From an uncultured Oligoflexia bacterium (lineage in GTDB: Bacteria > Bdellovibrionota > Bacteriovoracia > Bacteriovoracales > Bacteriovoracaceae), in NCBI GenBank assembly GCA_950061135.1, contig CATLVU010000001.1:16049-80048 (forward strand): 64,000 nucleotides of DNA, given 5' to 3'. Position numbers and translations under genes: made by a program. This document shows positions 1-64,000 of this stretch, piece after piece. The notes under the pieces were generated by a model. That model was not told the origin of the DNA, made no database searches, and worked only from the letters and a program-made list of their open reading frames with translations. Within the stretch, counting starts at the first letter, position 1; each line of letters starts with the position of its first letter.

Positions 1-336
1 AGACTTGCTACAACTGCGGTTATCGATTGGAATCCTATCCAACAATGGCATTCTAAATCATATGATGGCGGATCAAATCATGTAGGTTTTATGAATGAAG
101 AAGCAGATGAGTTAATGACCAAAGCAAAATTTATTCATGATCGAACGGAAAGAATAAAACTTTTAAGAAAAGTTGAGAGAATGATTGTAGAGGAGTATCC
201 AATGGTTTGGTTTAGTTATAAAGAAAGTACTATGTATGGTCATACTAACAGAATGAAAAAAGAAAAAGATACATATAAATACGGACTTGGAACTTCTTAC
301 TGGAAGTTTAAAGCTGAAGAAAGAGAAAAAATATAA
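1..336 (+). CDS. Peptide ABC transporter substrate-binding protein, C-terminal fragment
   Basis: This is the last 111 codons of a gene that begins before the window; frame 1 is open from base 1, so the ORF-track start at 91 is only an internal methionine. The sequence resembles the C-terminal end of family 5 solute-binding proteins (OppA/DppA), including an EEYPMVWFSY-like segment typical of the final lobe. Its stop codon overlaps the ATG of the permease gene that follows, as expected for an Opp/Dpp operon. The protein would bind oligopeptides or similar solutes in the periplasm. The substrate cannot be told from this fragment. Confidence 0.8.
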   Translation, partial: RLATTAVIDWNPIQQWHSKSYDGGSNHVGFMNEEADELMTKAKFIHDRTERIKLLRKVERMIVEEYPMVWFSYKESTMYGHTNRMKKEKDTYKYGLGTSYWKFKAEEREKI

Positions 337-1355
337 TGGGAAAATATTTATTTAGGCGTTTGTTACTAATGGTTCCAACTTTATTAGGAATTACACTAGT
401 TGTATTTTTTATCATTAATCTTGCTCCAGGCTCTCCCATTGAACAGCAGTTACAAGCTTTACAGTTCTCTGGTTCTGCTGATGCCCAATCAACTCGAGGT
501 GAAGCAACAGTTACTAAAGAAGTTTTAGATGCTTTAAAAAAACAATATGGTTTTGATAAGCCGGTTCATATTCGTTATTGGATTTGGTTAAAAAATATTG
601 CGACTCTAGACTTTGGTGAATCATTTACTTATGAAGAAGATGTTCTGGATGTCATTATTAGCAAATTTCCAGTTTCGTTGCAGTTTGGTTTGATGTCATT
701 TATTTTGAGTTATTTGATATCAATACCCTTAGGAGTATTAAAGGCGATCAAACACGGAAGTAAATTTGATTATTTATCTAGTTTTTTATTATTTGTCGCA
801 TACTCTATACCAGGCTTCATGCTAGCAATTCTCTTGATCGTCTTTCTTTCAGGAGATAGTTTCTTAGATATTTTTCCTGTCGGGGGATTGTACTCTGATT
901 TTTATGATGAGATGACTTGGTGGCAACAAATCTTAGATCGAATCCATCATTTTATATTGCCTTTAATTTGTTTTACGATCGGCTCTTATACACAACTTAC
1001 TTTATTGATGAAAAACTCTATTTTAGATGAAGTTAAAAAAGATTATGTTAGAACAGCAAGAGCGAAAGGCCTTGAGGAAAAAGTTGTTTATTTAAAACAC
1101 GCACTTCGAAATGCTTTGATACCAATTGTTACAGGTATTGGAGGGTTTCTTTCAATCTTCTTTGCTGGATCGTTACTTCTTGAAAAGATTTTTCAGCTAG
1201 ATGGGATTGGTCTTCTTGGCTTTAATTCAATTTTATCTCGTGACTACAACGTGATAATGGGCCTTGTTTTTATTCAAAGTTTATTGATGCTAATAGGTAA
1301 TATTATTTCAGATATCGCTTATGTCATTGTCGACCCAAGAATAGATTTTAATTAA
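336..1355 (+). CDS. Oligopeptide/dipeptide ABC transporter permease, OppB/DppB type
   Basis: This 339-residue inner-membrane permease starts MGKYLFRRLLLMVPTLLGI, the classic OppB/DppB N-terminus with its first membrane helix. An EAA-type coupling loop (YVRTARAKGL followed by HALRNALIPI, about residues 230-260) contacts the ATPase subunit. It ends in a motif like VDPRI, normal for the family. The start overlaps the stop of the binding-protein gene (TAATG), implying translational coupling, and the OppC partner follows after 10 bases. No ATPase genes lie downstream in this window, so they are upstream or elsewhere. Substrate range is not predictable from sequence. Confidence 0.93.
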   Translation: MGKYLFRRLLLMVPTLLGITLVVFFIINLAPGSPIEQQLQALQFSGSADAQSTRGEATVTKEVLDALKKQYGFDKPVHIRYWIWLKNIATLDFGESFTYEEDVLDVIISKFPVSLQFGLMSFILSYLISIPLGVLKAIKHGSKFDYLSSFLLFVAYSIPGFMLAILLIVFLSGDSFLDIFPVGGLYSDFYDEMTWWQQILDRIHHFILPLICFTIGSYTQLTLLMKNSILDEVKKDYVRTARAKGLEEKVVYLKHALRNALIPIVTGIGGFLSIFFAGSLLLEKIFQLDGIGLLGFNSILSRDYNVIMGLVFIQSLLMLIGNIISDIAYVIVDPRIDFN

Positions 1356-1365
1356 AGAGAAAAAT

Positions 1366-2382
1366 ATGATTGAGCAGTTTATAAAAAATGATGAAACCTT
1401 AAAAAAGTGGCGAGCTTTCAAATCTCATAAGACTGGATATTATTCTTTGTGGATTATCTTAGTTATGTGCTTGTTTAGCTTTACTGCCGAGTTCTGGGCG
1501 AATTCTAGACCAATTTTTTTGAGTTACCAAAATAAGACTTACTTCCCTGTGTTTAAGGAATACAGTGCAAAAGAATTTGGCGTCAAAGATAGCTTGGTAA
1601 TAGATTATAGAAATTTAAAATTAAGTGAGGGTGATACAATTGTATGGCCTATTATTAAATGGGACCCATATGAGTCCAATAAGAAAGTTGATGAATATCC
1701 TTCAGCTCCAAGTGCAAATAATTTATTTGGTACTGATGATAGAGGTAGAGATGTTTTTGCAAGACTATTATATGGACTTAGATATTCGATAACATATTCT
1801 GTTTTGGTTTGGGTTATAACATTTATTATTGCGCTCATCCTTGGTGGTATTCAAGGTTATAAGGGGGGCTGGGTTGATCTTCTGGGACAAAGAGTTACCG
1901 AAGTTTTATCAACTGTTCCACAACTGTTTTTATTAATAATTTTAATAGCGATATTTCAGCCTTCATTAACTTTGTTAGTGGTGATAACAAGTCTGTTTGG
2001 TTGGATTGGTATTTCTCAATATGTCAGGGCCGAGTTTTTAAAAAATAGAAGACAAGAGTATGTTGAGGCGGCAAGATCTTTAGGAGTAGGGCATGTTGGA
2101 ATTTTCTTAAAACATATTCTACCTAATTCTTTGTCTCCAATAATTACTTTCTCTCCCTTTGTTATCGCTGGGGGAATCACTGCTTTGGCCAGTTTAGATT
2201 ATCTTGGATTTGGTCTGACTCCTCCTACTCCTAGTTGGGGAGAGTTATTGGCCCAGGCACAAAATAATTTTACTATTGCTTGGTGGCTTGCTTTGTTTCC
2301 ATCACTGGCATTATTTTCAATTTTAACTATGTTTAATTTCGTTGGTGAAGCCGTTAGGGATGCCTTGGATCCAAGACTTTAG
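1366..2382 (+). CDS. Oligopeptide/dipeptide ABC transporter permease, OppC/DppC type
   Basis: This 338-residue protein is the second permease subunit of the same importer. It has an N-terminal cytoplasmic stretch and first helix, a periplasmic insert of roughly 80 residues, the family motif GTDDRGRDVFARLLYG (about 123-138), and an EAA loop (YVEAARSLGV with HILPNSLSPI, about 235-265). It ends DALDPRL, the expected OppC terminus. The larger insert between helices 1 and 2 resembles OppC proteins paired with long-loop OppB proteins. The gene overlaps the end of the convergent Crp-family gene by four bases. Confidence 0.93.
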   Translation: MIEQFIKNDETLKKWRAFKSHKTGYYSLWIILVMCLFSFTAEFWANSRPIFLSYQNKTYFPVFKEYSAKEFGVKDSLVIDYRNLKLSEGDTIVWPIIKWDPYESNKKVDEYPSAPSANNLFGTDDRGRDVFARLLYGLRYSITYSVLVWVITFIIALILGGIQGYKGGWVDLLGQRVTEVLSTVPQLFLLIILIAIFQPSLTLLVVITSLFGWIGISQYVRAEFLKNRRQEYVEAARSLGVGHVGIFLKHILPNSLSPIITFSPFVIAGGITALASLDYLGFGLTPPTPSWGELLAQAQNNFTIAWWLALFPSLALFSILTMFNFVGEAVRDALDPRL

Positions 2383-2957
2383 ATATCTCTAAGTAATCTA
2401 GAAAGCGAAGGCGGTTGAATCCCAAGATAAGATGCAAGATATGATTTTGGGATTCTTTTAACATCAATTCTTTCGTTATCAATAAACTTTTGCAGTCTTT
2501 CTTTGGCATTAAATTGAACAAACTCAATTTCTCTTTTAGTTTTAAACATATAGTTACGTAGTAAAACCTCGCGGTAAACTTCGCTCCAAATAGGATCGTG
2601 CTTCATTAGCCTTACAAACTCTTTGTATTTAATAGTGTAGATTTCACTTTCTTCAAGGGCCTGTACCGAAACCATTCTTTTAGAGTGTCCCCAAGTTAAA
2701 AAGAAGTCTAAAATAAAAGATCTTTCAGGAATAAAAGAATAAGTACGCTCATCACCTTCCTGATCAATAAGAAAGATTCTAAAAAGCCCAGAACTAACGA
2801 TCGCTACTTCATCACAGTGATCAAAATGTTGAAAAAAGAAATCACCTTTTTTAAGTTTTTTATGGGTAGTTATTTCTTCAATCTTGCCCCATTCAGAAAT
2901 TTCAGTTTGGGTCATAGATTGTAAAAAGTCTTTTGTATTTAAATCAAATTTAGTCAT
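2379..2957 (-). CDS. Crp/Fnr-family transcriptional regulator
   Basis: This 192-residue protein has a cyclic-nucleotide-binding beta-roll (about residues 20-125, with GDFFFQHFDHCDEVAIVSSGLF) and a short C-terminal helix-turn-helix (SYLASYLGIQPPSLSRLLRDI). It lacks the clustered cysteines of Fnr and a clear cAMP-contacting arginine motif, so the effector is unknown. The compact HTH resembles small Crp-like regulators that sense membrane or redox signals. It lies 11 bases downstream of the HtrA-like protease gene on the same strand and is probably cotranscribed with it, which hints at a shared envelope-stress role, though this is inference. Confidence 0.85.
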   Translation of the reverse strand: MTKFDLNTKDFLQSMTQTEISEWGKIEEITTHKKLKKGDFFFQHFDHCDEVAIVSSGLFRIFLIDQEGDERTYSFIPERSFILDFFLTWGHSKRMVSVQALEESEIYTIKYKEFVRLMKHDPIWSEVYREVLLRNYMFKTKREIEFVQFNAKERLQKFIDNERIDVKRIPKSYLASYLGIQPPSLSRLLRDI

Positions 2958-2968
2958 TAATTGCCTTC

Positions 2969-4018
2969 TTATAAAGCTTGTAGCTTCACTTTCAATTTCT
3001 TTTTCTTATCATCTCTAAGGTATTCAACTGTTATAGTATCACCAATTTTGTACTTGCCAACTTCTTGATAGATATCATCCTTTGTATTCACCTCAACACC
3101 ATTTACTTTTAAAATAACATCACCAAGATATATTCGGCCAAAGCGATCACGCATCATTCCTTTAAGTCCTGCTATACCGGCAGCTCCATCAGGATCAACA
3201 AATGAAAGCACCACGCCTTTATCTCCAACATAACGATATTTAATTTCATCATCCAGCACTCCTATTCCCAGTCCAGGCCTGATGACTTTACCATGCTCAA
3301 TAAGCTGAGGTACGATTTTAGAGACTGTATCAACTGGAACTGCAAAACCAAGCCCTGCACTGGTAGCAGAAGTAGAAACAATCATTGTATTTACACCAAT
3401 AAGATGCCCGTTAGAGTTGAGTAATGGCCCACCAGAATTTCCTCTATTGATCGCAGCATCAGTTTGGATCATATTGTGAATCTTTACACCACCAATACCA
3501 TCCATTTTTCTCTCTAGGGCAGAAATAATACCTTTTGAGATTGAATGATCAAAACCAAACGGGTTTCCAATTGCTAATGCCATTTGGCCGACTTGTAAAT
3601 CCTTTGAAGTTCCAACTTTTATAGGTCTAAGATCATCAGGCATTGTTTCAAGTTTTAAAACAGCAATATCTTTTGTGGGTGCAACACCTACAACTTTAGC
3701 TTTATATTGCTTAGAGTTTTTTCTAAAAGTAACCATAAAATTATCCCCGCCTTGGACAACGTGATAATTTGTTACAATATGACCTTTAGTATCCCAAACA
3801 AACCCCGTACCAGTACCCTGTGGAACTTCGACTTTTCCGTAAAAGAAACTATCAGCAACTCTAATATTTGAGACGTTTACTACCGAATCTACGTTTGACT
3901 TGTAGATTTCAATAACTTTATTTTCAACAGGAAGCAGCTTTTTGTTAGTATCTTGCTTCACTTCCACAGCATGACAATTAACTAAAAATAGAGAAAAAAT
4001 AATCGCTAAAAATTTCAT
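2969..4018 (-). CDS. HtrA/DegP-like trypsin-type serine protease with one PDZ domain
   Basis: The protein is a periplasmic quality-control protease of the S1C family. Taking the ATG at 4018 (349 residues), which has an AAAGGA ribosome site seven bases upstream, gives a signal peptide; the ORF-track start at 4048 adds ten residues without such support. The catalytic triad is visible as His86 (TNYHVV), Asp117 (TKDIAVLKL) and Ser195 (NRGNSGGPL). One PDZ domain follows at about 240-345, so it resembles DegS or short HtrA proteins rather than two-PDZ DegP. A cysteine at the signal-peptide end (LVNC) might be lipidated, but Asn at -1 is unusual. A Crp-like gene follows. Confidence 0.9.
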   Translation of the reverse strand: MKFLAIIFSLFLVNCHAVEVKQDTNKKLLPVENKVIEIYKSNVDSVVNVSNIRVADSFFYGKVEVPQGTGTGFVWDTKGHIVTNYHVVQGGDNFMVTFRKNSKQYKAKVVGVAPTKDIAVLKLETMPDDLRPIKVGTSKDLQVGQMALAIGNPFGFDHSISKGIISALERKMDGIGGVKIHNMIQTDAAINRGNSGGPLLNSNGHLIGVNTMIVSTSATSAGLGFAVPVDTVSKIVPQLIEHGKVIRPGLGIGVLDDEIKYRYVGDKGVVLSFVDPDGAAGIAGLKGMMRDRFGRIYLGDVILKVNGVEVNTKDDIYQEVGKYKIGDTITVEYLRDDKKKKLKVKLQAL

Positions 4019-4108
4019 AGAAAATCCTTTCTTAATTGAGCTTTGCATTGTTTTTATATCCAGTTATATTAGTAAAATTCACGTAAAAATTCTAGCAAGG
4101 ATTAAAAA

Positions 4109-5020
4109 ATGGAGCAGAGTGACAATATAGCTTTTTATAATAGATATTCTCAGAATATTGATTATGAGAAAATTTACGGCAAAAAAGCGATAGAATTTGT
4201 TTATGAAAATAAAATAGGCCAAATGCTACTACCTATTGTTACAAGTTCGACAGTTAGTAAGGTATATGGCCATCTACAAAATACAAAATACTCCGCTAAA
4301 AAAGTTCCTGAATTTATTAAAAGTTATAATATTCAAATTAATGAATTTGAGAAGGGAAGTAATCGTTTAAAACCTATTGAAGAGTCTTATATAAACTTTA
4401 ATGAATTCTTTATAAGAAAGTATAAAAAAGGATTACGAAGCTTTCCTGAGGTATCAGATGAATTAGGAGCTCCTGCAGAAGGAAGATATTTTGGGTATTC
4501 AAAAGTGGATGCTAACACCAAAATCCCTGTGAAGGGTAAGTTCTTATCGGTTCAAAACTTGTTATTAGATGAGCGCTTCTTTGAGCCCTTCATCGATGGA
4601 CCATTGGTTATTTCAAGACTATGTCCCGTAGATTATCATCGTTATCACTATCCTGATGATGGCTCTACTGTTGATTCATATACAATTCCAGGAGAGCTAC
4701 ATTCAGTGAATCCGATGGCCCTAAGTTTTAAAGAGGATATTTTTATTAAAAATGAGAGAAGAGTTTCTATTTTAGAGACAAAAAACTTTGGAACAATGGC
4801 CTATATTGAAGTCGGCGCAACTTGTGTAGGGAAAATTGTTCAATCCCACGATGAAGATATTGAGTTTATACGAGGACAAGAAAAAGGTTATTTTCTATTT
4901 GGTGGAAGTACTGTCATCATTCTCGGTGAAAAGGGAAGGTGGGCGCCAAGCTCTGACATTCTCAACAATACACAGAACGGTATTGAAACTTATATCAGAC
5001 TTGGCGATAAGATAAATTAA
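4109..5020 (+). CDS. psd: Phosphatidylserine decarboxylase proenzyme
   Basis: The enzyme converts phosphatidylserine to phosphatidylethanolamine at the inner membrane. The 303-residue proenzyme has the self-cleavage motif FLFGGST, with Ser267 expected to become the pyruvoyl group. It also has the conserved RLCPVDYHRYHYPDDG segment and the VGATCVGKIVQ region near the cleavage site. Length and the GGST rather than LGST motif fit the longer, Clostridium-type PSD subgroup. The ATG has an AAGGA site eight bases upstream. It is divergent from the HtrA-like gene and overlaps the convergent lipoprotein gene by four bases at the 3' end. Confidence 0.95.
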   Translation: MEQSDNIAFYNRYSQNIDYEKIYGKKAIEFVYENKIGQMLLPIVTSSTVSKVYGHLQNTKYSAKKVPEFIKSYNIQINEFEKGSNRLKPIEESYINFNEFFIRKYKKGLRSFPEVSDELGAPAEGRYFGYSKVDANTKIPVKGKFLSVQNLLLDERFFEPFIDGPLVISRLCPVDYHRYHYPDDGSTVDSYTIPGELHSVNPMALSFKEDIFIKNERRVSILETKNFGTMAYIEVGATCVGKIVQSHDEDIEFIRGQEKGYFLFGGSTVIILGEKGRWAPSSDILNNTQNGIETYIRLGDKIN

Positions 5021-6444
5021 AAATTACTCAAACTTTTAATTTTTAAAGATAGGTTTAGATCGGAATAGCGATAAAATGTTTTTTTACGCTTACTAATTTC
5101 ATGTTTTGAGTCGCATTTATATTTATGAACTCCACTTTCATATTTTTTGTTATTTTTAAAAGAGATATGAAAACTTAAGTTGTTCTCTCTTCTCGCCTCA
5201 AGACTGGTAAAAAAAGATTTAAATTCTTTGTAATAGACTGTACGACTATTGATATGAAATTGAAGGTATTTATCAATATTTTTGGCAGTAAGTTTGATAG
5301 TTTTACTTTCTTGATGTGTTTGAGTGATAGAACATTTAATTTTTTTTATATAATCTCGCTCTAGCCCATCCATGTGGATTGAGATTGTTTTTCTTTTCGT
5401 TTGAGTTATTGCACTTGAAAGTTTAAAGCTACCATGAATAATGACATCTGCCTTGGATAGGTTCTTAAGAGAAAGAGTCTTTGGAAGCTTACGATACGTT
5501 TTTGTGTAAGTCTTATTCCAAGATGCGTACTTAATAATTTCAGACTTTTTAATGTAAATGAGTTGTAGATTATCGAGAGGCGTAGGTTTAAAATTTGTTT
5601 TTTGATTTTTTCTATTTAATAAGATCCAATAACTAGGGTCCTTTATTCTAGAGGATTGTACTTTGTTTAGAAATGAGTTATTTTTTTTACCAACACTTAG
5701 TATTTCTGACTCTTTATTAAACTTAATCTCAGGGTAGATTTCTCTTAGCCCTTCTTGGAGAGTTAGCTTGCTGGATACTGAATATGATTTTAGTTTTCCA
5801 TCAAAGATTGTGACTTTATAGGTGTTGTTGTTAACACTTTTTTCAAATTCGCTAAAATGTTGTTCATTCTTATTACGTTCAAAAATAAAGTCCTGAACTG
5901 TAGCAATCATAGTATTTGATAATAATTTATTTGCAACGACTACTTCTTCTTGTTTTGGTAAGATATTGAAATAGGAATTTTTTATAGTTTGATACTTGAG
6001 AATGAAACTTGAATTCTTGGTGTCTCTAATTCTAAGGTTTTGCTTAAAGGTCGATGTGTTAAAACGCGTATTCTTTTCAACTCCACTTATAGTAAAGGAA
6101 TGAGGATCAGGTAAATTAAACCTTACTTCAGGCTTTTGAATCTGTTTGAAAAGATCAGTATAAAAAACAGTTCTGTTTAATGTCGTTTTATTTACTTTAA
6201 GCGACCGTGTTTTATTTTGGCTCTCTTGCTCTATATCTAAATCAATTGAGTATTGAGGGTAGTCAGCAATATAAGGATTCGGATCATTTTTACTTGTAAG
6301 AAAATCACCATCGATATCATCTGCGATAATTTTTTGAGGCCCAGGATTGGATGAATAGGAATATGTACCATTTCCTGTTTTATTGTTTTTGCCACAAGCA
6401 ATAAATAAACTAGTAGTTAAGAATAGAATTACAAATGTTTTCAT
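5017..6444 (-). CDS. Predicted lipoprotein of unknown function, last gene of sigma54-linked operon
   Basis: I do not recognise this 475-residue family. It starts with a signal peptide and lipobox ending FIAC (Cys17), followed by a Gly/Ser/Asn-rich linker and an Asp-rich stretch, DDIDGDFLTSKNDPNPY, resembling the calcium-binding loops of thrombospondin type 3 repeats. The rest is Lys/Ser/Thr-rich, probably beta-rich, with only two further cysteines near the C-terminus that could pair. The ATG has a GGGGAG site and lies inside the end of the upstream gene, so the three genes 7237-5017 form an operon. The sigma54 promoter ahead of that operon makes this a regulated surface or periplasmic lipoprotein. 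Confidence 0.8.
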   Translation of the reverse strand: MKTFVILFLTTSLFIACGKNNKTGNGTYSYSSNPGPQKIIADDIDGDFLTSKNDPNPYIADYPQYSIDLDIEQESQNKTRSLKVNKTTLNRTVFYTDLFKQIQKPEVRFNLPDPHSFTISGVEKNTRFNTSTFKQNLRIRDTKNSSFILKYQTIKNSYFNILPKQEEVVVANKLLSNTMIATVQDFIFERNKNEQHFSEFEKSVNNNTYKVTIFDGKLKSYSVSSKLTLQEGLREIYPEIKFNKESEILSVGKKNNSFLNKVQSSRIKDPSYWILLNRKNQKTNFKPTPLDNLQLIYIKKSEIIKYASWNKTYTKTYRKLPKTLSLKNLSKADVIIHGSFKLSSAITQTKRKTISIHMDGLERDYIKKIKCSITQTHQESKTIKLTAKNIDKYLQFHINSRTVYYKEFKSFFTSLEARRENNLSFHISFKNNKKYESGVHKYKCDSKHEISKRKKTFYRYSDLNLSLKIKSLSNF

Positions 6445-6889
6445 AGCTATCTTCTCCCCAGAAAATAATTTTTTTTGATGATGTTTTTTTGTTTTTTGAA
6501 TCTAATGAGTCTAAAAAAGAGTTTAAATTATATAGCAAGCCTCTAAATATTTTTTCCTCAGAGCTATTCATATAGACTTTTTTTAGCTGAAATGTTTTTT
6601 GATCATTCTCAAGCCTGTTTCTAATACAGGTTTGAGTAATATCGGTAAGCTCATTGTGGAGGCTGTCTATTGTATTGAAGTTTAGTGCAAGGTCGTTTTC
6701 TATATTTTCCGCTAATGTATAACCCTGATGAGTGTTAATAACTAATTCTTTTGTTATTAGTTCAAATAATGAGCTCTCAAGTATAGATCGTTGCAGTTTA
6801 GTATTAATTTGAAGTTCTTCAAGAGTGAATGTCTTTTTTTGAATTGTTTCGATGATAAGTCTATCAATAATTGTAAGTGAATTGTTCAT
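6410..6889 (-). CDS. Hypothetical protein with winged-helix-like N-terminus
   Basis: This 159-residue protein has an N-terminal segment of about 60 residues (IIETIQKKTFTLEELQINTKLQRSI...) that reads like a winged helix-turn-helix: three helices, then a short hairpin (ELVINTHQGYTL). The remaining 100 residues look helical with no recognisable motif. It has an AAGGA ribosome site six bases before the ATG, nine bases after the previous gene, and its 3' end overlaps the lipoprotein gene by 35 bases. It could be a small DNA-binding regulator or adaptor of the operon. The assignment of the fold is from pattern only. Confidence 0.7.
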   Translation of the reverse strand: MNNSLTIIDRLIIETIQKKTFTLEELQINTKLQRSILESSLFELITKELVINTHQGYTLAENIENDLALNFNTIDSLHNELTDITQTCIRNRLENDQKTFQLKKVYMNSSEEKIFRGLLYNLNSFLDSLDSKNKKTSSKKIIFWGEDSYENICNSILNY

Positions 6890-6898
6890 ACGATGTCC

Positions 6899-7237
6899 TT
6901 AGGCTAATTGTTGATTTAGATAACGAAGATTATTATTTTTTACGTTGTGGATTTGGATTGCTTGCGCCATTTGTCCCATAATATAAGCGATTTTTTTATC
7001 AGAAAGGCACTCAAGACTTTGCTTTGACAGGTTCATGAATTGATTAATTGTCGGGGCTTGTGAGTTATTTAATAAAGCGTTTTCAAATGCTTCAAATTCT
7101 TTTAGCTTCATTTCACTTCCGTTTATTATTCTAAACACTCGAGTGAGTTGAATACCTGTTTTTTCCGATGTCTCTCTTAGAGGTTCATCAGGAAAGGCTA
7201 ATCTGTAGCGGTGTAAAATTGATGATTGTAAACTCAT
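6899..7237 (-). CDS. Hypothetical small HTH-like protein, first gene of sigma54-linked operon
   Basis: This 112-residue protein contains LRETSEKTGIQLTRVFRIINGSEMKLKEFEAFENAL (quoted in parts: a repressor-like HTH pattern of TSEKTGIQ then LTRVFRIING), similar to the XRE-type helix-turn-helix layout, followed by a mostly helical C-terminal half. The ATG has a strong AAGGAG site and lies 33 bases downstream of the -12 element of a near-perfect sigma54 promoter. It is the first gene of the operon running to the lipoprotein at 5017. A role as an autoregulator is possible; the family is not one I can name. Confidence 0.72.
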   Translation of the reverse strand: MSLQSSILHRYRLAFPDEPLRETSEKTGIQLTRVFRIINGSEMKLKEFEAFENALLNNSQAPTINQFMNLSKQSLECLSDKKIAYIMGQMAQAIQIHNVKNNNLRYLNQQLA

Positions 7238-7269
7238 GCTTTTCTCCTTGTTGTTTTGGAAAAGCTATG

Positions 7270-7286
7270 AGCAATACTTGTGCCAA
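7270..7286 (-). promoter_or_regulatory. Sigma54 (-24/-12) promoter for the 7237-5017 operon
   Basis: On the minus strand the sequence reads TTGGCACAAGTATTGCT. This matches the RpoN consensus YTGGCACG-N4-TTGCW with the GG and GC dinucleotides exactly 12 bases apart. The -12 element lies about 33 bases upstream of the ATG of the first operon gene, leaving room for a short leader with an AAGGAG ribosome site. It sits in the 50-base gap just after the stop codon of the sigma54 activator gene. Confidence 0.88.
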
Positions 7287-7287
7287 G

Positions 7288-8622
7288 TTAGTGGTGCATT
7301 GTTTCAAAAATACGATAAAATGCTGAAGAAGAAATTTTAAGTTCTCTAATTACGTGAGTAATTTTTCCTTTGTGCTTTAACATTGAACTTTTTACACACT
7401 CTTCTTCAATTGTTCGCATAAAGTCTCGAAGACCATTTTGTTGTATGAAGTTTATTTGTGCAGGTGTTAAAAGTTGATTTGATCGCAAATTAATTTGTGT
7501 CGAGCAAGGTAGAATATCTTCAGCATCTATGATCCCTTCTGAGTTGAGGGTTAAAATATCGATAAACTTTTTTAGCTCTCGAATATTTCCAGGCCATTGC
7601 TTATCTATTATTTTTTCAAGGGCCTCTTCTTTTAGAACAACTCTTCGAGGTGATTGTTTTAAAAAGTATTTTACCAGTAGTGGGATGTCTTTTTTTCTCT
7701 CTCTGAGGGGAGGAATATTAAGGTTTAGTCCTGAAATTCTGTAGTACAAATCTTGTCTGAATTTGCCATTGGCTATTTTTTCAAACAGGTTTTCACATGT
7801 TGCTGTTATGAGGGTGAATCGACTTTGAATAACTTGATTTGAACCAACAGGACTGAAGCTTCCTGTTTCTATTGCTTGTAAGATTTTTTGTTGCATAGAC
7901 TGTGACATTGTTGCAATTTCATCTAAAAACAATGTGCCATTATGGGCCTGTTCCAGCTTTCCCTTTTTCTGTGAAGTTGCTCCTGTAAAAGCACCTTTTT
8001 CATGGCCAAAAAGTTCAGACTCTATTAAATTCTCAGAAATTTCTGAGCAATTCAGATGTATAAATGGGGCATTGTCTGGATAATTATGTGAATGAAGAAA
8101 ACGTCCAAGTATACTTTTACCAACTCCCGTTTCTCCTGTGATCAAGATTGTTTTTTCCCTTAAATCAATTTTACATAAGTTTTCGATTTGTTTTTTAAGT
8201 CCAGAGTGCTGAGTAATATAATTTTCTGAAAATAATTTCTCTAGCGGAGAGTCCTGATATTGTTTGATAAATTTTTGAATATAGGGTTTTAAGTGGGAGT
8301 TAAAACTCCGCTTTGCTAAAAAATGATTACAACCACTTAGGTAAGCTTTTTCTATTATTTTCTCATCAGTCTGTGAGCTAAGTGTGATTGTGTGGATTTT
8401 TTTGCTTTTAGCATATTTAAGAATTTCAATACCGGCTTCAGGTCCATCGATATGCATATCAACTAGGGCCAGGTCAAAATGATTATTTTGAAGCAGCTTA
8501 TGAGCTTTTAGACGGTCATCTGCTTCTGTGAATACTGCGATATCACTTAACACTGTCTTAACAGCATGGCGAAAGTATTTATCATCATCGACTAATAATA
8601 TGTGGATTGTGCCTCTTGTCAT
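7288..8622 (-). CDS. Sigma54-dependent response regulator (REC-AAA+-Fis HTH)
   Basis: This 444-residue NtrC-family enhancer-binding protein activates RpoN promoters when phosphorylated. The receiver domain (5-120) has the acidic pocket (LVDDD), phospho-acceptor Asp55, a Ser in LSS and the conserved Lys in LAKR. The AAA+ domain has Walker A GETGVGKS (163-170), the sigma54-contacting GAFTGA loop (210-215), Walker B LFLDEI (231-236) and the arginine-finger segment FRQDLYYRI. A Fis-type HTH ends the protein. No histidine kinase gene lies nearby, so its partner is elsewhere. Sigma54 promoters lie immediately on both sides of the gene (7270-7286 and 8850-8866), making their genes the likely targets. 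Confidence 0.95.
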   Translation of the reverse strand: MTRGTIHILLVDDDKYFRHAVKTVLSDIAVFTEADDRLKAHKLLQNNHFDLALVDMHIDGPEAGIEILKYAKSKKIHTITLSSQTDEKIIEKAYLSGCNHFLAKRSFNSHLKPYIQKFIKQYQDSPLEKLFSENYITQHSGLKKQIENLCKIDLREKTILITGETGVGKSILGRFLHSHNYPDNAPFIHLNCSEISENLIESELFGHEKGAFTGATSQKKGKLEQAHNGTLFLDEIATMSQSMQQKILQAIETGSFSPVGSNQVIQSRFTLITATCENLFEKIANGKFRQDLYYRISGLNLNIPPLRERKKDIPLLVKYFLKQSPRRVVLKEEALEKIIDKQWPGNIRELKKFIDILTLNSEGIIDAEDILPCSTQINLRSNQLLTPAQINFIQQNGLRDFMRTIEEECVKSSMLKHKGKITHVIRELKISSSAFYRIFETMHH

Positions 8623-8644
8623 TGGGCGATATTGCCACGGATTT

Positions 8645-8678
8645 ATTCGGAAACCAAATATTATATTTGAATTCGGAA
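8645..8678. repeat. Direct repeat ATTCGGAA x2, candidate activator-binding sites
   Basis: Two identical ATTCGGAA octamers start at 8645 and 8671, 26 bases apart, just upstream of the sigma54 activator gene. They are about 175-205 bases upstream of the plus-strand sigma54 promoter, a usual distance for enhancer sites. I found no copy near the other sigma54 promoter, so this remains tentative. The rest of the 290-base gap 8623-8912 is AT-rich. Confidence 0.35.
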
Positions 8679-8849
8679 TATTTTATAAGATTTAAACTGC
8701 CCTACTTAATTGGTGTTGAGGATAGGAAAAGCTAAATATTTACGAAGATATACATAAATACATTGTGGCTGCTAATTTTATATTAATAATAATCAATGAT
8801 TCTAACTATCTAATAATAAATTAACACCATTCTTGTAGGTCAGTTTGTG

Positions 8850-8866
8850 TTGGTATGAGAATTGCT
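8850..8866 (+). promoter_or_regulatory. Sigma54 (-24/-12) promoter for the small exported protein at 8913
   Basis: The sequence TTGGTATGAGAATTGCT has GG at 8852-8853 and GC at 8864-8865, exactly 12 bases apart, with a perfect TTGCT -12 element and a TTGG -24 element; the CAC of the consensus is TAT here. A start of transcription near 8877 would give a leader of about 36 bases before the ATG at 8913, with an AAGGAA ribosome site. Confidence 0.75.
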
Positions 8867-8912
8867 TGATAAATAGTAGAAATGCTGAAAATCCCATATT
8901 AAAAGGAAAATT

Positions 8913-9149
8913 ATGCTCAAACTATTTACAGTTGTTATTATGTTCTACACTTCAAGCTTGTTCGCTTTTAGCAGTTTTACTACTAAAGAGTATGTGAAAT
9001 CAGATCTTTGGCAAAATGGTGTTAAAAAATCCAAAGAAGCTAAAGTACAACCATCGCATAGACAAGTCTCTTCCAAGGGACTGAACGAGGAAGTTTTAGT
9101 ACCTCTATTAAAGTTAGAAAGGGAATTAAAAATTTCTGGCCAGATTTAA
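8913..9149 (+). CDS. Small exported protein, predicted sigma54 target
   Basis: This 78-residue protein begins with a clear signal peptide (MLKLFTVVIMFYTSSLFAFS), leaving a mature peptide of about 58 residues that is Lys-rich and has no cysteine. No family is recognised. The ATG has an AAGGAA site and lies 47 bases downstream of the GC of a -24/-12 promoter. The gene is divergent from the sigma54 response regulator, which is probably its activator. Its product may be a periplasmic or surface partner of the lipoprotein encoded by the other sigma54 operon; that is inference from shared control only. Confidence 0.72.
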   Translation: MLKLFTVVIMFYTSSLFAFSSFTTKEYVKSDLWQNGVKKSKEAKVQPSHRQVSSKGLNEEVLVPLLKLERELKISGQI

Positions 9150-9155
9150 AAATCG

Positions 9156-9168
9156 TACTATTATAGTA
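9156..9168. promoter_or_regulatory. Palindrome TACTAT-T-ATAGTA before the MarR gene
   Basis: A perfect inverted repeat of two 6-base arms around one T ends two bases before the ATG of the MarR-family gene. MarR proteins commonly repress themselves through such palindromes. It contains a TATAGT -10-like hexamer, so it could also be part of a promoter; there is no Shine-Dalgarno sequence here. Confidence 0.5.
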
Positions 9169-9170
9169 TC

Positions 9171-9608
9171 ATGGACAAGGTCGCTAAAATAGGCAGTTTG
9201 CTAAAAAAAATTTACAGAGTTTATTCAAACACTCTTATACAAACATTAGAAGATCAAGGCTTTCTCGATCTTCGAGTTAGCTTTCTGGAAATTTTGATCT
9301 ATATATCTCAAAACCCTAATTCTTCAATAAAACTAATTGGAGAGGCATGTGGTTTAAAAAAACAAACAATGACAAGTCATCTAAATGAACTCGAAAGAAG
9401 AGGCTATATTTCTCGTTCTCCTAGTCCACAAGATAAAAGAGAACTTCAGGTTAATTTAACAGATTACGGTATCAAGTTTAAAGTATCTCTTTTTAATGTG
9501 ATGAATCAGTTAGAAACAGAGTATGATTCCAAGTTAGGTGAAGTTGAAATGGAAAGAATTTCTTTTTCTCTAGAAAACTTTTACCAAAAAATTGATTCTA
9601 GGAGCTAA
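9171..9608 (+). CDS. MarR-family transcriptional regulator
   Basis: This 145-residue protein has the MarR winged helix: recognition helix region GLKKQTMTSHLNELERRGYISR followed by the wing SPQDKRELQVNLTDYG (the conserved DxR/K-x-x-x-x-LT signature). Flanking helices form the dimer interface. Such proteins bind palindromes and respond to small phenolic or oxidant ligands. It lies 21 bases after the small exported protein gene but has no ribosome-binding site, and a perfect palindrome sits directly upstream. It converges on a membrane-protein gene with a four-base overlap. The ligand and targets are unknown. Confidence 0.88.
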   Translation: MDKVAKIGSLLKKIYRVYSNTLIQTLEDQGFLDLRVSFLEILIYISQNPNSSIKLIGEACGLKKQTMTSHLNELERRGYISRSPSPQDKRELQVNLTDYGIKFKVSLFNVMNQLETEYDSKLGEVEMERISFSLENFYQKIDSRS

Positions 9609-10495
9609 AAGAAAGGGTAGATTGTTCCAAAATGGATTTGCCCAATCACAATAGAAGCCAGCAGTGAGCTTGTAATATAAATAGAACATTCATAACAACT
9701 ATGACCTATCTTCTCTTGTTCACTTGCTTGACCTAGCGTCTTTGAACTATTGATTTTAAAAATGCTTAATAATCCAAAACGAAATAATGGCAAAATTAAA
9801 ACTGATAGTAAGCATTTGAGAATAATTTGAATCAAATATGATGTAATTTGATAATGTTCATTGGTAAGTGTTGTTGTGATAATAATTGTATTACCTATGA
9901 GAAAACCGGAAAAGCTAATACCAATGCTGGTGCTCTTTTGAATCATATAACTATTGAATGAAAAATCAGAAATGAACTTAAATAATTTAATTCCAAAACC
10001 AATAAGAACCATACTTGTCAGCCATAAGATTGTTAGAATAATAATCGAGTTCTCAGACTCTTTAAAGATACATCGAATCACAAATGCAAGGGTAATTGTA
10101 TTTGTAGCACTGATTAGGCCATAAGAGAGATTGTTTTTCTTGAGTACTTCGTCTTTGTATTCAAAGTTATAAAAAATAATACTTTCTATCGTGAAAATAG
10201 AGAGTAAATAAATAAAAATACCTAAAGCACTCCAGAGAAAGAAATGAAAAGAACTGATGAATACTCCTAGATATTCTTTGAATTCAAAGGCTGAAAAGAT
10301 TAGTCCAATACCTATTAGTCGTGAGAAGAAATGAATTGTAAAAATATAATTATCATGTGGAAAAATCTTATTATTAATTGATTTTTTTTGTGAGGGATGA
10401 AAAAGCATATGGGCGTATTTATAGCCTATGAGGGCAAGACAAATAAAAACTGTGAATAGTACTCTAATTAATAATTTATCAAAGACTTCGTTCAT
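9605..10495 (-). CDS. Polytopic membrane protein, DUF350-like
   Basis: This 296-residue protein has about eight predicted membrane helices arranged as two similar halves of four. Segments such as NNLSYGLISATNTITLAFVI and the later SIGISFSGFLIGNTIII resemble the two-fold repeat of DUF350 (UPF0719) inner-membrane proteins. No enzymatic motif is visible. It is the last gene of the five-gene minus-strand set starting at the histone-like gene (13232), ten bases after the preceding gene. Function is unknown; the DUF350 link is from pattern memory and is uncertain. Confidence 0.72.
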   Translation of the reverse strand: MNEVFDKLLIRVLFTVFICLALIGYKYAHMLFHPSQKKSINNKIFPHDNYIFTIHFFSRLIGIGLIFSAFEFKEYLGVFISSFHFFLWSALGIFIYLLSIFTIESIIFYNFEYKDEVLKKNNLSYGLISATNTITLAFVIRCIFKESENSIIILTILWLTSMVLIGFGIKLFKFISDFSFNSYMIQKSTSIGISFSGFLIGNTIIITTTLTNEHYQITSYLIQIILKCLLSVLILPLFRFGLLSIFKINSSKTLGQASEQEKIGHSCYECSIYITSSLLASIVIGQIHFGTIYPFF

Positions 10496-10504
10496 AAATA
10501 CCTG

Positions 10505-11170
10505 CTATATAAAGTTTTCTTTTAAGTAATTTTTGAAAAACGTTTTAAAATTTATATTTTGTTTTTTTGTACGTTTGTAATAATCAGGAAAAGATTTTTT
10601 AGTGATTTTTCCATCTAGCCCAAATAATTTATTTTTACCGTAGTATGGCCTATTTTCACTTTCATGAATTTTAATTGCTGAGAACTCGTCTTTTGTTGGA
10701 TTGTAATCTTCCCATTTTAGATAAACTGGAATTTGTCTATAAGTTCTAAAAAATCTCCATTGGTCTTTGCCTTTGTTATTAATCCATCTTCCAAAGTTTT
10801 TATCGCCAATGAAAATACTTCCAGGAGGGAGGGGAGTGTAGGTTTCTGTTCCGTCATTTCGATAGCGTCTAAAGATAGACATTCCAAGGAATGGAGCGAA
10901 CTCTGCATCAAGTGCCGGGGATGTTCTAACAATGATGTCTACAAAGGTTTGAAATCCATATACTATTTTATATTTATGGTAATAAGTTTTAATTAAAAAG
11001 CCCGTTGAATGGCGGTCGATGAGTATTGCTGATAAAGGAGCCCCTGGCAATAATTTACTTAGTCCTTCCTTATTACTGATATAACTAATTCCAAACTCTG
11101 TAGGAGCGAGACTTTTTGATAACCCAAGATAGAGTAGGGTCAAACAGAAATAGAGAACGAATTTATTCAT
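10505..11170 (-). CDS. Hypothetical exported protein
   Basis: This 221-residue protein has an N-terminal hydrophobic segment (KFVLYFCLTLLYLGLSKSLA) that could be a signal peptide, then a basic, aromatic-rich mature part with LPPGSIFIGDKNFGRW and a Lys-rich C-terminus. I do not recognise the family. Its start follows the HD-phosphohydrolase stop by two bases and a membrane protein gene follows ten bases later, so it is part of that operon. The proximity to a DUF350-like membrane protein suggests an envelope location. Confidence 0.7.
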   Translation of the reverse strand: MNKFVLYFCLTLLYLGLSKSLAPTEFGISYISNKEGLSKLLPGAPLSAILIDRHSTGFLIKTYYHKYKIVYGFQTFVDIIVRTSPALDAEFAPFLGMSIFRRYRNDGTETYTPLPPGSIFIGDKNFGRWINNKGKDQWRFFRTYRQIPVYLKWEDYNPTKDEFSAIKIHESENRPYYGKNKLFGLDGKITKKSFPDYYKRTKKQNINFKTFFKNYLKENFI

Positions 11171-11172
11171 TG

Positions 11173-12471
11173 TTATTTTTCAATTATATTTAAAATTTCT
11201 TTTTGTATATTCGGCTTAAGATTTTCAAAGTCGCAATGTAGTCGACTTACAGTATGTGCTCTACTAAATTTTTCAAATAGGTCTGTTGCATTGTTTATAT
11301 CTTTCGTAGCGAATTGGAATTTTGTAAGCGCAGACTCACTAATAACTTTTAAAGGGAAATCATGAGGATTTTCCATATTAGCGCTATAATACTTTGAAAG
11401 TCTGCCTTCAGAGGAACACTTGATATAATCAATAGAGTTGTTCTTTAAAAATGTTTCTAGTGTTTTCAGTTTTTCAATATTCGATTGGCCAAAGGCTTCA
11501 AAAACTTTCTGAGGAATATTATTTGTGACAACTCTTTGGGCCCATATATTTTGACTATTCTTTAAATGTTTCATTAAGTGATGGTCGTCGTATTCAAGGT
11601 ATTGTTCAATATTTGCAGGAATAGTGTATTCATTAGATGACGTCATGAAATATCGCTCTAAAACCTTTTCCAGACAAACAGCTTTGTAATGAAAATAGAC
11701 CATCATAAACATGTGATAACGACAAAGTAAGAAGTCATCAAAAGTGGCTACAGCCCTTTCTGATATTCCAATAAAAGCTTTGCCATTATTTTGGCAAACG
11801 CGGAGATTATCTATTATCCAATCTAAATCAAACTTCCCGTAACTAACACCGCAAAAATAAGAGTCTCTTAGTAAATAGTCCATTCGATCACAGTCCATCT
11901 CACTAGAAACGAGTTGATGCAAAAGTGGAAAATAGTTAACGTTATTAATTGTAAAATAATCATCACTCTTAGTTCGACCAATAATTAATTCTGCAACTTG
12001 TTCATGGGTGATACCAAACTTATTTACAACTTTTGTAAAAGAACTAGTAAAACTAGAGTCAATAATAGACTTTATAGTGTAGTCCTCGTGAGTTGCTTGG
12101 CGTGTATTATCTTCTACAAAATGGTTTGGTAGCTGAAGTTCAGAAACATTTGGCATTACAAATTCAGTCGTATGACTTAAAGGAGCATGGCCTATATCGT
12201 GTAATAAGCATGCCATTCGTACTGTTTCTTTTAGACGTTTCTTTTCATTGGTATCTGGTAGATGTTTGAACAGTTGATCAAACGCCCTTGTGGCAACTTC
12301 TAAAACGCCAATGGAGTGTAAGTAACGAGAGTGAGTTGCGCCTGGAAATACATACTCGGAAAAACCTAATTGCTTTATGTTTCTGAGACGTTGAAAAAAA
12401 GGATGTTCAATAACAGAGATTTCCTCTGGAAACATCTTTATTGATCCGTGAATGGGGTCTCTAATTTCCAA
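11173..12471 (-). CDS. HD-domain phosphohydrolase, SAMHD1/dGTPase-like
   Basis: This 432-residue protein belongs to the COG1078 group of HD phosphohydrolases that hydrolyse dNTPs to nucleoside and triphosphate or act on related nucleotides. It starts IRDPIHGSI, the family signature, followed by RLRNIKQLG, HSRYLHSIGV (first metal His) and LLHDIGHAPLSH (HD pair), with a later metal Asp region SSEMDCDRMDYLLRDS. The start is TTG, two bases after the glutaredoxin stop codon. Together with glutaredoxin, which can feed ribonucleotide reductase, it suggests nucleotide-pool control, although the nrd genes are 18 kb away. Confidence 0.88.
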   Translation of the reverse strand: MEIRDPIHGSIKMFPEEISVIEHPFFQRLRNIKQLGFSEYVFPGATHSRYLHSIGVLEVATRAFDQLFKHLPDTNEKKRLKETVRMACLLHDIGHAPLSHTTEFVMPNVSELQLPNHFVEDNTRQATHEDYTIKSIIDSSFTSSFTKVVNKFGITHEQVAELIIGRTKSDDYFTINNVNYFPLLHQLVSSEMDCDRMDYLLRDSYFCGVSYGKFDLDWIIDNLRVCQNNGKAFIGISERAVATFDDFLLCRYHMFMMVYFHYKAVCLEKVLERYFMTSSNEYTIPANIEQYLEYDDHHLMKHLKNSQNIWAQRVVTNNIPQKVFEAFGQSNIEKLKTLETFLKNNSIDYIKCSSEGRLSKYYSANMENPHDFPLKVISESALTKFQFATKDINNATDLFEKFSRAHTVSRLHCDFENLKPNIQKEILNIIEK

Positions 12472-12473
12472 TT

Positions 12474-12725
12474 CTAATTCTTTATTTTGTTTTGATTGTT
12501 ATCTAGCCAATCAATAATATCGCTTGATTCAAATAATGGCTTATTATCAATGTATAGACAAGGTACGGTGGAGCGTCCAGTGACATCCATATGATCTTGT
12601 CTGAACTTTGGGTTTTGTAATGTGTTTTTTAAGTCTATATATTCTTGAAGACCTAAACTATGAACTTTGCCTAAAACCATTTGGCAAAATGGACACTGAT
12701 CGTAGTAATAAAGTTCAAGTTTCAC
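12474..12725 (-). CDS. Glutaredoxin family protein
   Basis: This 83-residue thioredoxin-fold protein has a CPFC active site near the N-terminus (YYDQCPFCQMV), the cis-Pro motif STVPCLYIDN and a C-terminal helix SSDIIDWLDN, as in GST-N/glutaredoxin domains. It would reduce disulfides or glutathione mixed disulfides in the cytoplasm. The start is GTG with a GAGG site five bases upstream, and it follows the histone-like gene by nine bases and precedes the HD phosphohydrolase by two, so the genes are cotranscribed. Confidence 0.88.
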   Translation of the reverse strand: MKLELYYYDQCPFCQMVLGKVHSLGLQEYIDLKNTLQNPKFRQDHMDVTGRSTVPCLYIDNKPLFESSDIIDWLDNNQNKIKN

Positions 12726-12734
12726 AAAACCTCT

Positions 12735-13232
12735 TTAGTCATCACTTTGATCAAGATCATAGCCGACAGGCTTTCCTTCAGCATATTCAGCATCTTCATC
12801 ATAGTCTTCCATTTCTTTTTCTAAGTCCTCTGGAGAATCAAGGCCTTCATCATAACTCCAGCCATATCCAAAAGCATTTAAGTCCTGCTCGTCATCAGGA
12901 TTGTACTCATCTGCCAAAAAATTATTTTGATCTGTTTCTTTTTCATCTAAGTCTGAGGGCTTTTCAAGTGATTCAATTTCTGGATCATCTGGATTAATTT
13001 TTTCAGCCTTGCTTGGAATCGGAGTCGCAGCAACTTTTTCGATTACTATATCATCTTTTTTCTTAGCTACTTTTTTAGTAGCTTTTTTCTTAGCTACTTT
13101 TTTAGTAGCTTTTTTCTTAGCTACTTTTTTAGTGGCTTTTTTCTTAGCTACTTTTTTAGTAGCTTTTTTCTTTGCTACTTTTTTTGTAGTTTTTTTCTTT
13201 GCTACTTTTTTTGCAACTTTTTTCTTGGCCAT
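12735..13232 (-). CDS. Histone H1-like lysine-repeat protein with acidic tail
   Basis: Starting at the ATG at 13232 (AAGGAT site nine bases upstream; the ORF-track start at 13262 lacks one), the 165-residue protein begins MAKKKVAKKVAKKK and carries about six 9-residue repeats of the type KKVAKKKAT. It resembles the C-terminal domain of histone H1 and bacterial H1-like proteins that compact DNA or bind RNA. The second half is strongly acidic (for example LEKEMEDYDEDAEYAEG), so the protein is bipolar. The acidic tail could bind the basic half or compete with DNA. It heads the five-gene operon running to 9605. Confidence 0.85.
   Translation of the reverse strand: MAKKKVAKKVAKKKTTKKVAKKKATKKVAKKKATKKVAKKKATKKVAKKKATKKVAKKKDDIVIEKVAATPIPSKAEKINPDDPEIESLEKPSDLDEKETDQNNFLADEYNPDDEQDLNAFGYGWSYDEGLDSPEDLEKEMEDYDEDAEYAEGKPVGYDLDQSDD
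13065..13226 (-). repeat. 27-base tandem repeat inside the H1-like gene
   Basis: Six units with a 27-base period begin at 13065, 13092, 13119, 13146, 13173 and 13200 (marker AGCTAC or TGCTAC). The first four are almost identical and the last two diverge. Each unit encodes nine residues, so gain or loss of units keeps the frame. Copy number is likely to vary between strains. Confidence 0.9.
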
Positions 13233-13309
13233 TATAGTGATCCTTTTAATTATGTTTTTCATTATTTTCTATTTTAGTTAAGTAATTTTTCAATTCAATA
13301 GATTTCAAC

Positions 13310-16012
13310 CTAAAATTGAATATTTTCTAACGTTTCACCAATAGCTTGAATATTTAGCGGGTTAGCAAAGCGTTGTCTTTGGGCTCCAGGGCCAGCCGTT
13401 TGAGAACCTTCTGATAAAATAGCTCTACTTGAACCTCCTGAAGCACTATAAAAGCCAGATCCTTGTAAAGAGTTAAGAGGAATAAATTTTGTAGAATAGT
13501 AGTTTCTAAACATTTTTTCTCTCCTATTACTGAAAACATTAGTCACTGTTCCGTCGTTTCGCACGGAGTCGTGGTTTTGTCCAGGTCTATAGCCTGTGAA
13601 TATTCTGCTCTCAAGATCTTCTTTGATAGTATATTCGGATTGGTAATATTCACCTAGAACCTCTCCTCCATTAGTAAAAAACTCCCTAAGAGATTCTCTT
13701 AATGATTTTAAGCATGGGCCATCAGTTGTAGCAAGTTCTGTATCGTCATTATAAAAAATAGCAAATTTTCCAGCAATACTGTTACAAGTAGGTTTGCCTT
13801 CACGTACTTGTTCTTCTGTTCCTGTCCTAAAGGTCGCATTATCTAAATCACTAATTGTTTTAGCCGCTTCCTCTCCTAAGTTTTGTCCGGTCGAGCTTGA
13901 TATATTAGAATCAAAAATCGCATCAGCAACAAGGTTTAAAGAAGAAATATACTTTTCTAAGGCTTGTTCTTGATTGTTAAGGTATTCGTCTAAAACGGAT
14001 ATTGCTACGCCGGAATCAGGATAAATAGAATCGGCAGTTGATGTTGCAAAAATTGGCCCATATAGTTGAAGTGGATAGAGTTTATAATTATCTCCTTGTG
14101 CATCTTGAATGGTTCGGTCACTCACTCCACCAATCGCGCCAAAGCTATCAATTTCTTGCTCTCGGTTGAGGTCTTCTGGGGAAGGAACGAGATAATTTGC
14201 GAAATCATAAAGGGTTGCAGATTTGGAAATTAAAAAACCATCGTTAATATCATCAACTGTTACCGTGCCGCCGATGTTTCGAAGTTTAGTTCTAAGTTTT
14301 TCATAAATTTGGTTGTTATAAAGTCCAGCCCGAGGCTCAGTTCCAGGAAGAGGATCAGTAGAGCCAACAGGCTCAGGGATAATTTGTTGAATTTCTAGGC
14401 CGTTATCCGCAAGATAGCTATCTTTTTGAAAAATCGCATCAGGAATAGGGTAATCATAAACGAGGTTTGGAATACCAAAGAAAATTTCTTGTCCGGTAAT
14501 AAAACCACCGATAGCACCGGTACTGTCCTTTATCCAAAACTGATTGTCTGAAAAGTTAATTGGTAAAGGTGTTCCTGCAGCATATTCTCCTTCTGCAATT
14601 GATGATCCATCAGGCCTTCTAAGATTCGTAGTATCTAAACTTGAGATATAGCCTCCTGACTTTATGGAAGGAGCTGGTCGTGGAAAAACTCTATTGGAAT
14701 CTCTTGTTACATCAAATAATGGAGGACCAATTCGTCCTCCAAACGGTTTTGCTGCAGAGAAAGTTGTAAGAGTAATTTCTTCAAGAAAGGGATTGAATAG
14801 TCCAAAAAACTTTGTTTGTCCTCTAACAGCATAATAAGTTAAAACATCTGGATTTTTTATAAAGCCTAATGGGTAGCCCGGAATAGGTAGCCCGATTTTA
14901 GTTGCTGTACATTGAGCATCGGCATTAGCTTGAATTGCATTTTGCAAAAAAGCGTTTTCTTCACTAGTTGAATTAAAAGCTGTGTAAAATGTTGCGATAT
15001 TTATTGGCATTAACTTGAGGTCCAAATAAAATTTTGTCTTAGCTTCAGGAGCGCTACTAGGAATCAGTAACGTACTTAAACTATTTGTTGCTTCATCAGT
15101 AAAGGGCTGAGGTGGAATTTCTGTTAAGGTAAAACTCGTTTTCATTTGAGTATCTTCTCTACCTCCAAGATTTCTGAATCCAGAGAAAAAAGCTTTATAA
15201 ATTCTTTCTTGGCTTGGTGATGGTTGATTTTGAAGTAGGGAGCTTATCTCCGTTACGCAATTTACCCCTTGTGATTGTTGACTACAAACGCCTCTTTGAT
15301 TCGGTCTTTTATTTACTTGTGATTCCAGATTTCTAATTCGAAGTGCAAGTTCAAATGCTTTAGGAAAAGCACCTGAACGGTTGATTCCTATTTCGGGTGC
15401 GATATCTGCAAAGGTGTTTCCGGTGTCATCAGATCCAATAACATTGTAAGCCCAAACTGAATTTGCTAAGAAATTTATTCTAGACCTTTCGGAGCAGTCT
15501 TTTGCTTTCTCTGCACTTAGAGTATCGACAAAAGCATTAGTTGCCTCGTCAATTCCAATAACATTTTGAGGGTCGATACGAGGTAAACCAGGAGTAACAT
15601 ATTTTGTACAAATACCAACAGAGCTGGCACCTGCAAAGTCGATACATACCGAAGGAAAATTATAACTATCTTTATTCGGGCTATTATTAGTAGAGAAAGA
15701 CTCCATTCTAAAGTTTACAGTTGCTCCGCTAGGCCCATTAGAGACATCATTAAGTCCAAGGCCGCCGAGAACATAGTACTTAAACATCCATTCTTTATAA
15801 ACATTTCGCATTTCCCAGTTAAGGTATGCAATATTTGTAAGTTGTCTTGCTTGGACAGATGCACCTGCATAGGCAGCGGCATCCGTAGCATTTTGAAGGT
15901 TGATTTTTGCTTTAACAAAAACACCAATATTAATAATGAATGCTAGAAATGTGAGCAACATTAAAATTGTTGTTGAGAAAAAAATTGTAATTTGACCTTT
16001 TTGATTGGCCAT
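13310..16012 (-). CDS. Large TadE/TadG-like secreted or membrane-anchored protein
   Basis: This 900-residue protein starts MANQKGQITIFFSTTILMLL, with one N-terminal membrane helix (about 8-34) followed by INLQNATDAAAYAGA, the hallmark of TadG/TadE-like Flp pilus-associated pseudopilins. The rest is a long extracytoplasmic region rich in Ser, Asn, Gly and Thr with several cysteines. Family members are usually 150-600 residues, so this one is large. No other tad genes lie nearby. The ATG has an AAGGA site, and a plausible promoter lies at 16055-16084. Possible roles are surface adhesion or a pilus-tip component. A lysine-repeat gene operon begins downstream after a 77-base gap. Confidence 0.8.
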   Translation of the reverse strand: MANQKGQITIFFSTTILMLLTFLAFIINIGVFVKAKINLQNATDAAAYAGASVQARQLTNIAYLNWEMRNVYKEWMFKYYVLGGLGLNDVSNGPSGATVNFRMESFSTNNSPNKDSYNFPSVCIDFAGASSVGICTKYVTPGLPRIDPQNVIGIDEATNAFVDTLSAEKAKDCSERSRINFLANSVWAYNVIGSDDTGNTFADIAPEIGINRSGAFPKAFELALRIRNLESQVNKRPNQRGVCSQQSQGVNCVTEISSLLQNQPSPSQERIYKAFFSGFRNLGGREDTQMKTSFTLTEIPPQPFTDEATNSLSTLLIPSSAPEAKTKFYLDLKLMPINIATFYTAFNSTSEENAFLQNAIQANADAQCTATKIGLPIPGYPLGFIKNPDVLTYYAVRGQTKFFGLFNPFLEEITLTTFSAAKPFGGRIGPPLFDVTRDSNRVFPRPAPSIKSGGYISSLDTTNLRRPDGSSIAEGEYAAGTPLPINFSDNQFWIKDSTGAIGGFITGQEIFFGIPNLVYDYPIPDAIFQKDSYLADNGLEIQQIIPEPVGSTDPLPGTEPRAGLYNNQIYEKLRTKLRNIGGTVTVDDINDGFLISKSATLYDFANYLVPSPEDLNREQEIDSFGAIGGVSDRTIQDAQGDNYKLYPLQLYGPIFATSTADSIYPDSGVAISVLDEYLNNQEQALEKYISSLNLVADAIFDSNISSSTGQNLGEEAAKTISDLDNATFRTGTEEQVREGKPTCNSIAGKFAIFYNDDTELATTDGPCLKSLRESLREFFTNGGEVLGEYYQSEYTIKEDLESRIFTGYRPGQNHDSVRNDGTVTNVFSNRREKMFRNYYSTKFIPLNSLQGSGFYSASGGSSRAILSEGSQTAGPGAQRQRFANPLNIQAIGETLENIQF

Positions 16013-16054
16013 TAATCCATTCCTTGAGTGCGTAGTGTCACCATGACTAGGGCC

Positions 16055-16084
16055 ATTTTATCAGTATTTGAGGCGGTTGATCAA
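16055..16084 (-). promoter_or_regulatory. Sigma70-type promoter for the TadG-like gene
   Basis: On the minus strand TTGATC and TAAAAT are separated by 18 bases, with TG one base ahead of the -10 (extended -10). Transcription would start near 16048, about 36 bases before the ATG at 16012. Confidence 0.45.
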
Positions 16085-16144
16085 CATAAGTATTTGAAAG
16101 TAGAGTGAAATACTTTGGTATGGGTTTTGAATGTATATAAGCAT

Positions 16145-16264
16145 TCGCAGGGTGCCGATCTGCGATAGCTGTACGTTTGGTCAATTCGGCGGTCCATCTT
16201 TTTCACTTCTTTTTTCGTTTTGTTTCACCCCTAGGGCATGAAGATGCCCTGGAGGTCCTTTTTT
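16145..16264 (+). ncRNA. Candidate structured small RNA or leader RNA
   Basis: No ORF explains this part of the 313-base gap 16013-16325. On the plus strand a hairpin TCGCAG/CTGCGA (16145-16150 with 16160-16165) has GCCGA in its loop, which can pair with TCGGC at 16186-16190, giving an H-type pseudoknot. A pyrimidine-rich linker leads to a strong intrinsic terminator at 16227-16264. The transcript would be about 120 bases. A TATATA box at 16134-16139 could be the -10, but no good -35 is seen. It could be a free small RNA or a terminating leader of the gene at 16326. It does not match SRP RNA, 6S, tmRNA or a riboswitch I know. Confidence 0.5.
16227..16264 (+). terminator. Strong Rho-independent terminator
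   Basis: A 13-base-pair stem with one mismatch (arms ACCCCTAGGGCAT and ATGCCCTGGAGGT), a GAAG tetraloop and CC followed by six T residues. The T run is only on the plus strand, so it ends a rightward transcript. No gene precedes it on that strand, which is the main reason to suspect an RNA gene here. Confidence 0.85.
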
Positions 16265-16325
16265 ACCCCATTAAAAACTACGTTACTGTAATGCTAAAAT
16301 ACATATAGATAAGGAGGAAGATTTT

Positions 16326-16748
16326 TTGAATACCTTAAATAAGCGCAGCTACAAGTTAAAAAGCCCAAAGTTAAAATTTATTTGCCCGTTATGTACTTCG
16401 AATAGAGAGATGAAATATCAAAAATGTTTAAGTGCGCTTAATTATGTTCAAATTGTTCTATTAACTTTAGTGACGACATATTTCGCGTTTAGTGCAATCG
16501 GTGCAAAAGCTATACTTTCATTCTTTATGTATTGGATGGTTTTTGAAATGGTAAATAAATTTCTATATCGTAGGGAGCTTCCTTGTCCTCATTGCGGGTT
16601 TGACGCAACATGGTATAAGAGAGATGTTAAAATCGCTAAGAAAAAAGTTGAAGAGTTTTGGGAAAAACAGGCAGTTACAAAGCCTGTAATGACAAACCCT
16701 TCGTCTTCGTCGGAAAACTTGTCTCAGCCGAGTCAAACAACAGCCTAA
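16326..16748 (+). CDS. Zinc-ribbon membrane protein of unknown function
   Basis: This 140-residue protein has a CPLC pair before, and a CPHC pair after, two closely spaced membrane helices (about 40-60 and 62-82), so the two CxxC pairs could join on the cytoplasmic face as one zinc ribbon. The C-terminus is charged and then Ser/Thr/Pro/Gln-rich. The start is TTG, supported by an AAGGAGG site eight bases upstream. An extended -10 (TGCTAAAAT) lies just upstream of the ribosome site, so it may have its own promoter downstream of the terminator at 16264. I cannot name a family. Confidence 0.75.
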   Translation: MNTLNKRSYKLKSPKLKFICPLCTSNREMKYQKCLSALNYVQIVLLTLVTTYFAFSAIGAKAILSFFMYWMVFEMVNKFLYRRELPCPHCGFDATWYKRDVKIAKKKVEEFWEKQAVTKPVMTNPSSSSENLSQPSQTTA

Positions 16749-16813
16749 AGTCAGTAATTTTAAGAAAATTCCTTGGTTCAATACTTGCTTTTCTCAATTA
16801 AAGATTGCAAGTT

Positions 16814-16833
16814 TCTACTTTAAATTTAGTAGA
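16814..16833. promoter_or_regulatory. Inverted repeat TCTACT-N8-AGTAGA upstream of ssb
   Basis: Two 6-base arms are separated by an AT-rich 8-base spacer, about 37 bases upstream of the ssb start and next to a TTGCAA -35-like element at 16805-16810. Position and symmetry fit a repressor operator. It does not match a LexA box that I know, so damage control is only a possibility. Confidence 0.35.
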
Positions 16834-16869
16834 TTTAATTATACAAGATAAACCAACCAAGGAGACAAA

Positions 16870-17316
16870 ATGAGTGTTAATAAAGTAATTTTATTGGGAA
16901 GGCTAGGGCAAGATCCAGAGCTTAAATATACGCCGTCAGGTGCTGCTGTTTGTAATTTTTCACTGGCAACTTCTGAGACTTGGAACGATAAAAATACAGG
17001 ACAAAAACAAGAAAGAACTGAATGGCACAGAGTTGTTGTTTGGGGAAAACTTGCAGAGCTTTGTAATCAATACCTTTCAAAGGGAAGACAAGCTTATGTG
17101 GAAGGAAGACTTCAAACAAGATCTTGGGAAGATCAAAATGGTATAAAAAAGTATACTACAGAGACTATGGCCAATACTGTTCAATTTATTGGTGGACAGG
17201 CTGGTGCCGGTGCAGGAGCGGGGGCTTCTTCTGAGCAAAATTATGGTGCAGAAAAAACACCTGAATATAACGTTACAACAGATGCTAGTTTTGCAGCAGA
17301 CGATATACCGTTTTAA
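16870..17316 (+). CDS. ssb: Single-stranded DNA-binding protein
   Basis: SSB coats single-stranded DNA in replication, repair and recombination. This 148-residue protein starts [18 protein letters not shown], the canonical OB-fold N-terminus. It carries [21 protein letters not shown] and the RSWEDQNG strand (about 40-95), then a Gly/Ala-rich linker and the conserved acidic tail ADDIPF that recruits partner proteins. The ATG has an AAGGAG site. An inverted repeat lies in its promoter region, and a perfect 10-base-pair hairpin follows the gene. Confidence 0.97.
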
Positions 17317-17338
17317 ACAAAATATATAAAAAATATTT

Positions 17339-17364
17339 CCTAGGCCATTTTTCTATGGCCTAGG
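17339..17364. terminator. Perfect hairpin after ssb, possible terminator or pause site
   Basis: Arms CCTAGGCCAT and ATGGCCTAGG pair perfectly over ten bases with a six-base loop. On the plus strand no T run follows, so it is not a standard intrinsic terminator for ssb; it may stabilise the mRNA end or act with Rho. Confidence 0.5.
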
Positions 17365-17398
17365 TCAAACAAATCCCTCTTTATACAAACTTGAATTA

Positions 17399-17407
17399 TG
17401 ATAAAAT
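17399..17407 (+). promoter_or_regulatory. Extended -10 box (TGATAAAAT) of a probably leaderless gene
   Basis: The TAAAAT hexamer ends seven bases before the A of the ATG at 17414, with TG correctly placed for an extended -10. Transcription would begin at or next to the start codon. No purine-rich ribosome site is present upstream of the ATG, which agrees with a leaderless message. Confidence 0.5.
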
Positions 17408-17413
17408 ACTCTA

Positions 17414-18553
17414 ATGGATAGAAGTTTTTTTTCAATTAGTTTTGATTTAATTTTAAGAGGCAGCGAGCTGCCATATGACCTTTATGTGAATTCATCTTCA
17501 TTAGAGAAAAAACAAAAGTTTATAAAAGTATTTCCTAAAAAAGAAGTCCTTGAAGACAACGATTTGTTAGAGATGAAAGATAAGTATAAACAGCTTTATG
17601 TTGCAGAGGATGAACGAGACCTTTACGTTAAAAGTTTAATAAAAAATGAAAATGCTTCAGATATAGAAGTTGCAAGCTTGATTAAAGACTCAGCAATTAG
17701 CTACCTTCATCAGATTTTTGATCCTAAAAAAGACTTTAATACTGTCATTCTTGAAGAAACAATCTCAGGTTGCAAAGACGCAGTTGAAAATATGATTGAT
17801 GTCTTAGATGATTATAGTATAGATGGCCTATCAAAATTAATCGCTTCGTTGAGCGCTCATGATTTTTACACTTATGATCACTCAATTAATGTATCAATGT
17901 ATTGTATCTCTCTGTTAAGAGCGCTTAAGCCAGATGTCTCACGAGTTGAACTTATGCATGCAGGACTTGGTGGCTTATTACACGACCTTGGTAAAATTAA
18001 AATACCAACGAATATTTTAAACAGTCCGGGCGGATTAACAGAAGAGCAGTACCAAGTTATTAAGACACATCCTGATATTGGTTTTTCATTACTAGATGAA
18101 ATAGGAATAGAAGTTGAAGGAGTTGATCTTAAGACAATAAGTCGAGTTGTGCATGAGCACCATGAGCAATGGGATGGTAAAGGATATCCACGAGGTTTAA
18201 AGGAAAAAGAAATTCATTTGCTTGCGAGAGTGTGCACAATTGCAGATTTCTTTGACGCCATAACAACTAAAAGGTCATATAGCCAAGTTTTAACTATATC
18301 TCAGGGTATCGCTATTATGGATAAAAATGTAGGCACTAAGTTAGACCCTACATTATTTAAAATTTTTAAAAATTATATTAAGCATTCTAATGTTGAATCA
18401 ACAAAAGATATGAGAATGGCGGATCACTTTGATCCAACAATTCCATATGCAGAACTTCCTTTGGAAGAAATAGATAAGTTATTTACAGACGATGATTTTG
18501 GAAAGATAAAGCTCATTGAAGATTCAGATAAACCTAAAAAGAAGAAAAAGTAA
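17414..18553 (+). CDS. HD-GYP domain protein, probable cyclic-di-GMP phosphodiesterase
   Basis: This 379-residue protein has an N-terminal domain of about 130 residues of unknown fold and a C-terminal HD-GYP domain. Visible motifs are HDFYTYDHSINVSMY (metal His), LLHDLGKIKIP (HD at 190-191), KTHPDIG and HHEQWDGKGYPRGL (249-262, the GYP signature), all needed for hydrolysis of c-di-GMP, so it looks active. The C-terminus is Lys-rich. No receiver domain is present, so input would come through the N-terminal domain. The stop overlaps the ATG of the threonine dehydratase gene. The start has no Shine-Dalgarno sequence and seems leaderless. Confidence 0.92.
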   Translation: MDRSFFSISFDLILRGSELPYDLYVNSSSLEKKQKFIKVFPKKEVLEDNDLLEMKDKYKQLYVAEDERDLYVKSLIKNENASDIEVASLIKDSAISYLHQIFDPKKDFNTVILEETISGCKDAVENMIDVLDDYSIDGLSKLIASLSAHDFYTYDHSINVSMYCISLLRALKPDVSRVELMHAGLGGLLHDLGKIKIPTNILNSPGGLTEEQYQVIKTHPDIGFSLLDEIGIEVEGVDLKTISRVVHEHHEQWDGKGYPRGLKEKEIHLLARVCTIADFFDAITTKRSYSQVLTISQGIAIMDKNVGTKLDPTLFKIFKNYIKHSNVESTKDMRMADHFDPTIPYAELPLEEIDKLFTDDDFGKIKLIEDSDKPKKKKK

Positions 18554-19764
18554 TGGGTTTGAAAGCAGAAGACTTTAAAAAAGCTCACGAGTTAATTAAA
18601 GAGTATTTACCATACACTCCATTAATTTTTAATGAATGGTTATCTAAAAAGTATGGAGCGAAAATTTACTTAAAACTAGAAAATTTACAACCTGTTGGCT
18701 CTTTTAAGCTTAGAGGTGCTCTTAATAAAATTGCAAAACTGACAGAAGAAGAACGGGCCAGAGGCGTTATAGCGGCAAGTGCAGGTAATCATGCCCAAGG
18801 AGTGGCGTGGGCTGCCTCTAAGTTCGGAATCGAAGCAACAATTGTTATGCCTATAAATTCTCCAATTACTAAGATATTAAACACTGAGAAACTTGGAGCA
18901 AAGGTTATCCTTCAAGGAACAAATGTAGATGAGAGTTTTGAGTTTTTAGATAAATATAATCAAGAAAAAAATCATGTGTATATTCATCCTTTTTCCGATG
19001 ATGATGTAATTTTGGGCCAAGGCTCAATCGCATATGAGCTAAGTGAGCAACTCGAAAACTTTGACTTTCTTTTTGGAAGTATTGGAGGAGGAGGACTTTT
19101 AGCTGGAGTAGGATCCGCTTTAAAAAACCTTGGTGTTAATTGCTCAATTATCGGCTCTCAGGCTCAGGGTGCATGTTCAATGATTCGTTCCTTAAATCAA
19201 GGAAGTATTATTGAGTCTAAAGAAGTAAATACCTTTGCCGATGGGATCAAAGTCAAAAAGCCTCATCAAAAAATGATGGAATTATTAGATGAAATCTTAT
19301 CAGATGCAGTTATTGTAAATGATGAACAGATTTCTCAAAGTGTTCTAGATTTAATCGAGCAAGCAAGGGTGATCACTGAAGGGGCAGGGGCCATAAATCT
19401 AGCGGCATTAGATATTCTTTTTCATCAAAACCCAAGAAGGTTTAAGGGAAAAAGTATTGTTATCATGATTTGTGGTGGGAATATCGATATAAATTTAGTT
19501 GATAGAATTATAGAGCAAGGATTAATCTCTTCATCTCGAAGACTGAAAGTAAAAGTATTTTTAGAAGATGTTCCTGGAGCTTTAAACCTTTTAACAAAAA
19601 CAATTTTAGATAGTAATGCCAACGTTCTTCAAGTTGAACATAAAAGAGATGATCCAAGAGTTAAACTAAACCAATCAATTGTGGAAGTGATTTTAGAAAC
19701 ACGAGGACACGAGCACGGCCAAAAGGTTATGCAAGCATTAGAAAAAAACTTTGAAATTCTTTAA
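18553..19764 (+). CDS. ilvA: Threonine dehydratase (threonine ammonia-lyase) with ACT domain
   Basis: The enzyme deaminates threonine to 2-oxobutanoate, the first step to isoleucine or a catabolic route. This 403-residue protein has the PLP lysine in GSFKLRGA (Lys52), the phosphate-binding glycine loop GGGGLLAGVG and the AGNHAQGVAW motif. A single ACT-like regulatory domain occupies about 325-403, as in the roughly 400-residue catabolic/biosynthetic hybrid type rather than the 510-residue E. coli IlvA. The ATG overlaps the HD-GYP stop (TAATG), so it is translationally coupled to a signalling enzyme; no other isoleucine genes are nearby. Confidence 0.93.
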   Translation: MGLKAEDFKKAHELIKEYLPYTPLIFNEWLSKKYGAKIYLKLENLQPVGSFKLRGALNKIAKLTEEERARGVIAASAGNHAQGVAWAASKFGIEATIVMPINSPITKILNTEKLGAKVILQGTNVDESFEFLDKYNQEKNHVYIHPFSDDDVILGQGSIAYELSEQLENFDFLFGSIGGGGLLAGVGSALKNLGVNCSIIGSQAQGACSMIRSLNQGSIIESKEVNTFADGIKVKKPHQKMMELLDEILSDAVIVNDEQISQSVLDLIEQARVITEGAGAINLAALDILFHQNPRRFKGKSIVIMICGGNIDINLVDRIIEQGLISSSRRLKVKVFLEDVPGALNLLTKTILDSNANVLQVEHKRDDPRVKLNQSIVEVILETRGHEHGQKVMQALEKNFEIL

Positions 19765-19765
19765 A

Positions 19766-20113
19766 TTATTGAGCGTCAGCTGCTGGAGTTGGCTCTGTTT
19801 CAGAACTAGCTTCAACATTCATTGCATCATTGTTTAATGGTTGTGCAACAGGTGTTTCATCATCAAAGATAGATTTTTTAGCATCTTTAGAAGTAATAGT
19901 TGTAAGCACAATAGAATTTACCATAAAAGCTACTGCTAAAAAGGTAGTCATCTTTGTAAAAAAGTTACCTTTTGATGAAGTAGTAAAAACAGCTTGAGAT
20001 CCACCAGAACCCATCATCGCACCAGCTTCAGCACCTTTTCCAAATTGAAGAAGAACTACTACTGTTAGTAATATACAAATAACGACGTGAAGAATGATTA
20101 AACCTGTGAGCAT
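19766..20113 (-). CDS. secG: Preprotein translocase subunit SecG
   Basis: SecG is the small accessory subunit of the SecYEG channel. This 115-residue protein has two membrane helices (about 1-24 and 50-72) joined by the conserved loop QFGKGAEAGAMMGSGGSQAVFTT (GKGA and G-rich segment are family marks). A low-complexity acidic tail rich in Ala, Pro, Glu and Thr follows. It lies 56 bases downstream of tpiA, the common tpiA-secG order of many bacteria, and is convergent with ilvA. The ATG has an AGGA site. Confidence 0.93.
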   Translation of the reverse strand: MLTGLIILHVVICILLTVVVLLQFGKGAEAGAMMGSGGSQAVFTTSSKGNFFTKMTTFLAVAFMVNSIVLTTITSKDAKKSIFDDETPVAQPLNNDAMNVEASSETEPTPAADAQ

Positions 20114-20169
20114 TTATTTTCCTATTGTTTTAATAATTTGACATACTTATCTATCAAAACTTATTCGAG

Positions 20170-20907
20170 CTACCTAGTCGCATCGCATAATTTCTGAAAA
20201 CTTTCAGGTTGTAAGCTAGCTCCGCCAACCAGTGCACCATTAATATTTTCCATTCTTAATAATTCCTCTACATTTGATGGCTTTACGCTACCCCCATAAA
20301 GAATTGAAATGTCATTACCATGATCTGGATATGTTTCGATTAAGTATTGTCTGATTGTTTTATGTACATTTTCTGCTTGTTCTGGTGTCGCTGTTTTTCC
20401 TGTGCCTATTGCCCAAACCGGCTCGTATGCTATAACAAGCTCATTAGGACTTGCGATATTAATTTGCGCAAGACCTTCATTTAATTGACCCAGAATAACA
20501 TCATTTGTTTTATTTGATTCAAACTCTTCTAAAGATTCACCAATACATAAAACGGGTAAAGTTTTATTTGAAATTAATGCTTTTATTTTTAAATTGATAT
20601 TGGCATTGGTCTCATTAAAATATTGCCTTCTCTCTGAATGTCCCACTAGAACAAAGTCGATTCCTAGGTCATTAATTGCTTCGATTCCGATTTCACCAGT
20701 GTAAGCTCCATTAAGATGTTGACTACAGTTTTGCGCTCCAACTTTGATATTTTTTTGATTTTTTTGAGCAGTTGTTATGTGCATAGCTTGTGGGGCAACA
20801 CCGATATATGTGTTGTTGTCTTGAGTTGGAATTAAATCAAAAAATGAGTTCACATCTTTTTGAGTTTGATTCATTTTCCAATTTCCTAGTATATACGTTT
20901 TTGGCAT
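20170..20907 (-). CDS. tpiA: Triose-phosphate isomerase
   Basis: The enzyme interconverts dihydroxyacetone phosphate and glyceraldehyde 3-phosphate. The protein begins MPKTYILGNWKMNQ, with the catalytic Lys in NWKMN, the electrophilic His in LVGHSERR, the catalytic Glu in AYEPVWAIGTG and the phosphate loop YGGSVKPSN. I place the start at the ATG at 20907, which has GGAG seven bases upstream inside the pgk end; the ORF-track start at 20919 uses an upstream TTG. It follows pgk by one base and is in the gap-pgk-tpiA-secG operon. Length, 245 residues, is usual. Confidence 0.96.
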   Translation of the reverse strand: MPKTYILGNWKMNQTQKDVNSFFDLIPTQDNNTYIGVAPQAMHITTAQKNQKNIKVGAQNCSQHLNGAYTGEIGIEAINDLGIDFVLVGHSERRQYFNETNANINLKIKALISNKTLPVLCIGESLEEFESNKTNDVILGQLNEGLAQINIASPNELVIAYEPVWAIGTGKTATPEQAENVHKTIRQYLIETYPDHGNDISILYGGSVKPSNVEELLRMENINGALVGGASLQPESFQKLCDATR

Positions 20908-20908
20908 T

Positions 20909-22090
20909 TTATACTCCAAACTTTAGGGCCTGAACACCTGGGAGCTGTCCCTTTTCTATAAACTCAAGGCTTGCACCTCCACCAGAAGAGACATGAGAAA
21001 ACTCATCAGCAAGGCCTGATTGCATAACTGCACTGACTGAATCGCCTCCACCAACAAGGGTAAAGCAATCATTGAGTTTTGCGATTGTTTTGCAGATCTC
21101 AAAAGTTCCATTAGAAAAATTTTTATTTTCAAATAATCCCATAGGACCATTCCAGAAAACTGTTTTAGCTGAAGATAAAAACTCTGAATAATACTCAATT
21201 GTTTTTTGTCCAATATCTAGGCCCATCTCGTTTTCAGCTATATTCTGAGCTGGACATTCAATTGCTTCACCACCAAAACTTAGAGAAGTAATATGGTCTT
21301 GAGGCAATTTAATTTTTCCTGCTTTGTCCTGCTTTAGAATGGAGCTTGCCAGCTTTTGATCTTCTTCAGAACAAAGTGATTTCCCAACGGTATAACCTTT
21401 AGCTTTTAAAAAAGGATAGGCCATGGCCCCACCAATAAGGATGTGGTCAACTGAAATTAAAAGTTTTTCGAGGGTTTTTATTTTATCACTAACTTTTGCT
21501 CCACCAACAACTGCAACAAATGGTTTTTGTGGAGATTCAATAATTTTTGATAAAGAGCTAACTTCCTTTTGCATTAGCAGGCCTGCATATGTGCTTCTTG
21601 GAAAAAACTGAATAATAGAATGAACAGAAGCATGTTTTCTATGAGCTGCACCGAATGCCTCATTAACATAGACATCAGCATAGCTTGCAAGTTGTCTGGC
21701 AAAGTCACTATCATTATTTTCTTCTTCCGAATGAAATCTTAAGTTCTCAAGTAGGACTATCTTGATTTTACTAAGACCTAATAGTTCTTTGACACCACTT
21801 TTTATAGCTGATTCAGTTAACACAACCTCTTGGTTAAGTTTTTGTGCTAAATAATCTGCAACTGGTTCTAAGCTCAAATCAGCAGACGGCTTTCCTTTAG
21901 GTCGTCCAAGATGGCTCATTAAGATAATTTTATCTGCACCATTCTCCAATAATAGTTTGATCGTCGGGATAACTAAATCAACGCGAGTTGTATCAGTGAT
22001 TTTTCCGTTTTCTAAAGGGACATTAAAGTCACATCTAACTAATACTTTTTTTCTATTTAAATCCACGTCTTGGATTAATTGTAATGCCAT
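20909..22090 (-). CDS. pgk: Phosphoglycerate kinase
   Basis: The enzyme transfers phosphate from 1,3-bisphosphoglycerate to ADP in glycolysis. This 393-residue protein has the substrate-binding motifs VLVRCDFNVPLENG, MSHLGRPKG and ENLRFHSEEE, the hinge VNEAFGAAHRKHAS, and the nucleotide-binding WNGPMGLFE and VGGGDSVSAV segments. All are intact and the length is standard. It lies nine bases downstream of gap and one base upstream of tpiA, so expression is shared. Confidence 0.97.
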   Translation of the reverse strand: MALQLIQDVDLNRKKVLVRCDFNVPLENGKITDTTRVDLVIPTIKLLLENGADKIILMSHLGRPKGKPSADLSLEPVADYLAQKLNQEVVLTESAIKSGVKELLGLSKIKIVLLENLRFHSEEENNDSDFARQLASYADVYVNEAFGAAHRKHASVHSIIQFFPRSTYAGLLMQKEVSSLSKIIESPQKPFVAVVGGAKVSDKIKTLEKLLISVDHILIGGAMAYPFLKAKGYTVGKSLCSEEDQKLASSILKQDKAGKIKLPQDHITSLSFGGEAIECPAQNIAENEMGLDIGQKTIEYYSEFLSSAKTVFWNGPMGLFENKNFSNGTFEICKTIAKLNDCFTLVGGGDSVSAVMQSGLADEFSHVSSGGGASLEFIEKGQLPGVQALKFGV

Positions 22091-22099
22091 TTTAAATTC

Positions 22100-23110
22100 C
22101 TATAGCTTATCGGCGATATAACTTGCTAAGTCTAAAACTCTTGCTGAAAAACCAACCTCATTATCATACCAGCTAACTACTTTTGCTTGATTGCCCATAG
22201 TATTTGTTAATTGAGCATCAACAATCGAAGAGTGAGTGTTTCCCATAAAGTCGATTGATACAAGTGGCTCTTCTTCAAAGCCTAAAACACCTTTAAGATA
22301 AGTTTCAGAAGCTTTTTTAAGGGCCGCATTTATTTCTTCTTTTGAGGCCGCTTTTTTAAGAGTAACAGATAGATCAACTACTGAAACATCAGGAGTTGGA
22401 ACTCTGATTGCGTAGCCATCAAGTTTACCGTCTAGCTCTGGAAGAACTAGTCCTACAGCTTTTGCTGCACCTGTAGAAGTAGGGATCATGCTCATTGCTG
22501 CAGCTCGCGCCCTACGAGGGTCACTATGAGAGCTATCAAGAATTCTTTGATCACCTGTATAGGCATGAATTGTAGTCATAAGTCCATGTTCAATACCAAA
22601 CTCGCTATGTAGAACTTTAGCTATTGGAGCAAGACAGTTGGTAGTACAACTTGCATTTGAAACAATATGGTGAGAATCGTTCTTATAGTCTTCGTGATTG
22701 ATTCCAAAAACAAATGTTCCATCTAGATCTTTTCCTGGAGCACACATAATAACTTTTTTTACTGATCCTCCAAGATGTTTTCCTAGACCGTCTTTATCTT
22801 TAAAAACTCCTGTCGCATCGATTACAATTTCAACTCCAAGGTCACTCCAACCAATTTCTTTAGGGTCTTTTTGGTTAAAAAAAGTAAGAGTCTTATCACC
22901 TAAAGTTAATGATTTATCACTCGCAGAAACTTCAACAGGAAAACGTCCATGAAGAGAGTCGTATTTTAAAAGATGAACAAATTTATCTGGAGTTCCAGGA
23001 TTGTTAACAGCAACAATTTCGATTTGGTCTAAAGAGTTTTTACAATACTCTCTTAAGACTGTTCTTCCTATTCTTCCAAGTCCGTTAAGACCAACTTTGA
23101 CTTTAGCCAT
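22100..23110 (-). CDS. gap: Glyceraldehyde-3-phosphate dehydrogenase
   Basis: The enzyme oxidises glyceraldehyde 3-phosphate to 1,3-bisphosphoglycerate with NAD. Starting at the ATG at 23110 (AAGGAA site) gives 336 residues beginning MAKVKVGLNGLGRIGR, the Rossmann glycine motif; the ORF-track start at 23248 adds 46 residues with no family match. The catalytic Cys is in SNASCTTNCLAP and the partner His in TTIHAYTGDQ. It is the first gene of the glycolytic operon. A perfect inverted repeat (23159-23179) lies 49 bases upstream and may be the operator. Confidence 0.97.
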   Translation of the reverse strand: MAKVKVGLNGLGRIGRTVLREYCKNSLDQIEIVAVNNPGTPDKFVHLLKYDSLHGRFPVEVSASDKSLTLGDKTLTFFNQKDPKEIGWSDLGVEIVIDATGVFKDKDGLGKHLGGSVKKVIMCAPGKDLDGTFVFGINHEDYKNDSHHIVSNASCTTNCLAPIAKVLHSEFGIEHGLMTTIHAYTGDQRILDSSHSDPRRARAAAMSMIPTSTGAAKAVGLVLPELDGKLDGYAIRVPTPDVSVVDLSVTLKKAASKEEINAALKKASETYLKGVLGFEEEPLVSIDFMGNTHSSIVDAQLTNTMGNQAKVVSWYDNEVGFSARVLDLASYIADKL

Positions 23111-23158
23111 GGTAATTCCTTGATTTTTAGTTAAAATTTGCTCCTGAGTATGCCATAG

Positions 23159-23179
23159 AAACTGTTTATTGAACAGTTT
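23159..23179. promoter_or_regulatory. Perfect inverted repeat AAACTGTT-N5-AACAGTTT
   Basis: Two 8-base arms flank TATTG in the divergent region between gap and the YhaM-like gene. The right half overlaps the -35 element of the rightward promoter. It looks like the operator of a dimeric repressor controlling one or both directions. No regulator gene lies beside it. Confidence 0.6.
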
Positions 23180-23197
23180 GAAATCTCCCTGTATGAT
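23169..23197 (+). promoter_or_regulatory. Sigma70-type promoter of the YhaM-like gene
   Basis: TTGAAC (23169-23174) and TATGAT (23192-23197) are separated by exactly 17 bases. The -10 ends seven bases before the ATG at 23205, so the message is probably leaderless, which fits the absence of a ribosome site. Confidence 0.65.
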
Positions 23198-23204
23198 GTC
23201 TCCT

Positions 23205-24257
23205 ATGATAAATTTAAAAATTGCCGATTTGCGGCCAAAACAAGACATTGAATCAGTTTACTTATTGAAATATATCAATTTAGTAGAAGCTAGAGATGGA
23301 AAGAAGTACCTAAATATTATTCTCTCCGACAATACAGGAGATTTAGAGTCAAGAGTATGGAACAGTGCAGAGAAGGTTTTTGAGCAGTTTGAAAAAGGTC
23401 AATTTGTAAAAGTTCAAGGGAAGGTAAATCTTTATCAAGGACGTAAGCAATTCGTTATTCAACATATTGAGCCCGTTGATACAAAAGAAATTAATACAGA
23501 CGATTATATTAGCAAGTCTGATCAAGATGCAGAAAAAATGTATGTTCAACTCTTACAGGTTGTGAAGAACCTTGATGATGTCTACATAAGAGAACTTTTA
23601 CATAATATAATTTCTGATACAGAAATTGCTAGAAGACTAAAAAAATGGCAGGCGGGAAAGACAATTCACCACGCTTATCAGGGTGGTCTTCTTGAGCATA
23701 TTTTAAGCTGTGCAGACTTAGCGGTAATGCTTTCAAAGTTTTATAAAGTTAATAAAAACTATGTGGTTTGTGGTGCAATCTTACATGATCTTTGTAAAAT
23801 ATATGAACTTACTGATGATTTTAATGTTGAATACACGGAAGAAGGAAAATTAGTTGGGCATTTAGTGAAAGGGGTAGAGCTTGTTGATCGGTTTGCCTAT
23901 AAGATTGATGGATTTCCTTATAATTTAAAACTACATATAAAGCATATTCTTTTATCTCACCATGGAGAATATGAATACGGATCGCCAAAAATTCCTCAAA
24001 CTATTGAGGCAATGTTGGTTCACTTAATTGATATGATGGACTCTAAAATGAATAGTTTTAGAACTGTTCAAAAAACAGATCAAAACCAGGGCCATTGGTC
24101 TGGATTTATAAAGCATTTAGATCGAATTGTTTATAAAGATGAATTGCCGTTCTATCCTGAAAAGGTATCATCGCCTAAACGCTCGAATCAAAGTAAAAAA
24201 ACTTCCAACGAATTAAAGCAAAATTTAGGCGACGTGCTTAAAGATATAAAACTATAA
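23205..24257 (+). CDS. OB-fold/HD-domain protein, YhaM-like 3'-5' exoribonuclease
   Basis: The protein has an N-terminal OB-fold nucleic-acid-binding domain (about 12-90, with LNIILSDNTGDLESRVWN) and a C-terminal HD domain (HHAYQGGLLEHILSCADLA, ILHDLCKIYEL, ILLSHHGEYEYGSP). This order matches YhaM/CBF1-type nucleases that trim RNA or single-stranded DNA. The start is unclear: the ORF track uses TTG at 23169 and ATG is possible at 23193, but a good promoter ends seven bases before the ATG at 23205, giving 350 residues and a leaderless message. The C-terminus is Lys/Ser-rich. It is divergent from the glycolytic operon. Confidence 0.88.
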   Translation: MINLKIADLRPKQDIESVYLLKYINLVEARDGKKYLNIILSDNTGDLESRVWNSAEKVFEQFEKGQFVKVQGKVNLYQGRKQFVIQHIEPVDTKEINTDDYISKSDQDAEKMYVQLLQVVKNLDDVYIRELLHNIISDTEIARRLKKWQAGKTIHHAYQGGLLEHILSCADLAVMLSKFYKVNKNYVVCGAILHDLCKIYELTDDFNVEYTEEGKLVGHLVKGVELVDRFAYKIDGFPYNLKLHIKHILLSHHGEYEYGSPKIPQTIEAMLVHLIDMMDSKMNSFRTVQKTDQNQGHWSGFIKHLDRIVYKDELPFYPEKVSSPKRSNQSKKTSNELKQNLGDVLKDIKL

Positions 24258-24734
24258 TTTAATAGACTCTGAATATACTGGTTTGCAATTTTCTTGTGGA
24301 ACAACATTTCCAACAAGTGTGCATTTTTGAACAACTTCTAATTCATCACATGTAGACTCTAATACTGCAGCTTTAGCACTTTGAGTTTTTGTTTTAACTT
24401 TTAACTTAACAGAGCAAGTAGATAAGTCGACTTGAACAATAGCGGCTCTTTTAGAAACGCACATATGAGTGATCGTTCCATCTCCTGCATCAAAATCACA
24501 GCTTGTCATCTCACGTTCGCCTAGTCTGCCAATTAGACGAGAAAATCTTTCTCCGATAGAAGGTAAATATTTTTCTAAAGATACTTCACTATCAAGAGGC
24601 TCGTATCCAACAGCTTCTTTTACAATTTGTTTTGCAGCACTTGTCGGCCAAATAGCTTCTGATCCTTCCTCGCATTGACAAGCATAAGAGTTGATAGAGA
24701 ATAAGGCGGTTAAAATAAGTACTAGTTTTGTCAT
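24252..24734 (-). CDS. Hypothetical exported cysteine-containing protein
   Basis: This 160-residue protein has a signal peptide (KLVLILTALFSINSYA) followed by CQCEEGSEAIWPTSAAKQIV and about seven more cysteines, suggesting disulfide bonds in the periplasm. No family is recognised. The ATG has an AAGGAT site. It stands alone, converging on the YhaM-like gene with a six-base overlap. The VKOR-DsbA fusion encoded 0.8 kb away is the kind of oxidase such a protein would need. Confidence 0.72.
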   Translation of the reverse strand: MTKLVLILTALFSINSYACQCEEGSEAIWPTSAAKQIVKEAVGYEPLDSEVSLEKYLPSIGERFSRLIGRLGEREMTSCDFDAGDGTITHMCVSKRAAIVQVDLSTCSVKLKVKTKTQSAKAAVLESTCDELEVVQKCTLVGNVVPQENCKPVYSESIKL

Positions 24735-24806
24735 GGATGGATCCTTGTTTAATTAAGGAGCGGAGTTTAGCAGATATTAAGAAAAGGGCTAGAAAGTAAG
24801 TAAAAA

Positions 24807-25577
24807 TTACGTATGAAGTTGGAATATTTCTTGCGAGTTCTCAATAAAAATCTGATGTGAGCTCTCGGGATCAAGGCCCTTTAATTCACAAACTTTTTCA
24901 TACACAAAAGGCAGATAGGCAGGGTTGTTTTCTTTTCCTCGATGAGGAACAGGTGTCAGAAAAGGGGAATCCGTTTCAAGTAAAATTCTATTAACAGGAC
25001 AGATATCAACAATATCTCTGACATTTTGAGCATTTTTGAATGTTATAATTCCATTAAAACCAAGGTAGAAACCAAGGTCTAAAGCTGTTTGTGCTAATTC
25101 TTTTCCGGAGGTAAAGCTGTGGATAACTCCCTTTTTTACCATTCTGGGAGCAAACTCAGTTAATATATCCATCATATCTTGATCTGCTTCTCTGGAATGG
25201 ATGATGACGGGTTTTCCTAAAGAAATCGCCATTTCAAGATGTTCTTTAAATACTTTTATCTGTATGTCTTTTGGTGAGTGGTTATAGTAGTAATCAAGGC
25301 CTATCTCGCCAATAGCGACCATCTTTGAGCATGTGGCATTATCAAGGATAATTTTTTTCGCCTCGGGAGTGAACTTGACTGCATCGTGAGGATGAGTCCC
25401 TTGAGAAAAATAAACTTGGGGATATTTTTCACTAAGCTCTTTTACTTTCTGTAAATTGTCGGGTTCCACTGAAATGGTAATGATTTTTTCTACTTTATTA
25501 TCTATTGCCTCTTGAATATACTGATCAAGAGGCTTTTTTTCTAGATAATCTAAATGGCAGTGTGTTTCAATAAACAT
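24807..25577 (-). CDS. tatD: TatD-family metal-dependent hydrolase
   Basis: This 256-residue TIM-barrel enzyme has the TatD metal ligands in ETHCHLDYL, the Glu in IGEIGLDYYY, VIIHSREADQD, VIHSFTSG and the LLETDSPFLTPVPHRG signature. TatD proteins are 3'-5' exonucleases or D-aminoacyl-tRNA-like hydrolases in the cytoplasm. Its ATG overlaps the stop of the VKOR-DsbA gene, making it the last gene of the operon that starts at 29772. Length is standard. Confidence 0.93.
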   Translation of the reverse strand: MFIETHCHLDYLEKKPLDQYIQEAIDNKVEKIITISVEPDNLQKVKELSEKYPQVYFSQGTHPHDAVKFTPEAKKIILDNATCSKMVAIGEIGLDYYYNHSPKDIQIKVFKEHLEMAISLGKPVIIHSREADQDMMDILTEFAPRMVKKGVIHSFTSGKELAQTALDLGFYLGFNGIITFKNAQNVRDIVDICPVNRILLETDSPFLTPVPHRGKENNPAYLPFVYEKVCELKGLDPESSHQIFIENSQEIFQLHT

Positions 25578-26725
25578 TATTTCTCAAGCAGAGATTTTAA
25601 TATTGTTCTTAAATGAACAGTAGGTAGTGCGCCCTCGAGTTTTCTTCCATTGATAATCATCGTTGGAGTAGAGCGAAGTTCGTATTGAGTTCCTGCATTT
25701 AAACTTTGTTGAACATAATCAGCTGTTTTTGGGTTTTCCAAACAATTTGATAGTCCAAAGTCTTTTTCCCATTTATCTAAGTTCTCACTGCTAAGTTCAT
25801 TTTGATGTTCAAAAATATAATCATGTATCTCAAGAAATTTTTCTTCACTACAAGCAGCAAGGTAGGCAGCTTTACAAGCATAAGCGTGAAGTGATCTTTG
25901 CATTTTAGTATTACAAAGATTATCAAGAGGATAGAACATGTATTGCACCTCAAGATCTTTTTCAAATCCCTCAAAAGCTTTAGGAAGTTCTTCTGCTACT
26001 TTTTGGCAAAACGGACATTGAAAATCAGAAAAAACAGTGATTCTAATTTTGGCGTCTTCAAACTTTTGTCCCGAAGTATGTAACCTAAATGGCGAAACAT
26101 ATAATGGTTTACCATAATCTTTAAGTTGATTGAATTGTTGGATATATTGTTTTCCTAAGGCTTCTTTTTTATTTTGCTCTGTTGAGTAGTAGTTGGCCAT
26201 AAGCCCAGCAGGTACAGCAAGTAGTAATAAATAAATTCCGCCGAGTTTCGGATCAATACTTAGAGAGTAATCACTCTTAAGGTAAAAAAGAGCCGCTACT
26301 GCGATAGAAAGGATATAATATAAAAAACAAAATGGGCATATGCTTTTTAAAACAATGCTCGAGATAATAAATAAAATGATACAACCTACAGCATTGATAT
26401 AGCTCAATAATTTGTTAGTTTTTTCGAGACCTTCTGATTGAACAAATGCACCAATAACTCCAATTAGTCCCATGAAAATTCCCCCAAGAGAAATTGGGAT
26501 ACCAGCGAGGTTACTAAAAGCCGATAGCGTGGTTTTGTCACAGCTGAAAAAATCATTAATATTACAAAGGGTTGATGCTTGACCTAGACCTTGTGGAAAG
26601 TGAAGATCATAAAAGTGATTGGTCAAATAAGCACTAACTAAAATCATTGCGCTTGAGAGTAAAAGATAAATCATATTAAGGGTCGTGAGTCCTCTAAGTG
26701 TAATCGATCGTTTTTCGCTATTCAT
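25577..26725 (-). CDS. Vitamin K epoxide reductase-DsbA fusion, disulfide-forming oxidase
   Basis: This 382-residue inner-membrane protein joins a VKOR domain (about 10-150, four or five helices, Cys54/Cys62 pair and CPFC at 130-133) to a periplasmic DsbA-like thioredoxin domain (about 225-382, active site CPFC at 237-240, cis-Pro in STPTMIINGR). VKOR domains pass electrons from new disulfides to quinone, so the fusion combines DsbB-like and DsbA-like activity. It overlaps pgeF by eight bases and tatD by one. Many cysteine-containing exported proteins in the window are possible substrates. Confidence 0.93.
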   Translation of the reverse strand: MNSEKRSITLRGLTTLNMIYLLLSSAMILVSAYLTNHFYDLHFPQGLGQASTLCNINDFFSCDKTTLSAFSNLAGIPISLGGIFMGLIGVIGAFVQSEGLEKTNKLLSYINAVGCIILFIISSIVLKSICPFCFLYYILSIAVAALFYLKSDYSLSIDPKLGGIYLLLLAVPAGLMANYYSTEQNKKEALGKQYIQQFNQLKDYGKPLYVSPFRLHTSGQKFEDAKIRITVFSDFQCPFCQKVAEELPKAFEGFEKDLEVQYMFYPLDNLCNTKMQRSLHAYACKAAYLAACSEEKFLEIHDYIFEHQNELSSENLDKWEKDFGLSNCLENPKTADYVQQSLNAGTQYELRSTPTMIINGRKLEGALPTVHLRTILKSLLEK

Positions 26726-27314
26726 TTTTTTCCTTTTTAGGCATTAGGATATGCCAATTTCTTTTCGTTGTTTTGTTTCTTCTATAACTATGAAAACGAT
26801 TATCCTCAAAAGTACATATATTTGAAGTTTCAATTTCACATTTAGGAAAAATATTTTTAATTTGAGATATTGCTTCCTTTGTGAGATCAAAAAATGTTTT
26901 CTGGTTAATGCTAATAAAGGAAGAACTATTTGGAAAGTTTTGATGAAAATCTGCTTGAACTTCAAAGTTTTCCACACTGATACATGGGCCGATAAAAGCT
27001 TTTGCCGGTTTTAATTCTTTAATCTTATTATTTTGAATAATGCCATCACTTAAGCCTTTCCATCCCGCATGAATAAAAATAATTGCTTTGTGATTATAAA
27101 AAACGATGGGCAGGCAATCAGCTGTAATAATGAGTGGAGTTGTTTGAGATAATTCTTCAATCTTTAATGAGATTCCGTCTGCAGGGCAATTATCGGTTAA
27201 ATTATTAATTATAATTGAGTGGGTTTGTTCTAATTCATGTAAGTTGTATAATGGGCGCTCGCTATAAGTTTGCCATTCAAAGAACTCAAGCTCTTTTTGA
27301 AAAATAGCTTTCAT
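26718..27314 (-). CDS. pgeF: Peptidoglycan editing factor, multicopper-oxidase-like (YfiH family)
   Basis: This 198-residue protein matches the Cu-oxidase_4/YfiH family: ITADCLPIVFYN, FIHAGWKGLSDGI and FIGPCISVENFEV carry the conserved His/Cys metal ligands. In E. coli the homologue removes wrongly incorporated residues from peptidoglycan precursors, and related proteins have purine nucleoside or laccase activity. It is shorter than the usual 240 residues, with a reduced N-terminal part, but the active-site motifs are complete. It overlaps rluD-like and VKOR genes in the operon; the neighbour order rlu-pgeF is common in bacteria. Confidence 0.9.
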   Translation of the reverse strand: MKAIFQKELEFFEWQTYSERPLYNLHELEQTHSIIINNLTDNCPADGISLKIEELSQTTPLIITADCLPIVFYNHKAIIFIHAGWKGLSDGIIQNNKIKELKPAKAFIGPCISVENFEVQADFHQNFPNSSSFISINQKTFFDLTKEAISQIKNIFPKCEIETSNICTFEDNRFHSYRRNKTTKRNWHILMPKKEKNE

Positions 27315-28258
27315 TGGCGAAAACCGTCCAGAACTTGAGAAAAAAGAGTGGGAGGATTCGCTTCAAAGAAAAGTTCTTTTTTTGTGATTGGATGAGTGAA
27401 GCCTAAGATTTTTGCATGCAAAAAGGGATATTCATAATCGGAGATCAGCCCTTTTATTTGATTGGGGAGAAATTGTTTTTCTTCTTTATTTCTGCCATAG
27501 GTATGATCGTTTAGAATCGGGGAATTTAAATCTTGTGAGAGGTGAACTCGTATTTGGTGGGTTCTACCGGTTTCAAGTGTAAGCTCTACATGAGAAAAAT
27601 AATTAAAATATTCAAGAACTTTTAAATGAGTAATAGCGTTTTTGCCATTTTTAACATTCGACTTCATTTTTAGTCGATTTTGTGGATTTCTACCGATCGT
27701 TGATTCAATTGTTTGATCTTGAATTTTATTGCCAAGACAAATTGCTTGATATTTTCTTTGAATATCATGTTCTCTAAACAGTTCGACTAGGCCTTCGTGG
27801 GTTTTTTGTTCTTTGGCTACAACCATAATTCCACTGGTTCCTTTGTCTAGGCGATGAACGATCCCCGGACGTTTTTCATTTCCTATCCCTTTCAGATCAG
27901 GACAATGCCACAAAATAGCATTCACTAAAGTTTGGTCAGGATTTCCAGGGGCTGGATGAACAACAAGACCTGCTTGCTTATTTATAATAAGTAGAAACTC
28001 ATCTTCATATAGGATCTCTAAAGGAATATTTTGAGGTTCTAATGAGGTATCTTTTGCAATGGGCTCATGAAAAAAAATGGAGGTACCAGCAATAGGCATT
28101 TTTTTTAGTTCAATTTTAGACTTTGATTCAAAGACTCCATCATCAAAATATTTTTTAATGAGACTTCGACTTAAATGAGGGTATTTGGCGACTAAAAATG
28201 CATCTAGTCTTTTAAATTTTTTGCGATCTTCTTCGGTGATTATTATTTCTTGGCTCAT
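27311..28258 (-). CDS. RluA-family rRNA pseudouridine synthase with S4 domain
   Basis: This 315-residue enzyme has an N-terminal S4 RNA-binding domain (RLDAFLVAKYPHLSRSLIKKY) and the RluA catalytic core with GIVHRLDKGTSGIMVVAK (catalytic Asp in HRLD) and the TGRTHQIRVHL motif. This architecture is that of RluD/RluC, which modify 23S rRNA. It overlaps both neighbours by four bases. I leave the precise target open because RluC and RluD cannot be separated by eye. Confidence 0.93.
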   Translation of the reverse strand: MSQEIIITEEDRKKFKRLDAFLVAKYPHLSRSLIKKYFDDGVFESKSKIELKKMPIAGTSIFFHEPIAKDTSLEPQNIPLEILYEDEFLLIINKQAGLVVHPAPGNPDQTLVNAILWHCPDLKGIGNEKRPGIVHRLDKGTSGIMVVAKEQKTHEGLVELFREHDIQRKYQAICLGNKIQDQTIESTIGRNPQNRLKMKSNVKNGKNAITHLKVLEYFNYFSHVELTLETGRTHQIRVHLSQDLNSPILNDHTYGRNKEEKQFLPNQIKGLISDYEYPFLHAKILGFTHPITKKELFFEANPPTLFSQVLDGFRQ

Positions 28259-28842
28259 GCCTTACTTTTAAAATGTTCAAGATAGCTTCTACCAACAAGA
28301 TCAGGATCTAATCTTAGAGTTTTAGCATATTGATAGGCGAAAGATCTGAGGTAAACATCAGCAGGTGTACGATCAAATTTTTCGGCTTCGATTCCTCTAA
28401 GGTTTGTTTTTGAAATCTTAGTTAGGTCTGCCATCTGTTCGATACTCATACCTTTATATTCACGAATTCTTTTTAAAAGCTCTCCTGTAAAAATGGTAGT
28501 ATTTGCAATCTCTTCTTCAAACTCTTGATTGGTTTTGAAATCCAGCTCATAGCCCTTATTTATAGGAGTTGGCTTTGTTACTTCTTTTTGAGCGGATAAC
28601 TTATTTGCAAATTTATTTAAGCCATGTGCTTCGTCGTATTGTTGTCTTTTCTCTTCATCGCTTAAAATAAAAAATGCCTTCTCTGCTTCTTTTAAAATGT
28701 TTTCACATTCTTCCGGTGAAGCGATTGAATACATCGCAACATCATCAGAGTAGGTATTTATAGTACGTTTATATGCTTGTTCTATTTGAGTATGACTAGC
28801 GTCTTCATTGATACCTAAGATCTTATAATAAGATTGATTCAT
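28255..28842 (-). CDS. J-domain-like and RodZ-type helix-turn-helix fusion protein
   Basis: This 195-residue protein begins with a DnaJ-like segment (YYKILGINEDASHTQIEQAY, about 4-72) that lacks the HPD tripeptide needed to stimulate DnaK, so it is probably not a classic co-chaperone. A RodZ/HTH_25-type helix-turn-helix follows (TGELLKRIREYKGMSIEQ through RTPADVYLRSFAYQYAKTL, about 118-180). It has no membrane helix. It directly follows the ParA ATPase gene with no gap, and overlaps the pseudouridine synthase. It may be the DNA- or MreB-directed partner of the ATPase. Confidence 0.85.
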   Translation of the reverse strand: MNQSYYKILGINEDASHTQIEQAYKRTINTYSDDVAMYSIASPEECENILKEAEKAFFILSDEEKRQQYDEAHGLNKFANKLSAQKEVTKPTPINKGYELDFKTNQEFEEEIANTTIFTGELLKRIREYKGMSIEQMADLTKISKTNLRGIEAEKFDRTPADVYLRSFAYQYAKTLRLDPDLVGRSYLEHFKSKA

Positions 28843-29772
28843 TTATTGGCCTTTATTTTTTAATAAATTATTGATGAGTTTTTCAAAGTTATAAACAAGT
28901 CTTGATTGAGGAAATTCCATTAATAGAGGCTTTCTATTCTTTACTGACTGCCAAACACTAGCATCAAAATCCAGTGTTCCTGCTAAGTTCATATCCAGAT
29001 CAAAATATCTTTTTGAAACAGTCACTATAGAGTTTCCAATTTCAATATCATGTGGAGTTCTAACTTGGTTAATAACAAGCTGGGGAGTGAAGTTTTTAAA
29101 CTCGTTACGAATTTTTTCGCCAAGCTCTGAATCTTGTTCCGAAATTTGATCTATAAGTTGCGCCGGAGATGGACTGCCGCTTGCTAGTTTCGCATTCATT
29201 GTTTCATTAATGAGCTCGTCAACAAGAGGGTTATCAATTAGTGATTTTAGTTTTCTAAAAAACACAGACTTTAAAAAACGATAAGTGTTTTCTATCGAAG
29301 TCGGTTCGGGAAGGGCAACTAAAATACCTAAATTTGCGTTAATAAAAAAGTCTAATGTGTTGATGGTAGTACCAGCCCCTAAGTCAAAAACGATATAATC
29401 TACATCTAAGCTTTTAAGTCCTTCTAAAATTTCAATTTGTTGGGCTTTTTGAAGGTTCGCTATACCAAGAGCGTCTTGCGCCCCACTAATAATTTTTAAA
29501 TTATCAATAGGTGTGGGCGTTAAGAGTTCTCTAATATCATCAACTTGTTTTGTTACAAAATCAGAAAGCGTTTTCTCAGGGATAGGAACTCCCAAGCATG
29601 TGTGGAGATTTGCACCGCCTAGGTCTAAATCAATCACTGCAACTTTATGGCCTAGTAGAGCTAGGCAGATTGAGGTGTTTGCCGTGACAAGACTTTTCCC
29701 GACTCCTCCCTTGCCGCCACCAATGGCCCATATCTGTGGTGTATTTGAATGTTTTTCGTCATTATTATTCAT
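28843..29772 (-). CDS. MinD/ParA-family P-loop ATPase
   Basis: This 309-residue ATPase has the deviant Walker A GGGKGGVGKS (18-27), Walker B-like VIDLDLGGANLHTCLG and DYIVFDLGAGTT, and a Lys/Arg-rich C-terminus. It is most similar in style to the MinD/FlhG/Mrp group. A C-terminal amphipathic helix for membrane binding is not obvious. It is the first gene of a six-gene operon and is immediately followed by the J-like/HTH protein. A role in placing a cell structure or controlling a cell-division step is plausible but not shown by sequence. Confidence 0.9.
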   Translation of the reverse strand: MNNNDEKHSNTPQIWAIGGGKGGVGKSLVTANTSICLALLGHKVAVIDLDLGGANLHTCLGVPIPEKTLSDFVTKQVDDIRELLTPTPIDNLKIISGAQDALGIANLQKAQQIEILEGLKSLDVDYIVFDLGAGTTINTLDFFINANLGILVALPEPTSIENTYRFLKSVFFRKLKSLIDNPLVDELINETMNAKLASGSPSPAQLIDQISEQDSELGEKIRNEFKNFTPQLVINQVRTPHDIEIGNSIVTVSKRYFDLDMNLAGTLDFDASVWQSVKNRKPLLMEFPQSRLVYNFEKLINNLLKNKGQ

Positions 29773-29863
29773 TTGATTATTATAGATGGCCTTTCACAGA
29801 TACTCTATGAAAATATTGAAACTTTATTATAAATTAGTTATTTAAGGGGACTGGAAAAATTTA

Positions 29864-30505
29864 ATGACAGGTATTATGGTAAAAAAACGATCAGAAATTC
29901 ACTTAGCAAGGCGTTTTTGGCATGCTTTGGCGGGGATAATGTTGCTCATTCCGTATTTTGTATGGGATGCAAAGCTATTGTACCTTGGTATTTTCTCCTT
30001 TGCTTTTTCATTAGTAGGTTTCTTTTTTGATTTTAAAAGACAAGCAAATGAACGCTTAAATAAAAGATTTCAGTCTTTTTTTATGCCCATAATGAGAAGA
30101 TCAGAGATCGATAGTTTTTCAGGAATACCGTTTTACGCTTTAGGCGTTGCTTTGAGCTGTTTTTTGTATAACGAACATATAGCAGTTATTTCAATTCTTT
30201 TTTTGATTTTTGCTGATCCCATTGCCTCAATTGTTGGGGTTTATCTAAGCAAGGGACGTATATTCCCAAACAAGACATTAGAAGGAACCATTGCTTGTTT
30301 TGTTGTATGTTTCTTTGTCGTTATCTTTTATTGTAGAGTTTTTGATTTTACAGAGGAAGCCTTTATTCCATTTGCCTTACTAGCCGCTATCGCAGGTGCA
30401 GTGGCAGAATTATTAAGCGCTTTTAATATTGATGATAACTTTACAATCCCTGTAGTTGCCGGTGGCTTGATGACTATTTTAAATTCTTGTTTTTTGATCT
30501 TTTAA
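29864..30505 (+). CDS. Polyprenol/diacylglycerol kinase-like integral membrane protein
   Basis: This 213-residue protein has about six or seven helices and the family pattern RRFWHALAGI near the N-terminus, then DPIASIVGVYLSKGR, NKTLEGTIACF and VAELLSAFNIDDNFTIPV. These match the CTP-dependent kinases and CDP-alcohol-related enzymes of the SEC59/DGK1/VTE5 superfamily, which phosphorylate dolichol, diacylglycerol or phytol. The bacterial substrate is unknown. The start at 29864 has only a weak GGA site; an ATG at 29876 is an alternative. It is divergent from the ParA operon. Confidence 0.8.
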   Translation: MTGIMVKKRSEIHLARRFWHALAGIMLLIPYFVWDAKLLYLGIFSFAFSLVGFFFDFKRQANERLNKRFQSFFMPIMRRSEIDSFSGIPFYALGVALSCFLYNEHIAVISILFLIFADPIASIVGVYLSKGRIFPNKTLEGTIACFVVCFFVVIFYCRVFDFTEEAFIPFALLAAIAGAVAELLSAFNIDDNFTIPVVAGGLMTILNSCFLIF

Positions 30506-30651
30506 TAACCGTTTAAAAATAAATTCAATTGGGTCTTAAGAGGAGAGTTTTTAGGAATAAACTCTGTATCTATATAATTTTTGAAATTAATGATCTCAAA
30601 AATCAAAAAAATAAATAAGCCGACTGTAAGAAAAAATTTTGTGTTAAACAT
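30502..30651 (-). CDS. Small membrane protein, 49 residues (not in ORF track)
   Basis: On the minus strand an ORF starts MFNTKFFLTVGLFIFLIFEI, with one N-terminal hydrophobic helix, and ends FLNGY. It has AAAGG five bases before the ATG and its stop overlaps the convergent kinase gene by four bases, typical for this genome. It begins 11 bases after the stop of the 74-codon ORF at 30663, so the two may form a small operon. Its family is unknown. Confidence 0.55.
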   Translation of the reverse strand: MFNTKFFLTVGLFIFLIFEIINFKNYIDTEFIPKNSPLKTQLNLFLNGY

Positions 30652-30662
30652 AATACCTTTGA

Positions 30663-30887
30663 TTATAAATACATCTTTTTTACTTTTTCAATAAATACTA
30701 TTTTACTCAGAATTGCCCATACAAGATATAGTATGCTTGCAACTTCACCGCAAAGCAAAACAACAAAATATGCTAAAAAATTATAAATTGTAAGATTTTT
30801 TTTATGGCCCGAATACGGAATCTTTCTTACTCTGTAATTAGCTAACAACGAATAATAATTTTTGAATAAAAATCCTCTTACACACAC
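30663..30887 (-). CDS. Small hydrophobic protein, start uncertain
   Basis: This ORF of up to 74 codons has a GTG start in the track and a hydrophobic stretch, [24 protein letters not shown], likely one or two membrane passes, then a basic C-terminal end. A later start is possible because the ORF-track start is only 29 bases from the divergent nrdB start, leaving little room for a promoter. The reading frame and the ribosome site of the next small ORF support it as real, but the case is weak. The 411-base gap 30506-30916 holds only these two ORFs. Confidence 0.4.
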
Positions 30888-30916
30888 AACCCATAGACGG
30901 ATTTAAGGAGAAGTGC

Positions 30917-31900
30917 ATGTCAGTTAAAGAGCCCTTGCTCGACCAGAGTAATGATCGTTTTGTTTTGTTTCCAATTAAGTATGAAGACATCTGGGAGATG
31001 TATAAAAAGGCGATGGCGTCTTTTTGGACAGCAGAAGAAATCGATCTTTATCAAGATTTAGATGATTGGAAAAAACTTAACGATGATGAAAAGCATTATA
31101 TTAAACATATTTTAGCTTTTTTCTCTGCAAGTGACGGTATTGTTAATGAAAACCTAGCGCTTCGTTTTTACAACGATGTTCAAATTCCAGAGGCAAGATC
31201 ATTTTATGGTTTTCAAATCGCAATGGAGAATATTCACGCGGAAACTTATGGGTTATTAATTGATACATATATAGATGATCCAAAAGAAAAAGATTATTTA
31301 TTCAAAGCTATTGATAATATTCCATGTATTAAAAAGAAGGCCGATTGGGCGTTAAAGTGGATTTATAGCGACGATGCAACTTTTGCAACAAGGCTACTAG
31401 CGTTTGCAGCGGTTGAGGGAATTTTCTTCTCAGGAAGTTTTTGTTCAATCTTTTGGCTTAAAAAGCGTGGTTTAATGCCAGGGCTTACATTCTCTAATGA
31501 ATTAATTTCAAGAGATGAAGGTCTTCATACTGATTTTGCTTGTCTTCTGTTTAAATATTTAAAAGACAGGCCATCAGAGGAAACTGTTAAGCAATTAATT
31601 CACGAAGCAGTTGAATACGAAAAAGCATTTATAACAGAAGCTTTACCTGTTTCATTAATCGGTATGAACTCTGACCAGATGAAAGAATACATTGAGTTTG
31701 TTGCAGACAGACTTTTACTTGAGCTTGGATGCTCTACTTTATATGACGCCAACAACCCATTTGATTGGATGGAGCTTATCTCCCTTCAAGGAAAAACAAA
31801 CTTTTTTGAAAAGCGAGTTGCTGAATACCAAAAAGCAGGTGTTATGAACTCTGTAAAAGGTGATGGCGGATTTGATTTTAATTTAGATATGGATTTCTAG
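30917..31900 (+). CDS. nrdB: Class Ia ribonucleotide reductase, beta (radical) subunit
   Basis: The R2 subunit holds the di-iron tyrosyl radical that drives NDP reduction. This 327-residue protein has [19 protein letters not shown], where Tyr97 is the probable radical residue and Glu/His are iron ligands, plus [12 protein letters not shown] carrying further ligands. The Tyr context and the C-terminus FNLDMDF, which docks on R1, resemble the eukaryotic-type R2 more than E. coli NrdB. The ATG has an AAGGAG site. It is 12 bases upstream of nrdA. I found no clear NrdR box upstream. Confidence 0.96.
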
Positions 31901-31912
31901 GAGGGACACATA

Positions 31913-34273
31913 ATGTTTGTAATTACACGATCAGGAAAAAAAGAAGCTGTACAATTTGATAAAATCACACACAGGATTCAAAAGTTAACGTACGGCCTAA
32001 ACAGCGCATTTATCGACCCAATGGAGGTTGCAAAAAGAACTATTCAAGGGCTTTTTGATGGAATCACTACTGAAGAACTCGATAATTTATCAGCAGAAGT
32101 TGCTGCTTATATGACAAGTACGCATCCAGATTTTTCTAAGCTTGCTGGAAGAATTGCGGTAGCAAACTTACATAGAAAAACTAGTGATTCATTCACTGAA
32201 ACAGTAGCTACTTTGTATAATCATATTGACCCAAAGACTAAAGAAAATATGTCTTTGATTTCTAAAAGTATTTACGATTTAAGTATTGAGTTTAAATCGA
32301 GAATTGAAAGAGAGATCGCTTACTCAAGAGACTATGAGTATGACTATTTTGGATTTAAGACACTTGAGAGATCATATCTTTTAAAAGTGAATGGAAAAAT
32401 TGTTGAAAGACCTCAGCATATGCTTATGAGAGTTGCTCTTGGAATTCATGGAGAAGATATTGATAAGGCGATTGAAACTTATCACCTTTTAAGTGAAGGA
32501 TGGTTTACTCACGCAACTCCAACACTTTTTAATGCTGGAACAAATAAAGCACAAATGTCTTCGTGTTTTCTGCTTTCAATGAAAGACGATTCAATCGAAG
32601 GGATTTACGATACACTTAAGCAGTGTTCATTAATCAGTCAGTCGGCCGGAGGTATCGGACTTTCTATTCATAATATTAGAGCGAAAGGTACTTTTATTAA
32701 GGGAACCAATGGCTTTTCTAATGGTATCGTTCCAATGCTAAGAGTTTTTAATGATACAGCAAGATATGTTGATCAAGGTGGTGGAAAGCGTAAAGGATCA
32801 TTTGCGATTTATCTTGAGCCATGGCATGCCGATATTGAAGACTTCTTAGAGCTGAAGAAAAATCATGGAAAGGAAGAACTTCGAGCTAGAGATTTATTTT
32901 ACGCTCTTTGGATCAATGACTTATTCATGGAAAGAGTTGAAAAAGAAGAGAATTGGTCGCTGTTCTGTCCACATGAGTCTCCAGGATTATGTGATTCTTA
33001 CGGAGAAGAGTTCAGAGAGCTTTATTTAAAGTATGAAAAGGAAGGAAGAGCGAAAAAGACTATTCCTGCAAGAAAGCTTTGGTTTGAAATTTTAGAATCT
33101 CAAATTGAAACGGGATCGCCATTCATGCTTTATAAAGATGCAGCTAATGAAAAATCAAACCAAAAGAACTTAGGAACAATTAAGTCTTCGAATCTTTGTA
33201 CTGAGATTATTCAATACACAAGTAAAGATGAAGTTGCGGTTTGTAACTTAGCATCTTTAGCACTACCAAAGTATGTTCAAGATGGAGCTTTCGATCACAA
33301 GCAACTTTTTGACGTAACTTATAAGGTAACTAAGAACTTAAACAAGATTATCGATCTTAATTATTATCCTGTACCAGAGGCTGAGTATTCAAATAAGAAA
33401 AACCGTCCAATTGGTATTGGTGTTCAAGGTCTTGCGGACACTTTTGCAAAACTTAGAATTGCATTTGATTCCGATGAGGCTGCAAAGTTAAATAGTGAAA
33501 TTTTTGAAACTCTTTATTTTGCGTCTCTAACAGCTTCTTGTGATTTAGCAAAAGAGCAAGGTGCATATGACTCTTTTGATGGATCACCTGTTTCTCAAGG
33601 CATTTTACAATACGATATGTGGGGAGTAACTCCTTCAGATCGCTGGAATTGGACTGAGCTAAAAGCTAAGATAAAAGAAAATGGTGTTAGAAACTCTTTA
33701 TTATTAGCTCCAATGCCAACTGCTTCAACATCTCAAATTCTTGGAAATAATGAGTGTATTGAACCATTCACTTCAAACCTTTATACAAGACGTGTTCTTT
33801 CTGGAGAGTTTGCAGTTGTTAATAAGTTTTTGATTAGAGACCTTATTAAATTAGATCTTTGGAATGACAATATGAAGAACCAGATTATTAAGCATAATGG
33901 TTCAATCCAAGCAATTGAAAGCATTCCTCAGGAGATTAAGGATCTTTATAAAACGGTATGGGAAATTAAGCAAAAAACAATTATCGATATGGCCAAAGAT
34001 AGAGCTGCCTATATTGATCAATCTCAGTCTTTAAATATTCATATGCAAGATGTGAACATGGGTAAATTAAGCTCAATGCATTTTCATGCTTGGAAATCAG
34101 GACTTAAGACTGGAATGTATTATCTAAGAACTAAAGCAGCTAGTGATGCGATTAAGTTTACAGTTCGTGATGATGAGAAGACTAAGACGCCAACCGCGCA
34201 AGATATGAGTGCGGAAGAAGCAATGATGTGTTCTCTTGATAATCCAGATGATTGCATTGCTTGTGGCTCATAG
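31913..34273 (+). CDS. nrdA: Class Ia ribonucleotide reductase, alpha (catalytic) subunit
   Basis: The R1 subunit reduces all four NDPs in the cytoplasm. This 786-residue protein has an N-terminal ATP-cone (about 1-95, [17 protein letters not shown]) for dATP inhibition, then the ten-stranded barrel with SSCFLL (active-site Cys), NLCTEI, the radical Cys region VCNLASL and the [16 protein letters not shown] segment. The C-terminus ends CIACGS, the redox-shuttle cysteine pair. It follows nrdB by 12 bases and is followed by an intrinsic terminator. Confidence 0.97.
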
Positions 34274-34328
34274 GGTACGTAGGGTACACGCTTCCTTTTG
34301 GAAAAATCAATAACTTAGAAGTATAACG

Positions 34329-34360
34329 AAAGCCGGTATTACGCCGGCTTTTTCGTTTTT
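34329..34360 (+). terminator. Rho-independent terminator after nrdA
   Basis: An 8-base-pair stem AAAGCCGG/CCGGCTTT with a 7-base loop is followed by TTCGTTTTT. It closes the nrdBA operon 56 bases after the stop codon and separates it from arsM. Confidence 0.85.
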
Positions 34361-34429
34361 GTCAGGACAACTTGGTACTTATGTCACAAAAATGCTAAGT
34401 TCTACGAATTAAATTACAAAAGGAATCTC

Positions 34430-35491
34430 ATGCAAGACACTACAAAATCAGTTCAGGATTATTATGGAAAAGAGCTATCCACCTCTTCAGATTTAAAGAC
34501 TAATGCCTGTTGTACAGCTTTTGAATATCCAGAGAAAATCAAGAAAATTCTGAGCGAAATTCATGATGAAGTACTTATAAAGTACTATGGTTGTGGTCTT
34601 ACTATTCCAACTGATCTTAAAGGGCTAAAAATGTTAGATCTTGGTTCTGGAAGTGGAAGGGATTGCTATTTAGCAAGTAAACTTGTTGGTGAGGATGGCC
34701 ATGTAATTGGTGTTGATATGACAGATGAACAATTAGCTGTTGCTAATGAGCATATTGATTATCACACTAAGAAGTTTGGATATGAAAAAGCAAATGTTGA
34801 ATTTAAAAAAGGTGAAATTGAAAAACTCGATCAGCTGAATATTTCTGAGAATTCGCTGGATTTAATAATTTCTAATTGCGTAATTAATCTTTCGACTAAT
34901 AAACAAAAAGTGCTAGCAGATTGTTATAAACTGCTAAAACAAGGGGGAGAAATGTATTTCTCTGATGTTTATGTTGATAAAAGAATTCCAAAAGACTTGG
35001 CCCAAGATTCTGTAATTTATGGCGAGTGCTTAGGAGGTGCGTTGTACTGGAATGACTTTATTCACTTTTCTAAAAAAGCAGGCTTTACAGATCCTCGAGT
35101 GGTTGAGGTTGCGCCAATTACAATTGAAAATAAAGAATTAGAAAAAAAACTTAAGGGTTATGAGTTCTACTCTGTTACATATCGTCTGTTTAAACTTGAT
35201 GAGCTAGAAGGCGACTGTGAAGACTACGGTCAGGCCGTTATCTACAAAGGAACAAACCCTGATTATCCAAACGCTTTTATGTTAGATCAGGGACATGTAT
35301 TTCAAACAGGAAAGATCGAGCCTGTGTGTGGTAATACATTTTTGATGTTGGAGAAAACGAGACTAAAAGAGCATTTTGAATTCATAGGAAGCTTTGATAA
35401 GCATTATGGAATTTTTCCAGGTTGTGGAAAAGAAAACCCTTTCAGAGGAGTACATACAAAGGGTGCATCAGAGCTTGGGAGTTGTTGTTAA
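34430..35491 (+). CDS. arsM: Arsenite S-adenosylmethionine methyltransferase
   Basis: ArsM methylates trivalent arsenic to mono-, di- and trimethyl species using SAM and thiols. This 353-residue protein has NACCTAF (Cys27/Cys28), IKYYGCGL (Cys55), the SAM motif LDLGSGSGRDCY, VIGVDMTDEQL, and GECLGGAL containing another conserved Cys. These are the expected arsenic-binding positions. It also ends GSCC, an extra thiol pair. The ATG has an AAGGA site, and a radical SAM gene follows one base after its stop codon, implying a joint pathway. No ArsR or arsenic efflux gene is nearby. Confidence 0.93.
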   Translation: MQDTTKSVQDYYGKELSTSSDLKTNACCTAFEYPEKIKKILSEIHDEVLIKYYGCGLTIPTDLKGLKMLDLGSGSGRDCYLASKLVGEDGHVIGVDMTDEQLAVANEHIDYHTKKFGYEKANVEFKKGEIEKLDQLNISENSLDLIISNCVINLSTNKQKVLADCYKLLKQGGEMYFSDVYVDKRIPKDLAQDSVIYGECLGGALYWNDFIHFSKKAGFTDPRVVEVAPITIENKELEKKLKGYEFYSVTYRLFKLDELEGDCEDYGQAVIYKGTNPDYPNAFMLDQGHVFQTGKIEPVCGNTFLMLEKTRLKEHFEFIGSFDKHYGIFPGCGKENPFRGVHTKGASELGSCC

Positions 35492-35492
35492 T

Positions 35493-36416
35493 ATGAATAA
35501 TCAAAAATTTCAAGATATGAAAATAACTGCTAAGGGGGAGCAAAGGGCTTATGTTGAATTAACAGGTCTTGAAACATTGTGGTTTAACACTGGTACTTTA
35601 TGTAACCTTGAATGTAAGAATTGTTATATCGAGTTTTCTCCAAAAAATGATAGACTTTCATATATCACAGACGAAGAAGTGGCCGCTTATCTAGATGAAA
35701 TTTCTAAAGAAAAACTTCCTGTCAAAATGATCGGTTTAACGGGAGGCGAGCCATTTTTAAATCCTTATATTATAAAGGTTTTAACCCTTATTCTAAAGTC
35801 TGGCCTAGAAGTTTTAGTTCTGACTAATGCAAATCGTGTTCTGAAAAGACATCAGGCAGCACTTTTGGAACTAAAAGAAAAGTATCACGACAAGCTACAT
35901 CTTAGAGTGTCGCTGGATCATTTTACTGAAGAAATACATGATGCAGAAAGAGGAGAGGGAGCTTTTAGCCGAACGATGGAACAATTGAAATGGCTCAATG
36001 AGAACGGTTTTAATCTCTCACTTGCCAGTCGATCTTTACTAACTGAAACTCATGAGGAGTCGATTATAGGGCATGAGAAAGCTTTAAGTGACTATGGAAT
36101 AAAGATAAATCTTGCGGAGAAATTAGTAGTTTTTCCAGAGATGTTATCAGGAAGAGATGTTCCAGAGATCACGACTGACTGTTGGAATATCTTAGATAAA
36201 TCTCCAGCGCAGCAAATGTGTGCAACCGAGAGGATGATAGTTAAAAGGAAGGGGGAACAAAAGCCTGTAGTCATGCCATGCACGTTATTGGCCTATGATG
36301 ATAAGTTTGTGATGGGGCAATCATTAAAAGAATCTGAAGATAAAGTATATTTGAATCATCGATTTTGTGCTGAGTTTTGTGTTCTTGGCGGAGCGAGTTG
36401 TTCTTCTACAAATTAA
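35493..36416 (+). CDS. Radical SAM protein linked to arsM
   Basis: Starting at the ATG at 35493, one base after arsM, gives 307 residues; the ORF-track start at 35394 lies inside arsM. The radical SAM cluster CNLECKNCY (Cys37, Cys41, Cys44) is preceded by LWFNTGTL, and GLTGGEPFLNP is the SAM-binding GGE motif. The C-terminal part has further cysteines (MPC, then CAEFC and a final C) that could hold an auxiliary Fe-S cluster. It is not a clear ArsS or ArsL by motif. Coupling to arsM suggests modification of a methylated arsenical, but the family also occurs without arsM. Confidence 0.85.
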   Translation: MNNQKFQDMKITAKGEQRAYVELTGLETLWFNTGTLCNLECKNCYIEFSPKNDRLSYITDEEVAAYLDEISKEKLPVKMIGLTGGEPFLNPYIIKVLTLILKSGLEVLVLTNANRVLKRHQAALLELKEKYHDKLHLRVSLDHFTEEIHDAERGEGAFSRTMEQLKWLNENGFNLSLASRSLLTETHEESIIGHEKALSDYGIKINLAEKLVVFPEMLSGRDVPEITTDCWNILDKSPAQQMCATERMIVKRKGEQKPVVMPCTLLAYDDKFVMGQSLKESEDKVYLNHRFCAEFCVLGGASCSSTN

Positions 36417-36420
36417 AAGC

Positions 36421-37137
36421 TTAAAGATCTTTGTATTTTGAATTTAACTTTGCATTTTTTTCGTATTGTTGGTTCATTTTTTTGTGATCAATTTTAAGGT
36501 AATAACAAAGTTTTAGATATTGATTCAAAACTGCCTGTTTTACCACTCCATTTTTAATAAAGCGTATGGCCCAAGTTGTTGAATGATAAGGAAGTATTAT
36601 TGGTGACCCAAGTTTTTGGTAGAGGAGCTTACTTATGATTGTATCTTCAAAAATATCGACTTCGCTTATCGGGAAAATATCCTTACTTGTTTCACGCGTA
36701 AAAAAAATACAATGATCGAGGTAAATGATTTTCTTCCAGCGAGGTCGAATATTATTAGAATACCATGATGTAAATTTGAGAAGAGGATGTTGAATGTCAA
36801 AACGGTGAGTAAAGCCTCCCCATACTTTATCTTTTGTAAAACTCTTAAGCTTTTCTATCCCTTGAATCTCTAGAATGCTTCTGGGATGATGTAATAATAT
36901 GATCGCACCTTGAGCATTAAGAATACCTAGATTAATCCTTGCAGCTCTACTAGAGGTTTCTTGAGAAAAAAAGTGGAAACTGTATTGCGCTACAAGACTT
37001 TGAGTTTGGTCTTTACTACCACCATCAGCGATAATAACTTCAATGTTTTCGATAGAAGATAAATTGGCCAATGTTTTTATAAAAAAGGGATTATCTTCTT
37101 CGTTAAAAGTTGGAATAATAATTGAAAGCAAGATCAC
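36421..37137 (-). CDS. Family 2 glycosyltransferase, TIGR04283-like
   Basis: This 238-residue GT-A enzyme begins ILLSIIIPTFNEEDNP and has VIIADGGSKDQTQ, RAARINLGILNAQGAIILLHHP and VWGGFTHRFDIQHPLL. These blocks match the rSAM/selenodomain-associated glycosyltransferase family (TIGR04283), found in gene clusters with ArsS for arsenosugar synthesis. The usual HAD motif is replaced by HHPRS, so the metal-binding Asp may be missing. It faces the arsM-radical SAM pair and converges on it with four bases between stops. It overlaps the next gene by four bases. Confidence 0.85.
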   Translation of the reverse strand: MILLSIIIPTFNEEDNPFFIKTLANLSSIENIEVIIADGGSKDQTQSLVAQYSFHFFSQETSSRAARINLGILNAQGAIILLHHPRSILEIQGIEKLKSFTKDKVWGGFTHRFDIQHPLLKFTSWYSNNIRPRWKKIIYLDHCIFFTRETSKDIFPISEVDIFEDTIISKLLYQKLGSPIILPYHSTTWAIRFIKNGVVKQAVLNQYLKLCYYLKIDHKKMNQQYEKNAKLNSKYKDL

Positions 37138-37553
37138 TTAACACCAAAATTGTTTTGAATCAGATAGTAAAAATAAAAACATGTTACAATAATAAAAAAA
37201 GGGCGCTTAAGTGGTTGCAATTTTTCTATCATCTTTTTCTTCTTAGGCTTTAAGAAAGCTTCCGAGCTTTGCTCCTCTTCAAATAAACCTTCAGGTACTT
37301 CACTTGAAATACCAAAGTTTAGAAGTTTTAGTCTAATATCAGTATTCATTTGCTCGAAATGTTTATCGTCAAATTCTAACGCTAGAATATGAGTGCTAAC
37401 TCTTGTTGTTTGGTGATATTCCAAAGGTTTCTCATTAGGGTCGTCACTTAGCTTTATAGGTTCGTTTACTTTGGTTTCAAATGGAATATTTGCTTCTTGT
37501 AATACAAGGACGAGTTTTTCATATTCATCTGTTGATAGACCCTGAACTAGCAT
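37134..37553 (-). CDS. Hypothetical protein with C-terminal membrane anchor
   Basis: This 139-residue protein has an alpha/beta N-terminal part (about 1-70, YEKLVLVLQEANIPFETKV) that resembles small signal-transducing or DUF2007-like folds, an acidic middle, a Lys-rich stretch and one membrane helix at the end (PFFIIVTCFYFYYLI). The active part would face the cytoplasm. It overlaps the glycosyltransferase gene by four bases (ATGA) and the two are cotranscribed. Its function is unknown. Confidence 0.72.
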   Translation of the reverse strand: MLVQGLSTDEYEKLVLVLQEANIPFETKVNEPIKLSDDPNEKPLEYHQTTRVSTHILALEFDDKHFEQMNTDIRLKLLNFGISSEVPEGLFEEEQSSEAFLKPKKKKMIEKLQPLKRPFFIIVTCFYFYYLIQNNFGVK

Positions 37554-37556
37554 CTA

Positions 37557-38174
37557 TTAATCCAAAAACTTGATGTTTTGTATATTTGAACATGTATTAA
37601 TATTCTTAGGCTTTGAATGAATATTTGAGTCGATATAGCCTATAGTGATGTGTGGAAAATAATTTTTATAATTAAAATTTGTCTTTGTACCTGTAAACAT
37701 CGCTCTTCTTTTTAGTTCATCCAGTATTTCTTTACGTATAGCTATAAGCTCAGGAGATGAAACAACAAGGTAAAAAACTTGATTTGCTCTTTCTTTGAGA
37801 CTACCCAAGCATTCTATTTTAAAGCTAGCATCTTGTATAACGGAAGAGTACTTTTGATGGATTTCCATTGCACTGATATAGTAGTTAATCCCTCTATGAT
37901 CAGTAAACCAGCCCTGCGCTTCCGGAGGAGTGATCACTGTAATATGAGCTTCGCCTCTATCTTTGAGTTTTATATCATATAATTTCTCAATTTGTGGGAC
38001 TAGAGAGCGAATAGATTTATAATCAACATTGTATATAAGTGCTCCGTCTTCAATATAAAGAGAAGAAAAATGCATCTTCTGATACACGTTCTTAGAAATT
38101 ACAAAGTTTCCAAAGCTTAATTGTGAAAAAGAAGAAAGCAGAAGGAAAAATAGGAACTTATTTTTTAAGCTCAT
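37557..38174 (-). CDS. Exported 2H-phosphoesterase-like protein
   Basis: The 205-residue protein (from the ATG at 38174; the track uses a GTG one codon earlier) has a signal peptide (FLFFLLLSSFSQLSFG) and two HxT motifs about 110 residues apart, HITVITPPEA and HITIGYID. That spacing and pattern resemble the LigT/2H phosphoesterase fold, which cleaves 2',3'-cyclic phosphates or ligates RNA. Export of such an enzyme is unusual, and could suggest degradation of external RNA products. The start overlaps the upstream small gene by 17 bases. Confidence 0.7.
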   Translation of the reverse strand: MSLKNKFLFFLLLSSFSQLSFGNFVISKNVYQKMHFSSLYIEDGALIYNVDYKSIRSLVPQIEKLYDIKLKDRGEAHITVITPPEAQGWFTDHRGINYYISAMEIHQKYSSVIQDASFKIECLGSLKERANQVFYLVVSSPELIAIRKEILDELKRRAMFTGTKTNFNYKNYFPHITIGYIDSNIHSKPKNINTCSNIQNIKFLD

Positions 38175-38412
38175 CACATTGGTCTATATATTCACCAAAC
38201 TCTTGTAGAATATCTGCTTCAAATTTCTGTGCTTCCAGATGAGTAATTTCTTGATTTTGAACTCTTAGTCGGTTCATCTTTAAGAGATAGTTTTGAAATG
38301 GTTTTATTTCTGAACATGACATCTCATGGCCTGAAAAAATTTGAATACTAATATTTTCAGTTGTAGCGAAAGAATTAAAACAGAATGATAAAAGTAATAA
38401 TAATATTTTCAT
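38158..38412 (-). CDS. Small exported protein, paralogue of the upstream gene
   Basis: Starting at the ATG at 38412 (GAGGGA site) gives 84 residues; the ORF track start adds 14. A signal peptide (MKILLLLLSFCFNSFA) is followed by a helical mature domain with two cysteines. Alignment with the next gene shows IQIFSGHEMSCSEIK against IQLNSGTEMECSELK and matching QEIT/QEIS-x-x-EA blocks, so the two arose by tandem duplication. The Cys pair may form a disulfide. Function unknown. Confidence 0.75.
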   Translation of the reverse strand: MKILLLLLSFCFNSFATTENISIQIFSGHEMSCSEIKPFQNYLLKMNRLRVQNQEITHLEAQKFEADILQEFGEYIDQCDELKK

Positions 38413-38432
38413 TTTATGGTTCCCTCGAGAAT

Positions 38433-38687
38433 TTATTCTGCAATCTCTGCACAACGCTCATTGTAAGCTGTAAATTCTTCTGCAATTTCATACATGATTT
38501 CAATTGCCTCTGTTTGGCTAATTTCTTGCTCGTGAAGTCTAATTTGAGTGAATTTTTCCATTGATTGTCTTAATCCTTTAAGTTCGGAACATTCCATTTC
38601 AGTTCCCGAATTAAGCTGGATCGTTGCAGTATTTGCCATTGCAAAGCCAGAAAAAATTAAAAATAGACTCATCATTAGTGTTTTCAT
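38433..38687 (-). CDS. Small exported protein, first of a tandem pair
   Basis: This 84-residue protein has a signal peptide (MKTLMMSLFLIFSGFAMA) and a mature part with cysteines in MECSELK and NERCAEIA, the same positions as in its 38158 neighbour. The ATG has an AAGGAT site; the paralogue starts 20 bases after its stop codon, so they share a transcript. The mature domain looks like two helices linked by a disulfide. I do not recognise a family. Confidence 0.76.
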   Translation of the reverse strand: MKTLMMSLFLIFSGFAMANTATIQLNSGTEMECSELKGLRQSMEKFTQIRLHEQEISQTEAIEIMYEIAEEFTAYNERCAEIAE

Positions 38688-38806
38688 TATAGATCCTTGA
38701 TAAATATTTGGGGCTGTAATTATCAGGGTTTTGAGACTCGAACAATAGTTTTGTAAAAACTATACTGCTCCATGTCTTTAGTCAGTGCTTTATAGGACAT
38801 AGAATA

Positions 38807-38825
38807 TTGGTTTTAATTAAACCAA
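38807..38825. promoter_or_regulatory. Inverted repeat TTGGTTT-N5-AAACCAA before acs
   Basis: Perfect 7-base arms flank TAATT and run into the AAAGGAA ribosome site of acs. It may be an operator or an mRNA hairpin that affects translation. An imperfect 8-base hairpin (ATAGTTTT/AAAACTAT) lies about 60 bases upstream in the same gap. Confidence 0.45.
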
Positions 38826-38836
38826 AGGAAATATAA

Positions 38837-40723
38837 ATGAATCTTAGAGTTGACTCAAAAGATACCTATGACCAATTTTCAAAAGAGTGCTTATCAAATA
38901 ATTTTGATTTTTGGATGAAAAGGTCTCGTTTATTTAGTTGGTTTAAGGAGCCAGAGACTGTACTTACAGGGGAGTTTTCCAAGGGGAATATTAAGTGGTT
39001 TGAAGATGGACAATTAAATATTACAGTCAATGCACTTGATAGGCATGTTAAAAAGAATCCAGACAAAATTGCTATTCATTGGGAACCTAATGATCCTGCG
39101 GAGCCGATTAAGACTTTTACCTATAAAGAAGTACTAGAAAATGTTTGTAAGTTCGCAAATGTTTTAAAAGATCATGATGTTAAAAAAGGTGATCGAGTTT
39201 GTTTTTATATGTCCATGGTTCCAGAGCTTTTATTTGGTGTTCTTGCATGTGCTCGTATTGGCGCTATTCACTCTGTTGTATTTGGAGGATTTTCTGCAAA
39301 GGCTTTAAGTGAACGCATTAATGATTGTGAAGCATCGGTTGTGGTGACAGTAAATGAAGGTCCTCGAGGAAATAAAACAATACCTCTTGAGGAAATCACC
39401 AAAGAAGCCTTGGAAACTTGTAAGAGTGTGAAACATACATTTGTTCTTAAACGAACAAATAAAAAAAGTTCTTCTGAATTTAAACAATTGAATGGACTTC
39501 TTGATAGTGCAGGGAGTGAATGCGAACCAGAAGTGATGAACGCAGAAGATCCACTTTTCATTTTATATACTTCAGGTTCAACCGGAAAACCAAAAGGACT
39601 TCTACATACAACTGCGGGTTATATGACTTGGGCGGCAGAAACTTATAAAAATGTTTTCCAGGCAAACGATAATGATATTTTTTGGTGTAGCGCTGATATT
39701 GGCTGGATCACAGGACATTCATATATCGCTTATGGGCCCATGCTTAATGGCTCCACCCAAGTTATGTTCGAAGGGATACCTACCTTCCCTGATGCTGGAA
39801 GGTTTTGGCAAGTTATAGATAAATATAAAGTAACTCATTTCTATACAGCACCAACCGCCATAAGAGCGCTTCAGGCTTGTGATGAAAGGTTTGTCGATCA
39901 GGCAGACTTATCTTCACTTAAAGTTTTAGGAACAGTGGGTGAGCCCATTAATGAAGAAGCTTGGCATTGGTATCATACAAAAATTGGAAAAGAGCTTTGT
40001 CCAATTGTGGATACATGGTGGCAAACAGAAACTGGTGGGATCATGATTTCGAGTATGGCAGGGATAACTCCATCAATACCATGCCAAGCAACGACTCCAC
40101 TGCCAGGTATTGTACCTGAACTTGTGGATAATGAAGGGCGAGTCATTGAGGAGCAAGAGGCAGAGGGGAATTTATGTATTTCTATTCCATGGCCTGGTAT
40201 GGCGCGAACAATTTATGGTGATCACGAAAGATACTTACAAACTTATTTTTCAACTTACGAGGGAAAATATTTTACAGGCGATGGGGCGAAGCGAGATTTG
40301 GTTGGGAATTATAGAATAACCGGAAGAGTGGATGATGTAATAAATGTGTCTGGTCATCGAATCGGAACAGCTGAAGTCGAAGATGCTATTAATGAACATG
40401 AACAAATTGTTGAATCAGCTGTGATTGGTTTTGCACATGATATAAAAGGACAGGGATTATTTGCTTTTGTTATTGGAGATGAATCTAAGAGTGATGATGA
40501 TCTTTTATCGTCAGTTAACTTAGAAATTACTAAACAAATAGGGCCCATTGCAAAACTAGATGGGCTAGTTGTCGTGCCGGGATTACCAAAAACTCGATCG
40601 GGTAAGATAATGAGAAGAGTACTTCGTAAAGTTCATGAAGGAAACTTAGATCAACTTGGTGATACATCAACATTACTAAACCCCGAAGTAGTTGAAATTA
40701 TTATTAAGAAAATGAGAAAGTAG
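38837..40723 (+). CDS. acs: Acetyl-CoA synthetase
   Basis: The enzyme activates acetate to acetyl-CoA using ATP. This 628-residue protein has the AMP-forming motif YTSGSTGKPKGLLHT, the acetate-pocket segment WWQTETGG, VDDVINVSGHRIGTAEVE and the catalytic Lys in PKTRSGKIMRR, whose acetylation normally inhibits the enzyme. The N-terminus (FWMKRSRLFSWFKEP) is typical of Acs. Length is slightly below E. coli (652). It stands alone; an inverted repeat overlaps its leader. Confidence 0.95.
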   Translation: MNLRVDSKDTYDQFSKECLSNNFDFWMKRSRLFSWFKEPETVLTGEFSKGNIKWFEDGQLNITVNALDRHVKKNPDKIAIHWEPNDPAEPIKTFTYKEVLENVCKFANVLKDHDVKKGDRVCFYMSMVPELLFGVLACARIGAIHSVVFGGFSAKALSERINDCEASVVVTVNEGPRGNKTIPLEEITKEALETCKSVKHTFVLKRTNKKSSSEFKQLNGLLDSAGSECEPEVMNAEDPLFILYTSGSTGKPKGLLHTTAGYMTWAAETYKNVFQANDNDIFWCSADIGWITGHSYIAYGPMLNGSTQVMFEGIPTFPDAGRFWQVIDKYKVTHFYTAPTAIRALQACDERFVDQADLSSLKVLGTVGEPINEEAWHWYHTKIGKELCPIVDTWWQTETGGIMISSMAGITPSIPCQATTPLPGIVPELVDNEGRVIEEQEAEGNLCISIPWPGMARTIYGDHERYLQTYFSTYEGKYFTGDGAKRDLVGNYRITGRVDDVINVSGHRIGTAEVEDAINEHEQIVESAVIGFAHDIKGQGLFAFVIGDESKSDDDLLSSVNLEITKQIGPIAKLDGLVVVPGLPKTRSGKIMRRVLRKVHEGNLDQLGDTSTLLNPEVVEIIIKKMRK

Positions 40724-40775
40724 TAGTTTTTACACGTTGCATTGCGCAGTACTACCACTCCAGTGTACTTTACCA

Positions 40776-40794
40776 CCAATAATTTTTTTATTGG
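40776..40794 (+). promoter_or_regulatory. Hairpin CCAATAA/TTATTGG overlapping the ribosome site of the 40803 gene
   Basis: A 7-base-pair stem with a five-T loop ends in TTGG, and the GGAG ribosome site of the next gene begins at its last two bases. The stem is AT-rich and so weak; it might tune translation with temperature, but chance is possible. Confidence 0.3.
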
Positions 40795-40802
40795 AGTAAG
40801 AA

Positions 40803-41201
40803 ATGAAAAAACTACTAATCGTCTTATTCATGACAAGTTTTATGTCTATAAGTGCTAATGCTTTTGATACTTGTACAATGCTACTTGTTGATGGAACAGG
40901 GTATATCCACGGTAATTATAGAGTTCAAGGTCTTAATAGAGTCGATGCTTGTGTGACCGCAAGATATCGTTGTGATTCGTTAATTCTTTCAGGCGCTCTT
41001 AGATCTTTTTATGGCCTTGCTTGTGTTGAAGTGGGATTGAATGTTTTTAATAATTATCGAATAGGTGCTCGTTATAGAGGATACATACCTCGAAGATATA
41101 CACCAATCAGAAGACATGTAAGGCCGGTTCCACCACGTTATGGACATCCAGTTCCTAGATGTAATCCAAGAAACCGTTTATGTAATGGTGGTCGATGGTA
41201 A
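40803..41201 (+). CDS. Hypothetical exported protein with Arg/Pro-rich tail
   Basis: This 132-residue protein has a signal peptide (KKLLIVLFMTSFMSISANA), a core with four cysteines (DTCTMLL, DACVTARYRCDS, LACVEVG) and a basic C-terminal tail with repeated RY/RR, Pro and His (RRYTPIRRHVRPVPPRYG), ending with two more cysteines. The tail could bind acidic polymers or metal. The ATG has a GGAG site. A strong terminator follows. I do not recognise a family. Confidence 0.75.
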   Translation: MKKLLIVLFMTSFMSISANAFDTCTMLLVDGTGYIHGNYRVQGLNRVDACVTARYRCDSLILSGALRSFYGLACVEVGLNVFNNYRIGARYRGYIPRRYTPIRRHVRPVPPRYGHPVPRCNPRNRLCNGGRW

Positions 41202-41223
41202 CTAAATAGTTTTGAAACATTAC

Positions 41224-41251
41224 AAAAAGGGAAGCGTTCGGCTTCCCTTTT

Positions 41252-41253
<2 letters not shown>
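41224..41253. terminator. Bidirectional Rho-independent terminator
   Basis: A 12-base-pair stem AAAAAGGGAAGC/GCTTCCCTTTTT with a 5-base loop has A runs on one side and T runs on the other, so it can stop transcription of both the 40803 gene and the convergent leuS. The leuS stop codon overlaps its last two bases. Confidence 0.9.
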
Positions 41254-43651
<2,398 letters not shown>

Positions 43652-43717
43652 TTTGCTGCTTCCTTAATTTGATTTGTTGAATTTAAAGAAAATAGCAGAT
43701 GTTGTGGAAAAATAAAA

Positions 43718-43744
43718 GAGACCGGTTGGGGAAATACCGGTCTC
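43718..43744 (-). terminator. Terminator of the 44140-43754 gene, upstream of leuS
   Basis: Arms GAGACCGGT/ACCGGTCTC pair perfectly over nine bases with a 9-base loop; on the minus strand TTTTATTTTT follows. It isolates leuS from the hypothetical gene upstream. The plus strand also has GTTTTT after it, so it may act both ways. Confidence 0.8.
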
Positions 43745-43753
43745 GTTTTTAAC

Positions 43754-44140
43754 TTACTGAGCAATATTACAATTGATCGGGTAAGTCATTTTATGGCCTT
43801 TGGGGGAGGTTATGGCCAAAAAATCATTATTACTGCTTAGTTTTTCAAGATTGTGGATGTAAATATAATGTTTGTTACCATTCAGATACATCGTCTTTTT
43901 AAAACCTGTGTGCGTTTTTTGCGATTTTGCTTCTCCTATCGAAGAAATACTTCTTCCATCAATATTATCTTGATGAAAAGCCACAGAGTTATCTTCAATG
44001 GTAAAAGACTTTTCTCCAAAATTGGTCTCGCAAGTAATATTTGTTGATGCGTAGGCCATGTTTCCTTTAAAAACTAGAAACAATAATACGATCACAGATC
44101 CTATTGCTAATTGTAAATTTTCCCTTTCTAATACTCTCAT
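43754..44140 (-). CDS. Hypothetical membrane-anchored or exported protein
   Basis: This 128-residue protein has a hydrophobic segment (LAIGSVIVLLFLVFKGNMAYAS) that serves as signal peptide or anchor, preceded by a charged N-terminus, and a soluble domain with two cysteines (ITCETNFGEKSF, NCNIAQ) at its two ends. The soluble part is beta-rich (FTIEDNSVAF, HYIYIHNLEKL). The ATG has a GGGAG site. It has its own terminator and is probably a single-gene transcript. Function unknown. Confidence 0.72.
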   Translation of the reverse strand: MRVLERENLQLAIGSVIVLLFLVFKGNMAYASTNITCETNFGEKSFTIEDNSVAFHQDNIDGRSISSIGEAKSQKTHTGFKKTMYLNGNKHYIYIHNLEKLSSNNDFLAITSPKGHKMTYPINCNIAQ

Positions 44141-44273
44141 TTTGTACTCCCTTTCTGGGAATTATAGTTACAAGTAGCATGCCAGTTTTTTGTATGTGAA
44201 TTCGGTGATTTGTAGAGTGGTAAAGTGTTTAAAGTTTAAACATAGATGAAAAAATGAATATAATTTTTACAAA

Positions 44274-44861
44274 TTATTTAACAGGCGCAAACTTTATTGC
44301 ATCTTCAGGCCAGTCTTCATAGGTTCTTAGCACTTCATCCATTTGTTCTAGAGTTTCGCAAAAATGGTACATTTGTGCATGCTTTTGAGAATGAAATTTT
44401 TCCTTCACCATATTGTCTAGTAATTTTACTAGTGGGTCATAATAATCATCTATATTAAATAAAATAAGTGGGCCTGTGTATTGACCTAGTCTTTTACAAA
44501 CCAGCCATTGAAAAAACTCTTCCATAGTACCACTTCCCCCTGGAAGAAAAATAGTAGCATCTGATTTTGTCATCATTAGAGTTTTTCGCTCATCCATATC
44601 TTTTGTTTTAATAAGTTGAGTTAAGCCTTTGTGTTGCCATTCTACCTGAGTCATAAACTCTGGTATGTAACCATAAACTTCCCCATTTTTTGAAAGAGCA
44701 CCGTTGGCAGCTTGATTCATAAGGCCTTTAGCACCACCACCATAGATCATACGAATTTTATTATTAGCTAAATGCTCCCCTAAGGTAAAAGCAAAGTGTT
44801 TTAGTTTGTCTGAGCATGCTTCTGAAGAACCGCACATTATCCCTATACTTTTAAAGCGCAT
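44274..44861 (-). CDS. LOG-family Rossmann protein (TIGR00730)
   Basis: This 195-residue protein has the LOG signature GGGAKGLMNQAANGAL and PGGSGTMEEFFQWLV (catalytic Arg/Glu environment), which cleave nucleoside monophosphates to base and ribose 5-phosphate, as in plant cytokinin activation. Bacterial members are AMP nucleosidase-like, annotated as putative lysine decarboxylases in error. It stands alone and divergent from tldD. The ATG has an AGGA site. Physiological substrate here is not known. Confidence 0.9.
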   Translation of the reverse strand: MRFKSIGIMCGSSEACSDKLKHFAFTLGEHLANNKIRMIYGGGAKGLMNQAANGALSKNGEVYGYIPEFMTQVEWQHKGLTQLIKTKDMDERKTLMMTKSDATIFLPGGSGTMEEFFQWLVCKRLGQYTGPLILFNIDDYYDPLVKLLDNMVKEKFHSQKHAQMYHFCETLEQMDEVLRTYEDWPEDAIKFAPVK

Positions 44862-44926
44862 TTTTTTATCCTAGTATGAATTATTTTGTATCAGTTGATA
44901 TACATTAATATTTATTAGGAGTGAAG

Positions 44927-46306
44927 ATGCTAGATCAAAAAATAGCTCAAGATGTAATATTTCAAGGGTTAAGCTTAGGTGCGGATTTTTGTGATATTTT
45001 TATAGAAAAAAACTTTGTCGATTCGATTGCTATAAACTCTTCAAAAGTTAAAGATATAAAATCAGGTGTTGATTTTGGAATTGGTATCCGTTTAATATTC
45101 GGAACTCAATCTTTATATGGATATACTAATTCTGCTAGAAAAGAAGATTTATTGGAGTTAACCAAAACACTTGGAGCACAATATAATAAAAAAATAGATA
45201 ATATTCCGTCGTTAAGTTTTAAAACTTTTAATCCTACTTTAATAAATGCAGTCTCTAATTTAGAAAAACCAACAGAATACAAAGTTTCCAAACTTTTGGA
45301 GTTAAACGATCTTACGAGAAAACAATCAAATTTAATTGAGCAGGTGAATATTAATCTTTTACAACGAAGGCAAGAAGTTGAAGTTTTTGACAGTGAAGGT
45401 CTTCATATGAATGATATCAGGCCTTATTGTCGTATTAGTTCTAGTGCGATCGCCAAAGATGGTACTGAACAAGCAAGTGGTTCTTGGAATCCTGGTGTCC
45501 GCGGTGGATATCAATTTGTTGAAGATTTAGACTTTAATTGGATTGCTGATTATACTGCAAAAAAAGCAGTAACTGTACTTAAGGCCAAACCATGTCCAGC
45601 AGGAAAAATGCCAGTAGTTATTGATAATGGTTTTGGAGGAGTTATTTTTCATGAAGCTTGTGGACACTCTTTAGAGACTACCGCTGTCGAGAAAAAAGCC
45701 TCTGTGTTTTGGGATAAAAAAGGTGAGATGATTGCTCATGAAGCCTTAAGTGCCGTCGATGATGGAACGATCGATAATTTATGGGGAAGTTTAAGTTGTG
45801 ATGACGAGGGGATGCAAACTCAAAAAACTCAATTGATAAAGAATGGGAAATTAGAGAACTTTTTATGTGATAGATTAGGGCATATTAAAACAGGTCATCC
45901 AAGAACAGGATCAGCAAGAAGAGAATCATATAAATATGCACCCGCCTCCAGAATGCGAAATACGTTCATTGAAGCAGGGCCGCACTCTTTAGAAGAACTA
46001 TTAAGTTCTATGGGAGATGGACTTTATGCCAAGTCAATGGGGGGAGGTTCAGTCAACCCAGGAACAGGAGAGTTTAACTTCTCTGTAGAAGAAGGCTATA
46101 TGGTGAAAAATGGAAAAATTCAAGAGGCCGTTAAGGGAGCAACTTTGATTGGTCGCGGGGAAGAGATAATGAAAGATATCAGTATGGTTGGGAACAATCT
46201 AGACTTTGCTGCTGGTATCTGTGGCTCTGTCAGTGGTGGTGTTCCAGTTACAGTTGGACAACCAGCGGTGAAGGTTGATCAAATTTTGGTTGGAGGAAAT
46301 GCGTAA
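44927..46306 (+). CDS. tldD: Metalloprotease TldD
   Basis: TldD forms a heterodimer with TldE (PmbA) that degrades unfolded peptides and matures some RiPPs. The start is ATG at 44927 with AGGAG five bases upstream; the track start at 44921 is GTG too close to that site. The protein (459 residues) has the HEACGHSLE zinc-binding motif (HExxxH type) and the C-terminal cysteine-containing segment AAGICGSVSGGVPVTVGQPA typical of TldD. Its stop overlaps the pmbA start. Confidence 0.93.
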   Translation: MLDQKIAQDVIFQGLSLGADFCDIFIEKNFVDSIAINSSKVKDIKSGVDFGIGIRLIFGTQSLYGYTNSARKEDLLELTKTLGAQYNKKIDNIPSLSFKTFNPTLINAVSNLEKPTEYKVSKLLELNDLTRKQSNLIEQVNINLLQRRQEVEVFDSEGLHMNDIRPYCRISSSAIAKDGTEQASGSWNPGVRGGYQFVEDLDFNWIADYTAKKAVTVLKAKPCPAGKMPVVIDNGFGGVIFHEACGHSLETTAVEKKASVFWDKKGEMIAHEALSAVDDGTIDNLWGSLSCDDEGMQTQKTQLIKNGKLENFLCDRLGHIKTGHPRTGSARRESYKYAPASRMRNTFIEAGPHSLEELLSSMGDGLYAKSMGGGSVNPGTGEFNFSVEEGYMVKNGKIQEAVKGATLIGRGEEIMKDISMVGNNLDFAAGICGSVSGGVPVTVGQPAVKVDQILVGGNA

Positions 46307-47637
46307 TGAGACAAGAAGTTTTAGATAAAATGAATGATTTAATTTCTTACGCTAAGGATGCTGGTGCCGATGAATGTGATGTTATCTCTTCAAAAGGTGA
46401 GAGCTTATCTTTAAGTGCACAGAACGGAGCAATTGATAAGTTCAATGTCGCGGGAAGTTCATCGATTGGAATTCGAGTGATAAAAGATAATAAAGTTGGT
46501 CTTTCGTATACGGAGTCAATGGACGTTGATGCATTAAAGTTTGCGGCCAAAAAAGCGGTAGAAAATAGTGTTTGTGTTGGAGAGTCACCGTTTGAATCAA
46601 TCAAGCTAGAAAATAAGCAAAACCTTAAAGAAAAAAAAATTAATAATCCAACTTCACTTGAGGAGAAAAAAGAATTTACACTGGCATTGGAAGCAGACGT
46701 AAAAAAACGAGACTCAAGGATTCAAACAGTTCCATATAATGGACTAAGTGAGCGTACGGTAGAGAAGTATTATTTAAATTCAAAGAACACTCATACGTTT
46801 CAAAATGACCATTATTATTCATGTTATACATCGGCACTGATAAATGATGGAAAAAAATCGAGTATGAATTATCACTCAAGCATAGCAAAAACATTTAATG
46901 ACTTAGATAAAAATAATTGCGTTGATCAAAGTTATCAACACGCACTCAACTGGCTTGATGCTACTTCAGTAGAAACAGGGAGATATAATGTAATCTTTAC
47001 TCCTGATAGCTTTGAGGAATTATTTGGATGTTTTGGGGGAGTCTTTTCAGGTAAGGCAGCGATGGAGAAAAATAATCCTTTTGAAGAAAAGGTTGGAAAA
47101 ATTGTAGGACATAAAGAATTAATAATAACTGATTCCCCTCGATTTAAAGAGGCCTTTTCTGAATATTATTTTGATGACGAAGGCTTTGACCAAGAAGACC
47201 TTTGCTTACTTGATAAAGGTGAGTTGAAAACATTTTATCATAATACAAAAACTGCTAGTTTTTTTAATTTGAATACTACTGCAAGAGCAGCAAGAGGTTC
47301 AAAAAGTGCATTAGGTGTTAGTGGAACGAATATTGTTATTCACTCTGGGAGTACTGAGGAATCAAATTTATTAAAAGATAAGTATATAGAAATACATTCA
47401 ATGCAAGGCTTGCATTCTGGTGCAAAATTTATGTCAGGTGATTTCTCTTTTGCTGCCTCGGGTTATTTGAAGGAAAACGGACAAGTTTTGCGGCCAATTA
47501 AGGGAATTACGGTTGCCGGAAATTTCTATAATATGCTAAAGAACATAGCTCAAATAGGTAATATTCAACATGGTTCTACTCATAGAAGCTTTTTTACTCC
47601 GTTAATAAAGTTCTCAGATATGAGTGTTGCCGGTTAA
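46306..47637 (+). CDS. pmbA: TldE/PmbA, non-catalytic partner of TldD
   Basis: This 443-residue protein has the TldE fold but lacks the HExxxH metal motif of TldD, as expected of the partner subunit. It retains family marks such as NTATRAARGS-like residues, VIHSGS and SGYLKENGQVLRPIKGITVAGN. The start overlaps the tldD stop (TAATG). No RiPP precursor is recognised nearby, so the pair may serve general peptide turnover. Confidence 0.91.
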   Translation: MRQEVLDKMNDLISYAKDAGADECDVISSKGESLSLSAQNGAIDKFNVAGSSSIGIRVIKDNKVGLSYTESMDVDALKFAAKKAVENSVCVGESPFESIKLENKQNLKEKKINNPTSLEEKKEFTLALEADVKKRDSRIQTVPYNGLSERTVEKYYLNSKNTHTFQNDHYYSCYTSALINDGKKSSMNYHSSIAKTFNDLDKNNCVDQSYQHALNWLDATSVETGRYNVIFTPDSFEELFGCFGGVFSGKAAMEKNNPFEEKVGKIVGHKELIITDSPRFKEAFSEYYFDDEGFDQEDLCLLDKGELKTFYHNTKTASFFNLNTTARAARGSKSALGVSGTNIVIHSGSTEESNLLKDKYIEIHSMQGLHSGAKFMSGDFSFAASGYLKENGQVLRPIKGITVAGNFYNMLKNIAQIGNIQHGSTHRSFFTPLIKFSDMSVAG

Positions 47638-47645
47638 GGAGTAGT

Positions 47646-48182
47646 ATGAAGTCTTGGAAGTGGAGAATATTGTTTCCTTTTATTTTGGTGGGGCTTTTAG
47701 TGCTGGCAAAATATATTTTATGGAATTTTCCAGTTTCGAACGGAAAACGAGTTGGAAACTTAACTAAAATTTCTAAGAAAGGTAAATTTTGGTTTACGAA
47801 AACTTGGGAAGGTACGATCGATGAAGGAAGTGGTGATCAGCTGACTTCGCAATTTTCAGTAAAAGATGAGGGACTTGCAGAGGAACTTTATAAATACGAA
47901 GGCAAAGAAGTTGTAATCTATTATGAACAACATTTTTTAGGATGGCCCCGTGAAACTAATTATGTAGTCACTTCTTGGAAACCTAAAAACTCAATGAACT
48001 TCTCTTCGCCAACTGTAAATATGTCAAATAATGAAACGGTTGCTGGAGAATTATCTAAGACATTATTTTGTTCATTATTAGGTTCGCTGTATAAAAATGA
48101 AAAGCTTTATCAAGAAGTAAAAGAATTTATAAAAAACGATAATTTATACTTATATAAAAAATATTCAGATTGTAATAATTAG
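47646..48182 (+). CDS. Hypothetical membrane-anchored protein
   Basis: This 178-residue protein has one N-terminal helix (WRILFPFILVGLLVLAKYIL) and a compact outside domain containing GKRVGNLTKISKKGKFWFTKTWEG and YEGKEVVIYYEQH. I recall similar short proteins in Bacteroidetes and Bdellovibrio genomes, some labelled as 6-phosphogluconate dehydrogenase without reason. The ATG has a GGAG site, eight bases after pmbA, and the desaturase gene follows after 14 bases, so all may be cotranscribed. No function is known. Confidence 0.75.
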   Translation: MKSWKWRILFPFILVGLLVLAKYILWNFPVSNGKRVGNLTKISKKGKFWFTKTWEGTIDEGSGDQLTSQFSVKDEGLAEELYKYEGKEVVIYYEQHFLGWPRETNYVVTSWKPKNSMNFSSPTVNMSNNETVAGELSKTLFCSLLGSLYKNEKLYQEVKEFIKNDNLYLYKKYSDCNN

Positions 48183-48196
48183 TAGAGGGGAAGCAA

Positions 48197-49252
48197 TTGG
48201 AAACCACTGAGACTCAGACCGAAAAAAAAGAATTAATTTCATTTGCAGATTATAGAAAAGAATTAGCAAATCATTTACCAAAAGATATTTTAAAAAGAGA
48301 TCCATGGAGACTTAAGTGGGCCATCTTTTTTTACGGTGTGATAGGGAGTTGTATTTATTTAGTAATGAGTGCCGAGTTACCTATTGTTGTTAAAGTCATT
48401 TTAGGACTTATTATGGGGATTTGCTCTGGTGGAGCTACTTTCTTGGCCCATGAAATCTTGCATGGTTCAGTTGTGAAAAGTAAAAAGCTTCAAAGCTTTT
48501 TTGGTTTCTTTGGTTTTGCACCATTTTTAATTAGTCCTACTTATTGGAGATTTTGGCATAATTATCTTCACCATGGAAACACTCAACTTCTTTATAAAGA
48601 CCCGGATGCTTTTCCAACAAAAATGGTGTGGAAAAAGAGTAAATTTATGCAAAGAGTTTTTAAATTAGCTCCTGGTTCAGGTTATCTTAGAAGTTATTTT
48701 TATTTTTTCTATTGGTTTTCACTTCAAGCATTTTTAAATCAAGTTTATATGAGATTTGGAAATAAAATGTGGGCAAAAATGAATCATAAAGCTGTAACTG
48801 TAGAATTTATTCTCCAATGCCTAATGATGGGGGCTTATTGTTATTTTGTTGGAGCTTCGAATCTTATTTATTTAGTATTGATTCCTTTTTTAATCCAGAA
48901 CTATACTGTGATGAGTTATATTTCTACTAATCATAATATAAGTCCTTATACTAAAGTTAATGATCCTTTAGTTAATTCACTTACTGTTACCAATAACCCT
49001 ATTTTAGAAAAAGTTCATATGAACTTTGGATACCATACAGAGCACCACTTATTTCCAAATGCGCCTATGACAAAGGCTAAGCTGATAAGTAATAAACTCA
49101 AAGAACTTTATCCTGACCGCTATATGATTATGCCTAAAGGGGAGGCGATGAAAAAACTATATTCGACGCCACGAATTTACAAAAATCGAGAAACACTTAT
49201 TAACCCAGAAACTGAGAAAGAATTTGGGACTCTAGGACACGGATTAAGTTAA
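48197..49252 (+). CDS. Membrane fatty-acid desaturase
   Basis: This 351-residue protein has the three histidine boxes of membrane desaturases: HEILHG, WHNYLHHGNT and YHTEHHLFP, which bind two irons, plus four or so helices. It would insert double bonds in membrane lipid acyl chains. The third box HTEHH has HxxHH form as in acyl-lipid enzymes rather than acyl-CoA Delta9. The start is TTG at 48197 with a GAGGGG site; the gene lies 14 bases after the membrane-anchored protein. Confidence 0.9.
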   Translation: METTETQTEKKELISFADYRKELANHLPKDILKRDPWRLKWAIFFYGVIGSCIYLVMSAELPIVVKVILGLIMGICSGGATFLAHEILHGSVVKSKKLQSFFGFFGFAPFLISPTYWRFWHNYLHHGNTQLLYKDPDAFPTKMVWKKSKFMQRVFKLAPGSGYLRSYFYFFYWFSLQAFLNQVYMRFGNKMWAKMNHKAVTVEFILQCLMMGAYCYFVGASNLIYLVLIPFLIQNYTVMSYISTNHNISPYTKVNDPLVNSLTVTNNPILEKVHMNFGYHTEHHLFPNAPMTKAKLISNKLKELYPDRYMIMPKGEAMKKLYSTPRIYKNRETLINPETEKEFGTLGHGLS

Positions 49253-49339
49253 GAATTTATTAAGTTGTAATTAAGTAATTGCGAAATCAAAATTTTCCTG
49301 TTTTCATTAAGTATAGTCTTAATTTTTCAGGGATAGAAA

Positions 49340-50227
49340 ATGCGATTACTTTTAGGGATGATGTTAGTTTGTACTCAGCTAGCTTACGCAAAAATGAGTG
49401 TCTCAACTTATAATATAAGAAACTTTGGTAAGAGTAATAACTCTACGAACCTATACCAACTAGAAAAAATTATAGAAAACTTAAATTCCGAGATAATTGG
49501 TGTTCAAGAAATTACAGACCCTGCTAAGTTTGCAAAGTTCATTGCAAAGAATTTTAATCAATACTCACTTGTTTTTTCAAAATGTGGTGGCGGTGGTGGC
49601 CAAAAGCTGGGAATTCTCTATGACAGAACGAAATGGTCATTAAGTGAATTAATTGAAGATGATCGTGTTGCTCAACATTTGGCATTTTCTCCTGATAAAA
49701 AATGTGGAAGCCTTAGACCTGCATTAATCGCCTATCTAAAAAATAAAAAAACTTCTGAAACATTAGTCTTTATTAATAATCATTTGAAAGCTGGTTCAGG
49801 TCCACGCAATTACTCAAGACGAAATGCCCAATATAAAATGATCGCACAAATAGCCGGTGAACTTAAGCAAAAAGGTTATGAGAATATTGTTATTGTTGGA
49901 GATTTAAATACAACGGGCTATCAAGACCGAACTCAAGATTACCAAAATTTTCAGGGCCTACTTTATCGTACCGACCTAAATACTACGGCAACAAAAACTT
50001 CTTGCACTTCATATTGGAGTGGAGAGGATCGCGGGGATAATATTGAAGAAGCTTCAACCTTAGATCATATTTTATATTCAGATAGATTCATGACTTATAA
50101 TTCAATTAGTGTTAAACTTGGTGCACACTGTGAACGTGTAAAGTGCCAAGATACAAGCTCATACAACCTTGGAGTTTCATATCAAGAGGTTTCTGATCAC
50201 TGTCCTGTGACTTTAACTTTTAAGTAA
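49340..50227 (+). CDS. Exported endonuclease/exonuclease/phosphatase-family protein
   Basis: This 295-residue protein has a signal peptide (RLLLGMMLVCTQLAYA) and the DNase I-like fold with STYNIRNFG, IIGVQEI (metal Glu), NNHLKAG (catalytic His), VGDLNTTG and the SDHCPV end. Such proteins cut DNA or remove phosphates from lipids or inositol phosphates. Export suggests a periplasmic or secreted nuclease for nutrient release or predation. The ATG has a GGGA site. Confidence 0.9.
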   Translation: MRLLLGMMLVCTQLAYAKMSVSTYNIRNFGKSNNSTNLYQLEKIIENLNSEIIGVQEITDPAKFAKFIAKNFNQYSLVFSKCGGGGGQKLGILYDRTKWSLSELIEDDRVAQHLAFSPDKKCGSLRPALIAYLKNKKTSETLVFINNHLKAGSGPRNYSRRNAQYKMIAQIAGELKQKGYENIVIVGDLNTTGYQDRTQDYQNFQGLLYRTDLNTTATKTSCTSYWSGEDRGDNIEEASTLDHILYSDRFMTYNSISVKLGAHCERVKCQDTSSYNLGVSYQEVSDHCPVTLTFK

Positions 50228-50240
50228 GGGGTTTTTTTCC

Positions 50241-51437
50241 GTGATAGCAAATAGAATCAAAAATATGCAGGAGTCTGCTACAATTAAAATGGCCAAGCTT
50301 GCTTGGGATCTCCAAGATGAAGGTAAAGATATTATTAGTTTAAGTTTAGGCGAGCCTGACTTTGATACACCATCATATATAAAATCAGCGGCGATAAATG
50401 CTATTGAGAATAATTTTTCTCATTATCCACCTGTTCCAGGCTTTAAGGATCTTAAACAGGCCATCTCTGATAAATTTAAGAATGAAAATGGTCTAGATTA
50501 TTCGCCAGAGCAAATTGTAGTTTCAACTGGTGCGAAACATTCTTTGATGAATGTTGTTCTATGTTTAGTAAACCCTGGCGATGAAGTTATCTTACCTGCT
50601 CCTTATTGGGTAAGTTACGAAGCAATGGCGCTATTTGCTGAGGGAAAAGTGGTTTCAATTGAATCTTCTGTAGATACAGATTTTAAAATTACACCAGAGC
50701 AATTAGAGAACGCAATAACAGATAAAACAAAATTATTCATTTTTAGTAATCCTTGTAATCCTTCAGGAACAGTTTATTCAAAAGAAGAGTTACAAGCTCT
50801 CTCGGATGTTTTTGCAAAGAATCCACACGTATATATAATTTCAGATGAGATTTATGAGTTGATCAATTTTCAAGGTAAGAATATTAGTCTTGGTGCTTTT
50901 GAATCTATTAAAAATCAAGTCATAACTGTAAATGGTCTATCAAAAGGCTTTGCAATGACAGGATGGAGACTAGGTTATATTGGTGCTCCTTTGGAAATTG
51001 CAAAGGCTTGCTCTAAAGTTCAAGGACAGTTTACCTCTGGTGCAAATGCGATTGCTCAAAAAGCTGCAGTGACAGCTTTGAACGAAAAATCAGATGAAGT
51101 GACATCTATGACATCGGTTTTTAAGCAAAGAAGAGATCTTCTTATTAAGGAAATTAGTAAAATTGATCATCTCAAAGTGAATAAACCTGAAGGTGCATTC
51201 TATCTTTTTCCAGACATGTCTGCGTATCTTGGAAAGTCCGTAGGTAAGTATAAAATAGATAATGTGAATGACTTTTGTATGTATCTTTTAGAGGATGCTT
51301 TAGTTGCGACAACTCCAGGTGATGCATTTGGATGTCCTCATAATTTTAGAATTTCTTATGCTACTAATGATGAGCAATTAATAGAGGCGGTATCAAGAAT
51401 AAAAAAATCTCTTGATAAGCTTTATGCAGGATCTTAG
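50241..51437 (+). CDS. aspC: Aspartate aminotransferase, class I fold type I
   Basis: The enzyme exchanges amino groups between aspartate and 2-oxoglutarate. This 398-residue protein has SLGEPDFDTP, NPCNPSGTVYS, the DEIYE motif and the PLP lysine in NGLSKGFAMTGWRLGY, all typical of the subgroup Ib (Thermus-type) enzymes that often also accept prephenate. The start is GTG with an AAGGGG site. Its 3' end overlaps the MATE gene by 14 bases; such overlap suggests a shared transcript. Confidence 0.92.
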   Translation: MIANRIKNMQESATIKMAKLAWDLQDEGKDIISLSLGEPDFDTPSYIKSAAINAIENNFSHYPPVPGFKDLKQAISDKFKNENGLDYSPEQIVVSTGAKHSLMNVVLCLVNPGDEVILPAPYWVSYEAMALFAEGKVVSIESSVDTDFKITPEQLENAITDKTKLFIFSNPCNPSGTVYSKEELQALSDVFAKNPHVYIISDEIYELINFQGKNISLGAFESIKNQVITVNGLSKGFAMTGWRLGYIGAPLEIAKACSKVQGQFTSGANAIAQKAAVTALNEKSDEVTSMTSVFKQRRDLLIKEISKIDHLKVNKPEGAFYLFPDMSAYLGKSVGKYKIDNVNDFCMYLLEDALVATTPGDAFGCPHNFRISYATNDEQLIEAVSRIKKSLDKLYAGS

Positions 51438-52737
51438 ATTTCACTTTAAGCAATTATTAAAATTTTCTACACCCATTATTTTAGGTCAGCTTGGTATGAT
51501 GTTAATAATGGTTGGAGATGTTTTTATTGCTTCAATTTATTCAACCGAAGCTGTTGCGGCCACTGGGCTTGCAAATGCTTTTTTTATGCCATTTTTATTA
51601 TTGGGTATCGGGCTTGTTATTGGAGTGTCTCCAAAGCTTTCAGTGAAACTTGGCCGAGGTGAAAAAATCCATCATTATTTAATTTCATTAATTTGTTATG
51701 GCACTTTAATAGGCATTTTTCTGTCACTAATTTTGGATTATGGAATATTCTTTATAAAGTTTTTTGGTTATGAAAAATTGCTAGTAAGTAATATGCTTAT
51801 TTATTGGGATATTATTGTGTGGTCACTTGTCTTCGCAATTTTATACGAAGTTTTAAAGGAGTTTTTACAAGCAAAGCAAAAAGTAATCTACGCTAATGTA
51901 GTAGCGATTGTTTGTGTCTTTTTGAATATAGTTATTAATTATATTTTAGTCTTTGGAAAATTTGGTTTTCCCGAACTTGGAATTGCAGGACTTGCATACA
52001 CTTCATTTGCAATTCGAGTGATTATGTTTGTTGCTCTATTGTTTCCATTATTAAAACAAATAAATTATTTCAAGGTTGAATGGCCTTTTATTAAAGAGAT
52101 TTTCGACTTTAGTCTTCCAATTGCCTTAATGACATTTTTCGAAGTATTGGCGTTTTCGACAATTAGTATGATCGCAGCAAAATTTGGAACGATAAGTGCC
52201 GCTGCAAATTATATAGTGCTCAATATCGCTTCAACTGCTTTTATCATTCCATTATCTATATCAAGGGCATCTTCTGTTAAGATAGGGCATTGTAAAGGGG
52301 CAGGAGATATAAGATTAGTAAAAACATATACTCAAGCTTCATTAATTTTAGCACTGATTTTCACAACAATAAGCTGTACAGTATTTGTGATTTTTCCGGA
52401 ACAATTAATAAAACTATTTAGTAAAGATACCCATGTAATTTTGTTGGGAGTTGAATTAATGTTTGTTGTCGCTCTGTTTCAGCTCTCTGATGGACTTCAA
52501 GTTACGTTGCAAGGAATTTTAAGAGGACTAGAGCAAACTAAAATACCATCTTTTGTCGTGGTCGGTGTGTTTTGGTTAATCGGAATTCCTTTAGGAGTAC
52601 TTTTAGCTTTTTACACTGTTCTTGAAAGTCAGGGAATCTGGATTGGTATAGCGGCGTCATTAGTGCTTGTATCAATCTTTTTGGCGATTTTACTTAAAAA
52701 AACTCTACAAAACGAAACACGGCAATTATCCTTATAG
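51424..52737 (+). CDS. MATE-family multidrug/metabolite exporter
   Basis: This 437-residue integral membrane protein has twelve predicted helices and the MATE hallmark STPIILGQLGMMLIMVGDV near the N-terminus, with a second related half (DFSLPIALMTFFEVLAF). It would export drugs or metabolites using Na+ or H+. The start is ATG at 51424 inside the aspC end; the track starts at a TTG four codons earlier. No transcription gap from aspC is seen. Substrate unknown. Confidence 0.9.
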   Translation: MQDLRFHFKQLLKFSTPIILGQLGMMLIMVGDVFIASIYSTEAVAATGLANAFFMPFLLLGIGLVIGVSPKLSVKLGRGEKIHHYLISLICYGTLIGIFLSLILDYGIFFIKFFGYEKLLVSNMLIYWDIIVWSLVFAILYEVLKEFLQAKQKVIYANVVAIVCVFLNIVINYILVFGKFGFPELGIAGLAYTSFAIRVIMFVALLFPLLKQINYFKVEWPFIKEIFDFSLPIALMTFFEVLAFSTISMIAAKFGTISAAANYIVLNIASTAFIIPLSISRASSVKIGHCKGAGDIRLVKTYTQASLILALIFTTISCTVFVIFPEQLIKLFSKDTHVILLGVELMFVVALFQLSDGLQVTLQGILRGLEQTKIPSFVVVGVFWLIGIPLGVLLAFYTVLESQGIWIGIAASLVLVSIFLAILLKKTLQNETRQLSL

Positions 52738-52765
52738 TACTTCATCAAAAACATAAGGAGCTGTT

Positions 52766-53272
52766 TTGATTAAATTACTAATTACGGCATTGTTTTTTAC
52801 TACTCAAGCATTTGCATTGGAAACAGTTACTATTGCAAAACAAATAGAGATTGATATTGATGAAAAATTATTATTTGAGTTTGTATCGAACCCATTAAAC
52901 GATCACAAATGGAGAAGTGAAGTAAATGATATTTCAACAGAAGGGGAGCTCCAAGAAGGGAGTGTATTTGTTGAAGATGCTTTTATAGGACTGAGAAGAA
53001 ACTTCATTACTAAGACTCAGTTGGTTCAATTGTCATTTCCTCATATTGCCGTTTTTGAGACTACTGATGATAACCCATACTTTTTAAGAAGTACTAGGAT
53101 GGTCACAAAAGTAGGTGATAAGATTGTTTTTAAATACCTTGTTGAATTTGATAAAAAAATGATTAAAAAGGTTTTCGGCCTTGGGGTTCCTGCCTCCGTA
53201 GTTAGACAGGCCTATGGGCTTCGAATGACTCAATACTTATTGAAATTAAGGTCTATTTTAGAGGCTAAGTAA
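52766..53272 (+). CDS. Exported SRPBCC-fold protein
   Basis: This 168-residue protein has a signal peptide (ITALFFTTQAFA) and a polyketide-cyclase/START-like SRPBCC domain: IDEKLLFEFVSNPLNDHKW at the start and a long C-terminal helix. Such folds bind hydrophobic ligands in a helix-grip cavity. The export of a SRPBCC domain is less common than the cytoplasmic form. The start is TTG with an AAGGAG site. Ligand and function unknown. Confidence 0.75.
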   Translation: MIKLLITALFFTTQAFALETVTIAKQIEIDIDEKLLFEFVSNPLNDHKWRSEVNDISTEGELQEGSVFVEDAFIGLRRNFITKTQLVQLSFPHIAVFETTDDNPYFLRSTRMVTKVGDKIVFKYLVEFDKKMIKKVFGLGVPASVVRQAYGLRMTQYLLKLRSILEAK

Positions 53273-53409
53273 CTTGCCAACTCTTTAAGACATATTAAAT
53301 TTATTTAGTCCTAATTTCATTCTATAACTTATTGAAATTTCTATGGTGAACAGGCTTAAAGTATACTGAAAGAGTTTAGTATTTTAGATTTTTAGCCGAT
53401 GAGACTTTA

Positions 53410-55809
53410 ATGAAACTTTTTACTACTTTGTTATTTATTTTTATTTTGATTGGTTGTGCAGAAAAACCAGTTGATAAAGTTAAAGTGAAAGTTTCAGCTA
53501 TTTCTGCTGCAGGTATCGATATGCCCGGTGGAATGCTTTTGTATGGGCATAATAATTCAACTCAAGAAAAATATTCTACTGTATTTGAAAATGGGCAAGA
53601 TACTGTTCTTTTAAATAATGGAGAATGGGACCTCTTCATTGTTGGATGGAAAGGTCCATCAAATATGGAAGGTGAAGTTAAATGTGGAGCGGTAAAAGCA
53701 CTTCTTGAAGGAGAAGATACGGAAGTTGCAATAACTGTATCAAACGATAAATGTATTAATCCCGGAAATAGAGAGTTGAAATTTATTCAACCAAATCAAT
53801 TTCAACCTTTTAACCTTAACTCTTGTTCCGAAATACCAGCGACTCTTTCTTCGGGATCGACTTGCTATGACAATCAGGGAGGTGTTAAGTCTTTCAGGCT
53901 AAAGCTGATCACAAAGTTTGCTAATGAAGAGGGACTCGTAGTTAAAAAGTCATTAAGCTCTAATTGCTATGAACTTTCTGAAGCACAGATAAATGCTTCT
54001 TTATTATTACCCTATGGTGGCAGTGAGTTTAGTAATTTTATAACAGAGCTAGAAGTTTTCAGTGGTGATAATTGCTCTAATGATGTTGAAAAAATATTAT
54101 TTACAAAAGGCTTTACTCCAGAAGGTTCCATTGTTCTCAGTAATAATAACTCCGAAGCTGAAATTGTTTTTAACGAAGGAGTTGTTTCTCTTTTTGTTTC
54201 AACACCTGACTTACATTCAGACCAAACAGTTGTTGTTAATGACAATCCATTTATTACGAGATGGACTATTGCCGCGGCTGGAGAAACAATAACTTTACCC
54301 TTAAGAGATGGATATAATTATAATTTTATCGTTGATTGGGGTGATGGCTCTTCTAGTGAAATTACCTCTTTTAATGATTCTGATATTACTCATGCTTATT
54401 CTGTAGCAGAAACTTACACCGTTACAATAAATGGAATTATTGAAGCGTGGTATTTTAATAATGATCCCGCAACGGATAAAGATAAACTGATTGCAGTTGA
54501 TAACTTAGGCGATGTTGGTTGGAAGAACTTAGATAGTGCCTTTGCAGGATGTTCTAATCTAGAAGTGTTTAGTGGTGGTAATACTTCAGCAGTGACAACA
54601 ATGAAAAAAATGTTTTTTAATGCACCGCTTGTTATTCCTGACGTTTCAGGGTGGGATACATCTAATGTAACGGATATGAGTTATATGTTTCATAGTGCAG
54701 GTATGGCCAATCCTGATGTCTCAAATTGGAACACGATGAATGTCACAAATATGAGCTACATGTTTTACAATGTTGATACGGTTAATCCCGATACCTCTTC
54801 TTGGAATACAAGTAATGTAACAGATATGAGCTATATGTTTCATAATGCAGGTATGGCCAATCCTGATGTCTCAAATTGGAATACTAGTAATGTCACAAAT
54901 ATGAGCCATATGTTTTTTAATGCTTATTCCGCGAATCCAAGTGGAATAAGTAATTGGGACACTTCGAGTGTTACAAATATGTATAAAATGTTTTTTGGCG
55001 CAAGTATATTTAATCAATTTCTAGACTCGTGGGATGTGTCTAATGTTAATGATATGGGATTTATGTTTGCCGATTCAGGCATTACTAATATTGGACTTCA
55101 GAGCTGGGATACGACCAGTGTTACTAATATGCGCGGGATGTTTCAAAATGCTTTAGGTTTCACGGATTCTCTATCAAGTTGGAACTTCGTTAATGTAACG
55201 AATATGACAGATATGTTTTTAGGGGTAAGTTTAGATATTAATAATTATAGTCAATTGCTAGTTCAGATTGAAAATACAACAAATCAGACAAGCGTGACCT
55301 TTAACGGAGGTAATTCTCAAGTAAATAGTATAGGGCGTGATGCCAAAATAAACTTAGAAGGCATTGGATGGAATATTACTGATGGTGGTTTTCCTGCAGA
55401 TATGCCTAGTTTTGAAGGTGGTAATTTAACTATTTTAGATCAAAATAATACAAACTCAACATCATCTCCATTACCAGATGGTAATGGAAGTAGTTCAAGT
55501 ATTACAGTAGAAACAGATTACACAATTCAATTTGATTCTATACTTGCGACTGATCCACATGGCTATCAATTAGAGTATCAATTAAGAAAAGACTCAAATT
55601 GTACCTATGCTGGACCGACTAATAATGAATCAAATTTAAATATGTGGTGGTCTATCAATGATTTAAGAAGCTATAAAGTTCAAAGTGAAGATATTGAAGC
55701 TGGAGATTGTTCAACTATAATTATTGATATCAGGACAGATTATGGTGATGATGCGAACTATTCAGAATTCCCAGCGGCTCATATTATTACTCTCGATCCA
55801 TTAATTTAA
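53410..55809 (+). CDS. BspA/DUF285-repeat surface lipoprotein
   Basis: This 799-residue lipoprotein has a lipobox ending LIGC (Cys16), an N-terminal region of about 270 residues, a PKD-like strand IVDWGDGSSSEIT, then about eight 24-25-residue DUF285 repeats of the form WDTSNVTDMSYMF (residues about 400-610), and a C-terminal beta domain. DUF285 repeats in BspA-like proteins of Mycoplasma, Bacteroides and others form leucine-rich-repeat-like surface adhesins. No clear Shine-Dalgarno site precedes the ATG. It stands directly ahead of a tonB/receptor pair, though no shared transcript is evident. Confidence 0.88.
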   Translation: MKLFTTLLFIFILIGCAEKPVDKVKVKVSAISAAGIDMPGGMLLYGHNNSTQEKYSTVFENGQDTVLLNNGEWDLFIVGWKGPSNMEGEVKCGAVKALLEGEDTEVAITVSNDKCINPGNRELKFIQPNQFQPFNLNSCSEIPATLSSGSTCYDNQGGVKSFRLKLITKFANEEGLVVKKSLSSNCYELSEAQINASLLLPYGGSEFSNFITELEVFSGDNCSNDVEKILFTKGFTPEGSIVLSNNNSEAEIVFNEGVVSLFVSTPDLHSDQTVVVNDNPFITRWTIAAAGETITLPLRDGYNYNFIVDWGDGSSSEITSFNDSDITHAYSVAETYTVTINGIIEAWYFNNDPATDKDKLIAVDNLGDVGWKNLDSAFAGCSNLEVFSGGNTSAVTTMKKMFFNAPLVIPDVSGWDTSNVTDMSYMFHSAGMANPDVSNWNTMNVTNMSYMFYNVDTVNPDTSSWNTSNVTDMSYMFHNAGMANPDVSNWNTSNVTNMSHMFFNAYSANPSGISNWDTSSVTNMYKMFFGASIFNQFLDSWDVSNVNDMGFMFADSGITNIGLQSWDTTSVTNMRGMFQNALGFTDSLSSWNFVNVTNMTDMFLGVSLDINNYSQLLVQIENTTNQTSVTFNGGNSQVNSIGRDAKINLEGIGWNITDGGFPADMPSFEGGNLTILDQNNTNSTSSPLPDGNGSSSSITVETDYTIQFDSILATDPHGYQLEYQLRKDSNCTYAGPTNNESNLNMWWSINDLRSYKVQSEDIEAGDCSTIIIDIRTDYGDDANYSEFPAAHIITLDPLI
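54663..55200 (+). repeat. DNA-level tandem repeats within the DUF285 gene
   Basis: The DUF285 units repeat at a period near 75 bases. Two blocks of about 69 bases, 54663-54731 and 54813-54881, are offset by exactly 150 bases and differ at only about three positions, much closer than the other units. This implies recent two-unit duplication or gene conversion. Confidence 0.85.
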
Positions 55810-55867
55810 ATAAGTGCAATAATTACAAAAAGAACTATAAATCTTTAAAATTACGAAGATTTTATGT

Positions 55868-56482
55868 ATGCTGCTATCCATTATTTGGGGACGCAACTTG
55901 AAATCAGAGAAAAGTATTTTTTTATCACTCGCTTTGTCTATGCTAATACATGGATTAGCTCTTTTTTCTATTTCAAAATCGGATCAGTTAAGAGTTCAAA
56001 AAATAAACTTCTCTAAAATTCAATCAGATCAAACTGAAAGTCGAATGACCATGTATATTCAATCAGAAAATGTAATAAGGAAAAAGCATTCTCAAGGTTT
56101 GAGGCCACAACAGAAAAAGACAAAAAAACTACTAGATAAAAAAATCAAGAAAGTAGGAAAAGTAAAAAAAGTAAAAGATCAGGGACGTAATGACTTATAT
56201 GCAAAGTATTTAAATGAAATAAGAAGTTTAATTCAAAAAGGAACAAAATATCCTCGTGTCGCAAAAAAGCTTAAGATGCAGGGTAAGGTGAAAATATCTT
56301 TTGAAATAGAATGGCCAAATAAAATTAAGAATCTGAATATTGTTGATAAAAGTGATTATGAATTATTAAATAAATCAGCTCTCAGTATTGTTGAAGAAAT
56401 GAATGATATTCCTACGATACCAAATGAATTGAATATGAAAATGGTGAAAGTGGTTATTCCGGTTGTTTATGAACTTTTATAA
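55868..56482 (+). CDS. tonB: TonB-family energy transducer
   Basis: TonB couples the proton gradient to outer-membrane receptors. The 204-residue protein has one N-terminal helix (IFLSLALSMLIHGLALFS), a Lys-rich periplasmic spacer and a C-terminal TonB domain with KGTKYPRVAKKLKMQGKVKISFEI. The spacer is Lys-rich rather than Pro-rich as in E. coli. The ATG at 55868 lacks a good ribosome site; a TTG at 55898 with GGGGA upstream would give a 194-residue form. The TonB-dependent receptor starts inside its 3' end. ExbB/ExbD genes are not in this window. Confidence 0.85.
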   Translation: MLLSIIWGRNLKSEKSIFLSLALSMLIHGLALFSISKSDQLRVQKINFSKIQSDQTESRMTMYIQSENVIRKKHSQGLRPQQKKTKKLLDKKIKKVGKVKKVKDQGRNDLYAKYLNEIRSLIQKGTKYPRVAKKLKMQGKVKISFEIEWPNKIKNLNIVDKSDYELLNKSALSIVEEMNDIPTIPNELNMKMVKVVIPVVYELL

Positions 56483-58445
56483 AACTCTTTTTATCTTTTT
56501 ACTTTTTTCCAATATGACTTTCGCAGAAGAACTAGAAGAAGTATTTATTCAGGACAAAAGTGTTGAGTCTGAAGCTGTTAATGAAGATAATATGTCTTTT
56601 GATTCTATAAACTCTGAGCAATTAAAAGATTCTCAGGCAGAGTCTATGGATGATATTTTCCAACAGACGAGCTCTGTAACAACAACCGGAGGCCCTCGTT
56701 CTAACTCAGAAGCCCCTCAAATAAGAGGCCTAGATGCAAAAAAAATATTTATCTATGTGGATGGAGTGAAGCAATCTTTTCGAACAGATCACTCAACAAT
56801 GATTCCTTTAAATTTAGACTTGATAAAAGCAGTTGAGATCTATAAATCACCTTTTTCTAATATCAGTAAAACTAGCCTCGGAGGAGGAGTTCAATTTGTG
56901 ACTAAAGACCCAAGCGATTTTTTTTCAGACAATAAAAAACGAGGTCTTAATATTAATCTTGGAACGCAAGATGCTAATTTTTCTAAAAAATCAGCATTAA
57001 CATTTTTTAATCAAGCAAAAAAATGGGACTACTTTGTCTATTCGGGCTACACGGATGCAGACGATGTATCTTTAAGCGACGGGAGCACTTTACCAAACTC
57101 TGCATATAGAGATCAAAATATCACAAGTAAGCTTGTCTATAATAAAAATAAAAATACTAAGTATAAATTAACTGTAGATTATTTTAAACGAGATGATACA
57201 GTTCCTATAAATCCGACTTTAAACCCCCCAACAGATATAGATAGCCTTAACGGAACTAATATTAATACTAGGCAGCTGTTTAAGTTAGAATATGTATTTG
57301 GGAAAAGAAATTTCACTTTATACCATAATAAACAAGAGCAATTAAAAGAAAGAAATGGTGACGGGGAGAAAGAAAGCCGTATAGTTAAAACCTATGGAAC
57401 AAGTTTTAATTATCATAAAAAACTAAAGTATAAAATAGATGTATACACAGGGATTGAAAGTGTTAAAGATGAGCTAGATGGTAAAAGATCAAATGCTGAC
57501 TTAGAATCTTATCCAACAGGAACAAGCCAACTTCACTCTGCTTATACTCATGTTGAAAAAGAAGTAACAAATGAACTTAAATTAATGCTTGGAAGTCGCT
57601 TAGATGATTATACCTTGGATGGAATAAATTCAGATGTAGCACAAAATCACTCATCATATGTTTCAAATAAGTTTGGGGTGAGTCTTAATACCTCTAAGAA
57701 TACCACTCTTTCATTACAACAATCACAAGGGTTTAATGCTCCGAGGGTACAAGATATTTATATTGATGGCCTTCACAGCTCAGGTGATGGTTTTATTTTT
57801 AGAGATAATTATTTTATTCCTAATGAAAAGCTTAAGCCTGAAACGTCATTAGTAAGTGAGATTTCTTTTTCTTATCAAGATAATCTGTTCTCTATTGAAG
57901 ATTTCTTAAGTTTCAAAATTCAATTTCATGAAAGTCGAATCAAGAATTATATTTTAACAGAAAGAATTGATCGATCTGTTATAGATGATGAAGATGGCAC
58001 CACTCAATTTGTAAATATACCAAAGGCGATTACCGCCGGTGTGGACTTAATGCTAGAGTATATTTATCTCGATAATGAAATAAAGATAACATATTCTAAA
58101 ATAAGAGGGAAAAACCTTACTGAAGATCTGAATATTCAGGATATGCCAGCGGATCAGTACGATTTATTCTTAACTAAACTTTTTGGAAGTGACCTTAAAG
58201 TGGGAATACATTTTTTGTGGGCACAAGAACAAAATAGAACAAATCCCGAGACAACTCAAAGAACTGAAAAAACGGAAGAATATTTAATTTATAATGCATT
58301 TATAAGTAAAGAGTTCAAGAATGGACTTTCCCTCGCCACAAGGGTTGAAAACATTAGCGGGAAAGAGTATAGAAGACATGGCTCTTTCTTGAAAGAAAAA
58401 GCCAGAGATTTAAAAATTAATATAAATTATAAGTATTACTTTTAG
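56469..58445 (+). CDS. TonB-dependent outer-membrane receptor, haem/haemoglobin-like
   Basis: The receptor has a signal peptide (KTLFIFLLFSNMTFA), a plug with APQIRGLDAKKIFIYVDGVKQSF, and a 22-strand barrel ending in NINYKYYF with a C-terminal Phe for BAM recognition. A GFNAPRV motif followed by FIPNEKLKPET resembles the FRAP/NPNL signature of haem receptors, so haem uptake is possible. The start is ATG at 56469 (658 residues) inside the tonB end; the track begins at TTG 56463. It is coupled to tonB, an uncommon arrangement that may mean a dedicated TonB. Confidence 0.9.
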   Translation: MNFYKTLFIFLLFSNMTFAEELEEVFIQDKSVESEAVNEDNMSFDSINSEQLKDSQAESMDDIFQQTSSVTTTGGPRSNSEAPQIRGLDAKKIFIYVDGVKQSFRTDHSTMIPLNLDLIKAVEIYKSPFSNISKTSLGGGVQFVTKDPSDFFSDNKKRGLNINLGTQDANFSKKSALTFFNQAKKWDYFVYSGYTDADDVSLSDGSTLPNSAYRDQNITSKLVYNKNKNTKYKLTVDYFKRDDTVPINPTLNPPTDIDSLNGTNINTRQLFKLEYVFGKRNFTLYHNKQEQLKERNGDGEKESRIVKTYGTSFNYHKKLKYKIDVYTGIESVKDELDGKRSNADLESYPTGTSQLHSAYTHVEKEVTNELKLMLGSRLDDYTLDGINSDVAQNHSSYVSNKFGVSLNTSKNTTLSLQQSQGFNAPRVQDIYIDGLHSSGDGFIFRDNYFIPNEKLKPETSLVSEISFSYQDNLFSIEDFLSFKIQFHESRIKNYILTERIDRSVIDDEDGTTQFVNIPKAITAGVDLMLEYIYLDNEIKITYSKIRGKNLTEDLNIQDMPADQYDLFLTKLFGSDLKVGIHFLWAQEQNRTNPETTQRTEKTEEYLIYNAFISKEFKNGLSLATRVENISGKEYRRHGSFLKEKARDLKININYKYYF

Positions 58446-58453
58446 GAGATGTT

Positions 58454-58942
58454 ATGAAGTTTTTGTTATTATTATTTGTTTCGATTCAATTTGCTTATGC
58501 GGATATACCTGAGGGAAAGTATTTGTTAAACAAAATCGTTTGTACAACAGGCAAGGTCATTAAACTCGATTCTAAAGAAAAGTTTGTCGGTTATAAGGTT
58601 TATCTTACTGTAAAAGATTTAGCTATGACGATGACTGCTAAAGCAAAATCAAAAGGTTGGGCTAGCTTTATTTTAAATTGTGACCAAAGAAACAAAGGAA
58701 AATTCTCTTATGTTGGTGATGATCAGTTTGAGGGTTATCTGTCATTAGATAAAGTAAAATGTAATGTGAAAATGTGGACAGGGATTGTAAAAAAGAGAAA
58801 ATTCGGAGTCCATGAGCAAGGACTTGCTAATTACAAGGTTAATGGAAAAAAATTAATCATAACTCATTTTGAATCAGAGAATAGATATTCTTGTGCAGAT
58901 GAAGGTGGAATACCACAATATTATTATACTAAAGTTAATTAA
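58454..58942 (+). CDS. Hypothetical exported protein
   Basis: This 162-residue protein has a signal peptide (KFLLLLFVSIQFAYA) and a mature beta-rich domain with four cysteines (NKIVCTTG, FILNCDQ, KVKCNVK, RYSCADE) that may form two disulfides. It starts eight bases after the receptor with an AGGAG site, so it is probably the last gene of the tonB operon and may help the same ligand uptake. The family is not recognised. Confidence 0.72.
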   Translation: MKFLLLLFVSIQFAYADIPEGKYLLNKIVCTTGKVIKLDSKEKFVGYKVYLTVKDLAMTMTAKAKSKGWASFILNCDQRNKGKFSYVGDDQFEGYLSLDKVKCNVKMWTGIVKKRKFGVHEQGLANYKVNGKKLIITHFESENRYSCADEGGIPQYYYTKVN

Positions 58943-59781
58943 TTTTCCGCGTGAAACCAACAACGAGGCCTTGAGCCTGAATATACTTCATGGCCTCGTT
59001 TGCAATTTAAGTTTTCTTCTTTTCTTCCATCATAAAGATTGCACAGAGCACCCTGAAAATAAGTGTCAAGGCGACATTGTGTTAGAGGATGTGTAACCAC
59101 TGTACTGTGAACAATTGTTTGATCAGGTGTCCCTATTGTCGGAATAGGCTCTCTGTGACCTCTTCTTGTTCGTCCTATATCTCTTAGAAATTTACCAACC
59201 TTTTTGGCGATTAGTGCTCCTCGAACACAGATTTGATAATCAAGTTTGGTAGGGTGATTTTGCTTACATCCTTCTTGAATTTCATGTTCTATTTTTTTCC
59301 CAGCAAGATATGAGTCGTTGTCTTGATTTAAAAAGTATCGTTTAAAACAAATATTTGAGGCAAAGTAATCAGACTGGCCCTCGGCGGCTACCCATCCATG
59401 TCTTCTCGATTGTGGAAATTTAAATGGCGTTCCTCCAAGGTGATGTCCAAGTTCATGGCAGAAGATAGCAGTATATAAATCTGAATCAAATTTTTTATGG
59501 AAAATTAGTCCTCCATTGAACTTAATAAACCATAGATTACCTTCTCGCGAAGCAGAAGCATTAGCAGTTGGATTGCCGTGATCATAATTTACAATAAGTT
59601 CTCCATTTTGATTTTTTATATCATCAAGAAATAAATCATGAATTTCTGCTTGTATTTTTTTAAACTCAAGTGGAATTTCGCGAGACTTAATTAAATCAGC
59701 ACTTGGAGTAATAATTTGCTGAGGTAAAAAATCAGCATGAACATTTAAAGATAAAAGAGTAAAGAATAATAAAATTTTCAT
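58939..59781 (-). CDS. Exported zinc-metalloprotease-like protein (HELGH)
   Basis: This 280-residue protein has a signal peptide (KILLFFTLLSLNVHA) and the zinc motif FCHELGHHLGG at about 110-120, followed by VAAEGQSDYFAS, where Glu is a likely third ligand as in gluzincins. A C-terminal region carries six or more cysteines (about 160-278), which suggests disulfides. The layout resembles M48-like exported proteases of Bdellovibrio-like bacteria. No Shine-Dalgarno site is visible. It converges on the previous gene with a four-base overlap. Confidence 0.78.
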   Translation of the reverse strand: MKILLFFTLLSLNVHADFLPQQIITPSADLIKSREIPLEFKKIQAEIHDLFLDDIKNQNGELIVNYDHGNPTANASASREGNLWFIKFNGGLIFHKKFDSDLYTAIFCHELGHHLGGTPFKFPQSRRHGWVAAEGQSDYFASNICFKRYFLNQDNDSYLAGKKIEHEIQEGCKQNHPTKLDYQICVRGALIAKKVGKFLRDIGRTRRGHREPIPTIGTPDQTIVHSTVVTHPLTQCRLDTYFQGALCNLYDGRKEENLNCKRGHEVYSGSRPRCWFHAEN

Positions 59782-59832
59782 AGATTAATGCTAATGAAAA
59801 AGTATGCAAAGGTAAAATAACAAAGTCTTTCT

Positions 59833-61416
59833 TTAGTCGTTATGCCAATGAACTGAATAGAGATGGTGCTTTCTGTTTTTAAGAACTTGAACTGTTCCAT
59901 TATTTCGAGCTTCAATTAGGGTATCCATTCTCAGATCTGCCATTGCAACCATTTCTACATTAGGAGTTGCTTCTTGAGCGATTCCGTCTCTTGAAAAAGG
60001 AAAATCACAAGGAGTCAAAATACAACTTTGTGAATAATGAATATCCATGTTCTTTACCCGAGGAAGGTTTCCAACGGAGCCACTTAAAACTACATAGATT
60101 TCATTCTCTACCGCTCTGGCCTGAGCACAATATCTCACACGCATATAGCCTTGTCTTTCATCTGTTAAGAAAGGAACAAATAATATTTTTATACCTTGGT
60201 CTACAAGGTGACGACTTAGTTCAGGAAACTCGCAATCAAAACAAATAAGTACACCAATTGTTCCACAGTCTGTATGTATAGCTTTTAATTCAGTTCCGCC
60301 TTCCATATTCCACCAATATTTTTCACTTGGAGTAGCATGGAGCTTAGCTTGTTCATGAATGGCGCCGTCTCTTAAACAAATATAACTAACGTTTAAAATT
60401 TTTCCATCACTAGACTTTTTAGGATGGCTTCCTGCGATGATATTTACATTATACCTAAGTGCCATTTTACTATAAAAGTTTTTAAGCTTTGTAGTGTAAG
60501 AACACATTTTTTCTATAGCTTCGTGAGCTGGAATTTCTTCGTTATCAACACTCAGTAGTTGCAGGCTAAAAAGTTCCGGAAAAACAACAAAGTCACATTC
60601 ATAATCGGCCACAACATCAACGTAGTATTCGACCATTTGTTGAAAATCTTCAAAGGACTTAATACTTCGTTGGCCGTATTGAACTGTTGCTACCCTGACG
60701 GAAGATTGAAAGTCACTTGAAATTGTGATCTTGCCTTTGCCTTTTTGGGTACCAGCATTTTCTTCATACTGAGGATTTTTCCAAATCATATGGGAAGCGT
60801 AGCCCATAGAATCTTTATCATATGGAAGGTAATTTTTAATATGTCCTAAAATTTCAAAACCATTTTTAAATTGGAAAGCAAGGACCGGGTCTTTAATTTT
60901 GTTTTCTTGTACCATTTTAAAATAGTTTTCAATACTACCTGCTTCTTTGAGTTTTCTTTTAAGTTTTGGAAGGCGCCCAGCGAATACAATTCCTTTTAAA
61001 CGTAAAAACTCACAAAGTTTTTTGCGTTCATTATAGAAGCGTTGTCCTATTCTAAAACGGCGAAGTTTTTTATCTACACAAATTTCATAGCCATATAAAT
61101 AATCGCCATTTTCCTCATGAGTAGACCCAAATCCGTTCCCGGTTATGGCCCTCCAAGTATGTGGTTTTAAACATTTTTCACCAGAGATTCTTATAGTTGC
61201 ACAATAACCAACGATTTTATCGTTATATATAGCGACAAAGACACCTTGAGGAAAATTTGCAATCTGGGCAGTAACTTCTTTACGGGAATAAGGAGGCATC
61301 TCGGTATAATTGCTCTCTGTTAGTTCCATGATGCCAGCGACATCACTTCTTTTTGCATTTCGAATGATAAGCTGTGCAGATTTACTAGATTTTTTTGTGG
61401 CTTTCTTTTTTTGCAT
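59833..61416 (-). CDS. GNAT acetyltransferase-nitrilase fusion protein
   Basis: This 527-residue protein joins an N-terminal GNAT domain (about 15-200, with YEICVDKKLRRFRIGQRFY acetyl-CoA loop) and a C-terminal carbon-nitrogen hydrolase (about 235-515). The nitrilase triad is visible as Glu in VVFPELF, Lys in EQAKLHATPSE and Cys in VLICFDCEFPE. The fusion is known in many bacteria as bifunctional GNAT/C-N hydrolase and its substrate is unknown. The ATG has a GGGAAG site. A Lys-rich start (MQKKKATKKSSK) precedes the GNAT domain. Confidence 0.92.
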   Translation of the reverse strand: MQKKKATKKSSKSAQLIIRNAKRSDVAGIMELTESNYTEMPPYSRKEVTAQIANFPQGVFVAIYNDKIVGYCATIRISGEKCLKPHTWRAITGNGFGSTHEENGDYLYGYEICVDKKLRRFRIGQRFYNERKKLCEFLRLKGIVFAGRLPKLKRKLKEAGSIENYFKMVQENKIKDPVLAFQFKNGFEILGHIKNYLPYDKDSMGYASHMIWKNPQYEENAGTQKGKGKITISSDFQSSVRVATVQYGQRSIKSFEDFQQMVEYYVDVVADYECDFVVFPELFSLQLLSVDNEEIPAHEAIEKMCSYTTKLKNFYSKMALRYNVNIIAGSHPKKSSDGKILNVSYICLRDGAIHEQAKLHATPSEKYWWNMEGGTELKAIHTDCGTIGVLICFDCEFPELSRHLVDQGIKILFVPFLTDERQGYMRVRYCAQARAVENEIYVVLSGSVGNLPRVKNMDIHYSQSCILTPCDFPFSRDGIAQEATPNVEMVAMADLRMDTLIEARNNGTVQVLKNRKHHLYSVHWHND

Positions 61417-61456
61417 ACACTACTTCCCTGTTATGAAAGTAGTGTACTTTGATATT

Positions 61457-62086
61457 TTATTGGAAGCAAGCTCCCATAGCGTTAAGCTCTTCTAAAAATT
61501 GAACTTTACTTCTTAGAACATCATTATATTCAAGGGCATTTTTGTAGAGTTTGCCTGTTTGCTCGGCTGCTTTACCGCCTAGGCTAATCATATTCTCCCA
61601 ACGAGTCCAGTTTAGGTCAATTTGTCTTCGCTGCTCATCAATATGCTCTAGCGTTTTATCATAAGCTTCTAGAGTATCAATTATAGCTTCAAATTGTGGC
61701 TCACCCGAACCTGAAAGATATAATGCTGTTATTACTGTTCCCAAAGTAGCTAGTCCGATACCAACTGGTTTTGCGGTTAGTTTTGCGGTTAAAAATTGAG
61801 AGTAGCCTTTTCCAAAGTTTACAGGTTTAAGCTTTCCTTTTACAAATTTAAGCCCACGACCAAGTGGTGTGAAAATTAGCACTGTAGAAGAAGCTGTAAA
61901 AAGACCTCTTGAAACCCATGCTGTACGGTTAGCATCCTTATGTAAATCCTCGAACATTTCAACTGTTTCTTGATGGTATTTATATTGTAATTGAGCATAA
62001 TTCATTTCATCAACTAAAGACTCACATGTAGAGGCATAAGTAGTGAAACTAGATAAAATAAGCGTTAGAGCTATAATAAATTTCAT
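61457..62086 (-). CDS. Hypothetical exported helical protein
   Basis: This 209-residue protein has a signal peptide (FIIALTLILSSFTTYA), a coiled-coil-like helix (MNYAQLQYKYHQETVEMFEDL), a hydrophobic hairpin near the middle (VGIGLATLGTVITALYLSG) and a second long helix (YDKTLEHIDEQRRQIDLNW...). Two cysteines lie near the ends (STCESL, GACFQ). The hydrophobic hairpin could insert in a membrane. The ATG has an AAGGAT site. It is divergent from the next gene. No family recognised. Confidence 0.72.
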   Translation of the reverse strand: MKFIIALTLILSSFTTYASTCESLVDEMNYAQLQYKYHQETVEMFEDLHKDANRTAWVSRGLFTASSTVLIFTPLGRGLKFVKGKLKPVNFGKGYSQFLTAKLTAKPVGIGLATLGTVITALYLSGSGEPQFEAIIDTLEAYDKTLEHIDEQRRQIDLNWTRWENMISLGGKAAEQTGKLYKNALEYNDVLRSKVQFLEELNAMGACFQ

Positions 62087-62239
62087 ATTTCTATCCTTTA
62101 TAAAAAAGTATGTACTTAAATCATTTTCTCTAAGATGGCCGTAATTTACTAGGACGTTATAAATCTTACATTTAAAGCTGTTTAAATAATGTACACCTCT
62201 GTAAATATGAGCAAAAGAGAACTTTAAAGAGTGATATCT

Positions 62240-62248
62240 TGGTATATT
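62240..62248 (+). promoter_or_regulatory. Extended -10 box (TGGTATATT) of a probably leaderless gene
   Basis: TATATT ends six bases before the ATG at 62255, with TG one base ahead of the hexamer. No ribosome site is seen. The same arrangement (TATATT, N2, CTGA, ATGAAA) occurs at 62890. Confidence 0.5.
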
Positions 62249-62254
62249 ATCTGA

Positions 62255-62833
62255 ATGAAAGAAATTTTTTTTATATGTCTTTTATTTTCTATGTCATTTA
62301 GTTCTTACAGTTCAATTATTGGTTTTTTCCATCCTCATAATGAAGTACGGAAGTGCTCAACAGAGAAGTCTAGTTTTTTGGCCAAAATGCGCGAAGACGT
62401 TGTTCAGGAGATAAATGTCATTCAAAAAAAGCTATTACAAGAGGCAAGGCTTTTTCAATCTGAACTCTCAACCAAGCAAAGAATAAAATTAGTATTCTCT
62501 CGCTGGGTCCTTGCTTGTGCAAAAAGAAGAGCAGCTTATATCAAGCATCAGTGCTATACCGACGATGATTATGTTGCAAAGACAACATTTCTTGTGGGCA
62601 ATACAGTTATGTTCTCTGATTTGTACTTTAAAGAAAGTTACCGCTACGGTTCGCTTCATAGTACGGCAGTTTACCTACATGAACTTGCGCACTTATGTGG
62701 AACTTTTGATAGCTTAGATTTTGAGAGCAATAACCCCCCTAGAGACTCTTTTGTGATAGGGTGGGAGAGTAATGCTGAAACATATGAGTATTGGGTGAAG
62801 TACGGGTTTTGTATCCCTGAAATTAACTGCTAA
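62255..62833 (+). CDS. Exported Asp-zincin-like metalloprotease
   Basis: This 192-residue protein has a signal peptide (FFICLLFSMSFSSYS) and the motif HELAHLCGTFDSLDF, an HExxH followed by a GTxD-like Asp. With WESNAETYEYWVKYG near the end it resembles the M35/Lys-specific metallo-endopeptidase family, where NA-x-x-Y-x-x-x is conserved. Six or seven cysteines may form disulfides. It has no Shine-Dalgarno site; an extended -10 lies just before the ATG. The next gene starts 68 bases later with its own similar -10. Confidence 0.72.
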   Translation: MKEIFFICLLFSMSFSSYSSIIGFFHPHNEVRKCSTEKSSFLAKMREDVVQEINVIQKKLLQEARLFQSELSTKQRIKLVFSRWVLACAKRRAAYIKHQCYTDDDYVAKTTFLVGNTVMFSDLYFKESYRYGSLHSTAVYLHELAHLCGTFDSLDFESNNPPRDSFVIGWESNAETYEYWVKYGFCIPEINC

Positions 62834-62889
62834 TTTGTAATACTTTCACTTTTTGTCATGGCGCCCCATGCTTAAAGATTTAAAGTATT

Positions 62890-62895
62890 TATATT
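62890..62895 (+). promoter_or_regulatory. -10-like box of a probably leaderless gene
   Basis: TATATT ends six bases before the ATG at 62902, repeating the arrangement seen at 62255. No ribosome site is present between them, and no clear -35 is visible. Confidence 0.42.
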
Positions 62896-62901
62896 TGCTG
62901 A

Positions 62902-63900
62902 ATGAAAAAATTAATCTTTATTATCACTAGTTTTTTGACCATTAATACTTATGCAGAACAAATCAATATTTGGCCTCATATTTTTATCTCAAAGTCAGCT
63001 GACTTAGATCAAATAGATGAGATCTTAAGTACTACCCGCGACGAGGTACGAAGTCGTTTGATTGATGATGTTGAACGTCTTGTTCAATATGGAGAGCCAG
63101 CAGAAGTCGCAGCAGCAGTTGTTGCTGAATTTGATTCTTATTATCAAAGGCATAGAAATCAAGCTTTCTCTGGACTTGGAAAGCATCTTGGGAACTCCTT
63201 AATCTCAACCTTAGATCAAGCACACAGAAGTTTTGATATTAAAAATCGAAAACTATATTTTATGTCGAAGTCAAATGCTAGCAGTTTGTTAATGCAAGTG
63301 AATAGAAGAGTAAACATAGAGTCTGCGAATAATTATGATGTTATTTTATATGGAAACTATGCAGTCCATGGCAATAATCGCTACGGCCAGGCCATAATTA
63401 CTTTAATTGTTCATGGATTTAATAAAAAAACAGGAATTATAAATAGTTTCAAAGCGAGTGGATTAATTAGTTCAGTTTCACAGAGCATTATTACCCAAAT
63501 GTTTGATGTTTATTATAGGGAAAAGCTTCCTGTTGTAGTCCCAGGAGAGGGAGTAAGGGTTGTTTATCACGATTTTAATTCTCACTTAGGACGCAAAAGT
63601 GCAGAAAGAAAATGCCGTCAATTTAGAGGAAGACTGCTTAAAAGAGAAGAGATGGAGGCTGTAGAGTTAATCGGTTCTTATAATGGGGTTTTAAATTTAA
63701 AAAGGCCGGCAATTTATTATTTATATTCACAAAGATTAGATGATACTTATGGCCTAAACTATCAGTATGATCGTCTTAAGCTTGGAAACCATTTTTTAAG
63801 TGCAAGGAATCCACAAGAGCTTAATCAACTAATTCAAAATAATGTTTATTCCTTAGCTCATAATGCACCAAGAGCAGTTGTTTGTGTCCAAGAAATCTAG
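62902..63900 (+). CDS. Hypothetical exported protein
   Basis: This 332-residue protein has a signal peptide (LIFIITSFLTINTYA), a helical Arg/Asp-rich segment (TRDEVRSRLIDDVERLVQ), a middle region with YDVILYGNYAVHG and a C-terminal domain with two cysteines, one in ERKCRQFRGRLL, the other in VVCVQEI. The C-terminal KCRQFRGRL-LKREEMEA pattern resembles exported FGE/lectin-like 'what task are you' domains with two-Cys ends, but the match is weak. Message start appears leaderless. The next ORF overlaps its end by 17 bases. Function unknown. Confidence 0.7.
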   Translation: MKKLIFIITSFLTINTYAEQINIWPHIFISKSADLDQIDEILSTTRDEVRSRLIDDVERLVQYGEPAEVAAAVVAEFDSYYQRHRNQAFSGLGKHLGNSLISTLDQAHRSFDIKNRKLYFMSKSNASSLLMQVNRRVNIESANNYDVILYGNYAVHGNNRYGQAIITLIVHGFNKKTGIINSFKASGLISSVSQSIITQMFDVYYREKLPVVVPGEGVRVVYHDFNSHLGRKSAERKCRQFRGRLLKREEMEAVELIGSYNGVLNLKRPAIYYLYSQRLDDTYGLNYQYDRLKLGNHFLSARNPQELNQLIQNNVYSLAHNAPRAVVCVQEI

Positions 63901-64000
63901 ATATAAAGAACAATTAGAAGAAGCGATTCCACTTGTTAGGCAAATGGATATTAGTGTCGCAGATGTAAGTACAGAAAAGACGTCGATTGATGCTCCCTTA
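63884..64000 (+). CDS. YiiD-type thioesterase, N-terminal fragment (cut by window end)
   Basis: The frame starting at GTG 63884 (or TTG 63878) is open to the end of the window and is absent from the ORF track. It encodes VSKKSRYKEQLEEAIPLVRQ then MDISVADVS and APL, matching the start of the C-terminal thioesterase domain family of YiiD (IPLTKQMGI-like, then APL). The overlap with the previous gene suggests cotranscription. Only 39 codons are seen, so the call is tentative. Confidence 0.5.
   Translation, partial: MSKKSRYKEQLEEAIPLVRQMDISVADVSTEKTSIDAPL

Follow-up and report, generated by a model that had tools for sequence, protein, structure and literature searches.

In Borrelia, the Rrp2-RpoN-RpoS cascade relies on an NtrC-type response regulator that, together with sigma-54, turns on a further regulator, and the downstream output of the cascade consists of surface lipoproteins. 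The gene for an NtrC-type response regulator usually, though not universally, has a kinase gene next to it. Rrp2 has been linked with lipoprotein synthesis, and a role in controlling the exterior of bacteria has been ascribed to sigma-54 (Francke et al. 2011, PMC3162934).

Gene control in the predatory Bacteriovoracaceae is poorly understood. A literature search found no paper on a sigma-54 regulon of these predators, and the literature on sigma-54 in Bacteriovorax and Bdellovibrio yielded nothing on the genes described below. The 64-kb stretch of DNA analysed here (the window) belongs to a genome of this family (2.75 Mb in 178 contigs, 89% complete) that encodes RpoN. Its locus resembles the Borrelia cascade in that an NtrC-type response regulator and sigma-54 would, by analogy, activate the gene for a further transcription regulator, a likeness with which promoter conservation and predicted helix-turn-helix (HTH) folds agree and which is drawn here from sequence and models. 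It differs in its product, which is a pair of small predicted HTH and winged-helix (wHTH) proteins of no known family and not the sigma factor RpoS, and in that lipoprotein genes also appear to be direct sigma-54 targets. The arrangement looks like a family-wide switch that was previously undescribed; a single-copy activator with a sigma-54-driven pair of HTH-like proteins, retained across most of the family, offers a testable candidate for a lineage-wide switch of surface and exported proteins.

The response regulator and its neighbours

The gene at 7288..8622 on the reverse strand, which the first-pass annotation had assigned to an NtrC-type activator, does encode an NtrC-type response regulator, or bacterial enhancer-binding protein (RR), and all of the gene coordinates given in that annotation proved correct. 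The intact open reading frame codes for 444 amino acids arranged as a receiver, an AAA+ domain and a putative C-terminal FIS-like HTH, with Pfam matches to Response_reg (7.8e-13) and Sigma54_activat (8.7e-58). The GAFTGA motif of the AAA+ domain is seen in RR itself and in a 40-sequence ortholog alignment, in which the receiver keeps its acidic cluster, D55, S82/S83 and K104, and the C-terminal HTH, ELKISSSAFYRI, is conserved, if divergent and without a Pfam HTH_8 match. On these features RR is an NtrC-type sigma-54 activator, with a receiver that its conserved residues suggest to be of the phosphorylatable type. It shares receiver, GAFTGA-bearing AAA+ domain and a putative FIS-like HTH with the NtrC/AtoC/ZraR group, and differs from that group in falling below every NCBIfam equivalog cut-off (best score 262 bits against a cut-off of 650), in its divergent HTH and in the lack of a linked kinase. 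Inspection of the gene neighbourhood found no histidine kinase gene beside RR in the window, and RR is therefore regarded as an orphan.

RR lies directly upstream of the gene for the first of the two small proteins, p112, in about 32 of 84 loci, with a gap of a few to several dozen bases between its stop codon and the -24 element of the p112 promoter that follows, and many genera share this adjacency, with the promoter just past the RR stop. In over half of the loci p112 and its partner p159 are found apart from RR, and most of the other genomes tested, in which RR is not beside p112, have a single strong RR ortholog elsewhere; for the first 30 loci tblastn decided whether RR was near or far, and for the remainder the DNA itself was read for the RR 3' end. 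Three genomes in which no p112 was detected do have RR (G006, G046 and G047, with the contig of G046 ending at that point), and one genome (G008, 85% complete) has p112 and gave no RR match at the threshold used.

Other genes adjoin RR orthologs that are not beside p112. An open reading frame of 57-72 amino acids with an H-box-like HDxN..A motif directly follows the RR ortholog at several loci (L109:1293-1490, L114:1295-1492, L115:1240-1455 and L121:1251-1469, all on the reverse strand, as well as L116 and L125) and is possibly a free-standing histidine-phosphotransfer or DHp-like mini-protein, with a HisKA match (E 0.13) in one only. The p112-unlinked RR orthologs at L109, L111-L114, L122 and L123 adjoin a recurrent lipoprotein gene, with CMPD or CIPD after the lipobox, and often a gene for a secreted 'LRPxxE' protein as well, and no strict sigma-54 site was found at these loci. 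L122 is the RR ortholog of G006, and its receiver is degenerate and without the phospho-Asp motif.

Promoter 1 and the p112-p159 operon

Just past the 3' end of RR, where a near-perfect -24/-12 promoter had been proposed, lies promoter 1 (TGGCACAAGTATTGCT, 7270-7285, reverse strand), 33 nt before the ATG of p112 (6899..7237, reverse strand). It is the sole match without mismatch to TGGCAC-N5-TTGCW in the window. A sigma-54 site stands 23-73 nt ahead of the p112 start in about 75 of the 84 distinct p112 loci, and promoter 1 combines the TGGCAY-N5-TTGCW pattern and GG/GC spacing with a place near a gene start and with conservation. It would drive p112, p159 (6410..6889, reverse strand) and the gene for a 475-amino-acid lipoprotein (5017..6444, reverse strand, lipobox IACG), whose start overlaps the end of p159. 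A lipoprotein had been expected in this operon and is indeed there, as an optional third gene, since the third position is taken by a lipoprotein, by an endonuclease-fold gene or by nothing. A CGK-type lipoprotein holds it in several RR-adjacent genomes, the window's included; homologs of the window's lipoprotein sit at the same position in L049 (E 1.6e-21) and L052 (E 1e-8), more distant syntenic ones at L045 and L046, and a short one at L047. Genes for a phosphatidylserine decarboxylase and an HtrA-like protease (window positions 4109-5020 and 2969-4048) accompany the p112 module in conserved synteny in 18 of 20 long loci of the family.

The p112 protein is restricted to the family and single-copy: a profile search found it in 88 of 97 Bacteriovoracaceae genomes, one copy each, and a single-sequence search in 82 of 95, against one marginal profile match among about 194 other genomes of the phylum. 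The gene for p159 follows it in nearly all of the loci examined. The first-pass description of both proteins as HTH-like and outside known families is borne out by predicted folds and by empty family searches, neither protein having a confident family or relative in Pfam, NCBIfam or PDB sequence searches. In the AlphaFold model of p112 (pLDDT 89.9), two long helices come after a Cro/C1-like HTH, and the best Foldseek matches of p112 are consistently XRE/Cro/C1 proteins (probability about 0.9, with weak E values of 0.3-1); Pfam HTH_3 and HTH_26 match weakly, each in 2 of 36 members. A helical Cro/C1 (XRE) HTH fold is thus predicted for p112. The model of p159 (pLDDT 82.7) shows a winged-helix domain and, C-terminal to it, a helical part, which ends in a conserved FWG motif, and Foldseek returned winged-helix matches (best E 9e-4).

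The pair shows a collinear, weak profile match to the TIGR02147 regulators, which are present in most of five family genomes searched, p112 corresponding to the N-terminal HTH and p159 to the C-terminal half; TIGR02147 is one two-domain protein, whereas here there are two separate ones. The idea of a split TIGR02147 protein was set aside, as the match is not significant (hhalign probabilities of 0.8% and 17%) and NCBIfam gave none. It would be a long shot that p112-p159 is a split and far-diverged TIGR02147-like regulator that, gated by sigma-54 and with RR as its input, serves the family as master switch for an envelope and secretome programme; were it so, the switch might in these predators govern the change between life-cycle phases.

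In the mechanism inferred here, a signal would reach a histidine kinase unlinked to RR, and the resulting hexamer of phosphorylated RR would promote the open complex at the TGGCAY-N5-TTGCT promoter of p112, so that p112 and p159 are made and, by binding DNA, provide a second layer of transcription control. It is rather probable that phosphorylated RR and sigma-54 switch on this two-protein transcription-factor operon, within a larger envelope regulon. Both flanking promoters, the gene linkage and the domain content are established by sequence comparison, and the folds of p112 and p159 are assigned by prediction.

In genomes where RR is distant, the -24 element of p112 is preceded, at 66-102 bp, by a TGTTCY-N6-RGAACA palindrome. 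It scores at least 10 of 12 in 22 of 44 RR-distant loci, against about 1.4 expected, and at least 11 in 13 of these 44, against 0.07 expected, odds that are optimistic because these very loci supplied the pattern and some of them are related; for this locus set, counting palindromes without bias gave 83, compared with 46 in shuffles (maximum 61). Elsewhere in the genomes the palindrome occurs at the chance or control level. It was not found in the RR-adjacent genomes, the window's included, and a search for an enhancer within the RR 3' end of those genomes returned nothing exceeding shuffles.

In 16 of the 18 palindrome-bearing loci checked, the palindrome is at the same time located at the 5' end of an endonuclease-fold gene in divergent orientation, which it may therefore serve, so that the palindrome's owner is uncertain. 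It could be an operator of p112 (or p159), adding autoregulation to sigma-54 gating and bringing the divergent gene under the same control, since p112 is predicted to have a Cro/C1-type HTH, a class that binds short palindromes, and the palindrome is common to an endonuclease-fold gene that elsewhere joins the p112 operon. This is possible, if doubtful, as the distance from the -24 element suits an activator enhancer and two loci (L018 and L030) have the palindrome without the divergent gene; it would be compatible with activation by RR. The missing palindrome where RR is adjacent also fits a different sigma-54 activator at the p112 promoter, of which at least eight other activator-like (EBP-like) candidates are encoded in the window's genome, with the adjacency of RR an ancestral linkage without direct control. 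The loci with RR unlinked agree with such an arrangement, which the recurrence of RR-p112 adjacency in many genera and the co-occurrence of RR and p112 as single copies nevertheless make unlikely.

Promoter 2 and the exp78-marR operon

On the other side of RR, promoter 2 (TGGTATGAGAATTGCT, 8851-8866, forward strand) lies 47 nt before the start of exp78 (8913..9149, forward strand), which encodes a small exported protein of 78 amino acids with a signal peptide and an EYVKxxLWxxG motif. The second gene of this operon encodes a MarR-type regulator (9171..9608, forward strand; Pfam MarR_2 7.4e-14). Promoter 2 has two mismatches to the consensus, a level at which about 22 chance matches are expected per window, so that independent evidence was needed. 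By position weight matrix it is the fifth-best match in the window and, after the 7270 site, the best that is intergenic with a gene behind it. A chance match was favoured first, and was dropped once orthologous loci showed a site at the equal position: measured against mononucleotide shuffles, 19 of 30 have a sigma-54-like site there at p<=0.05 and 13 of 30 at p<=0.01, and the site recurs before orthologous genes in other genera. A second promoter driving the exported protein, as first suggested, is thus weak by consensus but conserved in position, and it is on this conservation that promoter 2 was counted as a sigma-54 site of the TGGCAY-N5-TTGCW-like type with GG/GC spacing near a start. 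Both promoters flanking RR are probably real sigma-54 promoters.

The MarR ortholog is present in 82 of 95 genomes of the family, and a short exported LWxxG protein is encoded directly ahead of it in 29 of 30 loci. These partners (L218-L247) vary strongly in length and sequence and keep LWxxG, which suggests a fast-evolving exported peptide family.

The first-pass annotation saw the two promoters and their genes as a self-contained regulon; on such a reading the one RR would drive p112, p159, the lipoprotein, exp78 and MarR. Two genuine promoters do flank RR, and, as they are divergent, a single bound activator could work in both directions. When promoters and gene order were compared in relatives, the RR-p112 arrangement was recovered but the RR-exp78 adjacency was confined to the window's genome: in the other 29 loci examined exp78-marR is not next to RR, and its upstream neighbour is mostly rodA. 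The juxtaposition of the two promoters around RR is, in the genomes compared, seen only in the window's. The p112-p159 pair, too, often stands apart from RR, the lipoprotein is optional, and about 10 further intergenic sigma-54 sites occur in the window's genome. A joint regulon through a shared enhancer was rejected, there being no palindrome common to promoters 1 and 2. A self-contained regulon is accordingly improbable; exp78-marR would rather be an independent sigma-54 operon, also family-wide, that a rearrangement placed beside RR in the window's genome.

The wider sigma-54 regulon

The strict pattern TGGCAYN5TTGCW occurs 14 times in the window's genome (G000), compared with once for a reversed-pattern control, and 21 times against none in G002. 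Genes behind strict sites in G000, G002 and G276, with p112 excluded, look exported in 24 of 28 cases against 23 of 67 in the background (Fisher p 4e-6), where the background is the 67 genes of the window alone and signal peptides were called by a crude heuristic partly corrected by eye. Two target families recur among the compared sites of these three genomes: p112 is found in all three, and a secreted FVKRLDE-motif family (L069/L191/L195) has a strict sigma-54 promoter in G000 and, in two copies, in G276, which points to another conserved sigma-54 target. Since most members of the regulon are exported proteins and lipoproteins, what the switch retunes is probably the cell envelope or secretome. 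This agrees with the control of the exterior described by Francke et al. (2011, PMC3162934), the sites here mostly preceding exported or lipoprotein genes, and goes beyond it in the family-specific regulator operon, which is new; the term Bdellovibrio is absent from the text of that paper.

For activation of p112-p159 by RR and sigma-54 within this regulon, the points counted in favour are the conserved promoter 1, the RR linkage, the conserved RR residues, the predicted folds, the palindrome, the excess of sigma-54 sites, the exported targets and the exp78-marR promoter. Counted against it are the palindrome missing in RR-adjacent genomes and its possible service to the divergent gene, the other activators, the genomes with RR and without p112, G008, and the heuristic signal-peptide calls with their one-window background.

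Elsewhere in the window, the gene at 12735-13262 encodes a protein with N-terminal tandem lysine-rich AKKKATKKV repeats, perhaps a nucleoid-associated or histone-like tail.
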